DNA from: Candidatus Aminicenantota bacterium
GTDB taxonomy: Bacteria; Acidobacteriota; Aminicenantia; Aminicenantales; Saccharicenantaceae
Length of the DNA stretch: 64,000 nt
Assembly (NCBI GenBank): GCA_017999365.1
Contig: JAGNLW010000002.1
Location: forward strand, 43,501-107,500
Reading direction: 5' to 3'
In this document: in pieces, positions 1 through 64,000 of the stretch
Layout: every line of letters starts with the position of its first letter
Position numbering within the stretch: position 1 is the stretch's first letter
Notes under the pieces: model-generated
Databases searched by the model: none
Told to the model about the DNA's origin: nothing
Seen by the model: the letters and a program-made list of their open reading frames with translations, nothing else
Made by a program: the position numbers and the translations under genes

Positions 1-1
1 C

Positions 2-1117
2 GTGCTCATGGCCTGGCCGGACGGCCCGGCCCGCGTCCTGACCGAGGCCTGGGACCGCTCGGTCGGTTCGTTCGCCTGGACGCCCGACGGGACGAGGCTC
101 CTCGCCTCCGCTCCCGACATCGGCCAGACCTCGCTCTTCGCCGTCGACGCCAAGACCGGCCAGGCGGACAAGCTCGTCGGGAAGGGCACCGTGGCGGGCT
201 TCGCCCCCGCCGGCAACGGCGTCGTCTTCGAGCGCAACACCCTGACCTCGCCGACGGAGATCTATGTCATCGCCCCCGGCGCCGGCGAGAAGGCGCTGAC
301 CTCGGTCAACGCCGCCAAGCTCGCGGCCGTGCGGCTGGGCGAGCCCGAGCAGTTCAGCTTCAAGGGCTGGAACAACGAGACCGTCTACGGCTACATCGTC
401 AAGCCGGTCGACTTCGACGCCTCCAAGAAGTACCCGGTCGCCTTCATGATCCACGGCGGGCCGCAGGGCTCGTTCGGCAACGACTTCCACTACCGCTGGA
501 ATCCCCAGGCCTACGCCGGAGCCGGCTACGCCGCGGTCATGGTCGACTTCCACGGCTCGACCGGCTACGGGCAGGCCTTCTGCGACTCCATCCGCGGCGA
601 CTGGGGCGGCAAGCCCCTCGAGGACCTCAAGAAGGGCCTGGCCGCGGCGCTGGCCAAGTATCCCTGGATGGACGGGACGAAGGTCGGCGCCCTGGGCGCT
701 TCCTACGGCGGCTACATGATCAATTGGATCGCCGGCAATTGGTCCGACCGCTTCAAGTGCCTCATCGTCCACGACGGCAACATCGACGAGCGGGCCGCCT
801 ATTTCGAGACCGAGGAGCTGTGGTTCCCCGAATGGGACCACCTGGGCACGCCCTGGGACAATCCGCAGAGCTACGAGAAGCACAATCCGTCCAACTACAT
901 CAAGAACTGGAAGACGCCCACCCTCGTCGTCCACGGCGGTCAGGACTTCCGGGTCGTGGAGACGCAGGGCATCGGCGCGTTCAACGTCCTGCAGCGGCGC
1001 GGCATCCCGAGCAAGTTCCTCTACTTCCCCGACGAGAACCACTGGGTCCTCAAGCCGGCCAACTCCATCCTCTGGCACGACACGGTCATCGGCTGGCTCG
1101 ACCAGTGGGTCAAATAG
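2..1117 (+). CDS. S9 family peptidase (prolyl oligopeptidase type), 5' end missing
   Basis: This is the C-terminal 371 residues of a serine peptidase that cleaves short peptides; the reading frame is open at the window edge, so the N-terminal signal and most of the beta-propeller lie outside. The first ~110 residues are the last propeller blades (TPDGTRLL-type repeats). The alpha/beta-hydrolase domain follows, with HGGP at 151-154 (oxyanion region), the nucleophile Ser234 in GASYGGYM, Asp315 in GGQDFRV and His347 in DENHW. This complete triad and the order are typical of S9C/acylaminoacyl-peptidase-like enzymes. The gene ends tail-to-tail with the kinase gene. Family is clear; substrate cannot be told. 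Confidence 0.93.
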   Translation: MLMAWPDGPARVLTEAWDRSVGSFAWTPDGTRLLASAPDIGQTSLFAVDAKTGQADKLVGKGTVAGFAPAGNGVVFERNTLTSPTEIYVIAPGAGEKALTSVNAAKLAAVRLGEPEQFSFKGWNNETVYGYIVKPVDFDASKKYPVAFMIHGGPQGSFGNDFHYRWNPQAYAGAGYAAVMVDFHGSTGYGQAFCDSIRGDWGGKPLEDLKKGLAAALAKYPWMDGTKVGALGASYGGYMINWIAGNWSDRFKCLIVHDGNIDERAAYFETEELWFPEWDHLGTPWDNPQSYEKHNPSNYIKNWKTPTLVVHGGQDFRVVETQGIGAFNVLQRRGIPSKFLYFPDENHWVLKPANSILWHDTVIGWLDQWVK

Positions 1118-1135
1118 GCGGTCCAGAGCGGGCCC

Positions 1136-4100
1136 TTAACGACCCTCCATGGAAGTGAGGGAGGCGAGGCGGCGGCGGGCGGCGGCCGGCTCGGGCAGGT
1201 CGGGATCGGCGTCCTCCCACAGCTCGAGGAACTTTTCGTAAGCCCGCCGCGCCCCGGCCCTGTCGCCGAGCTTCTCGTCGATGAGGCCGACGCGATAGAA
1301 GCTCAGGGCGTAGACGTTGCCGCCGTAGATCCGTCCGGACGTCAAGCCCTGCAGTCTTTCGTATGTTCTTTTGGCATTGACCTCGTCGCCGGCCGCTTCG
1401 TAAGCTTTGGCCAGGACCTGGAACATATAGGCGTCGGGATTCGAATACGCGGACTGGGGGCCGAGCGAATCCACGACCTCCTTGGCGTCCGCGATGGCTC
1501 GGCCATGGTCGCCGTCGGCCGTCTCGATCTGGGCTCTGATGAACTTGTAGCCGAAGATGGCCTTCTTGTTGGGGGAAGCTTCGGCCAGGGCCTTGGCCGC
1601 CTCGGCCAATCGCCGGGCCTCATCCATCCGTTTCAGGCCCAACAAGGCGGAGGCCTTGGTCATGAGCGCGTTACGCATCAAGCCGAAGTTCTCGCTTCCG
1701 GCGGCGATCCTGTGGGCTTGTTCGGAGGCTTCGAGGCACTCCCGGTAGCGCCCGGCCGTGTCGTAGACGAGAGACGCGAAGAAGTCGAACTGGCCCAGCC
1801 AGTCCGGCTCTCCGGCTTTCCGGGCCTCCTCCTCGACGAGGGCGATCTGCTCGATGGCCTTGGCGTATTTCCCCTGGGCCGCGTAAAGCATCATGAGCCC
1901 GCGTCTCACATTAGCCAACCGGGTCCGCAGACCGGCCTCGGCGAGCCTCTCGAATTCGGCCTCGGCCCTGACGAAGTCGCCCTTGAGCATCGCCGCCTGG
2001 CCCAGCGTCGCCATGGCGGGCAGGCTGTTCGGATCGAGCGAGAAGGCCTTGTCCGCCTCGGCCAGCGCCTGGTCGTACCGGCCTTCGAAGAGGTGGATGC
2101 TGGCCAGGTCGTCATGGGCGGCCGCCGAATCCGGCGTCGTCCTGAGATAATCCTCCAGGAGCCTCCGGGCCTCGTCGTAGCGTCCCATCCTCGTTAAGGC
2201 CGAGACGAAGTTCCCGTAGTAGAGATAGGGCGCCCCGGGCTGCCTGACGCAGAGCTCGTAGCGGGCCGCCGACTTTTCCAGCTCTTCGATATAGCCGTAG
2301 ACGAGGCCGAGCTGATTATTGGCGACGGGATCGTCGGGGTAGAGCTCGACGACTTTCCGGATGGCGTCGATGGCCTGGCCGTACGTCTTCTCCGACCTCA
2401 TGTAGTAGCTGCCTTCGATCAGCCCGCGCTCCCGGACCGAGACCCGGTCGACCAGGGCCATGGCCTTTTGGCGGTAATCCTCGGCCCTGGCCCGGAAGCC
2501 CAGGTTGCCGTAGGCCGTGCCGAGGCTCCGGTAGGCCATGGCGAATCCGGGATCGATGGCCACGGCCTTCTCCATCAGGGCGACGGACTCCCTGTACTTC
2601 CTGTCCATGTGATAGACCCGGCCCTGGGCATAGAGCTTGTAGGCTTCCGGGGAGGCGCTGGTGATCCTGCCGACGTCGAGGTCGATGTCGGAGGCGATCT
2701 CGCTCGAGGTCAGACGCAGTCCCGCCTTGATCTTGCGGCCGAGCTCGTCGACCATGGCGTGGAAGCTGGCCTCGCCCTCCCCCTGGACCGACTCGGCGCT
2801 GAGGACCTTGCCCGTGACGGCGTCCTCGAGCGTGGTGTTGATGCGGAAGCTCGTCCCGGCCCGGGTCAGGGCCCCCTCGAGGATATGGGTGGCGTAGGTC
2901 TTCTCGGCCACGCGCTTGAGGTCCTCGGGCGCGTAAGCCCGGGCTTCGAGGAGGTTCAGCTCCCGCAGCGCGCCGTAGATCCGGGTGTCGCTGACGACGT
3001 CGAGATAGCGGGACTGGTAAAGGTCGGAGATGATGAGCGTCGGCAGCGCCGTGCGCCATTCGTCGAGGCTCGCGTCTCCGGTGTTGTTCTTGAAATAGAG
3101 CACGGCCAGGGACGGCTTGCCCGTCGCGGACACGGCGATCCGCTTCTTCAGGACGACCAGGAACAGGACCAGGGCCGCGGCCACGACGAGGACGGCCGCG
3201 ATCGCCGGGACGGCCGCCTTCCGCGCGTCGAACGTGACCGTGACCGGCTTCGAGGAGGGCGTCCGCCGTTTGGGGGCGACGCGCTGGGTCGTCGGCAGGG
3301 CCGCCTCGATCCGGTCGAGCTCGCCGGCCAGCTCTCCGGCGCTCGCGAGCCTCTTGCCCCTGTCCTTCTCGAGGCAGCGGAGGATGAGCGCGGCCAGATC
3401 GTCGGGAAGGGCCGGGTTGTGCTCTCGAGGGTCCCGGGGCGTTTCGCTCTTGTGCTTGACGCCGACCGTGAAGGGCGTGTCGCCCTCGAACGGCACGCGC
3501 CCCGTCGTCATCTCGTAGAGGATGACGCCGAGCGAGTAGATGTCGGACCGGGCGTCGACGGGCTTGCCCTCGACCTGTTCCGGGCTCATGTACTCGGGCG
3601 TGCCGATCATGACCCCGGCCCCCGTGAGGCCCTTCCTCTCGAGCGACCGGGCGATGCCGAAATCCATGATACGGACGCTGCCGCCCTCGTCGACCATGAT
3701 GTTCTGGGGCTTGAGGTCGCGGTGGACGATGCCGAGCCCGTGGGCCTCGGCCAGGCCCGCGGCGATCTGGCCGGCGATCGACACGGCCCGCCCGGCCGGC
3801 AGCTGCCCGATCTTGCGGATGAGCCGCTTGAGGTCCTCGCCGGCGACGTACTCCATGGTGATGAAGGGCGCGCCCTCGGCCCGGCCGATGTCGAACATCC
3901 GGCAGACGTTCTTGTGGACGACCGTCCGGGCCGACTTCAGCTCGTGGCGGAAGCGCTCGACCGTGTCGGCGTCGGCGGCCAGCTCGGGGCGGAGGAGCTT
4001 GAGGGCGATCTTCTCGTTGAGCTCGGTGTCCTGGACCTTGTAGACGCGGCCCATGCCGCCGCGGCCGATCTCCTCGATGACCTGGTAGCGCCCGGCGAAG

Positions 4101-4243
4101 AGCGAGCCCGTCTCGAGCTCCCGGACAGGGGCCTGGAGCGTTTCCGTGGGCAGGGCCGCGGCGTCGAGCGGCGCGGCGCATTTGCCGCAGAAGCGCGTGT
4201 CGGCGGGATTGTCGTGCCGACACCGGGGGCATTTGACGGCCAC
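1136..4243 (-). CDS. Zinc-ribbon Ser/Thr protein kinase with TolB-like region and TPR repeats
   Basis: A 1035-residue membrane-anchored Hanks-type kinase. A zinc ribbon (CPRC at 5-8, CGKC at 19-22) precedes the kinase domain: glycine loop GRGGMG at 60-65, Lys82, HRDLKPQN at 175-181 and DFG at 194-196, so it should be catalytically active. One membrane helix lies near 345-364. The outer part starts with a TolB/adenylate-cyclase-like stretch (LAVLYFKNNTGD) and continues as many TPR units to the end, probably a sensory or protein-binding domain. The start is GTG with GGAGGGGG just upstream, and a promoter is readable upstream. It is divergent from the ECF sigma gene. Such kinases are abundant in Acidobacteriota. 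Confidence 0.95.
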   Translation of the reverse strand: MAVKCPRCRHDNPADTRFCGKCAAPLDAAALPTETLQAPVRELETGSLFAGRYQVIEEIGRGGMGRVYKVQDTELNEKIALKLLRPELAADADTVERFRHELKSARTVVHKNVCRMFDIGRAEGAPFITMEYVAGEDLKRLIRKIGQLPAGRAVSIAGQIAAGLAEAHGLGIVHRDLKPQNIMVDEGGSVRIMDFGIARSLERKGLTGAGVMIGTPEYMSPEQVEGKPVDARSDIYSLGVILYEMTTGRVPFEGDTPFTVGVKHKSETPRDPREHNPALPDDLAALILRCLEKDRGKRLASAGELAGELDRIEAALPTTQRVAPKRRTPSSKPVTVTFDARKAAVPAIAAVLVVAAALVLFLVVLKKRIAVSATGKPSLAVLYFKNNTGDASLDEWRTALPTLIISDLYQSRYLDVVSDTRIYGALRELNLLEARAYAPEDLKRVAEKTYATHILEGALTRAGTSFRINTTLEDAVTGKVLSAESVQGEGEASFHAMVDELGRKIKAGLRLTSSEIASDIDLDVGRITSASPEAYKLYAQGRVYHMDRKYRESVALMEKAVAIDPGFAMAYRSLGTAYGNLGFRARAEDYRQKAMALVDRVSVRERGLIEGSYYMRSEKTYGQAIDAIRKVVELYPDDPVANNQLGLVYGYIEELEKSAARYELCVRQPGAPYLYYGNFVSALTRMGRYDEARRLLEDYLRTTPDSAAAHDDLASIHLFEGRYDQALAEADKAFSLDPNSLPAMATLGQAAMLKGDFVRAEAEFERLAEAGLRTRLANVRRGLMMLYAAQGKYAKAIEQIALVEEEARKAGEPDWLGQFDFFASLVYDTAGRYRECLEASEQAHRIAAGSENFGLMRNALMTKASALLGLKRMDEARRLAEAAKALAEASPNKKAIFGYKFIRAQIETADGDHGRAIADAKEVVDSLGPQSAYSNPDAYMFQVLAKAYEAAGDEVNAKRTYERLQGLTSGRIYGGNVYALSFYRVGLIDEKLGDRAGARRAYEKFLELWEDADPDLPEPAAARRRLASLTSMEGR

Positions 4244-4279
4244 GGTCCCCCTCCTCGTCTTGTCGTCTTATTGCGTCAA

Positions 4280-4308
4280 AGGATAACAGCGCGGCCGGGG
4301 GAAGTCAA
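4280..4308 (-). promoter_or_regulatory. Promoter of the Ser/Thr kinase gene
   Basis: On the minus strand a TTGACT box (4303-4308) is followed after 17 bp by TATCCT (4280-4285), about 37 nt before the GTG start. Spacing and sequence fit the housekeeping promoters seen elsewhere in this window. Confidence 0.6.
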
Positions 4309-4324
4309 CGTGAGGCGAAGCGCG

Positions 4325-4352
4325 GGAACCATTTTTATCGTTCCGGCGTGGT
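4325..4352 (+). promoter_or_regulatory. Possible ECF-type promoter of the sigma factor gene
   Basis: GGAACC (4325-4330) followed after 16 bp by CGTGGT resembles the classical ECF consensus (GGAAC then CGT). It lies about 70 bp before the proposed GTG start of the ECF sigma gene, as expected for autoregulation. The -35 box is good and the -10 only partial, so this is a suggestion. Confidence 0.4.
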
Positions 4353-4419
4353 TTTTCGTGGGATTTCGGGCCGCCCGTTCGTCATAAGGGTGGACGACCC
4401 GAGAAAGGAGCCCGAGGCG

Positions 4420-4926
4420 GTGAGAGAAGAGCTGTGGCTGAGGATCTACCGGGAGACGGTCCGCCCCCTCTACGGCTACATGGCCAAGCGGACGGGCGGG
4501 AACAGGGCCCTGACGGAGGACATCGTCCAGGAATCCTATCTGAGGGCCCTGGACAGCTGGAAGGGCCGGGCCGTTCCCGAAGCGCCGCTGGCCTGGCTGA
4601 AACAGGTGGCCCGCAATATCCTGATCGACTGCTTAAGGCGCCGGAAATGGGACGCCGACGCCGGGCCGGGCCGCGCCGAGGGCGTCGAACCGCGGACGCC
4701 CGCCGACGAGTTCGAATCCCTGGAGCTGTTCATGGCCGTCGCCGCCCTGGGAAGGAAGAAGGCCCGGGCCCTCGAGGCGTTCTATTTCGACGGCCTGAGC
4801 GTCCGGGAGATCGCCGCGGAGATGGCCGTGTCCGAGAGGGCCGTCGAGGGCCTGCTGAGACGGGCCCGGGGATCGTTGCGGGCCGTGCTCCCCGAAGCGC
4901 GGGCCGAAGGAGGGACCCATGTCTAG
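4420..4926 (+). CDS. ECF-family RNA polymerase sigma factor
   Basis: A 168-residue sigma-70 family factor that would redirect RNA polymerase. Region 2 (LTEDIVQESYLRAL, then the WLKQVARNILIDCLRRR helix) and region 4 (YFDGLSVREIAAEMAVSERAVEGLLRRAR) are both complete. I chose the GTG at 4420 because AAAGGAG sits 9 nt upstream; the longer frame from 4348 has no ribosome binding site and would put non-sigma sequence in front. It overlaps the next gene by 8 nt, so the two are translated together, as usual for a sigma factor and its membrane regulator. A GGAACC-type promoter candidate precedes it. Confidence 0.9.
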   Translation: MREELWLRIYRETVRPLYGYMAKRTGGNRALTEDIVQESYLRALDSWKGRAVPEAPLAWLKQVARNILIDCLRRRKWDADAGPGRAEGVEPRTPADEFESLELFMAVAALGRKKARALEAFYFDGLSVREIAAEMAVSERAVEGLLRRARGSLRAVLPEARAEGGTHV

Positions 4927-5845
4927 CCGATTCGAACCCGACGACCGGTTCGTGGACCGTTTGGAATGGCAGCTGGCCTCGGAGCTCCGCCGCCGGGAGC
5001 GGCTGAAGCCGGCCCCGGGCCGGGTGGCCGTGCCGCGGAGCGTCGTCGCGCTCAGCCTGGCCGCCGGCGTCCTCCTCATCGGCGTCGCCGCGACCAAGGC
5101 CGCCGACCTCATCAAGGACTCCTGGCGCCGCAAAGTCGAGATCGCCCGCCTGGAGACCGAGGTCAGGATCAAGACGGCCTTCCTGGGCCTCAAGAAGGAC
5201 AGGGCCGCCCAGGCCGAAAACCAGTTTTCCCTGGGCCTCGTCGGCGAGGACGAAGTCCTCGTCGCGAAGCTCGGGGCCGACAGGGCCGGGGCCGACCTCG
5301 AACGGTCTTCCCTCGATCTCGCCGAGGTCCGGTCATCCGGACTGGCTCCGCGCGACGAGCTCTACGCCCCGCTCGTCGGCGGCCGGGATTTCGTCGGGGA
5401 GCGGTTGGAGATCGAAAAGAACGTCATCCGGACCGACCTTGAGCTCCGCCGCGCCAGGACCGAGCAGGCCTTGCGTCAGAGAGTCGAACTGGGCCTCGTT
5501 CATAGAAGCGCCTTGAAAGAACTCGAAGCGTCGCTCGCGGGCCAGGAAGCCGCCCTGGAGGACATCGAGAATCGGCTGGCGTTGCGACGGCGGTTCCTCG
5601 CCGGCGAGATCTCGGCCGGCGATATGGAGGTCCGGGTCCGCATGAGTGCGGCCGAGAAAGAATTGAAAGAATCGCGGTCTGCGATCGAGAGCATCCGTCC
5701 GCGTGTCGACGATCTCCGGGTCAAGGCCGCCGCCGGGCTGGTCACGGTCGACGAGCTCAAGGCAGGGGAGCTCGGGCTGAGCGCCGCGCAGGCGAAAGCC
5801 GACCTGGCCCTTCAGGAGATCGAGATCCTGAAGGGGATCAAGTGA
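4919..5845 (+). CDS. Membrane-anchored coiled-coil protein, probable regulator of the adjacent sigma factor
   Basis: A 308-residue protein with a short basic cytoplasmic N-terminus (about 40 residues), one membrane helix near 46-64 (VVALSLAAGVLLIGVAA) and a long, highly charged alpha-helical/coiled-coil external domain rich in E, K, R, A and L. Its start codon lies inside the sigma gene, pointing to translational coupling, and topology and position match anti-sigma factors. No HxxxCxxC zinc anti-sigma motif is present, so the assignment rests on context. The external helical domain resembles the heptad-rich tails found on similar genes after sigma factors. Function is inferred, not shown. Confidence 0.75.
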   Translation: MSSRFEPDDRFVDRLEWQLASELRRRERLKPAPGRVAVPRSVVALSLAAGVLLIGVAATKAADLIKDSWRRKVEIARLETEVRIKTAFLGLKKDRAAQAENQFSLGLVGEDEVLVAKLGADRAGADLERSSLDLAEVRSSGLAPRDELYAPLVGGRDFVGERLEIEKNVIRTDLELRRARTEQALRQRVELGLVHRSALKELEASLAGQEAALEDIENRLALRRRFLAGEISAGDMEVRVRMSAAEKELKESRSAIESIRPRVDDLRVKAAAGLVTVDELKAGELGLSAAQAKADLALQEIEILKGIK

Positions 5846-5857
5846 GGGACGGGGAGG

Positions 5858-6077
5858 TCACTCCCAGATCAGGGCGTAGCGCTTGACCTGGGGGACGCCG
5901 GCCTCGTTCTCTTCGACGGCCGTGTAGGCCTTGCCCTTCTTGAGGACGTAGAGGAGCTCGCCCTCGGGAAGGGCGAAGCGGGCGAAGAACCGTCCTTTGG
6001 GGTCGAAGACGTCGTAGAAGAACTTCCGCGAACGGCAGGGCCAGCGCCAGGGCGAGCGCGAACGTCATGATCTTCAT
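5858..6077 (-). pseudogene. Remnant of a secreted 6-bladed beta-propeller protein (signal peptide plus C-terminus)
   Basis: An ATG followed by an ideal signal peptide (MKIMTFALALALALPF) runs into a frame that soon loses sense. Shifting frame right after the signal peptide gives KFFYDVFDPKGRFFARFALP and then a stretch ending VKRYALIWE and a stop. That tail is what the last blade of 6-bladed propeller proteins looks like. The middle of the gene (normally about 300 residues) is absent and the two ends are out of frame, so this is an internal-deletion pseudogene. The frame shift lies around 6029. Confidence 0.65.
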
Positions 6078-6210
6078 GGCCGACGTCTCATCACCGCTTT
6101 CATCCATGCTAGCCCCGGCCCCGGGCGCCGTCAAGACCGTTCCCGGCCGACCGGACCGGCGCGCGAAAGCCCCGCTTGTCCGTTTTTCGGGCCCTGCGCC
6201 GACCAAATCC

Positions 6211-7074
6211 ATGATGAACTGGCACGGGCGGGTCCATGGCACGAAGGCGGCCTTCGCGGTCTGCGTTACGGTCGTCATCCTGTCCCTTCTGGCCGGTTGC
6301 CGGACGAAGGTCCGGACCGCTCCCCCGCCCGCTCCCGCGGCGCCCGCGGCGACGGTCTCGCCCGCGAGGCCCGGCCTCCCCGCCACTCCCGGCCCCGCGC
6401 TGGCCCGGCTCGGCTACACCGTCCAGGTCGGCGCCTTCGCCGTCGAATCCAACGCCCGGGCCTTCGCCGCGACCCTGACCGCGGCCGGTCTCGACGCCTT
6501 CTACTTCCCGGCCGGCGGGGGACTGTTCAAGGTCCGGTTCGGGGATTTTGCGTCGCGGGAGGCCGCCCGAGAGAGGGGCGCGGCCCTCCGAGCCGGGGGC
6601 CGCATCGGCGAGTTCTTCATCGTCGGCCCGGCCGACTACGCCCTGGCCCGGCCCGGCGGGCCGGCGCCGCCCGCGGCCGCGCCCTCCCCCGCCGCCGCCG
6701 AGCTCCGCGGACGACTGGCCGCCACGGCCGAGAGCTTCCTCGGGATCGAATACGTCTGGGGCGGGACTTCGAGCGAGTCCGGCTTCGACTGCAGCGGCCT
6801 GACGAGCGCCGTCTACCGGTTGAACGGGCTGGACATGCCCCGCTCCGTCGGCGAGCAGCACGCCGCGGGGACGGCGGTCGGCGCGGACCGACTGACGGCC
6901 GGCGACCTCGTCTTCTTCGCCGCTTCTCCGGGAGGACCTCTGACCCACGTCGGCATCTACGTCGGCGGCGGGGTCTTCATCCACGCTCCCGGCCGCGGCA
7001 AGACCGTCCGCCGCGAATCCCTCGGCGCCGCCTATTTCCGGGCCCGTTTCGCCGGCGCCCGGTCCTACCTCTGA
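6211..7074 (+). CDS. SPOR-NlpC/P60 lipoprotein, cell wall peptidase
   Basis: A lipoprotein of 287 residues that should bind and cut peptidoglycan in the periplasm. Starting at the ATG-ATG pair 6211/6214 gives a signal peptide with lipobox LLAGC (Cys30). A SPOR domain follows (YTVQVGAFAVESNARAFAATL, then KVRFGDF), which binds denuded glycan strands. The C-terminal NlpC/P60 domain has YVWGG, the catalytic Cys in FDCSG, His in THVGIYVG and a third polar His in FIHAP. The longer frame from 6067 is rejected because it puts ~48 non-signal residues before the lipobox. No strong ribosome binding site is visible. Likely an endopeptidase in cell division or wall turnover. Confidence 0.88.
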   Translation: MMNWHGRVHGTKAAFAVCVTVVILSLLAGCRTKVRTAPPPAPAAPAATVSPARPGLPATPGPALARLGYTVQVGAFAVESNARAFAATLTAAGLDAFYFPAGGGLFKVRFGDFASREAARERGAALRAGGRIGEFFIVGPADYALARPGGPAPPAAAPSPAAAELRGRLAATAESFLGIEYVWGGTSSESGFDCSGLTSAVYRLNGLDMPRSVGEQHAAGTAVGADRLTAGDLVFFAASPGGPLTHVGIYVGGGVFIHAPGRGKTVRRESLGAAYFRARFAGARSYL

Positions 7075-7110
7075 CCTCCGGCGGACACCGACTCCCCCGA
7101 CGTCCCCGGT

Positions 7111-7139
7111 TTGACCCCGCTCCTCCCGCTTGGGATAAT
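7111..7139 (+). promoter_or_regulatory. Promoter of the uvrA-like gene (leaderless)
   Basis: TTGACC (7111-7116), a 17 bp spacer and GATAAT (7134-7139) stand only 8 nt before the ATG at 7148. Transcription should begin at or next to the start codon, and there is no Shine-Dalgarno sequence in between. Confidence 0.65.
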
Positions 7140-7147
7140 GGGCCCCC

Positions 7148-12051
<4,904 letters not shown>

Positions 12052-12055
<4 letters not shown>

Positions 12056-12489
12056 CGCCGGGCCGAGCCCGGATCGATGCCCTCCGCGGCCTCGGCGCCC
12101 ATCTCCCCCGGACCGTAGCAGGTGCGGCTCATGAGGTGCTTACGTCCCGCAAGGAGGACGACGAAAGCGACCACGCTCAGGATGATGTCGACGGCCGTCA
12201 AGTCGGGCTTGAGCATCTTGCGGGCGATGACGAAGGCCAGCAGCTCGAGGACGGCTCCCAAGCTGTGGGTGATGAGCATGCGGACGAGCTCGAGGCCGAT
12301 AACGAGGAGGAGGATCCGGTAGATGAGCTCGTAGAACGTCTCCTTCGCGGACCAGTCCATTCCGGCCAGGGTGATCCCGCCCTTGACGAGCGAGACGAGG
12401 ACGCTGACCAGGACGACCAGGGCCAGGACCTTCTCCAGATAGCGGACCAGGGGAACGAACAGCCGGTTGAAGTCGGTTTTCTTTGCCAT
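12052..12489 (-). CDS. Small integral membrane protein, PsiE-like
   Basis: A 145-residue protein with four predicted membrane helices (LVRYLEKVLALVVLVSVLVSL; FYELIYRILLLVIGLELV; a helix around LELLAFVIARK; VDIILSVVAFVVLL). Pattern and length resemble the phosphate-starvation-inducible PsiE family, whose function is unknown. The ATG at 12489 is preferred over the GTG two codons earlier because GGAGG lies 6 nt before it. Its stop codon interlocks with that of the uvrA-like gene (shared TTAA). Family assignment is moderate. Confidence 0.7.
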
Positions 12490-12578
12490 CGGCACCCTCC
12501 GCGCGGCCCGAGTCGAGACGCCCGATTATCGCATGGCGGCCGATGCGGGCGCAACCGTTCGACTCGCCAGTGGCGAGC

Positions 12579-15368
12579 TCAGTCGGCGTCCTTGACGCAG
12601 CGGAAGCCGACCGTGGCCACGCGGTCGAGGCCGGGGGCGACGAGGAGCAGGATCTGGACCCGGTCGACGGCGAGGGGCCCGCTCTTGACGTACCACTCGC
12701 TCGTCTCGGGGGCATAGAAGCTGCCGCCCCGGATAATGCCGTACCGGTAGACGCCGTTGTCGTAGACGTCGTCCATCATCTGCCAGATATTGCCGACCAT
12801 GTCGAGGACGTCGAACGGGCTGGCGCCCTTGGGAAAAGCCGTGACCGGGGTCGTCTTATTGAGCTTGTCGTTGCAGCGACCGGACTCCATCTTCGCGCCC
12901 CAGGGGAAAGGCCGTCCGTCGCGCCCCTGGGCGGCGTACTGCCACTCGGCTTCGGTCGGCAGGCGCTTGCCGGCCCAGCGGGCGTAAGCCCTGGCATCCT
13001 CGAGCGACACCCAGCGCACGGGGTGGTCGCCTTGGCCGGCCGGAGGCTTTCCGTCCACCCAGTGCTTGAGGAAATTGGACCGGTCGGCCGGCGCGTAGCC
13101 GGTGGCGTCGAGGAAGGCCTTGAAGGCGCCGTTCGTGACCGGCGTGCGGTCCATGAAGAAGCGCCGCATCCCGATCGTCCGGGGCTTGGTCGTGTCGGGA
13201 TATGGGATGATGGGATTGGCGTCGTCGGGATTGCCGGCCGTCCGGAAGACGAACGTCCCGGCCGGGACCTCGACCATCCCCGCCGGCGCCTTGGCGGCCG
13301 GGGCCGTCCGCTCGACCTTGGTGACGAGGCGCGGATAGGCCAGCGGCAGGCGGACGACGCGTTCGTCGAGGATCTCGCCGCGCGGGTCGAAGAGCTGGAC
13401 GACGAACTTCTCCTCGCGGAAGCCGAAGGGATCGTGCAGGGCGATCGTCCGTTTTTCCGTCCCGAACACGGCCGCGGGCTCGGAGTAGGACGGGTTCCCG
13501 GCCGAAACGGCCACGCGGCTGCCGGCCGGGGCGGCCGGGGCTTCGAAGGTCACGAGCTCGCCGTCGGCCTCGACCCGCAGGATAGCGGGCAGGACGGCGA
13601 CGCAGTCCACGCTCCCCTCGCGGCGGGTCCCGAGCCAGGCGGCGTCGAAGGCGGCCGCCTCGACGGGCGTGTACGTCTTCCCGTCGCGGACGACCGGCTC
13701 GAGCTCCTCGTGGTTCCAGAGACCGACGAGGTGGGCGCCCTTCGGGACCTCCGCTTCGAAAAGCGGCCCCTTATATCCCTCGGGCCTCAGGCTGTAGACG
13801 GTCCAGACGGTCTTGGCGCCGTCGCGCCAGCGGTTGGCCCACAGGCCGTCCTCGACCGTGGGCACGAGCGGCTCCCAGGCCGGGTCGAGGAAGGCCGACG
13901 AGCTCTCGCGCAGGAGCTTGGTCGTCCGGCCGAGATAGCGGAGGTCCTCCTCGATCCAGTCGGGCCGGCCGGGACGCATGGTGTTGATCTCGGAGCCGTA
14001 GCCGTTGAAGAAGGCCACGGCCGCCTCGCGGTGGAGCGGCCCCTCGGCCAGCTGGAGCACCCGGAAGATGGCGAAGTCGGGCCGCATGAACTTGTTCATG
14101 TTGAGCGGCGGCGGCATATAGAGGGCGTCGTGGACGCGGCCCGAGACGATGCCGGGCATGTCCCGCGGCACGGCCATGCCCTCGCTGTACATGACGATGC
14201 CCGGCTTGACCCGGTCGGCCGCGGCCTGGAACTCGCGGCTCGACTCGCCGCGCGTGTCGAGGACGACGCCGTCGGCGTCGAGCGTCCGCAGCATGTCCTC
14301 CATGCCGGCGATGTGGTCCTCGTGCCGGGTGCTGGAGTCCCAGGGATTGTAGGAGATGAAATACTTCTTGCCCAGGCTGTGGGCCAGGTCGGCCTGGCGC
14401 CGGAGCTCGGCCAGCCCGCCCGGCAGGTCGCGGTACATGTCCCACTGGTTGCGCTCGTCGAGGCCCAGGCGCGGCCAGGTCGGCCAGATGGTGAAGATGT
14501 CGACAGGGCCGAGCGTCCTGTCCCAAGCCGTCAGGGTCCCGTCGTAGGCGTATTTCGCGGCGTCGCCGTCGTAATAGGCCCGGTCCCAGGCGAACCGCAG
14601 GACCATGAGATAGGCCCGGCGGACCCAGGCCAGGTCGGCGCGCCGGAACAGGGCGTCGTCGAACCTGTCGAGGTCGTAGAGGTAGCGCTCGCGGAACATG
14701 ATCTCGAGGCCGCGCCGCCAGCCGCCGTCGTGGGCCTCGAGATGGAGGGCATACTCGACCGACCCGCCCGGCTCGAGGGTCGCGGCCCAGCGGGTCCGTT
14801 GGGCCTTGTCCGTCTTGATCCGCCGGGCGATGGCCGAGAGGGTCGGCCCCGCGGCGAGGTCGAGGGAGGCGAAGCCCATGGACCAGGCGTTGTCGGGCAG
14901 CAGGACCCCGACCGGGCGCAGCCCCGGGCGGAAGAGCTGGGTCCGGTCGAGCGTGTGCGGCTCCTCGTTCGGAAGCCCGGCGGTGATGAAGGCCCGGTCG
15001 TCCGCCTGGCCCAGCGGGACGAGGTTCTCGAGCGTGATCCTGCCTTTCGTCCCGTTGCGGAAGACGACGGTGAGCTTGACGCCCGGCGCGAAGCCGGGGT
15101 CCGCGGCGACCGAGAGCGACAGGCCCGCGGGCAATCTCGAAGCCAACGCGGGTTTGCCGTCGACGAGGAGCGAGAAGAGTGGCAGAGGCGCGGGCAGAGC
15201 GATCCTCGCGCCGTTCGCGAGCGTCAGGCCCTTGACGGCCGTGCCAGCCCCGGCCGGGCCCGTCAGCTCGACCGACCGCAGGCCCGTCTCCCCCGCCCCG
15301 GCCGCAGGCCGAACCGCGAACAGGGCCGCCCCGATGAGGGCGGCCGCCGTCATCCTTGGCGCGCGCAT
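12579..15368 (-). CDS. Secreted TIM-barrel glycosidase-like protein fused to a sulfatase-modifying-factor domain
   Basis: A 929-residue exported protein. After a signal peptide (MRAPRMTAAALIGAALFAV) come a beta-sandwich-like region and a TIM-barrel-like stretch (VDIFTIWPTWPRLGLDERNQ, ISYNPWDSS, DGVVLDTRGES) reminiscent of family 36/97-type glycosidases. The last ~240 residues are a SUMF1/formylglycine-generating-enzyme-type domain (VEVPAGTFVF, RLPTEAEWQYAAQGRDG, MVGNIWQM, IRGGSF, GFRC). The paired active-site cysteines of true FGE are not present after GGSF (GGSFYAPETSEWY), so this domain is probably a binding scaffold. The start was chosen for AAGGAG 9 nt upstream. Likely acts on glycans; substrate unknown. 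Confidence 0.75.
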   Translation of the reverse strand: MRAPRMTAAALIGAALFAVRPAAGAGETGLRSVELTGPAGAGTAVKGLTLANGARIALPAPLPLFSLLVDGKPALASRLPAGLSLSVAADPGFAPGVKLTVVFRNGTKGRITLENLVPLGQADDRAFITAGLPNEEPHTLDRTQLFRPGLRPVGVLLPDNAWSMGFASLDLAAGPTLSAIARRIKTDKAQRTRWAATLEPGGSVEYALHLEAHDGGWRRGLEIMFRERYLYDLDRFDDALFRRADLAWVRRAYLMVLRFAWDRAYYDGDAAKYAYDGTLTAWDRTLGPVDIFTIWPTWPRLGLDERNQWDMYRDLPGGLAELRRQADLAHSLGKKYFISYNPWDSSTRHEDHIAGMEDMLRTLDADGVVLDTRGESSREFQAAADRVKPGIVMYSEGMAVPRDMPGIVSGRVHDALYMPPPLNMNKFMRPDFAIFRVLQLAEGPLHREAAVAFFNGYGSEINTMRPGRPDWIEEDLRYLGRTTKLLRESSSAFLDPAWEPLVPTVEDGLWANRWRDGAKTVWTVYSLRPEGYKGPLFEAEVPKGAHLVGLWNHEELEPVVRDGKTYTPVEAAAFDAAWLGTRREGSVDCVAVLPAILRVEADGELVTFEAPAAPAGSRVAVSAGNPSYSEPAAVFGTEKRTIALHDPFGFREEKFVVQLFDPRGEILDERVVRLPLAYPRLVTKVERTAPAAKAPAGMVEVPAGTFVFRTAGNPDDANPIIPYPDTTKPRTIGMRRFFMDRTPVTNGAFKAFLDATGYAPADRSNFLKHWVDGKPPAGQGDHPVRWVSLEDARAYARWAGKRLPTEAEWQYAAQGRDGRPFPWGAKMESGRCNDKLNKTTPVTAFPKGASPFDVLDMVGNIWQMMDDVYDNGVYRYGIIRGGSFYAPETSEWYVKSGPLAVDRVQILLLVAPGLDRVATVGFRCVKDAD

Positions 15369-15392
15369 GGCCGCGGGCTCCTTGCCCACCCT

Positions 15393-15794
15393 CTAGAGGG
15401 GTGTGATCTCGACGGTGCCGATGGGCCGGAAGTTGGCGATGATGGCGATCCCGGTGATGCCCTTGGCATGGACGCTGCCTTCGGCGTTGACCACGCGGAC
15501 CGAGAAATTCGTTCCCGGGGTCAGGGACAGCGCGTTCATCATGATCTGCGGGTCGGGCTGGTGGTCGTTCCCGGCCTGGAAGGTGATCACGGCCGTCATC
15601 TTCTTGGCCGTCGTCGCCTCGTTGGCGAAGAGGCGGACGATCACGGCGTTGTTCTGGTAGGCGTACTGATAGCCGGTGACCTGGCCGGTGAAGGACTGGC
15701 CGTCCTTGAACTCGATCCGGAGCTCGGTCACTTTAGCCGCCGCAGGGGCACACAGGGCCAGGATCAGGGCGCAGACGATGACGGTCTTCTTCAT
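15393..15794 (-). CDS. Small secreted protein of unknown function
   Basis: A 133-residue protein with a clear signal peptide (MKKTVIVCALILALCAPAAA) and a beta-rich mature part without recognised motifs. AAGGAGG stands 6 nt before the ATG. It is 24 nt upstream of the TIM-barrel/SUMF1 gene on the same strand, so the two are probably co-transcribed. I do not recognise the family. Confidence 0.8.
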   Translation of the reverse strand: MKKTVIVCALILALCAPAAAKVTELRIEFKDGQSFTGQVTGYQYAYQNNAVIVRLFANEATTAKKMTAVITFQAGNDHQPDPQIMMNALSLTPGTNFSVRVVNAEGSVHAKGITGIAIIANFRPIGTVEITPL

Positions 15795-15887
15795 AAGGAA
15801 CCTCCTTGTTTTGTCATCGAAGCGAGTCTAACACAGATCGCGGGCGTCCGGAATCCGCCGGATGGCCCCGATGCTCCCGAGGCCGTC

Positions 15888-17036
15888 TCAGCGCAGGCGT
15901 TCCCAGCCGAGGGCGCGCTTGAGGATCCTCTCGGAGACGACCCGCACGCCCAGCCCGGGCCCGGACGGGACCACGATGAAGCCGTCGGCGTCGAGGACGA
16001 CCGGCGGTTCGGCGATGTCCTCGTCGAAATAGTTGGACGTCTCGGAGGTGTCCCCGGGCAGGCTGAAACCCTCGGCCGTCTGGAGATGGATGTTGACGGC
16101 GCGGCCGACGCCGGTCTCGTCCATGCCGCCCGACCAGACCCCGATGCCGCGGTCGGCGCAGTAATGGGCGATGCGCATGGATTCCATCAGTCCGCCGACC
16201 CGCCCCTGCTTGATGTTGACGATGCGGCAGGCGCCGAGCCCGACGGCCGCGGCCGCGTCGGCCAGGCCGTGGATGGATTCGTCGAGACAGAGGGCGGTCT
16301 TCATCTCCCGCTGGAGCAGGGCGTGCTCGAAGATGTCGCTATAGGACAGCGGCTGCTCGACCATCATCAGGCCGAAGTCGTCGAGCCGCCGGAGGTGGGC
16401 GGCATCGGCCAGGGTGTAGTCGCCGTTGGCGTCGACCATGAGGGGCAGGTCCGGGAAGCGCTCGCGGACGGCCGCGACCCAGTCGACGTCCTGGCCCTTC
16501 TTGACCTTCATCTTGACGCGGTGATACTTGCGGGCCACGGCGCCTTCGACCGCGGCCAGGAGCTCCTCCTTCGTCTCCTTGAGCCCGATGCTCAGGCCGG
16601 ACGGGATGCGCCGGACGGGGCGCCCCATCAGCTCGTGGAGCGGCACACCCTTCTGCATGGCGATGAGGATCAGGAGCCCGTTCTCGAGGGTGGCTTTGGC
16701 CATGCCGTGGCCGCGGACGCGGCGGAACCGGCCGTCGAGCTCGCCCATCGTCAGCCCCGGTTCGACCATCCCGAGCAGGAAGTCCTTGATGATGTGGCGG
16801 GCCGTGGCGTTGGTCTCGTAAAAATAGAACGGATCGGGATCGGAGACGCATTCGCTCCAGGCCACGGCGCCCCCGGACTCGAGGCGCATCAGCATGGCCT
16901 CCTTGTCGGTCCAGGTGTAGACGCTGGTCCCGAACGGGGCCACGAACGGCAGGCGGACCGTGACCAGGTCGAACCGGTCGACCTTGGGGACGGCCAGGGC
17001 CTCGAGCGCGGCGGCGGCGGACGGTCCGGCGGTCAT
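15888..17036 (-). CDS. menC: o-Succinylbenzoate synthase / N-succinylamino acid racemase (enolase superfamily)
   Basis: A 382-residue enolase-superfamily enzyme. The barrel motifs are in order: KMKVK (general acid/base Lys), VDANGDY (first metal Asp), VEQP (metal Glu), LDESI (metal Asp), VNIKQGRVGG (second catalytic Lys) and the closing WSGGMDETGVGR. This is the signature of the OSBS/NSAR branch, which makes o-succinylbenzoate for menaquinone or racemises N-succinyl amino acids. No other menaquinone gene is near, and the surroundings are peptide-degradation genes, so the racemase role is equally possible. GGGAGG lies 5 nt before the ATG, overlapping the stop of the preceding gene. Confidence 0.85.
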   Translation of the reverse strand: MTAGPSAAAALEALAVPKVDRFDLVTVRLPFVAPFGTSVYTWTDKEAMLMRLESGGAVAWSECVSDPDPFYFYETNATARHIIKDFLLGMVEPGLTMGELDGRFRRVRGHGMAKATLENGLLILIAMQKGVPLHELMGRPVRRIPSGLSIGLKETKEELLAAVEGAVARKYHRVKMKVKKGQDVDWVAAVRERFPDLPLMVDANGDYTLADAAHLRRLDDFGLMMVEQPLSYSDIFEHALLQREMKTALCLDESIHGLADAAAAVGLGACRIVNIKQGRVGGLMESMRIAHYCADRGIGVWSGGMDETGVGRAVNIHLQTAEGFSLPGDTSETSNYFDEDIAEPPVVLDADGFIVVPSGPGLGVRVVSERILKRALGWERLR

Positions 17037-17046
17037 CGGGGCCTCC

Positions 17047-18624
17047 CTAATTCCCGTCCCGGTTGACGGCCTTGAAGATGGCCCCCAGGACGTGCTCGAC
17101 GTCGACGGTCAGGCCGTAGACGAAGGAGGTCTTGGAGAAGGGCTCCCCGGGGTCCTCCGGGACGTTCTTGTCGGACCGGAAGCCCACGCCGGCGTAGATC
17201 TCGGCGACGTTGAACATCTTGTAGCTCAGCCCGGCCGAATAGAGGGCCGGGCTCATGGACGGCACGACGCCGATACCGAGCCCGAGCGGGAAGGTCCGGA
17301 CCGGACGGGAGTCGAGCGACAGCCGGGCCGCGTCGGTCTGGGCCAGCCAGACGACCTTGACGTAGGTCGGGCGGGCGGGCAGCGCGGCGTCCTCGGCGCT
17401 CAGGGCCTGGAGCCGGACCGCCCCCCGGGTCACGAAGCGGGGGCCGCGGTCCGGAAGGTCGGCCCGGAACTTGAAGCGGACGGAATAGAAGACCTGGGGC
17501 CCGGCGTCCTTGGTCATGACCGCGCCGAAGTGCAGGCCCGGATTGGCCGGCAGGATGCCGGCGACGATGTTGACGACCGGCACGGTCGCCGCGAGCTGCT
17601 GGAACAGGGACACGACCGAGGCGGGCGCTCCCTGGAGGTTCGTGAGGCCGGCAAAGGCGTCGCCGAAGTCGACTTTCTTGGTCACATCCTCGAGGATCTC
17701 AGCCATCTCCTCCTCGGGTGGGGCCTCTTTGGTCAGGGTCAGGTCCTGGCGGCTGCGGACGCCGTAGCGGACCGGGACGTACTGGGGTTCCATGATGACT
17801 AGGCCGGCCCGGTTCGCGGTGTCGCCGGGTCTGCCGGCCTGGGCGATCTCCAGGCGATAGTCCCCGCCGAGGTCCTTGTCGGCCGGAAGCGACGGGAAGC
17901 AGTAGAAGGGATGGTCCTTGAGCGCGAAGGCCGCGACCTCTTTCCCCTCGCCGTCCTTGAGCCGGACGGTCAATCCGGGATGGACCTTGAGCCAATCCCC
18001 CTCGACGGGAGTGCCGTCGGCGAAGACCAGGTTGACGAAGCCTTCGACCCCGGTCATGGCCGCGGCCACGCGTTCGTTCAGACGATCCTCGAAGCCGGTC
18101 TTCCCGGCCTCGAAGGTCAGGGCCACTTCGGCCCGCCTCTTGTTCTCCGGATCGGTGCCGGGGAAAGCGACGCGCAGGCCGAACCCGGGCGCCCCGGGGT
18201 CCGTGAGATCGGGCAGCGTCCCGAGCTGCGACAGCAGAGCGTCCACGACCTCGGTCCAGACGACCAGGGCCCGCTTGTCGTCGGGGGGCAGGCCCAGATT
18301 GCGGCGGATGGCCCGCCAGCGCTCGGCCGGCTCCATTCGCCCCAAACGGAGGGCCAGGGCCATGTCGATGTCCCAGGTCCGTCCGGGCGTGAGCCGCGCT
18401 TCGTCGGGAGGAGCGAACAAGACACGGGCGAACCGCGTCGGGTCGTCCGCCACGGCCACGGTCTTCCCGACCGGGATGGCCACGGCGCGGACGGCGGGGG
18501 CCGGCGCGTCCTGGTCGAGGGGATCCTGGCCGAGCGGGTCCTCCTGGGCGGCCACAGGCGAAGCCAGACCTGCCAAGAGGATCAGGGCCAGGGGCAGAAC
18601 GGTCCGGGCGAAGGAACGGGTCAT
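17047..18624 (-). CDS. Exported protein of unknown function, possible outer-membrane C-terminus
   Basis: A 525-residue protein with signal peptide (TRSFARTVLPLALILLAGLA, cleavage after VAA). Much of the frame upstream of this ATG is spurious; the start at 18624 has GAGGAG 7 nt upstream and a promoter about 40 bp away. The middle holds beta-rich segments (VNLVFADGTPVEGDW, FKFRADLPDRGPRF). The last ~90 residues (LGLGIGVVPSMSPALYSAGLSYKMF and beyond) alternate like beta-barrel strands. It lies directly upstream of menC and is probably co-transcribed. No known family recognised. Confidence 0.78.
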   Translation of the reverse strand: MTRSFARTVLPLALILLAGLASPVAAQEDPLGQDPLDQDAPAPAVRAVAIPVGKTVAVADDPTRFARVLFAPPDEARLTPGRTWDIDMALALRLGRMEPAERWRAIRRNLGLPPDDKRALVVWTEVVDALLSQLGTLPDLTDPGAPGFGLRVAFPGTDPENKRRAEVALTFEAGKTGFEDRLNERVAAAMTGVEGFVNLVFADGTPVEGDWLKVHPGLTVRLKDGEGKEVAAFALKDHPFYCFPSLPADKDLGGDYRLEIAQAGRPGDTANRAGLVIMEPQYVPVRYGVRSRQDLTLTKEAPPEEEMAEILEDVTKKVDFGDAFAGLTNLQGAPASVVSLFQQLAATVPVVNIVAGILPANPGLHFGAVMTKDAGPQVFYSVRFKFRADLPDRGPRFVTRGAVRLQALSAEDAALPARPTYVKVVWLAQTDAARLSLDSRPVRTFPLGLGIGVVPSMSPALYSAGLSYKMFNVAEIYAGVGFRSDKNVPEDPGEPFSKTSFVYGLTVDVEHVLGAIFKAVNRDGN

Positions 18625-18660
18625 GTCGTCTCTCCTCGGGCGCGTCATGGGCGGAAGGCC

Positions 18661-18690
18661 ACTATACGCCGGGTCTCGAAAGACTGTCAA
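18661..18690 (-). promoter_or_regulatory. Promoter of the 17047-18624 gene
   Basis: Minus strand TTGACA (18685-18690), 18 bp spacer, TATAGT (18661-18666). Predicted transcription start is about 30 nt before the ATG at 18624. Confidence 0.7.
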
Positions 18691-18763
18691 CGCGCCGAAG
18701 GAAACCAAAAGGCGTCCCGTTACGTCTAAACCCATGGATGTTTCCATATCCACGGAGGAACCC

Positions 18764-21700
18764 ATGCCGCTCTCCCGCCGTCCCGTCGTCAAGACCGCCT
18801 GCCTGACGCTCGTCCTCGCCGCCGCCCTCTTGGCCGCGGCCACCCCGCTGGCCGCCCAGGACCGGCCGCTCTGGCTGAGGTATCCGGCCGTCTCCCCCGA
18901 CGGCTCGACCATCCTGTTCTGCTACCAGGGCGATATCTACCGGGTCCCGGCCGCCGGCGGCCAGGCCCTGCCCCTGACCCTCAGCGAGGCCTACGACTAC
19001 GCCCCCGTCTGGAGCCACGACGGGAGATCGATCGCCTTCGCCTCCGACCGCTACGGCAACTTCGACGTCTTCCTCATGCCGGCGGGCGGCGGCGAAGCCA
19101 AGCGCCTGACCTTCCACTCCGGGGCCGACATCCCCAGCGGCTTCAGCGCGGACGACAAGGCCGTCCTCTTCAGCGCGACCCGCCAGGACGCGGCGGCCAA
19201 CGTCCAGTTCCCGATGGGCGCTCTGCCGGAGCTCTACAGCGCCCCGGTCGCCGGCGGCGAGGCCGCGCTCGTCATGACCCAACCGGCCATCGCGGCCGTC
19301 GTCGACGGCGCCGGCACCAAGGTCCTCTACCACGACCAGAAGGGCTACGAGAGCGAGTGGCGCAAGCACCACACCTCGGCCATCGCCCGCGACGTCTGGG
19401 TCTACGACCTCAAGACCGGGAAGAACAGGCAGCTGACGACCTACGAGGGCGAGGACCGCAATCCCGTCTTCGACGGCGACGGCGACGGCTTCTTCTTCCT
19501 GAGCGAGCGCGGCGGCTCCTTCAACGTCTTCAAGAGCTCGCTCGGCCGGCCCGGCGAGGCGGTCGCCGTGACGCGCTTCAACAAAAATCCGGTCCGCTTC
19601 CTGACCAGGGCCTCGAACGGCACGCTCTGCTTCGGGTACGACGGCGAGATCTACACCCTGGCCCCCGGCGCGGCAGAGCCCCGGCGGGTCGAGGTCCGCA
19701 TCGCCCAGGACGGGCGCCAGGTCCTCGAGCGGCCCCTGCCCGTCGGCGGCGGCATCACCGAGATGCGCCTGTCGCCGAACGGCAAGGAGCTGGCCTACGT
19801 CTTCCGCGGCGAGGTCTTCGCCGGCAGCGTCGAGGGCGGCCTGGCCAAGCGAGTCACGAACACCCCCGGCCAGGAGCGCGGCGTGTCCTTCAGCCCCGAC
19901 GGCCGGTCCCTCGTCTACGCGGCCGAGCGCGACAACAACTGGAACGTCTACAGGACCTCGATCGCGCGGGCCGAGGAGCCCTACTTCTACGCTTCGACCG
20001 TCCTCAAGGAGGAACCCGTCGTCGCCACGGCGGCCGAGGAGTTCCAGCCCGAGTTCTCCCCGGACGGCAAGGAGGTCGCCTACCTCGAGGACCGCGTCGT
20101 CCTCAGGGTCGTCGACCTGGCCACCAAGGCCGCCCGGACCATCCTGCCCGCCGACTACAACTATTCCTATGCCGACGGCGACCAGACCTACCGCTGGAGC
20201 CCTGACGGCAAATGGTTCCTGGTCCAGTTCGCCTTCACCCGGCTGTTCACGCCCCAGGTCGGCCTCGTCTCGAGCGACGGCAAGGGCCGCGTCGTCGACC
20301 TGACCAAGAACGGCTTCGGGGCCTTCAACGCCCGCTGGGCCCTGGACGGGACGGCCATGGTCTACGGCTCCAGCCGCGAGGGCGCCGTCAGCACGGCCGG
20401 CGACGCCGTCCAGCTCGACGCCTACGTCTCCTTCTTCACCCGGGCCGCCTACGACCGCTTCCGCCTGGCCAAGGAGGACTTCGCCCTGCTCAAGGAACGG
20501 GAGGACAAGGCCAAGGAGGCCGAGGACAAAGCGGCCAAGGACAAGCCCAAGGGCAAGGAGGCCGGCGTCAAGGCCGCGGAGCCCAAGAAGGACCTCGTCT
20601 TCGAGCTCGAGGGCGTCGAGCGGCGCAAGGTCCGGCTGACCATCCACTCGGCCGACATCGCCGACATGGCCCTCGCCAAGGACGGCGAGAAGCTCTTCTA
20701 CCTGGCCCGCTTCGAGAAGGGCTACGACCTGTGGACGACCGAGACCCGGACCCGCGACACCAAGCTCCTGGCCAAGCTCGGGGCCAACCAGACGGGCATG
20801 GAGATGTCGGCCGACGGAAAATCGCTGTTCGTCTTCGTCGACGGCCGCGTCCTCAAGATCGACCCGTCGAGCGGCAAGTCCGAGCCGGTGGCCGTCGGCG
20901 GCGAGATGGTCCTCGACGCGGCCGCCGAGAAGGCCTACATGTACGACCACATGTGGCGGCAGATGAAGCAGAAGATGCTCGTGGCCGACCTCTACGGGGC
21001 CGACTGGGACGGCGCCTACGCCATCTACAAGAAGTTCCTGCCCTACATCACCAACAACTACGATTACGCCGAGATGGTCTCGGAGCTCCTCGGCGAGATG
21101 AACGTCTCCCACACCGGCTGCTACTATTCGCCGCAGCGGACGCCCACGGCAGACGCGACGGCCTCATTGGGTCTGTTCATGGACTACGGCTTCGCCGGCC
21201 CCGGCCTCAGGGTGGCCGAGGTCCTGGCGGGCGGGCCCCTCGACAAGGCCGGCATCAAGGTCAAGGCCGGGCACGTCGTCGAGAAGATCGACGGCCAGGC
21301 CCTCGACCGGACGGTCGACCACTACCGGCTCCTCAACCGGAAGGCCGGCCAGCTCGTCCTGCTGTCCGTCCTCGATCCGGCGACCGGCGCGCGCTGGGAG
21401 GAGACCGTCAAGCCGGTCTCGCTCGGCGAGGAGGGCGCCCTGCTCTATCAGCGCTGGGTCCTGGCCCGCCGGGCCGAGGTCGACCGCCTGTCGGGGGGGC
21501 GCCTCGGCTACGTCCACGTCCGGAGCATGAACGACGCCAGCTACCGGGTCGTCATCGAGGAGGTCATGGGCCAGAGCGCCGACAAGGAGGCCCTGGTCGT
21601 CGACACGCGCTTCAACGGCGGCGGCAACCTCCACGACCAGCTGGCCGATTTCCTGGCCGGCCGGAAGGTCTTCGACATCGTGCCGCGCGGCCAGCTCGTC

Positions 21701-22048
21701 GGCGTCGAGCCCTACAACAAGTGGATCAAGCCGTCCATCGTCGTCATGGGCGAGAGCAACTACTCCGACGCCCACCTCTTCCCGGTCGAGTACAAGGTCC
21801 GCGGCATCGGACAGACCCTGGGCATGCCCGTGCCCGGCACGGGGACGTTCGTCTGGTGGGAGTCGCAGATCGACCCGACCCTGCGCTTCGGCATCCCCCA
21901 GGGCGGCTGGCGGACGCCCGACGGCAAGCTCTGCGAGAACAACCAGCTCGAGCCCGACGTCAAGGTCAAGAACGACCCGGACGTCATGGCCGCCGGCCGC
22001 GACCAGCAGATCGAGGCCGCGGTCAAGGAGCTGCTGAAGAAGAAGTAA
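18764..22048 (+). CDS. Tricorn-type S41 peptidase (beta-propellers, PDZ, protease core)
   Basis: A 1094-residue exported homologue of archaeal Tricorn, which cuts peptides left by other proteases. Order: signal peptide (CLTLVLAAALLAAATPLAA), two beta-propellers (e.g. WLRYPAVSPDGSTILF; FSPDGRSLVYAAERD), a Lys/Glu-rich linker, a helical region with NVSHTGC that supplies the catalytic His, a PDZ domain (LRVAEVLAGGPLDKAGIKVKAGH) and the S41 core with VDTRFNGGGN and the nucleophile Ser in NYSDAHLFP. GGAGG sits 5 nt before the ATG at 18764; the longer upstream frame is antisense to the neighbouring gene. Length matches Tricorn. The signal peptide places it outside the cytoplasm, unlike archaeal Tricorn. 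Confidence 0.93.
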   Translation: MPLSRRPVVKTACLTLVLAAALLAAATPLAAQDRPLWLRYPAVSPDGSTILFCYQGDIYRVPAAGGQALPLTLSEAYDYAPVWSHDGRSIAFASDRYGNFDVFLMPAGGGEAKRLTFHSGADIPSGFSADDKAVLFSATRQDAAANVQFPMGALPELYSAPVAGGEAALVMTQPAIAAVVDGAGTKVLYHDQKGYESEWRKHHTSAIARDVWVYDLKTGKNRQLTTYEGEDRNPVFDGDGDGFFFLSERGGSFNVFKSSLGRPGEAVAVTRFNKNPVRFLTRASNGTLCFGYDGEIYTLAPGAAEPRRVEVRIAQDGRQVLERPLPVGGGITEMRLSPNGKELAYVFRGEVFAGSVEGGLAKRVTNTPGQERGVSFSPDGRSLVYAAERDNNWNVYRTSIARAEEPYFYASTVLKEEPVVATAAEEFQPEFSPDGKEVAYLEDRVVLRVVDLATKAARTILPADYNYSYADGDQTYRWSPDGKWFLVQFAFTRLFTPQVGLVSSDGKGRVVDLTKNGFGAFNARWALDGTAMVYGSSREGAVSTAGDAVQLDAYVSFFTRAAYDRFRLAKEDFALLKEREDKAKEAEDKAAKDKPKGKEAGVKAAEPKKDLVFELEGVERRKVRLTIHSADIADMALAKDGEKLFYLARFEKGYDLWTTETRTRDTKLLAKLGANQTGMEMSADGKSLFVFVDGRVLKIDPSSGKSEPVAVGGEMVLDAAAEKAYMYDHMWRQMKQKMLVADLYGADWDGAYAIYKKFLPYITNNYDYAEMVSELLGEMNVSHTGCYYSPQRTPTADATASLGLFMDYGFAGPGLRVAEVLAGGPLDKAGIKVKAGHVVEKIDGQALDRTVDHYRLLNRKAGQLVLLSVLDPATGARWEETVKPVSLGEEGALLYQRWVLARRAEVDRLSGGRLGYVHVRSMNDASYRVVIEEVMGQSADKEALVVDTRFNGGGNLHDQLADFLAGRKVFDIVPRGQLVGVEPYNKWIKPSIVVMGESNYSDAHLFPVEYKVRGIGQTLGMPVPGTGTFVWWESQIDPTLRFGIPQGGWRTPDGKLCENNQLEPDVKVKNDPDVMAAGRDQQIEAAVKELLKKK

Positions 22049-22064
22049 AGGCGGGGAGGCCGCC

Positions 22065-22718
22065 TCACTCGCCGTACATCTCGGTGATGAGGAGGCGCAG
22101 GGCGGCCGCCTCTCCGACGGTCAGGGCGCCGATCCTCTTGCCGAGCCGGGCCCTGGCCACGGTCCGGATCTGGTCGACGGCGATCTCGCCCGGACGCCCG
22201 GCGACCCGGACCGGAAGACGGGACCGCCAGGCCGGATGGAGCCGGCTCGTGACCGGGCAGACCGTCACCGTCTGTAGGCGGGAATTGAGTTCGTCCCGGC
22301 TGACGATGACCACGGGCCTGGTCTTGGCCATCTCCGCGCCCCGACCGGGGTCCAGGACGGCCCACCGCAGCTCGTATCTCTTGAGATCGGCCTGCCGCCG
22401 GACGGCCTCCGGCCCGTAGGCCGCGCGCTTCTCCGCGACCTTCGACCGGGGCCCTCCCGACCAGGGCGCGGACTCGAGCCCGTCGGCGTCCGTGGCCGCC
22501 CATTCCCGCCAATCCTCGGGGGACGCGGCCATCTCGCGGGCCGTTTCGGGCCAGCCGAGCTTATGCGCCGCCGGGCCGGCCGGCCGGAGCAGGATGCCCT
22601 CGGCCCGCTCCTCCATGATGAGGGCCTCCGCGACGGCATAGCGCCTGAGGGACTCCGCGGGCAGGCGCACGCCGCGCGAGTTCCCGATCCGTGCGACCTT
22701 GATCTCTTTCGTCCTCAT
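22065..22718 (-). CDS. Single-chain MazE-MazF fusion (antitoxin plus endoribonuclease toxin)
   Basis: One uninterrupted 217-codon frame encodes both partners of a MazEF-type module. Residues 1-47 are an AbrB/MazE DNA-binding fold (VARIGNSRGVRLPAESLRRY). Residues ~50-110 are an acidic linker like the toxin-binding tail of MazE (EDWREWAATDADGLESAPW). Residues 113-217 are MazF (KRYELRWAVLDPGRGAEM, KTRPVVIVS with Arg134, VCPVTSR, and the EIAVDQIRTVARARLGKRIG end). The usual separate start codon of the toxin before KRYEL is absent. The gene lacks a ribosome binding site and appears leaderless; two GTAATTAC palindromes cover its -10 region. Whether the fused toxin is active or permanently held inactive is unknown. 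Confidence 0.88.
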   Translation of the reverse strand: MRTKEIKVARIGNSRGVRLPAESLRRYAVAEALIMEERAEGILLRPAGPAAHKLGWPETAREMAASPEDWREWAATDADGLESAPWSGGPRSKVAEKRAAYGPEAVRRQADLKRYELRWAVLDPGRGAEMAKTRPVVIVSRDELNSRLQTVTVCPVTSRLHPAWRSRLPVRVAGRPGEIAVDQIRTVARARLGKRIGALTVGEAAALRLLITEMYGE

Positions 22719-22720
22719 GA

Positions 22721-22738
22721 TGTAATTACTGTAATTAC
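22721..22738. repeat. Tandem palindromic operator upstream of the mazEF fusion
   Basis: Two exact copies of TGTAATTAC stand head to tail (22721-22729 and 22730-22738). Each contains the self-complementary GTAATTAC. This AT-rich block in a very GC-rich region covers the predicted -10 box and transcription start, ideal for repression by the MazE domain. Confidence 0.7.
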
Positions 22739-22756
22739 ATTCGGGAGGGATGTCAA
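22728..22756 (-). promoter_or_regulatory. Promoter of the mazEF fusion (leaderless)
   Basis: Minus strand TTGACA (22751-22756), 17 bp spacer, TACAGT (22728-22733). The -10 box ends 9 nt before the ATG, so the transcript would have a leader of only 2-3 nt. Confidence 0.65.
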
Positions 22757-23262
22757 GGCCGGCGCGCCTGCGCTGCGGCCCTCAGGTCCTTGACCATGGT
22801 GTAGGCTTGATCGGCCTCGGCCTCGACCTCGAAGCCCAGCCGCCGGTACAGGCGGACGGCGGGATTGCGGACGTCGACGCTGAGCGAGACCCGGTCGAAG
22901 CCGCGTTCCCGGGCCTCGCCGCAGAGCCGCTCCAGGAGCGCCGTGCCGATGCCCAGGCCCCGCCGCTCCGGCCGGACGGCCATCGACAGCTCGGGAGTTC
23001 GCTCGTCGACGAAGCCGAAGCCCCGCTCGCCGGCCGGGAAGAGCCGGAACCAGGCCGCGCCGACCGCTTCTCCCCCGCACCGGGCGATGAGCCCGAAGTC
23101 GCCGGGCCGTCCCCAGCCGGCGGCGTAATGGGCGATCTCGGGCAGGCGGAGGACCGTTCGCGGGGGCCGGGCCTCGCCCGGGGGGATGAACAGGGCCTCG
23201 TAGAGCATGTCCTCGAGAAAGCCCCCGTCCCCGGGACCGGCGGCCGCGAGCTCGATCCGCAT
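22753..23262 (-). CDS. GNAT family N-acetyltransferase
   Basis: A 169-residue acyltransferase of the GNAT fold, transferring an acetyl group from acetyl-CoA to an amine. The acetyl-CoA loop is RPERRGLGIGTALL at about 102-115, and the closing RNPAVRLYRRLGFE motif is typical. The ATG is 1 nt after the stop of ettA, so the gene is probably translated from the ettA transcript. The substrate cannot be read from the sequence. Confidence 0.88.
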   Translation of the reverse strand: MRIELAAAGPGDGGFLEDMLYEALFIPPGEARPPRTVLRLPEIAHYAAGWGRPGDFGLIARCGGEAVGAAWFRLFPAGERGFGFVDERTPELSMAVRPERRGLGIGTALLERLCGEARERGFDRVSLSVDVRNPAVRLYRRLGFEVEAEADQAYTMVKDLRAAAQARRP

Positions 23263-23263
23263 C

Positions 23264-24940
<1,677 letters not shown>

Positions 24941-24946
24941 GGAGAG

Positions 24947-24952
24947 ATTGTA
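24947..24952 (-). promoter_or_regulatory. -10 box of ettA (leaderless)
   Basis: Minus strand TACAAT followed by 6 nt and the ATG. No convincing -35 box is seen at 17-18 bp, so only the -10 is called. Confidence 0.4.
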
Positions 24953-25003
24953 GCCGAAACGGCGCCCCGGGGGTAGCGGGGGGCCCCTTTCGAGGCGCGG
25001 GGT

Positions 25004-25936
25004 TCAGGCCCGGAAGATCGGCGCGAGGCCGCGGGCCGCCTCCAGCAGGTCCGCGCGCTCGGCCGCGCTCAGGGGACGGAACCGGCCGGCGAACTCGAGG
25101 GCCATCCGGAAGAGCGTCTCGTCGCCGGGCGGGATGGCCGCGGTCACGTCCTCGCTCAGGGTGTAACGGACCGCTTGTTCGCCCAACTCCGGATCGTCGA
25201 TCGGCTTGTACCAGCATTTGGGCCAGGCCGACCGGTCGGCCCCCTCGGGCCAAGCGTGGTGAGCCAGGGCCTTGAGGGCCAGACGGGCGATGCCCTTTTT
25301 CTTGGCGTGCGCCAGGATCTGGGGCCCGAAGCTCCCTTCCCGGTAGAGGACGAAATTCACGGGAAAGAGCACCGAGTCGAGCGGGAACCGGTCCATCAGG
25401 GCGATGGCCGCCGGGGCGTCGTGAAGGGAAGCGCCCAGGTAGCGGACCTTGCCCTCCTTCCGGGCCTCGAGGAAGGTCTCGGCCGCCCCGCCGGGGGCCA
25501 GGATGCGGTCCACGTCCTCCAGGCTGGAGACGGCGTGGAACTGGTACAGGTCGAAATGATCGGTCTTCAGGCGCTCGAGGCTCCGCTCCAGCTCCCGGCG
25601 GGCCCCGGCCGCGTCCCTCTCCGTCGTCTTGCAGGCCAGGAACGACCGCCCGCGATACGGGACCAGGGCCCGGCCGAGCTTGGTCTCCGCCTCGCCGTCG
25701 TAATAGCTGGGCGCGACATCGAAGTAGTTGACGCCGCGGTCGAAGGACTCGGCCACGACCCGGTCGGCCGCCGCCTGTTCCAGGCCGCAGACGACGATGC
25801 CGCCGAAGCCGATGACGCTGAGCCGGACGCCGTCCCTGTACTCGCGCCTCGGCAGGCCTTCGGCCCCCGCCTTGCACGACGCGAGGGCCCCGCCCGCGGC
25901 CGCCGCGGCCACCTGCATGAAGGTCCGCCTTCTCAT
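25004..25936 (-). CDS. Exported aldo/keto reductase (Tat signal, lipobox)
   Basis: A 310-residue NADPH-type oxidoreductase of the aldo/keto reductase barrel. The N-terminus RRRTFMQVAAAAAGGALASC combines a twin-arginine motif with a lipobox Cys, so it is probably folded with cofactor in the cytoplasm, exported by Tat and lipid-anchored. The catalytic tetrad is visible: Asp in YFDVAPSYYDGE, the Tyr there, Lys in ACKTTERD and His in YQFHAV. AKRs with Tat signals are found in several soil and sediment bacteria and are thought to act on sugars or glycosides. It stands alone between ettA and the M28 peptidase gene. Confidence 0.88.
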   Translation of the reverse strand: MRRRTFMQVAAAAAGGALASCKAGAEGLPRREYRDGVRLSVIGFGGIVVCGLEQAAADRVVAESFDRGVNYFDVAPSYYDGEAETKLGRALVPYRGRSFLACKTTERDAAGARRELERSLERLKTDHFDLYQFHAVSSLEDVDRILAPGGAAETFLEARKEGKVRYLGASLHDAPAAIALMDRFPLDSVLFPVNFVLYREGSFGPQILAHAKKKGIARLALKALAHHAWPEGADRSAWPKCWYKPIDDPELGEQAVRYTLSEDVTAAIPPGDETLFRMALEFAGRFRPLSAAERADLLEAARGLAPIFRA

Positions 25937-26015
25937 GGTCCCCTCCCCTTTCGGGTCCGGTATCCCCGGCAGGCGCCTTCGGGCCGGACGGGCCGGCCCC
26001 GGACGCCTCCGGGCC

Positions 26016-28097
26016 TTACTTCTCGAGGAGCTTCTTGAAGGCCTCGTCGTCGGTCTTGAAGTCGCGGGCGGCCTGCCCCACCCGGACGATGCGAATGGAG
26101 CGGATGGGTTCGCCCTTCTTCAGCGTTCTCAGGAGGTCGAGGCCGGCGATCGTCCGGCCGATGGCCGTGGCCGACCTGTCGAGCCCGGCCCGCTTGCGGA
26201 GGGTCAGGTGGAAGGCGTTCGGGCCCGAGACGCCGAGGACTCCCGCGGCGTCGTGCTTGAGGGCGGGATTGGCCCCGAGCGGCAGGGAGGCGACGGCGAC
26301 CGATCTCTGGACGTCGGAGACGACGAGCCCGGCCACGACGCCGTCGCGGACGTCGATCTTCCCGATGGGCGGGACCTCGGGCCGGCCGCCCGGTCCGGGA
26401 GGCCCGGCAGGGCGCATGCCGGGCCCGCCGCCGGGCCCGCGCTGCCCGCCCTTGCCCTCGACGATGCGGACGAAGTTGGCCGTCTGCAGGGGGGCGTTGA
26501 CGAAGTCGAGCGTGGCCATGATGCGTTTCGGCGAGTCTCCGGCCCCGATGGCGATCTCGGCGTACAGGCCCTCGGGCAGATAGACGCCCTCCCGAGTGAG
26601 CGGCTTGTCCAGGTTGGCGACGCCGTAGGCGACCACGGCCGTGACCAGCGCGGAGTGCTTCTGGTGCTCGGTGTAGGGCACGAGCTCGCTGTAGAGATCG
26701 TGGAGGGTGTGCCAGGCGTGGCCGTAGTTGTAGTCGGTCTGGGTCGTGAAGCGCAGGGTGGGCACGCTCCGCATCTCGAACGAGGTGTGGTCCGAGCCGC
26801 CCGGGCTGGTGGCGTTGGCCCGGGGCACGCCCCGCTCGAGCTTGAACGGCCACTTGGGATTGAGCGACGCGAGCGGAGCCGCGATCCTCCGGAAGTCGTC
26901 ATACCAGGTCTCGGGCACCGCGGCGCCGGTGATGGCGCTCGGGCTGCCGTCCCGGTTGACCATCATGACGATCTTGGGGGCGATGCCGGGGCGGTTCTTG
27001 AGGAAGGCCTGGGAGCCGACCAGGCCGATCTCCTCGGCCGCGAACAGGACGACGGCGACCGAGCGCTTGGGCCTGGCCCCGGCGGCCGCGAGGAGCCGGA
27101 TGGCCTCCATGGCCGGGGCGAAGCCGGAGCCGTCGTCGACGCCGCCGGTCGCGGCGCTGAAGGCGTCGAAGTGCCCGCCGAGGACGACGTACTCGTCGGG
27201 GAACTCGCTCCCCCGCAGGGTGGCCACGACGCTGTGGTACGGGACCGGGCCCATCTTGAACCAATTACGGATGTCGAACTCGAGCTCGACCGGCTCGCCC
27301 TTCTCGACGAGCTCCTTGATCTCCTTGTATTGGCCCTCGGCCAGCTTGATGTCGGGCAGGACCGGGAGCTTGTCCCAGGACTCGACGAACCCGTCGAGCA
27401 TCGGGAAGGGATCGGTCTTGGACATCTGGACGGTGCCCCGGGCCCCGGCCTCGACCAGGGCCGCGGTGAGCGGCGGGATGAGCTTGGCGTCGGCGTACTC
27501 GGGCGTGCCCCGGCGGCCGTCGCGGGCGAAGCCGGTGCTCTGCCCGGGGATGAGCACCCAGGCGCCTTTGAACGCGGCCGGGTTGGCCAGGACCTCCGCG
27601 ATGGCCGCCTCCGCGGCGGCGCGCTTCTTCTCGACGTTCTCGGGAGTGGCGTTCCGGCCCGGGATCGAGAACGGATCGGACTTCAGGATGACGACCGGGC
27701 CCCGCTCGAGGCCCTTGGTTCCGGCGGTGAAGCTCGGGGTCCCGAAATAAAGGGCCTTCTCGGCCGGCTTGACCATCCGGCCGAACCAGGGGCCGCGGTT
27801 GAAGCCGACCGGGACCTCGCCGGCGAGGTCGAACTCGGCTTCGAGCCCCCACTGGCGGAACTGCCAGACGGCCCAGGCCGTCGCGTCGTTGTAGGCGTTG
27901 GTCCCCGACTCGCGGCCGCCAAAGCGGTTGCTGGCGTAGTCGTTCCAGACCATGACCCGGTTGTCGGTCGTACCGAGCTCGATGATCTTGGCCACGACGG
28001 GGTCGGCGGCGGGGCGGGCCGGCGCCTGGGCGCCGGAGAACGGGGCGGCCAGCAGGACGGCGACGATGACGAAGGCGAGGAGGGCGCGGTGTCTCAT
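26016..28097 (-). CDS. Secreted M28 zinc aminopeptidase with C-terminal cyclophilin-like domain
   Basis: A 693-residue exported metallopeptidase removing N-terminal residues from peptides. A signal peptide (HRALLAFVIVAVLLAAPFSG) precedes a PA-like insert and the M28 core with two-zinc ligands: His in LGGHFDAF, Asp in VDDGSG, Glu-Glu in AAEEIGL, Asp in NRDGSP, His in GSDHTSFE. The last ~130 residues (after a Gly/Pro-rich linker) look like the second half of a cyclophilin-type peptidyl-prolyl isomerase (NAFHLTLRKR, IGRTIAGLDLLRTLKKGEPI, SIRIVRVG). AAAGGAA precedes the ATG and a good promoter lies upstream. The cyclophilin-like tail lacks the first strands of the fold, so it may only bind. Confidence 0.88.
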   Translation of the reverse strand: MRHRALLAFVIVAVLLAAPFSGAQAPARPAADPVVAKIIELGTTDNRVMVWNDYASNRFGGRESGTNAYNDATAWAVWQFRQWGLEAEFDLAGEVPVGFNRGPWFGRMVKPAEKALYFGTPSFTAGTKGLERGPVVILKSDPFSIPGRNATPENVEKKRAAAEAAIAEVLANPAAFKGAWVLIPGQSTGFARDGRRGTPEYADAKLIPPLTAALVEAGARGTVQMSKTDPFPMLDGFVESWDKLPVLPDIKLAEGQYKEIKELVEKGEPVELEFDIRNWFKMGPVPYHSVVATLRGSEFPDEYVVLGGHFDAFSAATGGVDDGSGFAPAMEAIRLLAAAGARPKRSVAVVLFAAEEIGLVGSQAFLKNRPGIAPKIVMMVNRDGSPSAITGAAVPETWYDDFRRIAAPLASLNPKWPFKLERGVPRANATSPGGSDHTSFEMRSVPTLRFTTQTDYNYGHAWHTLHDLYSELVPYTEHQKHSALVTAVVAYGVANLDKPLTREGVYLPEGLYAEIAIGAGDSPKRIMATLDFVNAPLQTANFVRIVEGKGGQRGPGGGPGMRPAGPPGPGGRPEVPPIGKIDVRDGVVAGLVVSDVQRSVAVASLPLGANPALKHDAAGVLGVSGPNAFHLTLRKRAGLDRSATAIGRTIAGLDLLRTLKKGEPIRSIRIVRVGQAARDFKTDDEAFKKLLEK

Positions 28098-28131
28098 GGA
28101 CGTTCCTTTGACGGGGGCGTTCGGAGGCGGA

Positions 28132-28161
28132 ATGATAATCTCGGTCCCGAAGCCCTGTCAA
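28132..28161 (-). promoter_or_regulatory. Promoter of the M28 peptidase gene
   Basis: Minus strand TTGACA (28156-28161), 18 bp spacer, TATCAT (28132-28137), about 34 nt before the ATG. Confidence 0.65.
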
Positions 28162-28195
28162 TGGCTGGGCCCGTCGGGGAGGATCGCCGATTGCG

Positions 28196-28906
28196 TCAGG
28201 GCACCGGGGGCGCGCCGGGACGGGCGGCCGCGGGCCTGATCTTCAGCCCGGCGAAGCGGCCGGGCGAGTTGTTGCCGACCCAGAGGGCGACGGCGCCCGT
28301 CCTCGGCCCGCTCAGGGCCGGCACGGTCAGGCAAGGTTCCCCGGCGCCGTCAACGAAGACCCGGATGTCCGCCGGCCCGACGACGATCCGGACGTGGAAC
28401 CAGCGGTCCGGATCGGGACTGGGCTCGACGGCCTTTTCGAACGCGCCGGGCCTCTCCTGGCGCAGGCGCGGCCAGGTCCATTCCGGGTGCGAGACGTACT
28501 GGACCGAGCGCGCCCGCCGGGCCGGATCCTCGGAACGGAAATTGAAGGGCCGGAAATAGACGGCATCGAAGGTCTCGGCGTCCCGGACGCCGAAGGCAAG
28601 GCCGACGAAGCTGCCCTGGACCGGGGTCCCGCGGCCTTGGATGTCGCACTCGATCTCCCCCAAGGCGAAGGCCGCGCCGTCGAAGCGGGCCATCCCGTCC
28701 CCCGGACGCGCGTCGAATTCCGCCACCGTCCGGCCGTCCCGCTCGGTCACCGTCACGGCCCTGTTGACGACGGTCCACTCCCCGCCGCCCGGAACGGCCC
28801 TCAGGTCCGGTTCGAGGACGGCTTGTGCCCTCGGCAAAGAAGCGAGGAGAGGGACGATCAGAACGGCCGTCGCGACGGGCGCGAGGGCCCTGGCTTTGAT
28901 CTTCAT
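28196..28906 (-). CDS. Secreted LamG/concanavalin-like domain protein
   Basis: A 236-residue exported protein. The signal peptide (APVATAVLIVPLLASLPRAQA) is followed by a single beta-sandwich domain with the pattern of LamG/DUF1080-type carbohydrate-binding modules: FALGEIECDIQGRG, SFVGLAFGVRD, DAVYFRPFNF, WFHVRIVVGPADIRVFVDG and the closing GRFAGLKI. Such single domains bind or process glycans at the cell surface. No catalytic residues can be named. It is on the same strand as its neighbours but separated from the M28 gene by that gene's promoter. Confidence 0.75.
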   Translation of the reverse strand: MKIKARALAPVATAVLIVPLLASLPRAQAVLEPDLRAVPGGGEWTVVNRAVTVTERDGRTVAEFDARPGDGMARFDGAAFALGEIECDIQGRGTPVQGSFVGLAFGVRDAETFDAVYFRPFNFRSEDPARRARSVQYVSHPEWTWPRLRQERPGAFEKAVEPSPDPDRWFHVRIVVGPADIRVFVDGAGEPCLTVPALSGPRTGAVALWVGNNSPGRFAGLKIRPAAARPGAPPVP

Positions 28907-28959
28907 CTTACGGCCTCCTGCGGTTCACGGCATTCCGGCACAAGGATAGACGGGCGGGC

Positions 28960-30396
28960 TCAGGCCAGGGCTCGCCGTCCCGGCCGACCGGCCAGGAACG
29001 CCTCGCCCCGGGCGACGAGCTCGTCGCGGTCCACGGGCGCGGGGCCGGCGGCTATCAACTCCGCGGCGCGCCGGCGCAGGAGGTCCCCCGCCCGCGGGCT
29101 CCCGGCCGCCTGCCAGGCCTCGAGGCTCAGCCGCGGGAAGACGGGGCTGTCGAAGGCCGCCTTGCGGAACATCTTGAGGGTCAGGTCGGAGGACAGGAAA
29201 TCGCCGCCGGGACCGGTCGAGGCGATCTCGGCGAGCCCCAGCGACTCGTCGTCCCAATCGAAGCCGGCGGCGAACCGCCGGGCCTGGCGGATGACGTGGT
29301 CGGCGTAGACCGCGGCGGCCGGAGAGAACGCGAGGGAGTCGAAATTGCCGCCGACGAACGGGGCCAGTCCGGTCGTTCCCAGGCAAGAGGTCAGGTGGTT
29401 CATCCAGAACAGGTCGGCCGCGAGGAGGTCGGGCCCCCAACCGGGGCCGCTGCCCGAGGTGCCGCTGTGAGGCAGACGGTAGTGGGCCATCATCTCGCCG
29501 CAGGCCAGATTGAGGAGCATCGTCTCGGGGCCGTAGTAGCTGGCCGCCGTGGCCATGTCGAAGCCCGCCGGCAGGCTGCCGAGGACGACCGGCGCGCCCT
29601 CGCGCATGAGCTGGGCCAGGACCAGGCCGGCCAGGAGCTCGGCGTTGAGAAGCGCCAGAGTCCCGGCCGGAGTGATGGGCGCGGTCGCGCCCGACATGCC
29701 GTAGTTCGAATAGATGAACGGCAGCCCCCGGGCGACGGACGCGGCCATCTTGTCGCTCGTGCCCTCGTTGATGACGAGCGGCGAGACCGGGTTGAAGTAC
29801 GGCAGGACGAACGGCCGGGCGGACAGGCCGCCGCAGAGGGACTCGAGGAGGTCGAGGCAGGGCTCGAAGGCGGCGGCTTCGGAAACGAGAAGGACCAGGG
29901 ATTTCGTGGTGTTGGCGGCCATCTCGAGCGTGGCGTACAGGTCGGCCGTCTCGGGCGGCAGGTCCCGGGGGACGCCGATCGTGGACACGGCGTCGAAGGC
30001 GGGCAGGGCCTCCCCCAGCCGCGCGCACGAGGCCATGTGGGCCCTTTCGAACGGGACGGCGGCGTCGGTCAGCGGGTCCTGGAAGAAGAGGTTGGTCACG
30101 CCGATGCCGAAACGCGTGCCGTCCCCGCCGGGCCCCAAGGTGAACGCGGGCTCGCCGGTCCGCTTGTGGACCGTGACGTTCGACGGCGCGGCGCCGAGCG
30201 CCCAGTCGACGAGCTCTCCCGGGATGCGCACGGGACCGTCGCCGGCGGCGGTCCCTGCGGCGCGGGCCAGAAGGGCCCGGGCCGAAGGCGAGTCGACGCG
30301 CACGCCGACCTCGCCCAGGATCTCGAGCGACCGGGCGTGGACGCCGGCGATGGCGTCCTCCGTCAGGACCGAGAGACGGGGTACGATCCGGGCCAT
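28960..30396 (-). CDS. MttB-family methyltransferase without pyrrolysine
   Basis: A 478-residue member of the trimethylamine methyltransferase (MttB) superfamily, which moves a methyl group from a quaternary or tertiary amine to a corrinoid protein. Family features are the N-terminal HARSLEILGEVGVRVDSP, TSDKMAASVARGLPFIYSNYGMSG and SYYGPETMLLNLACGEMMAHY. The frame has no in-frame amber codon, so it belongs to the non-pyrrolysine group, whose characterised members (e.g. MtgB) demethylate glycine betaine. No corrinoid protein or RamA-like activator is adjacent, so the cognate partners must lie elsewhere. GGGGAGG sits 7 nt before the ATG at 30396; the frame further upstream is antisense to the Yip1 gene. 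Confidence 0.88.
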   Translation of the reverse strand: MARIVPRLSVLTEDAIAGVHARSLEILGEVGVRVDSPSARALLARAAGTAAGDGPVRIPGELVDWALGAAPSNVTVHKRTGEPAFTLGPGGDGTRFGIGVTNLFFQDPLTDAAVPFERAHMASCARLGEALPAFDAVSTIGVPRDLPPETADLYATLEMAANTTKSLVLLVSEAAAFEPCLDLLESLCGGLSARPFVLPYFNPVSPLVINEGTSDKMAASVARGLPFIYSNYGMSGATAPITPAGTLALLNAELLAGLVLAQLMREGAPVVLGSLPAGFDMATAASYYGPETMLLNLACGEMMAHYRLPHSGTSGSGPGWGPDLLAADLFWMNHLTSCLGTTGLAPFVGGNFDSLAFSPAAAVYADHVIRQARRFAAGFDWDDESLGLAEIASTGPGGDFLSSDLTLKMFRKAAFDSPVFPRLSLEAWQAAGSPRAGDLLRRRAAELIAAGPAPVDRDELVARGEAFLAGRPGRRALA

Positions 30397-30413
30397 GGCG
30401 CGACCTCCCCTGG

Positions 30414-30893
30414 CTAACGATTGAAGATGACGAAGACGAGCTGGAACAGGATGAACCCGGCCGCCCCGATGAGACCGCTCCGGACGGCGCTGAAGAAGGC
30501 CATGAGCAGGTCGTGGAGCAGCGTCCCCCACATGGCGACGGATGTCGAGAGCCCGAGGATCGCCAGCGTCTGCTCGAACGCGCCTGTCCCTCGGAACGCG
30601 CGGGCCAGGACCTGGACGAGGGCCGCGGCCGAGAACCAGGCCAGGAGCAGGCTGGGGGCGAGCAGGAATTGGCTGTAGAAGTAATAGCTCTCTTTGGGGA
30701 TGTTCAGCCACGGCGTGAAGGTCGAAGGCGCTCCCCCGCCCAAGTTGAGGAGGACGTCCATCAGCGTGTACAGGACGAGGGGGATCCCCATATAGAGGAA
30801 ACCGTCCCGGAAATAGGGTCCCTCGAGGACGTCCGCGAAGGCGGAGGCCGGGCGGAAGACCGTCCGCGCGTAGTTCCGGAAGAACCGGTTCAT
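30414..30893 (-). CDS. Yip1-domain-like integral membrane protein
   Basis: A 159-residue protein with about five membrane segments (FLYMGIPLVLYTLMDVLL; FLLAPSLLLAWFSAAALVQVLA; an ILGLSTSVAMW helix; LLHDLLMAFF; AAGFILFQLVFVIF). Pattern and length resemble bacterial Yip1/YIF1-like proteins, of unknown role. AAGGAG lies 9 nt before the ATG. It is the first gene of a unit with the MttB-family gene, 17 nt apart, so it may serve that pathway, perhaps as a membrane component. Confidence 0.7.
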   Translation of the reverse strand: MNRFFRNYARTVFRPASAFADVLEGPYFRDGFLYMGIPLVLYTLMDVLLNLGGGAPSTFTPWLNIPKESYYFYSQFLLAPSLLLAWFSAAALVQVLARAFRGTGAFEQTLAILGLSTSVAMWGTLLHDLLMAFFSAVRSGLIGAAGFILFQLVFVIFNR

Positions 30894-30953
30894 GGAACGC
30901 CGCTCCTTGTCCGTCCGGTCTCCCGGACCGGACGGCCGATCCGGGGCGCCGCC

Positions 30954-30983
30954 AGGATAACCGGGGCCCGTCCACGGTGTCAA
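30954..30983 (-). promoter_or_regulatory. Promoter of the Yip1-mttB unit
   Basis: Minus strand TTGACA (30978-30983), 18 bp spacer, TATCCT (30954-30959). The -35 box overlaps the stop codon of the MFS gene upstream. Confidence 0.65.
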
Positions 30984-32182
30984 TCGTGGCGTCCGGGCCG
31001 CCCCCAGTGCCGGAAGACGGCCGAAGTCAGAGCGGTCCCGGCGGCCAGGAACAGGCCGCCCAGGGCCGCGAAGGCGGCGCTCAGGGAAACGGCGTCGACG
31101 AGCAGGCCGAAGAGCGGCGACAGGACGATGAAGGCGACGCTCCCGGCCATGGACGCGAGGGACAGGACGGTGGCCCGGACGTCCGAGCCCACGGCCCGGT
31201 TGAGCTTCTCGAGCAGGACCGGGTAGGCCAGGTTCCAGAGGAAGGCGTTGGCCGGGACGAGGGGCGAGAGGGCGAGGCGGGGCCAGAGGCCCAGCGCGGC
31301 CATGAAAACCGGGCTGAGGAGGGCGGCGGCGAGAACGGCCCGGCCGCCGAACCGCGCGCTCGCGGAGTGCGTGAGCCCGCTGCCGGCCGCGCCGGCCAGC
31401 TGGAAGACGGCGAAGAGGACGCCGAGCCAGCCCACGGCGATGCCGAGGTCGCGGTAGAGCAGGAAATAGGCCCACAGGGCCGTCAGGTTCGAGGCCATGA
31501 TCAGGCCGCAGAGCAGGACGACCGGGCGGATGGCCGCGTCGCGCATGCAGTGGCGGCAGATGCGCAGGATGTCCAGGGCCGGGTTCGGGGACCGGCGCCG
31601 GTCGCGCGCGGGCTCGACCAGGGACAGGGCCAGGGGCGTTGCCGCCAGCGCCGTGCCGATGTTGACCAGGAACGGCAAGCGCAGGAAGACGGCGGCCAGC
31701 CAGCCGCCCGCCAGCGACGACACCGCCGTCCCCAACCGGCCCAGGAGAGCCCCCCGGCCCTCGAACCGCTTGTATTCGTCCTCGCGGCCGAGCTGCTTCA
31801 GGGAGTCGAAGAGCAGGGCCGAATCGCAGCCCGAGCGCATGCCGACGCTCACGGCCAGCAGGGTCTCGGCCGCGACGAAGGCGGCGAAGCTCCTCCCCGC
31901 GGCGTAGACGGCCAGTCCCAACGGGAAGAACAGCGAACCGACGATCAGGGTCCGGCGACGGCCGATGACGTCGGCGAGATAGCCGGAGGGGACCTCGAGG
32001 GCCAGGACGGCCAGGTGGAAGATGGCCTGGACGGTGAAGATCTGGGTCGAGTTCAGGCCGTTGGCCGTGTAGAAGAGGACGAGGACCGGGGCGATGGGCA
32101 GGAAGTCGCCGAGGAACCGCAGCCCGAAGAAGCCGCGGAAATTCCTCTCGACCGTCCGGGGCGCTCGAACCGGGGAGGACAT
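30980..32182 (-). CDS. MFS transporter
   Basis: A 400-residue major facilitator with 12 predicted membrane helices. The conserved loop between helices 2 and 3 reads GYLADVIGRRRTLIVGS, and ALLFDSLKQLGREDEYKRFEGR after helix 4 is typical of a small group of uncharacterised MFS proteins. GAGGAG lies 7 nt before the ATG. It is the last gene of an apparent operon with the DUF362 and DUF6599 genes. The substrate cannot be predicted. Confidence 0.88.
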   Translation of the reverse strand: MSSPVRAPRTVERNFRGFFGLRFLGDFLPIAPVLVLFYTANGLNSTQIFTVQAIFHLAVLALEVPSGYLADVIGRRRTLIVGSLFFPLGLAVYAAGRSFAAFVAAETLLAVSVGMRSGCDSALLFDSLKQLGREDEYKRFEGRGALLGRLGTAVSSLAGGWLAAVFLRLPFLVNIGTALAATPLALSLVEPARDRRRSPNPALDILRICRHCMRDAAIRPVVLLCGLIMASNLTALWAYFLLYRDLGIAVGWLGVLFAVFQLAGAAGSGLTHSASARFGGRAVLAAALLSPVFMAALGLWPRLALSPLVPANAFLWNLAYPVLLEKLNRAVGSDVRATVLSLASMAGSVAFIVLSPLFGLLVDAVSLSAAFAALGGLFLAAGTALTSAVFRHWGRPGRHD

Positions 32183-32202
32183 CAGCCCGCTCCTCGGCGG
32201 CT

Positions 32203-33132
32203 CTAGTCCCCCGCGCCGAACCGGATGTCCAGGACGGCCCCGGACCTCGCCACCGAGCCCTTTTTGGCCTGGTAGTCGACGAAGTCGAAGCCGCCCGGGC
32301 GGTCGGAGGTGACCTTGAGATAGGGATCGAGGTTGGCTTTGAGATGCGCCAGGGCCGCCGAGGCCGCGGCCTCGTCGGGATAAGGGACGACGAGTCGGGT
32401 GTGCTCCGCCCCGGCGGGCGTCCGGTACAGGCCCAGGGCGCCGAACACGCGCCCGCCGAGAGACAGGATGTCCCCTTCCCCAAAGGTGAAGTAGGGCTGC
32501 AGGCCGTAAGGCCCGCGGATGAGCCGTTCCGTTCCGGCGACGAGCCCCTCGCCGGGCAGGAGCTCGAGCGGCGTCCGGACGGTCTCGTCGGCGACGCCGG
32601 CCAGGAAGGCGTTGGCCAGGGCGGCGGCCTCGGCCCGCGGGGCCGGTTCGTCGCCGAGGTTGTCGACCTGGACGAAGTAGCGGCCCTTGACCATCGTCAT
32701 CTGGGCCTCTTCGCTCGAGTTGCGGGCCCCGATCTCCGGGTAGGGCGTCTCCCGGCCCATCTTCATGAGGTAGACGCCGAGCGCGGCCGCGGCGCTCTCC
32801 ATCTCGTAGGCGTTGAGGGTCAGCTCGGCCTTGTCCTTGGCGAAGGCCTGCAGGCGCAGGCGGGCGAATCCGAACTCGAGGAAGAGCTCCGCCCCGCCGT
32901 CGATCTGGTTGAAGAGGTCCTGGCCGGTGAAGGCGCGCTGAGGGCCGGACGCGGCCCAGCCCGCGGCGAAAGCCGGCCCCGGGACGGGGGCTTCGGCCCG
33001 GACGGCCTGCGAAGAGGCCGGCGAGCCGCAGGCCGCCAGGAACGCCAGGGCCGCCGCGACGCCCCAGGCGACGGGCCCGGCGGCGCCTCTCCCCGCGCGT
33101 CCCGGCCGCCGGCCCCGGTCAGGCCTTGACAT
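32203..33132 (-). CDS. DUF6599-like lipoprotein
   Basis: A 309-residue exported protein. The N-terminus is Arg-rich followed by a hydrophobic segment and lipobox FLAAC, so it is probably a lipoprotein. The mature part (QDLFNQIDGGAELFLEFGFARL, then LNAYEMESAAAALGVYLMKMG and a repeated similar unit toward the end) matches the DUF6599 family. In this family the gene often follows a DUF362 protein gene, and here its ATG overlaps the stop of that gene by 14 nt, pointing to translational coupling and a shared role. Function unknown. Confidence 0.78.
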   Translation of the reverse strand: MSRPDRGRRPGRAGRGAAGPVAWGVAAALAFLAACGSPASSQAVRAEAPVPGPAFAAGWAASGPQRAFTGQDLFNQIDGGAELFLEFGFARLRLQAFAKDKAELTLNAYEMESAAAALGVYLMKMGRETPYPEIGARNSSEEAQMTMVKGRYFVQVDNLGDEPAPRAEAAALANAFLAGVADETVRTPLELLPGEGLVAGTERLIRGPYGLQPYFTFGEGDILSLGGRVFGALGLYRTPAGAEHTRLVVPYPDEAAASAALAHLKANLDPYLKVTSDRPGGFDFVDYQAKKGSVARSGAVLDIRFGAGD

Positions 33133-34369
33133 GCTCGATCTTGGCCGGGTCGGCGATGCCCAATCCCAGCCGCTCGGCGTAGCGCAGGTACTCCGTGAAC
33201 CGGGGGTTCTCGTTGACGGCCACGCCCATCTCCTTGCGCTTGGCCACGATCCGGTTGTGGCAGACCATGTCCAGGGCGAAGGGGTCGGAGGCGAAATAGA
33301 GCCGGTTGTCGATGTAGGCGAACTTGGCGTTCTTGTCGGGGCCGCCGTCGTACTGCGACCGCAGGCCATCGGTGACGTTGAGGACCATCTTGTCGCGGAC
33401 GGGCCAGAAAGCCGGCACCTCGACGCAGACGTCGAGGAACATGGGCGCGTGGAGCCGGTTCGTGTTGCAGACGGCGCCGTAGCCGATGTTCTTGGTGGCC
33501 ATGGAGATGGCGTTGCCGGTGTTCTTGAATACGGGCAGGTTGACGATCTTGGTCAGCTTCTTGGTGAGCAGCTTGCCGAAATAGGAGTGCTTGCCGTTGA
33601 AGACGTGCTGGTTGAGGTAGGGCAGGTCCTTGGGCCCCTCGACGTCGGCCCAGTAGAAGACCTCCTGGTCGAAGTTGGGAGCACTGACGTGGCTGCCGTC
33701 CGGCTTGAGCCACTTGCTGTTGTCCTGGGTCTTGCCCTCGGCCGCGGCCTCGTCCATGGTCTGTAGGCCCTCGATGCCGACGCCGGGGAAGCGCTCGGCG
33801 GTGAAACCGGCGTCCGTGAGCATGTAGTCGAAACGGTCCCAGATGACGATGTTCTTGCGCGGCAGCCCGCAGCCGGCCAGCCAGTCGATGACGGCGTCGA
33901 CGACCTCGAGCCGGGTGCTGATGAGGCCGGGGCCGACGGGATTGACCTTGAGACCGACGACATCGTTCTTGGTGAAGAACAGGCCGAAGCTCTTCTCGAG
34001 GTCCTTGCCGGTCAGCCCCCGGATGCCTTTCTCGAACATGGCCTTGACCACGGCCCCGTCGACCTTGCCCTCGGGCATGGCCGCCGGATCGTGGACCTCG
34101 ACGACGCGCCCGGGGAACGGGCCGGGCAGGCTCCACTTCGTCCTGGGGACCTTGAGGGCGTCCTCGATGTTGCTCTTGGGCCGGGGCGGCGGGCCGGCCG
34201 GTTTGGCCGCGGGCTGCTGGCCCTGGGTCTGCTGTGGGGCGGCGAGGAGGCTGCGGCCGGTCATGACCAGGCCGGCCCCCAAGGCCCCGATGGCCCCCCC
34301 GGCCTTCAGGAATTCGCGCCGGGCCACGGCGTCGTCGGGCGGCATCGAACGGTAGGCTTTCTTGTTCAT
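33119..34369 (-). CDS. Tat-exported DUF362 protein
   Basis: A 416-residue protein with a twin-arginine signal (ARREFLKAGGAIGALGAGLVM) and a DUF362 domain (VVKAMFEKGIRGLTGKDLEKSFGLFF, DVVGLKVNPVG, IVIWDRF, NLPVFKNTGNA). Tat export suggests it folds with a cofactor in the cytoplasm; iron-sulfur binding is known in other DUF362 proteins, but a clear ferredoxin CxxCxxC motif is not evident here. Start chosen at the ATG AAC AAG codons preceded by AAAGG at about 9 nt. It begins the DUF362-DUF6599-MFS operon and has its own promoter. Confidence 0.82.
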   Translation of the reverse strand: MNKKAYRSMPPDDAVARREFLKAGGAIGALGAGLVMTGRSLLAAPQQTQGQQPAAKPAGPPPRPKSNIEDALKVPRTKWSLPGPFPGRVVEVHDPAAMPEGKVDGAVVKAMFEKGIRGLTGKDLEKSFGLFFTKNDVVGLKVNPVGPGLISTRLEVVDAVIDWLAGCGLPRKNIVIWDRFDYMLTDAGFTAERFPGVGIEGLQTMDEAAAEGKTQDNSKWLKPDGSHVSAPNFDQEVFYWADVEGPKDLPYLNQHVFNGKHSYFGKLLTKKLTKIVNLPVFKNTGNAISMATKNIGYGAVCNTNRLHAPMFLDVCVEVPAFWPVRDKMVLNVTDGLRSQYDGGPDKNAKFAYIDNRLYFASDPFALDMVCHNRIVAKRKEMGVAVNENPRFTEYLRYAERLGLGIADPAKIEHVKA

Positions 34370-34403
34370 GGCGTTCATCCTTTGTCGCGGCGTATCTCTT
34401 GGC

Positions 34404-34432
34404 AGGATAGCGGTCGCCCCTCCGGGTGTCAA
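34404..34432 (-). promoter_or_regulatory. Promoter of the DUF362-DUF6599-MFS operon
   Basis: Minus strand TTGACA (34427-34432), 17 bp spacer, TATCCT (34404-34409), about 35 nt before the ATG at 34369. Confidence 0.7.
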
Positions 34433-34448
34433 GGCGGGCCGCCTCCCC

Positions 34449-35807
34449 CTACTTCAGAAAGACCTCGAGGACCGGGACCTCGACCGGGGGCTTGCGGACC
34501 GGCAGGGATACGACCAGGGCGCCGGCCTCGTCCCCGCTGCCCTCGCTCATCCGCAGCTCGGAAGCGTCGTGGAGGAACTGGGCGTACTTGACCTTGGCCG
34601 CCATCCCCGGCAGGACGATCCGGTCGAGGGGGTAGGCGAGCAGGTGGACGTAGAGCCGGTTGGCCGCCGGGTTGAAGGTCAGGACGGTGTTCGGCGGCGC
34701 GACGACCCCGGCCGGGGCCTCGGTACAGCCGTAGATCGAGCGGGCATTGACCCGCATCCAATCGCCCATGGCTTTCAGGCTGGCCTGGGCCCGTTCGTCG
34801 AACGTGCCCCGGGCCGTGGGCCCGACGTTGAGCAGGACGTTGCCTCCCTTGCCCACGGACTCGGCGAGGAGCTCGATGAGCTGGGCCGGGCTCTTCCACG
34901 TGGCCTCGTCGCGGTAGTAGCCCCAGGACCCGGAGAACGTCTGGCAGGTCTCCCAGGGGATCCGCTTCCCGTTCTTCTCCGGCCACTTGGCGACCTTGTA
35001 TTGCTCGGGGGTCGTGAAGTCCCAGCCGCCCTCGACGTCCTCGAGGTCGAGCCGGTCGTCGACGATGATGCCGGGCTGGAGCGAGCGGGCCAGCTTGAGC
35101 AGCCCGACGGAGTCCCAGTCGTCGCGGCCCTTGCCGTTCTTGCCCGGGAAGGAGAAATCGAACCAGATGATGCTGATCTCGCCGTAGTTCGTGAGCAGCT
35201 CGCGGACCTGGTCCTTCATGTACTGCCGGTAGCGGGCCATATCCTTGCCCGCGTTGAGCCGGGCGTAGTCGGCCTCGTCGGCCGGCCGCTGCGGGTGCAC
35301 GCGGTCGACCGTGTAGTCCGGGTGGTGCCAGTCGATGAGCGAATAGTAGAAGCCGACCTTGAGGCCCTCGGCCCGGAAGGCCTCGACGTACTCCTTGACG
35401 ACGTCGCGGCCGAAGGGCGTGTTGGTGACCTTGTAGTCGGTGTATTTCGAGTCCCACTGGCAGAAGCCCTCGTGGTGCTTGGCCGTCAGGACGGCGTACT
35501 TCATGCCGGCGGCCCTGGCCATCTTGGCCCAGTCCCGCGGGTTATAGAGGTCCGGATCGAACAGCTCGAAGTACTTCCGATACTGCTCGTTCGTCAGCCG
35601 CTCCCGGTTCTTGACCCACTCGTGGCGGGCCGGCAGGGCGTAGAGCCCCCAGTGGATGAACATGCCGAACCGGGCCTCGGTCCACCATTTCAGGCGCAGG
35701 GCCTTCTGGGCCTCCGTCTCTTTGGGGAGCTGGGCCGTCGCGACGGGGGCGGCCGCCGCGAAAAGAACGGCCGCGGCCAGGATGGCCAGGATGCTTCGCT
35801 TGATCAT
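34449..35807 (-). CDS. Secreted alpha-L-fucosidase, GH29
   Basis: A 452-residue glycoside hydrolase that removes terminal alpha-L-fucose from glycans. Signal peptide (RSILAILAAAVLFAAAAP) then the barrel: EARFGMFIHWGLYALPA, YAVLTAKHHEGFCQWDS, VGFYYSLIDWHHPDY, the nucleophile Asp in SIIWFDFSF, and GNVLLNVGPTARG, all hallmarks of GH29. GAGGAG lies 7 nt before the ATG, which follows the stop of the VOC gene by 2 nt, so it is translated with that gene. It fits the secreted-hydrolase theme of the window. Confidence 0.93.
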   Translation of the reverse strand: MIKRSILAILAAAVLFAAAAPVATAQLPKETEAQKALRLKWWTEARFGMFIHWGLYALPARHEWVKNRERLTNEQYRKYFELFDPDLYNPRDWAKMARAAGMKYAVLTAKHHEGFCQWDSKYTDYKVTNTPFGRDVVKEYVEAFRAEGLKVGFYYSLIDWHHPDYTVDRVHPQRPADEADYARLNAGKDMARYRQYMKDQVRELLTNYGEISIIWFDFSFPGKNGKGRDDWDSVGLLKLARSLQPGIIVDDRLDLEDVEGGWDFTTPEQYKVAKWPEKNGKRIPWETCQTFSGSWGYYRDEATWKSPAQLIELLAESVGKGGNVLLNVGPTARGTFDERAQASLKAMGDWMRVNARSIYGCTEAPAGVVAPPNTVLTFNPAANRLYVHLLAYPLDRIVLPGMAAKVKYAQFLHDASELRMSEGSGDEAGALVVSLPVRKPPVEVPVLEVFLK

Positions 35808-35809
35808 CG

Positions 35810-36730
35810 TCACTCTCCTCTGTAGGCCCGCTCGAGGGCCGCGATGTCGAACTTCCTCATCTTGAGAAAAGCGTTCGTCACCCGGGCCGCGCGCTCGGGA
35901 TCGGGATCGCGCAGCATGTCGTCGAGGACGGCGGGCGCGACCTGCCAGGACACGCCGAAGCGGTCCTTGAGCCAGCCGCACATGCCCTCCTCCCCGCCCC
36001 CGGCCAGGAGCCCGGCCCAGTGGCGGTCGATCTCGGCCTGGGTCCCGCAGACGACCATGAGGGACACGGCCTCGTTGAAAGAGAATTTGTGGTCGTAGGC
36101 GCTGTCCATGGCCGCGAACTCCTGCCCTTCCAGGGTGAATCCGGCGTGACGGACCGTCCCTTCCCGGTCGGGTTCCTCGCCCTGGCCGTAGCGCATGACC
36201 TCGCCGACGCGGGCGTCGCGGAAGAGGGCCGTGTAGAGCCGGATGGCCTCCTCGCAGCGGCCGGCCTGGGCGCCGACGAACATCAGGGTCGGGACGATCC
36301 GCTGACGCACGGGACGGTCGCCCATGGCCATGATCTGCCAGGACACGCCGTACTTGTCCGCGACCCAGCCGTAGCGCTCGCTGAAGGGATAGGCGCCGAG
36401 GTCCATAAGCGGCGCGCCGCCCGCGGCGACCTTGGCCCACAGGGCGTCGACCTCGGCCGGCGTCCGGCAGGCCACGAGGAACGAGACGGCCGGATTGAAC
36501 TTGAACAGCGGCCCGCCGTTGAGGCCGATGAACGCATGCCCCAGGACCTCGAACTCGACCGTCAGGACGGCGCCTTCGGCCAGGCCGTGGGTCTCGCGGC
36601 CGGCCTTGCCGGCCCGGAGGACCCTGCCGATCCGGCCGTCGCCGAAGACCGAGACGTAGAACGCGGCCGCCTCTTCGGCCTGGCGGTCGAACCAGAGGCT
36701 GGGGATGATCTTTTGCCCGACGTCCGTCAT
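35810..36730 (-). CDS. Double-domain VOC (PhnB/glyoxalase-like) protein
   Basis: A 306-residue protein with two tandem VOC domains of the PhnB type (IPSLWFDRQAEEAAAFYVSVF; IVPTLMFVGAQAGRCEEAIRLYTALF, each followed by a typical YGVSWQ or FGVSWQ end). Such proteins bind small molecules and are often annotated as 3-demethylubiquinone methyltransferase-like. GGGAGG is 6 nt before the ATG at 36730. It is the first gene of a unit with the fucosidase; a functional link is not obvious. Confidence 0.88.
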   Translation of the reverse strand: MTDVGQKIIPSLWFDRQAEEAAAFYVSVFGDGRIGRVLRAGKAGRETHGLAEGAVLTVEFEVLGHAFIGLNGGPLFKFNPAVSFLVACRTPAEVDALWAKVAAGGAPLMDLGAYPFSERYGWVADKYGVSWQIMAMGDRPVRQRIVPTLMFVGAQAGRCEEAIRLYTALFRDARVGEVMRYGQGEEPDREGTVRHAGFTLEGQEFAAMDSAYDHKFSFNEAVSLMVVCGTQAEIDRHWAGLLAGGGEEGMCGWLKDRFGVSWQVAPAVLDDMLRDPDPERAARVTNAFLKMRKFDIAALERAYRGE

Positions 36731-36782
36731 GGCCGGCCTCCCGGAGGAAGGTCCCATCGGCCCGTGGGGCCGATCGCCACGG

Positions 36783-36812
36783 ATTATAGCCGAAGAGCCC
36801 GCCCCCTGTCAT
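36783..36812 (-). promoter_or_regulatory. Promoter of the VOC-fucosidase unit
   Basis: Minus strand ATGACA (36807-36812), 18 bp spacer, perfect TATAAT (36783-36788). Confidence 0.65.
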
Positions 36813-36865
36813 TGACGCGGGCCCGGCGACCGGGTAGTCTGAAGGAGCCCGGAGGTGCCGCCCTT

Positions 36866-37387
36866 ATGATCCAGTCGGTCTTCAAGGTCCTCAAGGTCCT
36901 CAATTCCGAGACCCGCCCGGCCCAGATCTCGCTCGGGCTGTGCTTCGCGGTCATCGTCGCCTTCACCCCGAAGTTCAGCCTTCATAACATCGTCATCCTC
37001 TTCCTCATCCTGTTCTTCCGCATCAACCTGTCGGCCTTCCTCCTCGGCGGGCTCCTGTTCACGGGAGTGGGCGCTCTCCTCGATCCTCTCTTCCATCGCA
37101 TCGGCCTGGCCCTGCTGACCGCCCCGGGGCTCGAGGGTCTGTGGACGTCCTTCTACAACGCGACCATGTGGCGGGTCCAGAACTTCAACAATACCGTGGT
37201 CCTGGGCAGCCTCGTCTCGGGCCTCGTCCTGTTCGTCCCGCTCTATTTTCTCTTCAACAAGGCCGTCCTCTATTACCGCAAGCACGTCTACTCCCACGTC
37301 CAAAAACTGAAGATCGTCCAGGTCATCAAGGGCAACGACCTCTACCGCCGCTATCAGTCCCTCAAGGATTGGGGAGGGCTGTCGTGA
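36866..37387 (+). CDS. TIGR03546 family membrane protein
   Basis: A 173-residue protein with four predicted membrane helices (LGLCFAVIVAF, IVILFLILFF, FLLGGLLFTGVG, LGSLVSGLVLFVPLYFLF) and a basic C-terminus. Together with the next gene it forms the TIGR03546/TIGR03545 pair, which co-occur in several phyla but have no known function. GGAGG lies 10 nt before the ATG. Its stop overlaps the next start (GTGA). Confidence 0.8.
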   Translation: MIQSVFKVLKVLNSETRPAQISLGLCFAVIVAFTPKFSLHNIVILFLILFFRINLSAFLLGGLLFTGVGALLDPLFHRIGLALLTAPGLEGLWTSFYNATMWRVQNFNNTVVLGSLVSGLVLFVPLYFLFNKAVLYYRKHVYSHVQKLKIVQVIKGNDLYRRYQSLKDWGGLS

Positions 37388-39132
37388 GCGCCCGGAAACG
37401 TTCCAAGGCCGTCCGCTGGCAGGGCATCCTCGTCTTCGCCGTCCTCGTCGCCCTCGCGGCCGGGCTGTGGCTCCTGTTCGCCGACCGGTACGCCGAGCGG
37501 ACGGTCGAGCGGACGGGCACGGTCCTCGTCGGGGCCAAGGTCGAGCTCGACAAGGCCGACCTGTCGCTCTCCCCCCTGGGCCTGACCCTCCTGGGGCTCC
37601 AGGTCACAAACCCGGACGCGCCGATGACCAACGCCTTCGAGGTCGGGCGGATCGCCTTCCACATGGACGGCCCCAACGCCCTGCGGCGCAAGATCATCAT
37701 CGAGGAGATGAGCGTCGAGGGCGTCCGGCTGAACACGCCGCGGAAGACCTCGGGGGCCGTGGCCGGCGCCGCCGGCCAGACGCCCCTCGAGAAGATCGCC
37801 GCCCTGCCCTCGTTCGTCGTGCCGAACATCGTCGAGACCTTCGAGCGGGAGAAAGCCGGCCTGCGCTCGCTCCAGGCCGTGACGGCGGCCGTCGCCGACG
37901 GCGAGGTCCTGAAGGGCCGTTGGGAGGCCCGGGTCGCCGATCTCGAGGCCGCCGCCGACGTCGAAAAGTACCGCCAGCGCTACCAGGAGCTCAAGGCCAA
38001 GACCGGCCAGGCCACGCTCGGCAACCTCGTCGGCGGGGCCAAGGACGTCCTCGCCCTCCAGAAACAGGTCCGGGCCGACATCCAGACGGTCGCCGAGGCC
38101 AAGAAGACCTTCACGGCCGACCTGGAGACGCTGAAGAAGGCCGCCGCCGAGGCCCCGGCCGCGGTCAAGGCGGACGTCCGGCGGATCGCGGACAAATACG
38201 CCCTGACCCCGTCCGGGCTGGCCAACATCAGCCGGATGCTGTTCGGGCCGAGGATCGCGGAGAGCGTCCGCTCGGCCCTGCGCTGGAACGAGCGCCTGGC
38301 GCCCTTCGTCGAGCGGATCAAGGAGAAGGTCAACGGCAAGGACGTCGTCAAGCCCCTCCGGGCCAAGGGCCGCGACGTCCGCTTCCGCGAGGACCATCCC
38401 CTGCCCGACTTCCTGGCCCGTCTGACCAAGGTCTCGGTCAGCCTGCCCCAGGGCGACTTCGCCGGCCGGATCGAGAACATGACCTCGGACCCGGACACCC
38501 TCGGGCAGCCGCTCTCGTTCGCCTTCTCGGCCGAGAACCTCAAGGGCCTGCGGTCGCTGTCCCTCGAAGGCTCCTTCGACCGGGTCCGGCCCGAGGCCCG
38601 CAAGGACGTCCTGGAGCTGAAACTGCGCGGGCTCGCGGCCCGGGACGTCGCCCTTGCCAAAGGCGGCACGCTGCCTATCTCCTTGGTCGAAGGGCTGGCC
38701 GACCTCGACGTCACGGCCACGCTGGCCAAGGGCGCGCTCTCGGCCCGCGTCACGGCGGGGTTGCGGTCGGCCCGGCTCGAGGTCGGCAAGGGCGAGGAGC
38801 GGAGCGGACTGGCCGGACGGGTGGACGCCGCCATCCGCAACGCCCTGGCCGGGGTGACGGCCCTCAGCCTGACGGCCGAGGTCAAGGGGACGCCGGAGGA
38901 CTTCGACCTCCAAGTCCGCTCGGACGTCGACGACGTCCTCAAGGCGGCCGTCTCCGGGCTGGTCCGCGGCGAACTGGCCGGCTTCGAGAAGGAGCTCGAG
39001 GCCAAGGTCGCCGCCGAACTGGCCGGGCCGCTGGACAAGCTCGGGACGGGGCTCAAGGGGCTCGAGGCCGTCGGCATCGACCTCGACGCGCTCACCAAGA
39101 AGCTGGCCGACCTCCTGAAGATCCTGAAGTGA
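37384..39132 (+). CDS. TIGR03545 family protein, membrane-anchored
   Basis: A 582-residue protein with one N-terminal membrane helix (WQGILVFAVLVALAAGLWLLF) and a long outer part. The early segment (VELDKADLSLSPLGLTLLGLQV, IIIEEMSVEGVRLNTPR) is AsmA/DUF748-like, typical of proteins that bridge or carry lipids at the envelope. A helical stretch of about 150 residues follows (residues ~160-300) before more beta-rich repeats. Start is GTG overlapping the preceding stop, with GGGGAGGG upstream. The pair with TIGR03546 suggests an envelope complex, perhaps in lipid transport; this is inference from fold resemblance. Confidence 0.8.
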   Translation: MSARKRSKAVRWQGILVFAVLVALAAGLWLLFADRYAERTVERTGTVLVGAKVELDKADLSLSPLGLTLLGLQVTNPDAPMTNAFEVGRIAFHMDGPNALRRKIIIEEMSVEGVRLNTPRKTSGAVAGAAGQTPLEKIAALPSFVVPNIVETFEREKAGLRSLQAVTAAVADGEVLKGRWEARVADLEAAADVEKYRQRYQELKAKTGQATLGNLVGGAKDVLALQKQVRADIQTVAEAKKTFTADLETLKKAAAEAPAAVKADVRRIADKYALTPSGLANISRMLFGPRIAESVRSALRWNERLAPFVERIKEKVNGKDVVKPLRAKGRDVRFREDHPLPDFLARLTKVSVSLPQGDFAGRIENMTSDPDTLGQPLSFAFSAENLKGLRSLSLEGSFDRVRPEARKDVLELKLRGLAARDVALAKGGTLPISLVEGLADLDVTATLAKGALSARVTAGLRSARLEVGKGEERSGLAGRVDAAIRNALAGVTALSLTAEVKGTPEDFDLQVRSDVDDVLKAAVSGLVRGELAGFEKELEAKVAAELAGPLDKLGTGLKGLEAVGIDLDALTKKLADLLKILK

Positions 39133-39165
39133 CCGGGCTTCGGCCCGCCGGAGGCGCCGCGCGGC

Positions 39166-39816
39166 CTACGAGGCCGCCGCGGCGATGATGGCCGCCCGGA
39201 CGGCCTCGACCGCGCGGGCGACGGCGCCGCCGATGGGCTGGCGGCGGGCGATCTCCTTGGCCCTCGCCTTCGCCTCCCGGCGCTCGCCCTTCTCGAACAG
39301 GACGCCGACGAGATCGCAGGCATGGACGAGGCTGATCAGGGAGCCGTCGCGCTCACCGGGAGAGGCGACGCCCATGATGCCCGAACGGACCCTCTCCCGG
39401 ACCCCGGCTTCCGGCCGGGGGTCCAGCTGAGGATACCGGGATGTCGGGAAGATCCCCAGGAACCGGCCCTCCTCGTGGGTCACGATCCCCTTGCCGGCCA
39501 GCCGGGCCAGGAACCTCTTCTTGAACTTCCCCGAGCGGCCGAAACGGCCGACCCAATGGCCGATGGACCGGACCTTCGGGGAACTGCGGATCTCCTCGAG
39601 CACCTCGTCGAGGATCTCGTCGCGGGCCGATCCCCTGGGGGACGCGACCAGGTCCTTCCCCTCGACGCGGGCCAGGCCCGCTTGGGCCAGCTCGATGAGC
39701 ATCGCTCCGGCCAGCCCGTAAGGCATGGCCAGGGCCGAGGCGGAAAGCATCGTCCCTTTCTCGTCGTGCAGGCCGAGGAGAAGGAGCTCCTCGGCCAGGG
39801 TCAGCGTCTTGTCCAT
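39166..39816 (-). CDS. GPP34 (GOLPH3/Vps74-like) family protein
   Basis: A 216-residue soluble helical protein of the GPP34 family, related to eukaryotic Golgi phosphoprotein 3, which binds phosphatidylinositol-4-phosphate. Features: TLAEELLLLGLHDEKGTM, GLAGAMLIELAQAGLARVE, and the GIVTHEEGRFLGIFPTSRYP segment after a charged helix. In bacteria these are mostly found in actinobacteria and acidobacteria, with unknown role. GGGAGG lies 5 nt before the ATG. It is downstream of the VWFA gene on the same strand by 32 nt. Confidence 0.85.
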   Translation of the reverse strand: MDKTLTLAEELLLLGLHDEKGTMLSASALAMPYGLAGAMLIELAQAGLARVEGKDLVASPRGSARDEILDEVLEEIRSSPKVRSIGHWVGRFGRSGKFKKRFLARLAGKGIVTHEEGRFLGIFPTSRYPQLDPRPEAGVRERVRSGIMGVASPGERDGSLISLVHACDLVGVLFEKGERREAKARAKEIARRQPIGGAVARAVEAVRAAIIAAAAS

Positions 39817-39848
39817 ACCGTCCTCCCGTTCTCGCGCCCGGCCCCGGT

Positions 39849-42044
39849 CTAGAGGATGCGGAAGCCCAGGACCGTCTCGACCGGAACCCCTCCGCCGGGG
39901 TCGGCCCATCGGAACGTGACCTCGTAGTCGCCCGGCGCGAGCGTCTCGAGCTCGAGCTCGTAGAGGACGTTCCCGATGCCGGCCTTCTTGCTCCACTCGT
40001 CGTGGACGACGGACGCGCCGAGGGCCGCGGCCTCCGCCCCTCCCCCGACCCGCGCCGCCGTGACGGTCAACGGCCATTTCCTCGGGTCCTGGGCGGAGCC
40101 GATCTGGACGAGCAGGCCGGCCCGCTGGCCCCGTTGGACGTGGGCCACGGCCATCGGGTAGAATTTGCGGTTGGGGACGTCGACCGTCCCGTCGTCGTTG
40201 GCGATGGTGAAGGGGACGACCATGGCCTTGTCGGTCTTGAAGAGCATCCCGACGGTCGCCGTGAGGACCTTGGGCGCGCCCCCCGTCCCGACCTCGGGGA
40301 TCTCCACCGAGCTCTCGACCGCGCCCATGCGGTCGAGGGCCCGGTCGTAGATGGCGAAGGTGGCCCGGTAGGTCTTGGGCTTGAGCTCGGTCTCGGCCGA
40401 GGCGCAGTTCCAGCCGAAGTACTCGGCGTTGCGGACCCGCTGCAGGAACGACGGGATGAGGGCGATGGGCACGGCCGTCTCCGACAGGAAGCCGGACGAG
40501 CCGGCGGGGTCGTCGAGGGTCAGCTTGAACTTGAGCAGGACGGTCTGGTCGGCCGGGGCGCCCTCGCCCAGGATCTTGCGGGCCGACAGGGCCGTCTGGA
40601 TCCACAGGACGTACTTGTCCCGGGCCACGGCGAAGGGGACGATGCGGGCCTGGAACGGGATGTCCTTGAACAGGCCGGGATTGTAGGCGGCCGAGGCGAA
40701 GGCCAGGCCCTCCCGGGCGTCGTCGGTGTAGTCGAAGAAGCCCTCGCGGAAGCGGATGTCCAGCCCCGGCCGGAGAACCTTGACCTGGATCTTATGGTAC
40801 TTGCCGTCCGCCTTCTTGCCCTTGGGCGCGTAGCTCAGCTCGTAGTACTGGGCGAAGTCCCTCTCGATGATGCCGGCGAACTGCTCGAACTTGCTCCCTC
40901 CCAGGAAGGCGGCCCCGCCCGTGTCGTCGGACAGGGTCCGCAGGCTGGCCAGCTCGTTCCGCTTGATCTCGGCGATCTCGTCGGGGCGCTTGAGGCCGGC
41001 GGCGGCCGAAGCGCTCCGCCCGATGGCCCGGGGGAAGTTGTCGTAGGCGATGTCGCCCAGGATGTAGCGGAGGTAGTTGTCGGGGTCCAGGGCGTAAAAG
41101 GTGATGTTGTGGGAGTTGGCGAAGCGGACCAGGTCGTCGAAGATCTCGGAGCCGGTCCGGTAGGTCTTCTTGCCCAGGACCTTGAAGGGATCGTTGACTT
41201 TGGCCGCGGCGACCTGGGACTGCACGGCCGTGGTGTCCGAGACGCCGCCGCCCTCGAAGAACCGGGTGAACGACAGCGACGGCACGCCGCCGCTGACGAA
41301 CAGGAGCGATTTTCGCCCGCGGATGTCCTTGACGATGTTCATGACCCCGAGCAGGCCGTTGATGGTCTTCTCGAAGCGCCGCCGCGTTTCGGCCTCGAAG
41401 GCCATCTGGGTCGACTCCTGGTAGCCCACGGTCCCCATGCCCTCGACCCGGATGGGCGTGTTGCCGTCGATGATCGACGGGACGATGAGCGAGTCGGCGG
41501 CCTTCTCGACCCAGATGCTGCCGGTGGCCTTGTCGACGGCCCTGGCGATGAGGGCCCGGTCCCGGGTCAGCGGCTGGAGGAGCTCCATCCGGCCGTCCTC
41601 CTTGAGCTCGAAGACGATGATGTCCCGGCCGATCTCCAGGAGCTGGACGAGCTTGGCCAGGATCTCGGGCTTGCTCCGGTCGAGCATGCGCTGGACGGTG
41701 TTGATGGAGTCGAAGACGACGACGAACGGGCTGTCGCGCAGGGCCCCCTCGGCGGGAGCGGGCTCGGCCGCGGCCCCGCCCCGGCGGAGCCGGACCAGCT
41801 CGGCCGAGGCCAGGTCCATCTTCTTGCCGTCCTCGAAGACCTCGAAATCCCCAGGGGCGAGGTCGGTGACGAAGCGGCCGTCCTTGTCGAAGGCGATGAG
41901 GTCGACCAGGACGAGCCGGACGGTGACGTCGTGCCGCTCGACGGGCGGCGTCTGCGCGACCTGGGCCGGAAGGGACAGCGCCAGGGCCAGCAGGGCGCCC
42001 GCGGCGGCTCCGGCGGTTCTGCGGATGGAAGAGCGGTTGGACAT
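39849..42044 (-). CDS. VWFA-related (acidobacterial type) exported protein
   Basis: A 731-residue protein with a signal peptide (GAAAGALLALALSLPAQ) and the VWFA-related domain found in many Acidobacteria (LVDLIAFDKDGRFVTDLAPGDFEVFEDGKK, then the von Willebrand fold with VVFDSINTVQR and LLFVSGGVPS). The C-terminal third is beta-rich and without known domain. The ATG at 42044 has GGAGG 8 nt upstream; the GTG three codons earlier has it too close. Such proteins are secreted and thought to bind other proteins through a metal site; no MIDAS DxSxS motif is clear here. Strong taxonomic marker. Confidence 0.9.
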   Translation of the reverse strand: MSNRSSIRRTAGAAAGALLALALSLPAQVAQTPPVERHDVTVRLVLVDLIAFDKDGRFVTDLAPGDFEVFEDGKKMDLASAELVRLRRGGAAAEPAPAEGALRDSPFVVVFDSINTVQRMLDRSKPEILAKLVQLLEIGRDIIVFELKEDGRMELLQPLTRDRALIARAVDKATGSIWVEKAADSLIVPSIIDGNTPIRVEGMGTVGYQESTQMAFEAETRRRFEKTINGLLGVMNIVKDIRGRKSLLFVSGGVPSLSFTRFFEGGGVSDTTAVQSQVAAAKVNDPFKVLGKKTYRTGSEIFDDLVRFANSHNITFYALDPDNYLRYILGDIAYDNFPRAIGRSASAAAGLKRPDEIAEIKRNELASLRTLSDDTGGAAFLGGSKFEQFAGIIERDFAQYYELSYAPKGKKADGKYHKIQVKVLRPGLDIRFREGFFDYTDDAREGLAFASAAYNPGLFKDIPFQARIVPFAVARDKYVLWIQTALSARKILGEGAPADQTVLLKFKLTLDDPAGSSGFLSETAVPIALIPSFLQRVRNAEYFGWNCASAETELKPKTYRATFAIYDRALDRMGAVESSVEIPEVGTGGAPKVLTATVGMLFKTDKAMVVPFTIANDDGTVDVPNRKFYPMAVAHVQRGQRAGLLVQIGSAQDPRKWPLTVTAARVGGGAEAAALGASVVHDEWSKKAGIGNVLYELELETLAPGDYEVTFRWADPGGGVPVETVLGFRIL

Positions 42045-42065
42045 GATCTTCACCTCCCCGTGACC

Positions 42066-42094
42066 AAAATACGCTCCTCGGCGCCGGAATTCAA
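42066..42094 (-). promoter_or_regulatory. Promoter of the VWFA gene
   Basis: Minus strand TTGAAT (42089-42094), 17 bp spacer, TATTTT (42066-42071), about 22 nt before the ATG at 42044. Confidence 0.55.
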
Positions 42095-42172
42095 ACGGGC
42101 GCCGCCGTAAGGATAGACCCTTGCCGGCCCGAAAGGGTTCCCGTGGAGCGGAAGGGGCGAGGCCCGCCGCCG

Positions 42173-42850
42173 TCAGCGGGCGGCCGGGCGCATGTCGACC
42201 GCGAACTCCTCGCCCCAGTGGGTCTCGATGAGCTTCTCCAGGCGCTTGATATCCCGGGCCTCGACGAGACGGAGGATCTCGAGGTGGTCGCGGTAGGACT
42301 TCTCGAGGGCCGGCGGATCGGAGAACGGCGCGAAGTCGGTCTTGCGGTGGTAGATGGCGATCTTGGCGATGAGCTCGCTCAGGGTGTCGTAGAGCGCAGC
42401 GGAGCCGCAGCTGCGCCAGATGCGGTCGTGGACGCGGAGGTTCTGCTCGAGGTAGGCGCGGTGGTCGCCGGCGTCGTGCATACGGCCCAGCTCCCCGGTC
42501 ATGGCCCGCAGCTCCGCGACGGCGTCGCCGTCGATCCTGGCGAGGACCCGCCGGGCGGCCAGCGTGTCGAGCGTCCGGACGATCTCGTACAGCTCCCGGA
42601 CCTGCTCGAGGCTGGTGTCCTGGACGAGGACCTCCTTGCGGGCGTTGATGACCAGGTATTTCTCCGCCGACAGGCGGAAGAAGGCCTCCCGGACCGGCGT
42701 CGAGGAGGTATTGAAGAGGGCCGCGATCTCCTTTTCCTGCAGCCTTTGGCCGGGCTTGATCTCGCCGTCGATAATGGCTTTTTTCAGCGATATGTAGATC
42801 GTCTCGCTGAGGGTCGCCGGGGCCTGAAAGGGCGTCGGTTTCCAGTCCAT
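42173..42850 (-). CDS. GntR-family transcriptional regulator (FCD type)
   Basis: A 225-residue regulator. Winged-helix domain at 12-80 (IYISLKKAIIDGEIKPGQRLQEKEIAALFNTSSTPVREAFFRL) followed by an FCD ligand-binding domain (VRELYEIVRTLDTLAARRV, then HDRIWRSCG and the metal-binding His positions). FCD regulators sense carboxylates or sugar acids. A perfect 7+1+7 palindrome lies over its own -35 box, between its promoter and the divergent promoter of the 43002 gene, so it probably controls both. AAGGAA precedes the ATG. Confidence 0.9.
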   Translation of the reverse strand: MDWKPTPFQAPATLSETIYISLKKAIIDGEIKPGQRLQEKEIAALFNTSSTPVREAFFRLSAEKYLVINARKEVLVQDTSLEQVRELYEIVRTLDTLAARRVLARIDGDAVAELRAMTGELGRMHDAGDHRAYLEQNLRVHDRIWRSCGSAALYDTLSELIAKIAIYHRKTDFAPFSDPPALEKSYRDHLEILRLVEARDIKRLEKLIETHWGEEFAVDMRPAAR

Positions 42851-42922
42851 CTTCTGTTCCTTCCCTGCCGGCGCCGGAGCCCGCGGCGCGTATCCCGGTC
42901 CGGCCCTCCCAATGAGGGGGAA

Positions 42923-42951
42923 TACTATGCCCGCGGACGGCCGGGTGTCAA
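42923..42951 (-). promoter_or_regulatory. Promoter of the gntR gene
   Basis: Minus strand TTGACA (42946-42951), 17 bp spacer, ATAGTA (42923-42928). Confidence 0.55.
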
Positions 42952-42962
42952 GGACTCCTTGA
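42948..42962. promoter_or_regulatory. Candidate GntR operator palindrome
   Basis: TCAAGGA-C-TCCTTGA is a perfect inverted repeat with 7-base arms. It overlaps the -35 of the gntR promoter and ends 4 nt before the -35 of the divergent promoter, the classic place for autoregulation and divergent control. Confidence 0.55.
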
Positions 42963-42966
42963 CGGC

Positions 42967-42995
42967 TTGACAGGTCCGGGCCGTTCCCCTACAAC
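42967..42995 (+). promoter_or_regulatory. Promoter of the 43002 gene and dapF (leaderless)
   Basis: TTGACA (42967-42972), 17 bp spacer, TACAAC (42990-42995). The ATG follows 6 nt after the -10 box, so transcription should start at the start codon. Confidence 0.6.
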
Positions 42996-43001
42996 TCCCT
43001 T

Positions 43002-43784
43002 ATGATCACACGAGCAGCGTCGCGACCGTTCACAGCCGTCGTCTCCGTCCTCCTCGTGGGCGCCCTGGCCCTCGTCCCCCCCGGCGGCGACGCGGCCGAG
43101 ACGGCCCGGTCGCTCCAGAAAGCGGCCCTCGACGCCGGGACCAGGACGGTCGCCGTGCTGCCCTTCTGGGCCGACCCGGGTGTCGGGCCCGGGACGCCCC
43201 GGGATCTCGAGGACCGCCTCTACGACGCCCTCGTCTTCGAGCGCCTGGACAAGCCCGTGCCCTTCGTCGGGCCCGTCGACCGGGGGGCCATCCACCGGGA
43301 GATGGACCGGCGCCGGGTCCGGGACGGCGACATCCCCGACCGGACGGCGGCGGCCATCGGACTGGCCCTGCGGGCCGACTTCGTCGTGGTCGGCTGGCTC
43401 GACCGGTTCCGGCAGGAGGACGGCGCCGTCCAGGAGACGCCGCGGAAAGCCCCCCTGCGGCGGGACCGCACGGCCGCCGCGACCTACACAGAAAGGCGCT
43501 ACACGGCCAAGCTGACGGGAGAGTTCGTCTACCGCATCCTCGACCCCGTGACGCGGAGGACCGTGGACGAGGAGACCGTCTCGGCCGAGGTCTCGGCCCC
43601 GTTCCGGCGGGCCTCGTTCGACGGGGACCCCGCGACCCTCGACCTGTCGCGGGAGGAGCGGGCGCTCTTCGACCGGGAGGCCTGGCGGCGGGCCGAGGAG
43701 GAGCTGGAGGACGAGCTGGTCGACAAACTGGCCGAGAGGATCGCCTCCGGCCTCTTCGAGCGCGTCTTGCGCGACGTGAAGTGA
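43002..43784 (+). CDS. Exported protein of unknown function, leaderless mRNA
   Basis: A 260-residue protein with an N-terminal signal segment (AVVSVLLVGALALVPPGGDA). The mature part has a TolB/CsgG-like opening (RTVAVLPFWADPGVGPGTPRDL, then LEDRLYDALVFER and ADFVVVGWLDRF), a fold used by many envelope lipoproteins to form small alpha/beta domains, but no lipobox is evident. No ribosome binding site is present because the -10 box ends 6 nt before the ATG. It is followed after 6 nt by dapF, so the two are one transcript. Function unknown. Confidence 0.75.
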   Translation: MITRAASRPFTAVVSVLLVGALALVPPGGDAAETARSLQKAALDAGTRTVAVLPFWADPGVGPGTPRDLEDRLYDALVFERLDKPVPFVGPVDRGAIHREMDRRRVRDGDIPDRTAAAIGLALRADFVVVGWLDRFRQEDGAVQETPRKAPLRRDRTAAATYTERRYTAKLTGEFVYRILDPVTRRTVDEETVSAEVSAPFRRASFDGDPATLDLSREERALFDREAWRRAEEELEDELVDKLAERIASGLFERVLRDVK

Positions 43785-43790
43785 CCCCAC

Positions 43791-44570
43791 ATGGCGGACA
43801 TTCCCTTCGACAAATACCAGGGCGCCGGCAACGATTTCGTCATCATCGACGACCGGGAGGGCGGCTTCGGTCCCGGCGATCCGGACCTGATCCGGAGACT
43901 GTGCGACCGCCGCTTCGGCGTCGGCGCCGACGGGTTGATCCTCGTCTCCCGCCACGACCGGGCCGATTTCGAGGTCAGGTATTTCAACGCCGACGGCCGG
44001 CCGGGCTCGATGTGCGGGAACGGGGCCCGCTGCGCCGCCCACTTCGCCCTGAGGAAGGGGATCGCCGGACCGAAGCCGCGGTTCCAGGCCTACGACGGCG
44101 TCCACGAAGCGGAGATCTCGGGCGGCACGGTCCGCCTCCGGATGGCCGACGTGACGGGATGGCGGATCGTCGAGGGCCACTACTTCATCGACACCGGATC
44201 GCCGCATTACGTCGTGTTCACGCCGGCGCTCGACGCGACGGACGTCGAGGCCGAAGGCCGGAGGCTCCGGTGGTCGCCGCTTTTCGCGCCGGGCGGGACC
44301 AACGTCGACTTCGCCGAAACGACGGCGGACGGCCTGTCCGTCAGGACTTTCGAACGGGGCGTCGAAGCGGAGACCTGGGCCTGCGGCACGGGGGTGACGG
44401 CCGCCGCCATCGCCTCGGCGCTCCTGGGTCTTTCGGGCCGGGGCCCCGTCGGCGTCAGGACCAGGGGCGGCCTCTTGAAAGTCGAATTCGAGATCCGGGC
44501 CGACCGGATCACGGATATCTGGCTGACGGGTCCGGCGACCTTCGTCTTCGCCGGGACGGTCGCGGCCTGA
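43791..44570 (+). CDS. dapF: Diaminopimelate epimerase
   Basis: A 259-residue cofactor-independent epimerase converting LL- to meso-diaminopimelate for lysine and peptidoglycan. The two catalytic cysteines are Cys75 in MCGNGARC and Cys198 in WACGTGVTAAA. The N-terminal KYQGAGNDFVIID and GVGADGLI motifs are diagnostic. Expected length is about 270. It lies in an unusual place, 6 nt behind an exported protein of unknown function rather than with other dap genes, and has no ribosome binding site of its own that I can see. Confidence 0.96.
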   Translation: MADIPFDKYQGAGNDFVIIDDREGGFGPGDPDLIRRLCDRRFGVGADGLILVSRHDRADFEVRYFNADGRPGSMCGNGARCAAHFALRKGIAGPKPRFQAYDGVHEAEISGGTVRLRMADVTGWRIVEGHYFIDTGSPHYVVFTPALDATDVEAEGRRLRWSPLFAPGGTNVDFAETTADGLSVRTFERGVEAETWACGTGVTAAAIASALLGLSGRGPVGVRTRGGLLKVEFEIRADRITDIWLTGPATFVFAGTVAA

Positions 44571-44587
44571 CGCGCCGCCCGGTCGTT

Positions 44588-46303
44588 TCAGTCCACGATC
44601 CGGTAGTACTTGTAGACCGGGTAGACGATGCTCCGCCCGTCCCTCCCGAGCTCCTCGAAGACCGCGTCGAACACCCCCGAGCCGACGAAGCCGTCGGCCG
44701 CCTGGGGCTCGAGAAGGTAGAAGGCCAGGTTGGCCAGCGGCTGGGCCAGGTCGACCCGGAACGTCCCGGCCTGGAATTCCCGGGCCGGCGAGGGCGCGAA
44801 GCCGCCCGTCAACCGGACCATGGCGTTCGCGGAATAATCGCCTCCCCGCCCGCGGTCGATCCTGTCGATGACGAACTGCTCGCCCGAGACCGTGAGGGGC
44901 TTGGCCAGGACCTCGACCTTGACGTTGTGGGTGCGGAGCTTGTCGGCGATGGCGCCGTAGGCGGCCGGGATGAGATAGCCCCGGGGAACGGCCGCCGATT
45001 CCGTCCCGACGCTCTTGGCCATGAATTCCACGCCCTTGACGAGCTCGGGAGCGCCGCGCATGTGAGCGGGCATCCGGCCCCGGACGCCGGTGCCGGGGAA
45101 GAGCTCCGGGGCGTTCCGTTCCCTGTACATCAGGATGTCGACCTTGCCGTACGACCCGTAGGTGCCGGCCGTCCAGTTGCGGAGCTGTCCCGAGCCGGCC
45201 TTGTCCTTGACCGCTTCGACGACGTCGGCGTCGGCCTTGCGGCAGACCGCCTGCATCTCCTTGCCGTGCGCCGCGACGTAGCGGAGCGTCTCGGCGATCA
45301 GGGCGTAATGGGCGTAGATCCGGCGCTCGAACGACTCGTGGCCGGGGGTCTCGGCCAGGATCGACATCCGGTTCCGCAGGCCGTAGGCGTTGGCCACGAA
45401 CTTGGCCTCGGTGGACCAGATGGCCTGTCCCGGCCCCCAGACGGTCGGAGGCCACTTGAAGTCCGTGCCGCTGTGGGTGAAGACCTCGAGGCCGAAGCGG
45501 TCGCGGACGGCGTCGCGGACGGCCGGGAAGAGCTTGTCGAACACGTAGTCCCGGGGCTCCGGGGCGGCAGCCGGGACGGTGCAGTGGATGTAGCCGTTGG
45601 CGTAGCCGTGCTGGACCCGGCCCATCATGTGGGCGTCGAAGACCAGGGTCGGGTCCCAGCGGTTGAAGACGTTCCGGTAGAGGCCGGCGATCTCGACCGT
45701 GTCGACCCGGACGGCGTCCCGGTTGAGGTTGAGCCCCTGGGAATTGCTGCCCGAGCCGACGAAATGAGGCGTGCCCTCGCCTAAGGTCAGGGCGTCGTTG
45801 CCGTCGACGCAGAAGTTCGGGCAAACGATGATGATCAGGTCGTCCAAGAGCTTGGTCATCTTCCCGAAGAGGATCTCCCGGGCCAGCATGAGCAGGCTCT
45901 CCTTGCCTTCGGGCTCGTAGGCGTGGATGTTGCCCTGAAGGTAGACGACGGTCTTGCCCGACTTGGCGGCGTCTTCCGGCCGGTCCACCCGGGGATGGGC
46001 CAGGACGACCGCCGGGCAGACGTTCCGCAGCGGGCTCATGTAGACGGTCAGGACCTGGACCTTGTCGCTCGTCCAGCGCAGGACGTCGATGAACTCGAGG
46101 ACCTCCCGGTTGGAAGCGGTCCGCTCGTAATTCGTTCTCTCGGGAACGGTCAGGAACCGGGCCGGCCACTTGCCGTTCCATCCCCGGGGGACGGCGTCGC
46201 CCCAATAGATCCGATGAGCCGGGTCCGGAGCGGCGGGCGGGGCCATGGAGACGGCCGCCACGGCCGCGAGAAGGCAGAGGATCGTCCGTCGTATCGCTTT
46301 CAT
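44588..46303 (-). CDS. Secreted M14 zinc carboxypeptidase
   Basis: A 571-residue exported metallopeptidase. Signal peptide (IRRTILCLLAAVAAVSMA), then the M14 core: GNIHAYEPEGKESL gives the zinc ligands His and Glu, DDLIIIVCPNFCVDGND and SQGLNLNRD form the substrate-binding region, and FDAHMMG carries the third zinc His. A long C-terminal part (beta-rich) is less conserved. It is the last gene of the asparaginase-PDZ-M14 unit. It should trim C-terminal residues from peptides outside the cell. Confidence 0.88.
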   Translation of the reverse strand: MKAIRRTILCLLAAVAAVSMAPPAAPDPAHRIYWGDAVPRGWNGKWPARFLTVPERTNYERTASNREVLEFIDVLRWTSDKVQVLTVYMSPLRNVCPAVVLAHPRVDRPEDAAKSGKTVVYLQGNIHAYEPEGKESLLMLAREILFGKMTKLLDDLIIIVCPNFCVDGNDALTLGEGTPHFVGSGSNSQGLNLNRDAVRVDTVEIAGLYRNVFNRWDPTLVFDAHMMGRVQHGYANGYIHCTVPAAAPEPRDYVFDKLFPAVRDAVRDRFGLEVFTHSGTDFKWPPTVWGPGQAIWSTEAKFVANAYGLRNRMSILAETPGHESFERRIYAHYALIAETLRYVAAHGKEMQAVCRKADADVVEAVKDKAGSGQLRNWTAGTYGSYGKVDILMYRERNAPELFPGTGVRGRMPAHMRGAPELVKGVEFMAKSVGTESAAVPRGYLIPAAYGAIADKLRTHNVKVEVLAKPLTVSGEQFVIDRIDRGRGGDYSANAMVRLTGGFAPSPAREFQAGTFRVDLAQPLANLAFYLLEPQAADGFVGSGVFDAVFEELGRDGRSIVYPVYKYYRIVD

Positions 46304-46375
46304 CTCAACCTCGTTTCTGTCGACGGCGCTCTTCGCGGGCTGTCCGGCGCTCCGGTCCGTCGACGCGGCCGGGGC

Positions 46376-47236
46376 CTAAGGGCGGAGGGGCGTTCTCCAA
46401 ACGACGGTCCGCGGCTTCCAGACGCGGGCAGCACCCTCGCCGTCCGCCGCCTCGACCCTTTCGAGACAGGTCAGGCGCAGTTCGGCGCCCGGAGGGGCCG
46501 CGTCCAGGATCGTCACGAGGTGGTCGGCGTTGCGGACCTTGACGCCGTCGACCTCCGTGATGAGGTCGAAGAGACGGAGACCCGCCATTTCGGCCGGGCC
46601 GCCGAAGGCGAGCATGCTGACCAGGGCGCTGTCGACGCGCGACTTGCCGAGGGCCTGGGCCTGGACGGGGGTCAGGTCGGACACGGCGAAGCCGCGCCCG
46701 AGCTTCTCCTCCAAAGTGATCCCGGCCAGGTTGGCGGCGGAAGCCGCGGCGTCGATGAAAGCCCGGGCCAGGGTTTCCGACTCGAAATAGACCTGGATGA
46801 CGCTCTGGGTCGTCAGGTTGACCGTCACGAGCCATTTTTGGCCCTGGGGCTGGGACGCCGCGTAATAGAGGCGCAGCGAGGCCAGGAGCTTGGGCGAGAC
46901 CCTCGCGAGTTTAAGTTCGCGCCCGGCGGTGTAGGAGAACTCGACGGCTCTCTTGTTCGCCGCGGCCTTGACCAAGGGGCCTTTCCAATCGTTGGTCACG
47001 CTCCAGAAGAACCCCGACTTGACGCCGGACAGGGCGGCGTCGACCTGGGCCTGGGTCAGGCGGTCGTCGGGCCGGTGCCAATACCATTCGTTGGGGCTGG
47101 GCATGGGCCAGACGGGATCCTGGGCGACCTCCCGGATGTCCTGGCCCGGGGATACGGCCGGCGCGGCCGCCAGGAGACCGAGCGCGACCGGGACGGCGAG
47201 GACCGCCGCGGCGGGGATGAGGCGGAGCTTCTTCAT
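46376..47236 (-). CDS. Exported PDZ-domain protein
   Basis: A 286-residue protein with signal peptide (KLRLIPAAAVLAVPVALGLLAAAPA). The C-terminal ~90 residues are a PDZ domain (LGRGFAVSDLTPVQAQALGKSRVDSALVSMLAFGGPAEMAGLRLFDLITEVDGVKV, split by the family loop), which binds C-termini or regulates proteases. The N-terminal part has no recognised family. GGGAGG precedes the ATG; it lies between the asparaginase and M14 genes, so it may recruit or regulate the peptidase. Confidence 0.75.
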   Translation of the reverse strand: MKKLRLIPAAAVLAVPVALGLLAAAPAVSPGQDIREVAQDPVWPMPSPNEWYWHRPDDRLTQAQVDAALSGVKSGFFWSVTNDWKGPLVKAAANKRAVEFSYTAGRELKLARVSPKLLASLRLYYAASQPQGQKWLVTVNLTTQSVIQVYFESETLARAFIDAAASAANLAGITLEEKLGRGFAVSDLTPVQAQALGKSRVDSALVSMLAFGGPAEMAGLRLFDLITEVDGVKVRNADHLVTILDAAPPGAELRLTCLERVEAADGEGAARVWKPRTVVWRTPLRP

Positions 47237-47262
47237 GGTCTTCCTCCCAGGCGGTCCCCCCG

Positions 47263-47757
47263 TCAGCCCTCGATCTCCTCGAAGACGCCGGTCTTGCGGT
47301 TCTTGCGGACCCGGTCCCAGGGCAGGGCCCGGCCGTTCATGGCCACGTAGACGCCGTGGGGCAGGACCTGGACGAACGCCAGGGCCGCGCCGAGGTTGAA
47401 GAGGCCGTCGGAGGAACCGAATTTGTAGGGCACCATGGCCCCGGTCAGGACGACCGTCTTGTCCTTGACGGCCGGCCCGAGCAGGCGCGCCGTGACCTCC
47501 ATCCGGTCCGTGCCGTGGGTGACGACGATCCGCTCGCGGGGCGAGGTCCGGCAGTGCTCGAGGATGTTGGCCCGGTCGGCGTCGGACATCTCCAGGGAAT
47601 CGACCATCATCAAGGTCCGGACCTCGACCTCGAGGCCCGACCGCCCCAGGCGGAGCATCTCGGGGACGTGGGTGTCCTGGAAGAACAGGTTGCCGGTCAG
47701 CTCGTCGTATTCCTTGTCGAACGTCCCCCCCGTGACCAGGACGCGGATGGCGTTCAC
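47263..47757 (-). CDS. One-domain L-asparaginase
   Basis: A 164-residue protein equal to only the N-terminal catalytic domain of type I/II asparaginases (normally ~330). The five catalytic positions are visible: Thr and Tyr in TGGTFDKEYDELTG, Thr-Asp in VTHGTDRME, and the late Lys in VRKNRKTGVFE; LTGAMVP is the usual core. Short asparaginases of this type exist. The best start is GTG at 47757, which overlaps the stop of a 17-codon leader ORF (GTGA) and has no ribosome binding site of its own. It hydrolyses asparagine, or a related amide, to aspartate and ammonia. Confidence 0.8.
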   Translation of the reverse strand: MNAIRVLVTGGTFDKEYDELTGNLFFQDTHVPEMLRLGRSGLEVEVRTLMMVDSLEMSDADRANILEHCRTSPRERIVVTHGTDRMEVTARLLGPAVKDKTVVLTGAMVPYKFGSSDGLFNLGAALAFVQVLPHGVYVAMNGRALPWDRVRKNRKTGVFEEIEG

Positions 47758-47807
47758 TGCTTGACCAGCCGCGGTGCGCCGACGAGCCAAACCCGCTTCT
47801 TCCTCAA
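47754..47807 (-). CDS. 17-codon leader peptide coupled to asparaginase
   Basis: TTG start with AGGAGG 6 nt upstream; reads MRKKRVWLVGAPRLVKQ and stops with TGA, of which the bases overlap the GTG start of the asparaginase gene (GTGA at 47754-47757). The asparaginase start has no Shine-Dalgarno of its own, so ribosomes ending this ORF probably restart there. The promoter is about 40 bp upstream. Could be a simple coupling leader or an attenuator-like control; the peptide contains no Asn or Asp. Confidence 0.45.
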   Translation of the reverse strand: MRKKRVWLVGAPRLVKQ

Positions 47808-47850
47808 GGTCCACCTCCTGCCCGGATCGAAGGGATGTCGTGAAGGACGG

Positions 47851-47880
47851 ACTATAGAAAAGTCCGCCTGCCCGTGTCAA
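47851..47880 (-). promoter_or_regulatory. Promoter of the asparaginase-PDZ-M14 operon
   Basis: Minus strand TTGACA (47875-47880), 18 bp spacer, TATAGT (47851-47856), upstream of the leader ORF. Confidence 0.7.
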
Positions 47881-47920
47881 CTCCGTGGGACCGCGTCGCG
47901 GAGACCCGGGCGGCGCGGGA

Positions 47921-47950
47921 TTGACTCGGCGGCGGGTTCGGGGCTAAAGT
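47921..47950 (+). promoter_or_regulatory. Promoter of the 47972 gene
   Basis: TTGACT (47921-47926), 18 bp spacer, TAAAGT (47945-47950), with AAGGAGG and an ATG following at 47972. Confidence 0.55.
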
Positions 47951-47971
47951 GTCCGTCCCAAGGAGGCCGCC

Positions 47972-48619
47972 ATGAACACTCCGCGAACCCCGTCCCCCAT
48001 CCCCGCCCGCCTCGCCCTGACCCTCGTCCTCCTCGCCGCGGCCACGGCCGCGGTCCCCGCCCCGGCGCCGGTCCAGAGCAAGGGCGCCTGTCACCCGCTC
48101 ATCGCCTCGCTGCTGCCGAAGAGCGGCACCATCCGCGGCGGCGACTTCAACGCCGCCGGGCCCATGGGCATGGGCGGCGGGTCGGCCGACCTGACGTTCG
48201 ACCACCCATGCACCCGGAGCAACAAGTTCCCCGCCCGCATCAGCGTCGCGGTCACCTATTACGGCGGCGAGATGGCCCAGATGCTCCAAATGCAGGGCGA
48301 CGCGGCCAATTAGCAGACCCTCGAGAACGCGATGGGCGAGCTCGGCCGGACCAAGCACCCGCCCCGCCGCGAGAAGCTCGGCGGCGGCGAGATCGTCTAC
48401 GTCGCCTACGAGACGGAATGCCAGCCGGAGACCATCGACACCGGCAAGACCACGACCTATCCGCCGACCCCCCACGTCAAGCTCAAGGGCGTGGCCCTGA
48501 CGGCCAACGTCCGCCTGGAGGTCGATCTGGAGGGCGCGTACCCTCTCGACCAGGCCAAGGCGGTCGTGAGCGAGGTCTTCGAGAACCTCAAGAAGCCCGA
48601 CTTCGAGAAGGGCAAGTAG
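47972..48619 (+). pseudogene. Exported protein gene interrupted by an in-frame amber codon
   Basis: A 216-codon frame with a signal peptide (ARLALTLVLLAAATAAVP) and a mature domain (PLIASLLPKSGTIRGGD, ISVAVTYYGGEMAQMLQM). At 48314 the frame meets TAG, then continues in the same frame with sensible sequence (TLENAMGELGR, GEIVYVAYETECQPE, ANVRLEVDLEGAYPLDQAK) to the natural stop. Both halves have the same codon use and no frame change. The simplest reading is a recent nonsense change (CAG to TAG, next to another CAG) or a sequencing error. Promoter and ribosome binding site are intact. Function unknown. Confidence 0.65.
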
Positions 48620-48631
48620 GCGCGGGGCCCG

Positions 48632-49924
48632 CTACAGGCCGCCCAACCGCGCCGACTCCTCCAGGTACCGTCGCCTTTGGCGCGCCAGGATGCCCTCGAA
48701 CCTTGGCGTCCGCCGCAGCCGGTCGTGGAACCGGTTCCTCGTGTTCGCCAGGTAGGGATAAGGATAGGCGTGGGCGACGAGCCGGGAGAAGCCGGTCTCG
48801 ATGGTCGAAGCGATGAGATGGAGGGCCTCGTCCGGGTCGCCCAGCGAAGCATAGACCATGGTCTCGATGTAGTTGCGGAGGAGGGTCGTCCGCGCGGGTA
48901 GGGCCAGGGCCTTCTCGGCCATGGGCCGATCCCCCCAGGCCGCCCAGAGAAGGGCCCGGTTGAACGCGACGTCGCCGCATCCCGGAGACAGGGCCTCGGC
49001 CAAGGTCAGCTCGGCTTCCGCGTCGGCCAGGTTCCCCTCGTAGATCATCAATCGGGCCTGCAGGCAGCGCAGGTAGGCGCTCGTCGGTTCGCGCCGGAGG
49101 GGCCCCTTGACGGCGGCCAGGGCGGCTTCGTACTCCCCGGTCCATTCGAGGCAGAGCGCTCTGATCCATTCCGCCTTCGCTCCGGCCGCGGGATCGCCGA
49201 GGGCCCGGGAGAACCGCCGGATGGCCCGGTCGAGGCGCCCGAGCCCGAGCAGGAAATGGCCGATCTCCAGATCGACGCCCGGGTCGCCGGGCTTGAGCTT
49301 GGCCGCGCGGGCGAACGGGGCGCCGGCGCCGGCGATATCTCCGGGGAAGTAGAGGCTCCAGCCGAGGCCGATACTGGCCTCGGCCAGGTCGGGGGCGAGC
49401 TCGCAGGCTTTGGCGTAATTCGCGGTCATCCGCTCCAGCCGGTCCGGCCTCATCCCCAGGAACGCGTAGTCCCAGCGATAGGCCTCGCCCAGGCCGGCGT
49501 AAGCCAGGGGATTGCCGGGATCCTCCCGAAGGGCCTTTTCGAACATGTCGACGGCCACGGCCGCATCGGCGGGATTGCGGGTGGCCAGGAACCTCTCGAT
49601 GGCCTTTCGGCCCGCCCGGTAAGCTTGATCGGCGACCGCCGAAGGGCTGACGGCCGGCACATCGGCCGAGCCCTCCGCTTGAACCGGCTCGGGCCGGTCG
49701 ACGGAAGCGGCTCCCCGGGCGCGCGAGGAATCCGTCTCCTTGAGGACGCGCTCGAACCAGGCGTCGATCTCGCCCTTGAACGCATAGACGCGCGCCTTGG
49801 GTGTCTGTTCGAGCCGGTATGCCGGAAGCCCGTACAGGGCCTCCCAATTCTGGCAGGTCCGGGTGCACCGCCCGAGATAGGCCGAGATGTCTTTCCAGGT
49901 ATCGAGACGGTCTTCACGGCCCAT
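48632..49924 (-). CDS. HTH-domain protein with TPR repeats
   Basis: A 430-residue protein. Residues ~5-55 resemble an excisionase/MerR-like DNA-binding domain (WKDISAYLGRCTRTCQNWEALYGLPAYR, then RVYAFKGEIDAWFERVL), seen in many Acidobacteriota before TPR-rich domains. The rest is a row of TPR units (e.g. AYAGLGEAYRWDYAFLGM, GWSLYFPGDIAGAGAPFARAAKLKPGDP). No membrane segment. GGGGGGAG lies 6 nt before the ATG at 49924. Probably a regulator whose TPR domain senses a protein or ligand. Confidence 0.82.
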   Translation of the reverse strand: MGREDRLDTWKDISAYLGRCTRTCQNWEALYGLPAYRLEQTPKARVYAFKGEIDAWFERVLKETDSSRARGAASVDRPEPVQAEGSADVPAVSPSAVADQAYRAGRKAIERFLATRNPADAAVAVDMFEKALREDPGNPLAYAGLGEAYRWDYAFLGMRPDRLERMTANYAKACELAPDLAEASIGLGWSLYFPGDIAGAGAPFARAAKLKPGDPGVDLEIGHFLLGLGRLDRAIRRFSRALGDPAAGAKAEWIRALCLEWTGEYEAALAAVKGPLRREPTSAYLRCLQARLMIYEGNLADAEAELTLAEALSPGCGDVAFNRALLWAAWGDRPMAEKALALPARTTLLRNYIETMVYASLGDPDEALHLIASTIETGFSRLVAHAYPYPYLANTRNRFHDRLRRTPRFEGILARQRRRYLEESARLGGL

Positions 49925-49960
49925 AGCGGACTCCCCCCTCAAAGGCCATCCGTCGGGGCC

Positions 49961-49990
49961 ATTATGGGGAGGAGCGGGCGGCGCTGTCAA
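49961..49990 (-). promoter_or_regulatory. Promoter of the HTH-TPR gene
   Basis: Minus strand TTGACA (49985-49990), 18 bp spacer, CATAAT (49961-49966), lying over the 3' end of the membrane-protein gene upstream. Confidence 0.6.
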
Positions 49991-50681
49991 TCCCTCCCGT
50001 CGCGTCCGGCGGCGCAGCCGCCCGGCGGAACAGGACCGCGAGAAGGACGGTCACGGCGAAGAACACGCCGACGTAGCCCACGATTCCGACGTTGCGCAGG
50101 CCCATGTCGCCCGCGGCCACGCCGGCGAGGCCGGCGAAGGCCAAGACGCCCGACAGGACCATGAGCCGCCGGATCCACGAGGCCAGCCCCCGGCCGCGGA
50201 AGACCGCGGCGGCGAACAGGACCGCGAGCGGGAAGAAGATGTCCCAGGCCAGGATGTCGAGGGCGTAGGCCAACGAGGGCCAGCGGAACTCGAGGAGGCG
50301 TCCCAGGCCCGGCCAGCCGGCGGCGGCCTCGGGACGGCGCAAGGTCAGGATCACGAAGTGCAATCCGCACGTCACTCCGGCGACCAGGCCCATGAAAACG
50401 AGCGCCGTCAGGCTGAACGCCTTGAGCCGCGCCGGCGTCCAGGCGTGCACGGCGGCCATCAGGGCGACGAGCGGCGGCATCAGCGCGATGATCAGGACCT
50501 CCAGGACCGAGAACAGCGGGTCGCCGATCGGGACGTCCGGCGACGGGAGTGTCAGCAATCCGACGGCGAGGACGGCCGCGTAGGCGGCCATCAGCGCGGC
50601 CGCCGCCGCCGCCGACCACAGCCCGAGCCGGCGGGCTTGCGGCGAGAGATCGCAGCGCGCTCCCGAAATGGCCTCCGGCAT
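49962..50681 (-). CDS. Integral membrane protein of unknown function
   Basis: A 239-residue protein with about seven membrane segments (LWSAAAAAALMAAYAAVLAVGLLTL; PLFSVLEVLIIALMPPLVALMAAVHAW; LTALVFMGLVAGVTCGLHFVILTL and four more). No motif recognised. GAGGAGGG stands 5 nt before the ATG at 50681. It is followed by the HTH-TPR gene, which has its own promoter. Confidence 0.75.
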   Translation of the reverse strand: MPEAISGARCDLSPQARRLGLWSAAAAAALMAAYAAVLAVGLLTLPSPDVPIGDPLFSVLEVLIIALMPPLVALMAAVHAWTPARLKAFSLTALVFMGLVAGVTCGLHFVILTLRRPEAAAGWPGLGRLLEFRWPSLAYALDILAWDIFFPLAVLFAAAVFRGRGLASWIRRLMVLSGVLAFAGLAGVAAGDMGLRNVGIVGYVGVFFAVTVLLAVLFRRAAAPPDATGGIDSAARSSP

Positions 50682-50716
50682 GGGAGCCCTCCTCGTTGGA
50701 GAGATCGAACGGCTCC

Positions 50717-50746
50717 AAGATACGGCCCCGGCCGAACGGGTGTCAA
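50717..50746 (-). promoter_or_regulatory. Promoter of the 49962-50681 gene
   Basis: Minus strand TTGACA (50741-50746), 18 bp spacer, TATCTT (50717-50722). Confidence 0.6.
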
Positions 50747-50768
50747 GGAAGGGGCCGCCGGCCCCGGA

Positions 50769-50797
50769 TTGCATGATGGCCGGGATTCCACTACATT
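50769..50797 (+). promoter_or_regulatory. Promoter of the rlmN-like gene (leaderless)
   Basis: TTGCAT (50769-50774), 17 bp spacer, TACATT (50792-50797). The ATG follows 6 nt after the -10 box with no ribosome binding site. Confidence 0.6.
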
Positions 50798-50803
50798 GGC
50801 CGC

Positions 50804-51874
50804 ATGGCCGAGACCGGCGGACGCGTCAATATCCTGGGCCTGACCCGCCCGGCCTTCGAGGCCCTGGCCGGAGGGGGCGGATCCTCGCGGGCCTTGGGAC
50901 GTCTCTACCGGCGGGCCTTCGCCGAGGGCCGCTTCGAGCCCGCGGCCGAGACCGTCGGCAAAGCGGCCGCGGCCGCCCTCGGCGCCCGCGTCGCGCTCCG
51001 TCTGCCGGAGATCGAACGCGTCGTCGAAGAGGCGGGCCCGTTCGGGACGACGGCCAAGGCCCTCCTGCGGCTCGACGACGGTCGCCGCGTCGAGTGCGTC
51101 CGCATCCCCGTGGCGCGGCGAGGCGTCGAACCCGGGCCGGACACCCTGTGCGTCTCGACCCAGGTGGGCTGCCGCATGGGCTGCCTGTTCTGCGAATCGG
51201 GACGGATGGGCTTCGCGCGCGACCTCCGGCCCGACGAGATCGTCGGGCAGTACGCGGCGGCCCGGCTGGCCCTGGGCTGGGACGTCGGCCAGGTCGTCTT
51301 CATGGGCATGGGCGAGCCCCTCGACAATTTCGACGGCCTCGCGGGGGCCATCGCGGTCCTGCTCGACGAGTCGGGCCCGGCCTTCTCCCAGGACGACCTC
51401 ACGGTCTGCACCGTCGGCCTGCCGGAGGGCATCGCCCGGCTCAAGGCGCTCGGGCTCAAGCGGCTCAACCTCTCGGTCAGCCTCAACGCGCCGGACGACG
51501 GGCTTCGCGGCGAGCTCATGCCGGCGACCCGGGGCATCGGGCTCGAAGCCCTGGCCGCCGCCCTGGCCGCCTATCCCCAGCGACGGAACTTCGCCCTGGC
51601 GGTCAATTATTGCCTGATGCCGGGCCGGAACGACGGCGAGGGCGCGGCCGAAGGGGTGGCCGCGTTCGTCCGGGCCGCAGCGCCGAACGGAAGGGCCGTG
51701 GTCAACGTCATCCCTTACAATCCGGGCCCGGCCCCGGTCGGACGGGCGCCGGGCGAAGCCGAGGTCGAGGCGTTCGTCAAGCGACTCCGGGCGGCCGGCG
51801 TATACGTCAAGCTGCGGACGCCGCGGGGGCGGGCCCTCATGGCCGCCTGCGGCCAGCTCGGCCGCGCCGGATAA
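50804..51874 (+). CDS. rlmN: RlmN/Cfr-family radical SAM RNA methyltransferase
   Basis: A 356-residue radical SAM enzyme of the RlmN/Cfr family, which methylates C2 (RlmN) or C8 (Cfr) of A2503 in 23S rRNA, or A37 in some tRNAs. The cluster-binding Cys are 123, 127 and 130 (CRMGCLFC), GMGEPLDN binds SAM, and the conserved C-terminal Cys349 (ACGQL) is the one that forms the covalent intermediate. The usual CATG after the third Cys is CESG here and the N-terminal domain is compact, so it could be a paralogue with another target. The gene appears leaderless. Confidence 0.85.
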   Translation: MAETGGRVNILGLTRPAFEALAGGGGSSRALGRLYRRAFAEGRFEPAAETVGKAAAAALGARVALRLPEIERVVEEAGPFGTTAKALLRLDDGRRVECVRIPVARRGVEPGPDTLCVSTQVGCRMGCLFCESGRMGFARDLRPDEIVGQYAAARLALGWDVGQVVFMGMGEPLDNFDGLAGAIAVLLDESGPAFSQDDLTVCTVGLPEGIARLKALGLKRLNLSVSLNAPDDGLRGELMPATRGIGLEALAAALAAYPQRRNFALAVNYCLMPGRNDGEGAAEGVAAFVRAAAPNGRAVVNVIPYNPGPAPVGRAPGEAEVEAFVKRLRAAGVYVKLRTPRGRALMAACGQLGRAG

Positions 51875-51959
51875 GCCCGCGCCCGGCTCATCGGGCGGCA
51901 TGGAGGGCTTCGCGTAAACAAGGAGGCCTTCCCGGACGGTTACGGTATGGAGGCCACAG

Positions 51960-52475
51960 ATGAAAAGAACCGTGATCGTCGCCCTCATCGCCGTCGCCGT
52001 GCTCCTGGCCGGCGCTCCCGTCCTCAAGGCCCAAGAGGCCGGTCCCGAAGCGCTCATCGGGCGGGCCCGCGCCGTCACCCTGTCCCCTCACTTCAGCCGG
52101 GAGGAGATCACCCAGGCCCTGGTCGGCGTTCTGGACGCCGCGCTCCTCGTCCTGCCCGCGACGTCCTATGAGGCCGAGTTCAGGGGCCGGATCGAGACCG
52201 TCCGGAAGATGTTCGACGAGGGCGGCCTGCTCGAGGACAAGATCCGCCAATATCTCGGGCTGGCCTACAAATTGGCCTCCGGAGGACAAGCTTGGACCGT
52301 CCCGGCGGAGCTCGCCTCCGCCTACCGCGAAGCCGATATCATGGACCGGGCCAAGAAGATCTGCGTCGCGCTCCTCGACCGGGCGCTGGCCGGGATCGAG
52401 GCCGGCCGGCGCGAGGAGGCCGTCCGCGACCTCGTCGCCTTCGTCCTCTTCGTCGTCACCCCCGTCGAAGCCTGA
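51960..52475 (+). CDS. Small exported alpha-helical protein
   Basis: A 171-residue protein with a signal peptide (KRTVIVALIAVAVLLAGAPV). The mature part is a bundle of amphipathic helices without recognised motif. GGAGG lies 6 nt before the ATG. It is followed after 6 nt by the truncated sigma factor gene, so it leads that small operon. Function unknown. Confidence 0.75.
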   Translation: MKRTVIVALIAVAVLLAGAPVLKAQEAGPEALIGRARAVTLSPHFSREEITQALVGVLDAALLVLPATSYEAEFRGRIETVRKMFDEGGLLEDKIRQYLGLAYKLASGGQAWTVPAELASAYREADIMDRAKKICVALLDRALAGIEAGRREEAVRDLVAFVLFVVTPVEA

Positions 52476-52481
52476 GGCGGC

Positions 52482-52949
52482 ATGGCATTTGATTCGCCCG
52501 CGGCCCTGGATTACAGTGTCCGCGAAAGGGCCGGCGCGGTGGCGGACCGGGAATTCGACTACGATCTCCTCGTCAAGCCCGTGGAGGGCCGGATGATGAG
52601 GGCCGTCTGGCGCATCGTCCGGCAGCGCGAGGCGGCGGAGGACGCCCTCCAGGACGCGCTGGCCGTCGTCTGGAAGAAGCGCGACGCCGTCGCCCGCCAT
52701 CCCCGGCCGGAAGCCCTGATCATGCGCATCGCGGTCTCGGCGGCCATCGACGTCTTGCGCAAGGACCGGCGTCGCCTCCGCCACGAGGCGCCCGGCCTGG
52801 CGGACGACCGGACGGGCGACACGGGCCCGACGACGGCCCAGGAGGCCGAGGCCCGCGAGCTCCGCTCCGCCGTCCTCGAGGCCGTCGGGCGCCTGCCCCG
52901 CCGGTCCCCCGGCCTGTTCGGGGGGGACGGCAAGGAAAGAGGATCATGA
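52482..52949 (+). CDS. ECF-type sigma factor lacking region 4
   Basis: A 155-residue sigma-70-like protein. Region 2 is complete and normal (AVWRIVRQREAAEDALQDALAVVWKKRDAV, then IMRIAVSAAIDVLRKDRRR). After the linker, AVLEAVGRLPRR should lead into region 4 (the -35-binding helix-turn-helix, ~50 residues), but instead SPGLFGGDGKERGS and the stop follow. The frame is intact and the tail looks like a natural C-terminus, suggesting a clean in-frame internal deletion. It overlaps the next gene (ATGA). Probably non-functional in -35 recognition; an alternative role is open. Confidence 0.7.
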   Translation: MAFDSPAALDYSVRERAGAVADREFDYDLLVKPVEGRMMRAVWRIVRQREAAEDALQDALAVVWKKRDAVARHPRPEALIMRIAVSAAIDVLRKDRRRLRHEAPGLADDRTGDTGPTTAQEAEARELRSAVLEAVGRLPRRSPGLFGGDGKERGS

Positions 52950-53257
52950 TGCCCGAACACGAGCGGGACGAGACCATCGACGGGCTGCTGCGGCGGGCCC
53001 TCGCCGACGACCTTCCGGACGGCGTCGCCGCCGGGATGCGGGCGCGGATCTCCCGCGTTCGAGCGGCTCATGAGATAAGCCGCGCGCCGGCGGACGCCTG
53101 GGGCTGGTTGCGGCGGCGGACGGTCTGGGCGGTCCTGTCGGTCCTGATGCTCGTCGCGGGCATCATCCTCCAGGGCGCTGCCGCTTCGAGCCCCCTGGCC
53201 GACCGGATCGCGTCCCTCAAGGCGGCCGGACCGGGCCAGGAACAGACAAGGAGATAG
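52946..53257 (+). CDS. Small membrane-anchored protein, probable anti-sigma factor
   Basis: A 103-residue protein: an acidic helical N-terminus (MPEHERDETIDGLLRRALADDLPDGVAAGM), a single membrane helix (VWAVLSVLMLVAGIILQGAAA, about 69-89) and a short outer tail. Topology and its overlap with the sigma-like gene (ATGA) fit an anti-sigma factor. No zinc motif is present. The next gene starts 2 nt downstream, so this is an operon. Confidence 0.65.
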   Translation: MMPEHERDETIDGLLRRALADDLPDGVAAGMRARISRVRAAHEISRAPADAWGWLRRRTVWAVLSVLMLVAGIILQGAAASSPLADRIASLKAAGPGQEQTRR

Positions 53258-53259
53258 GC

Positions 53260-54186
53260 ATGAACACCGTCGGACTGCTCTTCCTCATCTTCGGCAGCGC
53301 GGCCGTCGCGCTCATGGGATTCGAGTTCCGGGAGGTCGGCTCGGCCTTCCGTCTCGCCGCGGGCCGGCCGGGAACGGCCGTCGAGCGCCGCCGCTCCGTC
53401 TATTTCTGGGAAGCGGCGGCCCGGAACGCCTGGCTGTTGGGCGCCCTCGGCAGCGCCCTCAATTTCACCATCGCCCTCGGCAGCGAGAGCGGCGGCATCG
53501 GGGGCATCGCCGGCCGGATGATCCAGGCCCTCGTCATCATGCTCTACGGCCTGGTCTTGGCGGTCGTCTGTCTGGTGCCGGCCCTGAAGCTCGCGGAGGG
53601 CGACGCCGCGCCGCGGACGGCGGGCGAAGGGCCCGAGGCGGCTCCCGCCGTCAGACGCTCCGGATCGGCGATCCGGGGCCGCATCGGCGGCTACCTGCTT
53701 TTCGCCGCGACGGTCGCCGCGAGCATCGTCGTCCTGACCGTCGGCCGGCCTCGCGGCGGCCCTCTCCCCCTCGGCAAGATCCTGTTCCACGGACCGGCGA
53801 TCCTGATCGTCGGCGGCGGGGCCGTCGTCCTGGCTCTCTTCATGGGCCGGGGCGTCGGCGCCAGGGCCTGGTCCCTGGGCTTCGCCATGACGGGAGCCAT
53901 CGGCCTGCTCATGGGGCTCATCCAGGCCCTGTTCGGGTTCGCCCATGCGGACGTCGGGGAGATCTCCTCGGCGATCGCTTTCCTCATCACGGCGGTCGCG
54001 TTCTCGCTCCTGGGGCTCGCCGCCGTCGCCGCGCCGCTCGAGGACCGCGAGGTCATGGCCGGCCGCCGGGACAAGGCCGGTCCGGTCAGCCGCGCGCTCT
54101 GGGTCGTCTTCCCGCTCCTGGCCTTCATCGCCCTCGTCCTGACCTTCATCATGGTCGTGACGCCGATGACCAAGCCCGCGGGGTGA
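53260..54186 (+). CDS. Polytopic membrane protein, possibly MotA/ExbB-like
   Basis: A 308-residue protein with about eight membrane segments. Two stretches resemble the MotA/TolQ/ExbB proton-channel family: GRMIQALVIMLYGLVLAVVCLVPALKL (compare the family pattern ..AL..TLYGL..A) and GPAILIVGGGAVVLALFMG (compare MotA PA.LIV.GG). It also has a soluble loop of ~40 residues near 118-150. Resemblance is by eye only. It is the last gene of the operon with the sigma-like gene. Confidence 0.55.
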   Translation: MNTVGLLFLIFGSAAVALMGFEFREVGSAFRLAAGRPGTAVERRRSVYFWEAAARNAWLLGALGSALNFTIALGSESGGIGGIAGRMIQALVIMLYGLVLAVVCLVPALKLAEGDAAPRTAGEGPEAAPAVRRSGSAIRGRIGGYLLFAATVAASIVVLTVGRPRGGPLPLGKILFHGPAILIVGGGAVVLALFMGRGVGARAWSLGFAMTGAIGLLMGLIQALFGFAHADVGEISSAIAFLITAVAFSLLGLAAVAAPLEDREVMAGRRDKAGPVSRALWVVFPLLAFIALVLTFIMVVTPMTKPAG

Positions 54187-54275
54187 GCCCGGGAGTCGCG
54201 TCGGACGCTTGCATTTCCCGCCGCGGCGAGGCAATATCGGTCCTCGGTCCGGCCGACCGGAAGGAGGATGCTCCC

Positions 54276-55244
54276 GTGACGAAAAGAACGCTTCTCGCCG
54301 TCGTGATCACCATCTCGGCCGGCTCCGCGGCGCTCGCCGAGGTCCACCGCTTCCGCCCGACCCAGGGCCAGCAGACCTACGCCGTCCGGGAGCCGGTCCT
54401 GCGCGTCAAGCCGGGCGATACGGTCGAGTCGAGCACGCTCTACTCGGACTTCTTCACCGCCAAGGACGGGCCCTGGCCGGGAGAGGTCGGCCCCGTGTAC
54501 GTCGAAGGGGCCAAGCCGGGCGACACCCTCGTCGTCCGCATCCTGAAGATCCGCCCGAACATCGCCACCGGCCGCTCGGGTACGTCCCAATCCTACGGGA
54601 TCCTGACCGCCACCAAGGGCATCCCCATGCTCCACGACCCGGTGCCGCCGCTCGTCCACGTCTGGAAGATCGACACCGCGGCCCTGACCGCGTCGCTCGA
54701 CCTGCCCGGCAGCCGGATGAAACGGATCGAGGTCGCGCTCAAGCCGATGCTGGGCCGGCTGGCCACGGCCCCCCCGGACGACCAGGCCGTTCCCGGCGGG
54801 GTCCCCTCCGCCTTCGGCGGGAACATGGACACTTCCGAGGCCTGCGAGGGAGCCACCGTCTATCTCCCCGTCTTCCACGAGGGGGCCTATTTCTATTTCG
54901 GCGACGTCCACGCCCTGCAGGGGGACGGCGAGATCATCGGCTCGGGCATCGAGACCTCGGCCGACGTGGCCTTCGAGATCGGGCTCCGGAAGGGCTGGAA
55001 GATCGACTGGCCGCGCCTGGAGAACGACGGATACATCATGGTGGCGGGGTCGGCCCGGCCGCTCATCGACGCCTTCCGCATCGCCCACGTCGAGATGGTC
55101 AAGTGGCTGGAGACGGGCTACGGATTCGACGGCTGGGAGGCCCTCCAGGTCCTGTCCCAGGTCGGCAGCGCCCAGGTCGCCAACGTCGTCGATCCGAACT
55201 ACACGGTGGTGGCCAAGTTCCCGAAGAAGCACCTGCCGCGCTGA
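54276..55244 (+). CDS. Exported acetamidase/formamidase family protein
   Basis: A 322-residue protein with signal peptide (KRTLLAVVITISAGSAALAE) and an FmdA/AmdA domain: VKPGDTVESSTLYSDFF, GPVYVEGAKPGDTLVVRI, GGNMDTSEACEGATVYLPVFHEGAYFYFGDVHALQGDGEI and the closing LSQVGSAQVANVVDPN. These enzymes hydrolyse short amides to acid and ammonia through a binuclear metal site (His/Asp/Glu in the GDVHA and DTSE motifs). Start is GTG with AAGGAGG 8 nt upstream. The exported form is unusual among amidases, which are mostly cytoplasmic. With asparaginase it fits nitrogen release from amides. Confidence 0.88.
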   Translation: MTKRTLLAVVITISAGSAALAEVHRFRPTQGQQTYAVREPVLRVKPGDTVESSTLYSDFFTAKDGPWPGEVGPVYVEGAKPGDTLVVRILKIRPNIATGRSGTSQSYGILTATKGIPMLHDPVPPLVHVWKIDTAALTASLDLPGSRMKRIEVALKPMLGRLATAPPDDQAVPGGVPSAFGGNMDTSEACEGATVYLPVFHEGAYFYFGDVHALQGDGEIIGSGIETSADVAFEIGLRKGWKIDWPRLENDGYIMVAGSARPLIDAFRIAHVEMVKWLETGYGFDGWEALQVLSQVGSAQVANVVDPNYTVVAKFPKKHLPR

Positions 55245-55285
55245 GGGGGCGTTCGCGCCTCTTCCCTCTGTCCCGGGAACTCGGG

Positions 55286-55291
55286 TATACT
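55286..55291 (+). promoter_or_regulatory. -10 box of the PilZ gene
   Basis: TATACT about 25 nt before the ATG at 55316. No clear TTGACA box is seen 17-18 bp upstream. Confidence 0.35.
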
Positions 55292-55315
55292 GGGCGGGTC
55301 CTTCAAGGAGAGCTC

Positions 55316-55630
55316 ATGGATGGAGAGAAGCGGCAAGGCGCCCGTTCTTACGCCGTCGCCGATGTGACCTACGAAAATAAAGGGATGCGTTTCCAGGGAC
55401 GCATCAACGACCTGTCCCCCGGCGGGATGTACATCGATACCATCAATCCGTTGCCCGAGGCTTCACCCGTCACCTTCCGGTTCGATCTTCCGGGCGACGA
55501 ACCGGAAAACCCCGTCTCGGGCGAGGGAGAGGTCGTCTGGATGGTCCACATGCAGGGCATGGGCATCCGCTTCACCCGGCTGTCGGACGAGGACCGGGCC
55601 CGTTTAGAGGCCTATCTGTCGCGCGGCTGA
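55316..55630 (+). CDS. PilZ-domain protein
   Basis: A 104-residue one-domain PilZ protein, a c-di-GMP receptor family that controls motility, pili or exopolysaccharide. Seen: RSYAVADVTYENKGMRFQGRINDLSPGGMYI (the D-x-S-x-x-G c-di-GMP motif), then EASPVTFRFDLP and GEGEVVWMVHMQGMGIRF. The leading RxxxR of c-di-GMP binders is weak (RQGAR), so binding is uncertain. AAGGAG stands 5 nt before the ATG. It stands alone before the deletion scar. Confidence 0.88.
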   Translation: MDGEKRQGARSYAVADVTYENKGMRFQGRINDLSPGGMYIDTINPLPEASPVTFRFDLPGDEPENPVSGEGEVVWMVHMQGMGIRFTRLSDEDRARLEAYLSRG

Positions 55631-55719
55631 ACCGTCCTTCCCCGGGAATACCCTGCCGATCCATCGATCGGGCGTCCGCTCGGCCAGGGGGACCGGGACC
55701 ACAGCCGGACGGAGGACGG

Positions 55720-55850
55720 TCATTGGGCCCGGCCCATGAGCACGGCGAAGCGCGGCATCGACCGCAGGGGGGCCCAGACCGGATCGGCCTCCAGCCAGGC
55801 CGCTGAGAAATAACCGGATAACGAGAGCAGATGTTCGAGCTGTTCCAGGT
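55720..55850 (-). pseudogene. C-terminal fragment of a TPR protein
   Basis: The reading frame LEHLLSLSGYFSAAWLEADP then VWAPLRSMPRFAVLMGRAQ and stop is the standard ending of TPR-containing proteins of kinase or HTH type (compare LRADPRWAPLRxHPRFxxL). Nothing coding precedes it in this frame: the sequence past about 55850 is antisense to the neighbouring fragment. So the gene has lost its 5' part. Confidence 0.6.
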
Positions 55851-55858
55851 CATCGGGG

Positions 55859-56437
55859 CTCGTCGTCTGGGAGCTCGGCGAGGAGTGGAAGCCCGTCGAA
55901 AAGGCCCTCGGCTCGGTTCCCGCCGCGCTCAATTCCCGGCTCGGCCTCTCCGGGGAGGCGGCGAACTTCGTCCAGGCGCTCTGCCTGTTCGTCGTTCTTC
56001 CCGCCGGGCTCTACCTCATCCCCGGGTTGATGGGGAGATGGTCGAGCCGAACGAGCCTCCTGGATTCGGCCAAGGCCTTCGGAACGGTGTTCCTGCCCGT
56101 TGTGGCCGTCGGCCACCTGGTCAAGGCCGTCATCAGGATCACGTCCCGGCTGCCCTATTACCCCTTGGCTTTCGACGACCCCCTCGGATACGCCACAGCC
56201 AAGGGGATCCTCGCGGGCGATGTGACCGTCGACATGGGGATCGCCAATGCGGTTTTCCCTTGGGTGAGCTGGGCCGCGTTGATCCTGATGGGCGCGGCCG
56301 TCCTGTCGGTCTGGCTGACCGGCTGGAGGGCCGCGGCCCGCCCGTCGGCCGACCGCCCGGGCCGGCTCTCCCATCTCGTCATGGCCACCCTGTACGGGGC
56401 TTTTCTCGTGCTCGTCGTCGTCAAGGCCCGGTTCTGA
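55859..56437 (+). pseudogene. C-terminal fragment of a multi-pass membrane protein
   Basis: From about 55859 the frame reads LVVWELGEEWKPVEKALGSV, then membrane helices (VQALCLFVVLPAGLYLIPGLM; TVFLPVVAVGHLVKAVIRI; AVFPWVSWAALILMGAAVLSVWL; LVMATLYGAFLVLVVVK) and the stop. There is no start codon with a ribosome binding site before the helices, and the fragment abuts the TPR fragment on the other strand. Such C-termini occur in 4Fe-4S-type membrane proteins, but the N-terminal part is lost. ATG at 56027 gives only a truncated product. Confidence 0.6.
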
Positions 56438-56537
56438 GGCCCCCGGCCGGCCCACTCGTCTCTTCGACCGTCGCCGTTGACGGGAAGTTCCATTCGCGGC
56501 AAAATGAGGTCGAGCGGGCTGGGAGAGGAGACCGGCG

Positions 56538-57101
56538 ATCGGAAGAAATCGGTTCGTTCTCTTTCTGACTTGCTCGAGCGTCCTCCTCTCTTCGGGCTGT
56601 GCGACGTTCCCGGGGAGGAGAACGGAACCGATCTCCCTCACCTCCTCTTCGGCGCCCTTGACCGTCGGCATCAGCGTCAACGGCAAGCCGCAGGGCACGG
56701 CCCCCGTCGAGATCAGGCTGAAAAGACGGAGGAGGGGCCACGTTATCCGGATCGAATCGCGGGGCTATAATCCATTCGAGATACAGGTGGGACGCGACGC
56801 CACCGCACCGCGTTTCCTGATGAGCGCCCTCCTCGGGGCGACCGTCGGCGGACTCGTAGCGGCGGCGCAAGCGACTTCCCGGGTCCATCGCGATTTTTGG
56901 GCCGATCTCGCCATCGATGCCCCGGTGGGCGCCGCGATGTTCCTTGTGATCGACCTGATGCCTGGCAAAGAACGCCCATCGAGGGAAAGAGAACTCGCGG
57001 TGACCCTGACCAAGGCCGAGGGGACGCCCCGAGTCGATACGATGAGCGTCGCCGCCGGCGATTTCCTGAAGATCAAGTGGATCCGGGTGCATCGAGACTG
57101 A
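56538..57101 (+). CDS. PEGA-like lipoprotein starting at ATC
   Basis: A 187-residue protein. Frame: ATC-GGA-AGA-AAT-CGG gives (I/M)GRNRFVLFLTCSSVLL, then SSGC, a textbook lipoprotein signal with lipobox LSSGC. AGGAG lies 7 nt before the ATC (56526-56530). No ATG, GTG or TTG occurs between the in-frame stop at 56505 and the lipobox; the first TTG (56658) would cut off the signal. The mature part has a PEGA-like beta domain (VNGKPQGTAPVEIRLKRRRR, IRIESRGYNPFEIQV), two membrane-like segments (FLMSALLGATVGGLVAAA; AIDAPVGAAMFLVIDLM) and a beta-rich end. ATC starts are very rare; a mutated ATG is the alternative. Confidence 0.6.
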   Translation: MGRNRFVLFLTCSSVLLSSGCATFPGRRTEPISLTSSSAPLTVGISVNGKPQGTAPVEIRLKRRRRGHVIRIESRGYNPFEIQVGRDATAPRFLMSALLGATVGGLVAAAQATSRVHRDFWADLAIDAPVGAAMFLVIDLMPGKERPSRERELAVTLTKAEGTPRVDTMSVAAGDFLKIKWIRVHRD

Positions 57102-57185
57102 ACCTCCGGGCTCCGTCCGCCGCGATCCCGCCCTAGATCCTCTTCGGCTTTTCGGCATCGGGCAGGCCGGCCGCAGCCTCAGATC

Positions 57186-57440
57186 TCACGACCTGCGTCC
57201 CCTTGAGTCGACGGCGCGCCTGCGATACCGGCACATATATGAGCCGAGCTTCCCGGACATGGCCGGGAGGTCCGTGGAGTTCTGGGCCGCGGGCCCGAAT
57301 TTGTTGGTGAGGAAGAAGTTCTTCAACGATTCACGGAACCCGGTTTCTTTAACAGCACTTTTCCCGGACTGGACGGAAATCGGCGAAAACAGGTCCGTTA
57401 CCTTCTTGCCCTGTCGTCCTTCCGCCCCGTAAACCTCCAC
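57186..57440 (-). CDS. Doubtful small ORF downstream of the radical SAM gene
   Basis: An 84-codon frame (GTG start) immediately downstream of the radical SAM gene on the same strand. It reads VEVYGAEGRQGKKVTDLFSP and continues with SLKNFFLTNKF, with lower GC than the surrounding genome. No ribosome binding site and no known family. The frame-shifted alternative in the same region (ARLIYVPVSQARRRLKGTQV to a stop at 57133) has genome-like codon use, so this stretch (57102-57466) may instead hold a broken gene. The call is tentative. Confidence 0.25.
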   Translation of the reverse strand: MEVYGAEGRQGKKVTDLFSPISVQSGKSAVKETGFRESLKNFFLTNKFGPAAQNSTDLPAMSGKLGSYMCRYRRRAVDSRGRRS

Positions 57441-57466
57441 GAGGTATCGAGGACGTGAATGTTCCC

Positions 57467-58828
57467 CTATCCGCTCTGCTTCCTAAGCATGTCAACGACG
57501 GTCCTGCATCCCGCCGCGATCTCGCTCTGCCGTTGGAGGATCAGGAGCCGGTAGTAGTTCAATATGTGTTCTTCGGGATGATGTTTCCAGACCGGACAGT
57601 CGAGCTTTCTCCTCACAAGATAATGCTCGGGGCAAGCGCCCATGCAGATCGGGAGCGCGAAGCAGTCACGACACTCCAGGGCGAACGGATCGAATGAGAA
57701 CCACTCCTTCCTCCGTTCCTCCATGTCGGCCGTCGCCGGCTGCAATAAGTGGCCAATATGCTTACCGGGCAGAGTGACTCGGGCCCAGCATGCGGCCAGC
57801 CCGCCGGAGGGAGTGACGATGTGGGTCGCTCTCCGAAGCGCCCCACAGGGAAGCGAGTGGGCCATCGGAACCAGGCGATCGGGCAAGCCTCGGCGAGTCA
57901 GCTCAAGGGACGTCCTGAGGGATACCAGGGAGAACTTCTCCCTGCCCAGGCACTGATCGGCGACACAGGTGCCTGTCGAGGTGAAGGAATCGGTCATCGC
58001 CGGGTAGAGGGTGACCCTCTCGGCGATGCCTTCCTCGACGAGGAGGTCCAGTAATAGGCCGAGTGCTTCCTGGTTCTCGGCGTCGACGTTCATACGGACG
58101 TTGATATCCATGAGCCCGGAGACCGCCTTCAAGTTGTCGATGATCGTCCGGAAGGTGCCCCCTCCCGTCGCCAACGGACGCCGCAGATCGTGGACCTGCG
58201 GGGGGCCGTCGAGCGTAACTTGGGCTAAACCCACGCCGAGGCCCTTCAACCATGATGCCGTCGCCCGATCAAGCAGATAGCCGTTTGTGATTACGCTGGC
58301 CTGGTAGCTCACATCGCGGGCGGCACAAAGATCGAGGAATGCCCGGCTCAATGTGTCCACCGTCTCCTTCCTGAGCAGCGGCTCGCCTCCGTACCAGCAG
58401 ACCGACATCCGCCCCCCCCTGCGCAGCCTGTCTTCAACGAAGGCGACGAGGGCCGCCTCCACTTCACCGCCCATGTGTTCCGGCGCCGGCTCGCCCTCGT
58501 AGCAATAGGTGCACCTGAAATTGCAGGAAAGCGTCGGCAGGATGGTCAGTGACAGAAGGCTCTCGTCCTCTCGGCTCTGATGGAAGCCCCTCATGAGCTG
58601 GGACGCCTCGTTGGAGGCTTCGTCGACGAGGAATCCGTTGTGTTGGAGCAGCTGTGTCAGCCGAACCGTTCCCCTCCGAGGCGGGAGGACCGGGTTGGAA
58701 AGGACGCTTTCGACTCTCGCGGCATCGACGCCTTCCAAGGCGACGAGCCTTAGGGTCAGGAAGTTGAAGAGAATCTTTCGCCCGTCTGAAAGGGTCGCGA
58801 ACCTGTTGAATGAGGAACTCTTCAGCAT
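57467..58828 (-). CDS. Radical SAM/SPASM peptide maturase
   Basis: A 453-residue enzyme of the SPASM radical SAM group that modifies ribosomal peptides or small proteins. Residues 1-95 form a peptide-recognition-like N-terminal region (ATLSDGRKILFNFLTLRLVA, NGFLVDEASNEASQL). The SAM cluster Cys are 102, 106 and 109 (CNFRCTYCYEGE). VCWYGGEPLL, VTLDGPPQVHD and RMNVDAEN are the expected radical SAM motifs. The SPASM tail has Cys328, 347, 386, 389, 395, 399 and 411, enough for two auxiliary 4Fe-4S clusters. It follows the Cys-rich protein gene by 15 nt, so that protein is the likely substrate. No clear ribosome binding site; lower GC than the genome. Confidence 0.9.
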   Translation of the reverse strand: MLKSSSFNRFATLSDGRKILFNFLTLRLVALEGVDAARVESVLSNPVLPPRRGTVRLTQLLQHNGFLVDEASNEASQLMRGFHQSREDESLLSLTILPTLSCNFRCTYCYEGEPAPEHMGGEVEAALVAFVEDRLRRGGRMSVCWYGGEPLLRKETVDTLSRAFLDLCAARDVSYQASVITNGYLLDRATASWLKGLGVGLAQVTLDGPPQVHDLRRPLATGGGTFRTIIDNLKAVSGLMDINVRMNVDAENQEALGLLLDLLVEEGIAERVTLYPAMTDSFTSTGTCVADQCLGREKFSLVSLRTSLELTRRGLPDRLVPMAHSLPCGALRRATHIVTPSGGLAACWARVTLPGKHIGHLLQPATADMEERRKEWFSFDPFALECRDCFALPICMGACPEHYLVRRKLDCPVWKHHPEEHILNYYRLLILQRQSEIAAGCRTVVDMLRKQSG

Positions 58829-58843
58829 CTGCGGGAAGGGCCG

Positions 58844-59473
58844 TTATAACTCCGCCTGTCTCTTCTGCAAAAGGCCCCTGAGCTCCCGACCCAGATCATC
58901 GGCCGAGGTAACCTTGAACTCTTTGAAAAGCGCCTGGATGAACCGATCGTTCTTGACCTGGTTCAGCCAATCGGACCCCAGCTCCGCTCCCCACTTCGAC
59001 GAGGAGAAGCAGAAGTCGAAGCAGAACCAGCAATGCGTGATGCACTCCTGGTTGTTCACCGCCCCGCGGATTTCCTTCATCCGCTCGGCTGTGATCACCC
59101 TCGAAGTGGCCGCGCTACAAACATGAACCCCGCATTCCAGGTCGGCGCATACCTGACCTCCGATATATGCGCCGCATACAGTGCCACCGGACCTGAGCGG
59201 TCTGACTGCGAACTGCGGCTCCCGGCCGAATTCCGACTTAAACACCTCAGGCTTACGCGACTTCGGCATGAGGAGCACCTTTAGCGCTTTGACCTTATTG
59301 TCGCGAGTGGGTACTCCAATCAACCTGGCGACCTCGGGAAGGGATCTCATAGAGCGCGCTTGCGCCAGAAGCCTATTGGTCTGGGCAGCGCTCAGCCCCG
59401 CGGCGACGGCGCAGGCCTTGAGCAGCCGGTTCAGAGCGTCCCTCCGCGATACATTGGATTCCGCCATAGACAT
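58844..59473 (-). CDS. Cys-rich Tat-like protein, likely radical SAM substrate
   Basis: A 209-residue protein, not recognised as a known family. The N-terminus VSRRDALNRLLKACAVAAGL looks like a twin-arginine signal or leader. The middle has eight Cys in two groups: C100, C109, C114, C119 (VCGAYIGGQVCADLECGVHVC, one run across 99-119) and C144, C148, C151, C155 (QECITHCWFCFDFC). A helical tail follows. AAGGAGGG precedes the ATG; the radical SAM gene is 15 nt downstream and both share one promoter. In the QhpC/QhpD system a radical SAM enzyme makes Cys-to-Asp/Glu thioethers in an exported subunit; a similar role is plausible here, but the target residues are unknown. Confidence 0.7.
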   Translation of the reverse strand: MSMAESNVSRRDALNRLLKACAVAAGLSAAQTNRLLAQARSMRSLPEVARLIGVPTRDNKVKALKVLLMPKSRKPEVFKSEFGREPQFAVRPLRSGGTVCGAYIGGQVCADLECGVHVCSAATSRVITAERMKEIRGAVNNQECITHCWFCFDFCFSSSKWGAELGSDWLNQVKNDRFIQALFKEFKVTSADDLGRELRGLLQKRQAEL

Positions 59474-59530
59474 TAGCCCTCCTTCTCTGATCTACTCTAT
59501 CGGAGATTGTTCCCAACGGAGAGCGAAAGA

Positions 59531-59560
59531 AGGATATCCCCGAAAACCGGTCGTTGTCAA
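59531..59560 (-). promoter_or_regulatory. Promoter of the Cys-rich protein / radical SAM unit
   Basis: Minus strand TTGACA (59555-59560), 18 bp spacer, TATCCT (59531-59536); about 58 nt before the ATG at 59473. Confidence 0.65.
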
Positions 59561-59797
59561 TTCTACAAAATCCGCTGCAGCATCCAGGCGGCCGTCGTCT
59601 TCCACATCACGGCTGGCTTATTCAAAGAGCTGTTCCGGACCCATCCCGACAGCAAGGTCATCCAGACCGGTCTGATGCTGGTCCTGGCCGTCATTGTCGT
59701 CGTCAAGGAGCGGCCTTTCTTCCTGAAGCGCAAACTGTCCGAGCCGTGGCCCGCCGGCCGCGGAAGGGCCGACCCTCTCCCGGGAACCGGCCCCTGA
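59561..59797 (+). pseudogene. C-terminal fragment of a membrane protein
   Basis: The frame reads AAVVFHITAGLFKELFRTHP, then SKVIQTGLMLVLAVIVVVKERPFFLKRK and a stop; the second stretch is a membrane helix. No ATG or ribosome binding site precedes it, and the sequence just upstream belongs to the divergent promoter, so only the end of a larger gene remains. A TTG at 59507 could start a 96-residue frame, but nothing supports it. Confidence 0.4.
59766..59795. repeat. GC-rich hairpin resembling the terminator at 60864
   Basis: About 30 bp (GGGCCGA ... GGGAAC ... GGCCC) nearly matching 60864-60893. It can fold into a hairpin but has no T run on either strand. It may be a decayed or copied terminator. 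Confidence 0.35.
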
Positions 59798-59848
59798 CTG
59801 AGAACATACCGGCTCTCGGAGCGTCCCAGAGAACGAAAGGAGACGCTC

Positions 59849-60175
59849 ATGAGCAAGTCCTCGCCCTTTATGGATCCTCCCCTGCCCTTCCCCATCAAGC
59901 TCGTCCCCTCGCCGTCGGGGCCCGTCCGGATCTATGACATCCCGGATGACCAAAAACAGGCGGTCCTCGAGAAGCTCTACATCTTCAGACCGATCCCCTC
60001 TCTCGACGACGTCATGGAGGACATCCACACCGGAAAGCGTTTCCGGGTCCGGGAGTTCCTGGTCGCCCGGGAAGGCCGGATGAACGTCCTCGCAAGCCCG
60101 TACTATCTCGAGGCCGGGGGGACCGTCATCGACTGGTGGCCGGTCCGGCGGGCCCGGAAGAAGAGATCCCCTTGA
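59849..60175 (+). CDS. Small soluble protein of unknown function
   Basis: A 108-residue protein: Pro-rich start (PFMDPPLPFPIKLVPSPSGP), a helical part (DDQKQAVLEKLYIFRPIPSLDDVMEDIHTGKRF) and a basic end. No known family. AAAGGAG lies 6 nt before the ATG. Its stop codon overlaps the -35 box of the toxin-antitoxin promoter. Confidence 0.65.
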   Translation: MSKSSPFMDPPLPFPIKLVPSPSGPVRIYDIPDDQKQAVLEKLYIFRPIPSLDDVMEDIHTGKRFRVREFLVAREGRMNVLASPYYLEAGGTVIDWWPVRRARKKRSP

Positions 60176-60200
60176 CAAGGGATCATCGAGGCCCTATTAT
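60172..60200 (+). promoter_or_regulatory. Promoter of the toxin-antitoxin operon
   Basis: Perfect TTGACA (60172-60177), 17 bp spacer, TATTAT (60195-60200). The best sigma-70-type promoter in the window, located about 50 bp before the antitoxin start. Confidence 0.8.
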
Positions 60201-60217
60201 CGATTGGACTACTTTAT

Positions 60218-60235
60218 TGGTCTATTATCAGACCA
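60218..60235. promoter_or_regulatory. Candidate operator of the toxin-antitoxin operon
   Basis: TGGTCT-N6-AGACCA, a perfect inverted repeat with 6-base arms just downstream of the promoter, a suitable site for repression by the Phd/YefM antitoxin. Confidence 0.55.
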
Positions 60236-60250
60236 TCCAGGGAGGATCTT

Positions 60251-60523
60251 ATGGCCGAGTACACCGATATCGTGCCCCTGAGCGCGGCCAAGGCCCGGCT
60301 CTCGAGCCTCGTGCGCAAGGTGCGTGAGGAACACGGGATCTACGGCATCACCCACCGTGGCAAGCCTGAAGGGGTCCTAATGAGCGTCGCGGAGTACGAG
60401 ACGCTCATCGAAACGCTCGAGATCCTCAGCGACCGTGAGCTCATGGCGAGCCTCGACCGGGGGCTGGCCGACGAGAAGGCCGGCCGGCTCTACGCCCACG
60501 ACGAGGTCTTCCCCGAGAGATGA
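60251..60523 (+). CDS. Phd/YefM-family antitoxin
   Basis: A 90-residue antitoxin. The N-terminal DNA-binding part DIVPLSAAKARLSSLVRKVREEHGIYGITHRGKPEGVLMSVAEYETL, split by the usual loop, is typical of Phd/YefM; the acidic C-terminus binds the toxin. GGGAGG precedes the ATG. The stop overlaps the toxin start (ATGA at 60520-60523). Confidence 0.9.
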   Translation: MAEYTDIVPLSAAKARLSSLVRKVREEHGIYGITHRGKPEGVLMSVAEYETLIETLEILSDRELMASLDRGLADEKAGRLYAHDEVFPER

Positions 60524-60822
60524 AGCCCCCCGCCCACCGCATCCTCTATACGAGGGAGGCGAAACGGATCATCGACAAGCTCGATCCCTCCGTCCGGAAG
60601 CTCGTGCGAAAGGCCGTCGGATCCCTCGCCGTGGAGCCGGAACGAGGGAAGCCCCTGTCGCACGAACTGTCGGGTTTGCGATCGCTCCGGACGTCGGACT
60701 ACCGGATCATCTATCGCGCCAAGGGGAGCGAGCTCGTCGTCCTCATTGTGACCGTCGGGCATCGCCGGGAGGTTTACAAGCGGCTCGGCCGGCTGATCGA
60801 CCTGGCGGGCCGGAAGAAATAA
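60520..60822 (+). CDS. RelE/ParE-family toxin
   Basis: A 100-residue mRNA-interferase-type toxin of the RelE/ParE fold: ILYTREAKRIIDKLDPSVRKLVRKAV, LSGLRSLRTSDYRIIYRA and VTVGHRREVYKRL. The closing GHRREVY is the conserved catalytic region of RelE. It starts inside the antitoxin gene, which gives balanced production. Confidence 0.9.
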   Translation: MKPPAHRILYTREAKRIIDKLDPSVRKLVRKAVGSLAVEPERGKPLSHELSGLRSLRTSDYRIIYRAKGSELVVLIVTVGHRREVYKRLGRLIDLAGRKK

Positions 60823-60853
60823 CCAGCTCCGGCCTTTCTTGTGTTCCCATCAG

Positions 60854-60893
60854 AAAATAAAAAGGGCCGATCCCCTCTCGGGAACAGGCCCTG
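60854..60893 (-). terminator. Rho-independent terminator of the RRM gene
   Basis: On the minus strand a hairpin (GGGCC with GGCCC, inner TTCCC with GGGGA, GAGA loop) is followed by TTTTTATTTT. It lies about 28 nt after the stop of the RNA-binding protein gene. Confidence 0.75.
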
Positions 60894-60920
60894 GACGTTC
60901 GAATAAGGTCGCTTAGGCGA

Positions 60921-61232
60921 TCAATACCGGCCGCGGCCGCCGCCGAAGCCGCCTCTGCCGCCGCCGCCGCCGCCCGTGCGGGGCCGGTCGGTGCGGGGCC
61001 GGGCTTCGTTGACCGTCAGGGGACGGCCCTTGAGGTCCTTGCCGTTGAGCCCGGAGATGGCCTTGTCGGCCTCTTCCTTGTTCGGCATCTCGACGAAGCC
61101 GAAACCGCGGCTCTCACCGCTGAACTTGTCCTTGATGATCGACGCGCTCTGGACCTCGCCGAACGCCGCGAAGGCGTCGCGAAGGTCCTGCTCGGTCGCC
61201 GTGCGGGAAATGTTTCCCACGTAGATGTTCAT
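60921..61232 (-). CDS. Glycine-rich RRM RNA-binding protein
   Basis: A 103-residue protein with one RRM fold: RNP2 IYVGNI and RNP1 RGFGFVEM, then a Gly/Arg-rich tail (GGGGGGRGGFGGG). Such proteins bind single-stranded RNA and are often induced by cold. AAGGAG precedes the ATG. The leader region up to the 5S gene (61233-61416) holds no other gene and may be a long untranslated leader; no riboswitch was recognised. Confidence 0.93.
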   Translation of the reverse strand: MNIYVGNISRTATEQDLRDAFAAFGEVQSASIIKDKFSGESRGFGFVEMPNKEEADKAISGLNGKDLKGRPLTVNEARPRTDRPRTGGGGGGRGGFGGGRGRY

Positions 61233-61416
61233 ACATCTCTCCTTGAATTTTTGCCCATGCCCTGGACGCGGTCTCTCTTATTCGGATTCCGTGGTTCCCC
61301 TTGGCCCATGAACGGAGCCCGCGCCCAACCTGCCGAATAAAAGGAGAGGGTGGTTGACCGACCGTTTGTCTGGGGGCCCGTGCCCCTCTGGCCTTTATTC
61401 GAGTGAAAATAAAAAA

Positions 61417-61532
<116 letters not shown>

Positions 61533-61636
61533 ATTTGAATCATAACGAGAACATAGCGGTATCAAACCGGGGACACGTACGAATTTCAAGAGAAATTCGA
61601 ACATGTCCCCATCTCTTTTTTGTCTTGATAAACTTT

Positions 61637-64000
<2,364 letters not shown>

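Follow-up and report, generated by a model that had tools for sequence, protein, structure and literature searches.

We found that two neighbouring genes in the 64,000-nucleotide stretch of DNA analysed here (the window), from Candidatus Aminicenantota bacterium, probably encode a large RiPP-like precursor and a likely maturase that forms thioethers, the crosslinked product being likely exported by the Tat system. They apparently form a precursor/maturase pair not described before, part of a scattered family that is set apart from the known SPASM-modified Cys-rich products by its large precursors with an RR leader. Among the matches listed in a literature search, mostly without subscription papers, no title describing this precursor family was found.

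In the proposed mechanism, the maturase would bind the leader of the precursor and, in the cytoplasm, form thioether crosslinks from its core Cys; the protein would leave the cell by the Tat system once crosslinked. Export by Tat would be a sensible route, since threading such a chain through Sec is not easy. If true, the two-gene system lets one ask how a SPASM enzyme sets many crosslinks on one chain, how the core shifts from 8 to 23 Cys with leader and C-terminal segment fixed, and whether Tat exports chains that are already crosslinked.

Organization of the gene pair

The pair consists of two intact minus-strand ORFs separated by a gap of 15 nt (58829-58843), as described in the initial annotation: the precursor gene (58844..59473; 209 aa, nine Cys, eight of them in the core) and the radical SAM/SPASM maturase gene (57467..58828; 453 aa, PF04055). 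The single promoter postulated there corresponds to one sigma-70-like site on the minus strand (59560-59531, 10 of 12 matches), a weak candidate because shuffled sequences also yield 0.5 ± 0.7 such sites. An ORF at 57189-57440 on the minus strand, tried as a third gene of the unit, was set aside; it has no Pfam match at E ≤ 0.01.

The host genome is 2.8 Mb in size and belongs to the phylum Acidobacteriota. An amidase gene, a Phd/ParE-type toxin-antitoxin pair and 5S/23S rRNA genes surround the pair, in addition to a putative RNA-binding protein judged by eye. The Phd/YefM antitoxin and ParE-family toxin genes lie at 60251-60822, close to the rRNA genes. Synteny within the genus is uninformative, as only one of 12 further genomes of the genus has a match to the adjoining amidase gene. 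Next to the pair, no gene for a protease or a transporter was recognised.

The precursor and its family

The precursor comprises an N-terminal RR leader (residues 1-40; 59354..59473, minus strand), a Cys-rich core and a C-terminal conserved segment (residues 159-209; 58847..58999, minus strand), which may act as a follower. The core carries two Cys groups on the minus strand: C100/C109/C114/C119 (59117..59176), with steps of five at 109/114/119, and C144/C148/C151/C155 (59009..59044), spaced C144-x3-C-x2-C-x3-C155. These are the two groups behind the earlier description of an eight-Cys protein, which is right for the core, while the whole chain has nine Cys, the ninth being C21. A role of C21 as a lipoprotein Cys was rejected, for it is absent in P0002, the only close homologue, and the residues before it do not fit the lipobox motif.

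For the 209-residue protein, no Pfam or NCBIfam model scored above its cut-off, and a PDB sequence search gave no match at E ≤ 10. With the family profile, the best of eight PDB matches at E ≤ 10 had E 0.043, and none of them was considered meaningful; the fold model of the precursor is poor (pLDDT 41) and unfit for a fold search. Thus the proposal that the substrate falls in no described family holds as far as models are concerned; however, the protein does not stand alone and belongs to a scattered family of at least ten members.

Nine relatives of 195-433 aa were found. P0002 was the sole homologue besides the window protein itself in the first protein search (52%); it probably lies on one contig with the maturase P0004 (63%), since the contigs of both have the same length, 7013. 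A Desulfobacteraceae MAG encodes a 253-residue member with 14 Cys directly upstream of a maturase relative (locus L012), and a Thermodesulfovibrionia MAG encodes one of 384 residues with 18 Cys, 16 nt downstream of a maturase relative (L013). The shortest, at L126, has 195 residues and eight Cys, was matched by the profile at E 6e-21 and comes from a genome of the same phylum as L012. The other five (P0123-P0127, 293-433 aa) came from the last protein search, in which the 7995 candidates richest in common words were scored and which was probably crowded by Pro-rich words; further members may therefore exist. Ten weak precursor matches among the relatives (L002-L011, E 0.008-0.054), three of them with stops, were dropped. 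At one of these, L003, which comes from a genome within the same order, a 49-residue frame ends at the minus-strand match and resembles the family C-terminal segment alone; this match has E 4e-6 with a three-row profile and is not listed at E ≤ 1 with a ten-row profile, and the frame may be a remnant.

All members share a common plan of an RR leader (10/10), a fast-changing Cys-rich core and a conserved C-terminal segment. In the ten-row alignment, the invariant positions are the RR, C119, C144, C155 and L182 (window numbering). Among the six long members (L013 and P0123-P0127), identity is 49-74% over the first 80 residues and 49-76% in the C-terminal segment, compared to 12-27% in the core for 14 of the 15 pairs; the remaining pair, P0124/P0125, shares 66%. 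Likewise, the window precursor and P0002 are 58% identical in both the first part and the C-terminal segment, compared to 39% in the core. The two branches of the family were connected by a profile-profile comparison confined to the leader (probability 98.4, 66 columns). Further links are the enzyme tree and a profile match to L013, which is weak (E 1.2e-4 in its own genome); the likeness of the C-terminal segments across the branches shows up in alignments alone. Altogether, the family displays the marks of a RiPP precursor, namely a conserved leader, a variable core and a modifying enzyme nearby, the last in all four cases with readable DNA, one of which holds only the enzyme start.

The Cys spacing differs between members, which have 8 to 23 core Cys. 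When the window protein and P0002 are set aside, the other eight members have 124 Cys-to-Cys intervals, of which 97 measure 5 or 6, and the position two residues before Cys is enriched 3.2-fold in N and 2.7-fold in Q. We guess that the thioether acceptors in these eight ladder-like cores are the N/Q two positions before Cys, or nearby D/E. The window precursor retains the 5-6 step only at C109/C114/C119, and shares seven of its eight core Cys with P0002, the missing one being C109. For this reason, the thioether ring that had been suggested for the CADLEC motif is doubtful, and the motif was dropped as a conserved site.

A more specific proposal, to which we give only tentative credence, is that these precursors of 195-433 aa belong to an undescribed class of exported proteins that are stapled in the cytoplasm by a dedicated SPASM enzyme and leave the cell folded by Tat, the window member having been re-coded: its ladder with Cys at every fifth position would have been replaced by the compact C-x3-C-x2-C-x3-C group, whose rings would follow a new pattern.

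The twin-arginine-like N-terminus noted earlier is borne out by the RR in all ten members, and the segment may be a working Tat signal, judged from its sequence. The host genome encodes TatC (226 bits, G000:C7:315132-315764); the match lies within a 930-codon open frame, compared to 208 positions in the model. A Tat model for the formate dehydrogenase region matches the window precursor weakly (E 0.58). The hydrophobicity of the RR segment is no more than moderate, and A-x-A sites, present in L013-type members, are absent from P0002 and L126 in the stretch checked. Because of this modest apolar stretch and the lack of A-x-A in the latter two, the RR could serve enzyme binding instead of Tat export.

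The core Cys might instead be iron-sulfur or metal ligands of an exported redox or metal-carrier protein, with the enzyme modifying it otherwise or helping its assembly. The second group, C-x3-C-x2-C-x3-C, could hold a cluster, a ferredoxin model weakly matches residues 126-156 around it (E 0.07, 12.9 bits, cut-off 163), and Tat often transports cofactor proteins. We nevertheless regard this as unlikely: a core with 8 to 23 Cys, changing spacing and such low identity among the long members is unlike a fixed metal site, and the window protein has no sequence match in the PDB at E ≤ 10. The initial annotation had named simple iron-sulfur ligation within a known protein family as a case against its reading; the ferredoxin match is weak, and no such family scored above its cut-off.

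The radical SAM/SPASM enzyme

The maturase matches PF04055 with 55 bits (cut-off 29.5). Radical SAM/SPASM enzymes are recognised by a C-x3-C-x2-C motif and a seven-Cys SPASM pattern, and all ten of these Cys are invariant in the 27 aligned rows, in accord with the earlier assignment. They comprise the SAM-binding cluster motif C102-x3-C106-x2-C109 (58502..58525, minus strand) and C328, C347, C386, C389, C395, C399 and C411 of the SPASM region (57596..57847, minus strand). Ahead of SPASM, 25 of 27 relatives carry a further Cys pair with the spacing C-x6-C; the window enzyme has it displaced to C288/C293 (residues 286-293; 57949-57970), where the model shows a loop of low confidence.

A Foldseek search with the maturase model returned CteB at the top of the list, at 14-16% identity. 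The alignments of the model with CteB (residues 5-430) and TigE (residues 1-430) run from end to end, whereas the anaerobic sulfatase-maturing enzyme that heads the list by Z (23.8) covers residues 90-432 only. The N-terminal domain (residues 1-90; 58559..58828, minus strand), which lies within the CteB and TigE alignments, is putatively RRE-like and may bind the leader. CteB is a thioether-forming ranthipeptide synthase, and by analogy the window enzyme may perform thioether chemistry on the core Cys. Viral relatives of the maturase were found at eight loci, at 20-28% identity. In a Defluviitaleaceae MAG, an ORF of Cys-Gly-Arg repeats (L019:9938-10312) lies ~0.8 kb after a maturase relative.

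Pairing of precursor and enzyme

The precursor adjoins an enzyme of this type in all four places with readable DNA (the window, L012, L013 and L126), a count over four of the ten members that leaves out six without readable context, P0002 included. The enzyme is complete in three of the four; at L126 only a start of 25 residues is present. At L012, the open frame of the enzyme starts 28 nt past the precursor stop, its start codon being ambiguous. At L126, a frame of 25 codons (L126:62-139, minus strand), 39 nt after the precursor, has a maturase-like start as judged by eye, and its stop lies 61 nt from the contig end. L012 and L013 had been fetched by enzyme similarity alone, with the two lowest E-values among the matches listed (80 loci). 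The initial annotation held that the precursor has its own maturase beside it, and asked whether homologues always sit next to a SPASM gene or occur mostly without one; in the window, an enzyme with a CteB-like end-to-end fold adjoins the precursor, and no member was seen lacking an adjoining enzyme start where context exists. The neighbouring precursor is the presumed substrate of the maturase.

A FastTree tree of 135 enzymes, in which the window enzyme is labelled P0003, groups it with the L012 and L013 enzymes in a single clade of 33 (support 0.951), which contains an inner clade of 32 (support 1.0). The other 30 members of the larger clade are proteins without DNA context, P0004 presumably excepted. 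All 96 other locus enzymes lie outside this clade, and the precursor family profile finds no member at E < 1e-10 in their loci, some of which are short. Of these 96 enzymes, 27 have nearby on their own strand a short Cys-rich ORF whose start is WIVEP-like, as against 0/96 on the opposite strand, the start pattern having been chosen only after such peptides had been noticed; without the pattern, short Cys-rich ORFs do not separate (67/96 same strand vs 51/96 opposite). Since the outside loci lack family members and 27/96 have WIVEP-start ORFs, this clade seems, from three full cases, to act on a distinct kind of substrate.

The WIVEP-start ORFs, with their post hoc pattern, also speak for an ordinary Cys-rich RiPP, in which the core is modified, a protease cuts off leader and C-terminal segment, the small peptide so freed leaves the cell and the RR is a docking site rather than a Tat signal. 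The nearest enzymes, by model name, act on short Cys-rich peptides, and L013 has a subtilase gene, described below. On the other hand, the RR in 10/10 members is followed by an apolar stretch, A-x-A sites occur in L013-type members, and the window pair adjoins no recognised protease or transporter gene; we consider this alternative improbable.

Distribution and origin

No precursor match was found at E ≤ 0.001 in 98 relatives, and at E ≤ 0.01 only the own genome was matched among 396 of the phylum. Precursor profiles around L013 and L012/L126 likewise matched 1/395, 2/395, 1/23 and 1/150 genomes, the centre genome counted. The enzyme profile matched 15 of 396 own-phylum genomes at E ≤ 1e-60, the own enzyme with 655 bits and the next with 466, and at E ≤ 1e-100 one of 116 genomes, the centre itself. 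The GC content of the pair is 0.607, compared to 0.700 for window positions 1-56000, which agrees with the lower GC reported before; 17 of 590 overlapping 2-kb segments, those covering the pair included, have a GC content equal to or below it. This rarity and the low GC suggest that the pair was gained horizontally or patchily retained.

The GC difference and the missing precursor matches would also fit a horizontally acquired fragment without present function. Against this, neither frame is interrupted, no Cys of the cluster or of SPASM has been lost, GC3 of the two frames (0.738 and 0.773) is higher than GC1 and GC2, as coding DNA would show, and P0002 shares all but one of the core Cys, making such a fragment very improbable.

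Comparison with known systems

The best NCBIfam model for the window enzyme is TIGR04463 (rSAM_vs_C_rich), with 274 bits over residues 7-425 against a cut-off of 525; enzymes outside the clade have the short WIVEP-start ORFs nearby (27/96), not RR precursors. CefA/CefB (NF038108/NF038107) resemble the family in having Cys at every fifth position, and eight of the ten members step mostly by 5-6. P0127 is a weak match to the CefA model (16.7 bits, cut-off 30), which matches neither the window protein nor P0002, L012 or L013, and the window enzyme scores 153 bits against the CefB cut-off of 600. Unlike CefA/CefB, the family described here has an RR leader, a long precursor and a conserved C-terminal segment. 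For PapB (NF047865), the window enzyme reaches 106 bits (cut-off 340). Its score with the Clo7bot model is likewise below the cut-off.

Ranthipeptides are defined by a thioether from Cys to a non-alpha carbon, and enzymes of this type are mainly known from short peptides; the precursors of the present family are much longer. Ranthipeptides with Cys-to-Asp, Thr and Asn thioethers have been described (PMC11002830). By analogy, this range would fit the D/N-rich cores.

A parallel to the proposed stapling of a leader-bearing protein in the cytoplasm by a SPASM enzyme is QhpC/QhpD of quinohemoprotein amine dehydrogenase. QhpD, an enzyme of the SPASM type, introduces three Cys-to-Asp/Glu thioethers into QhpC, whose 28-residue leader is removed by a subtilisin-like protease encoded in the operon, and stapling of a whole protein by such an enzyme is hence possible (PMC7876137). 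The window enzyme scores 62.3 bits with the QhpD model (TIGR03906, cut-off 453), no other qhp gene was recognised adjoining the pair, and the window precursor differs in its Cys pattern and C-terminal segment. Because none of the tested cut-offs was reached, we do not file the pair under TIGR04463, CefA/CefB, PapB or Qhp. At L013, an S8 subtilase gene (L013:6385-7830; PF00082, 141 bits), 128 nt upstream of the maturase, is reminiscent of QhpE. It is preceded by a zf-HC2 gene.
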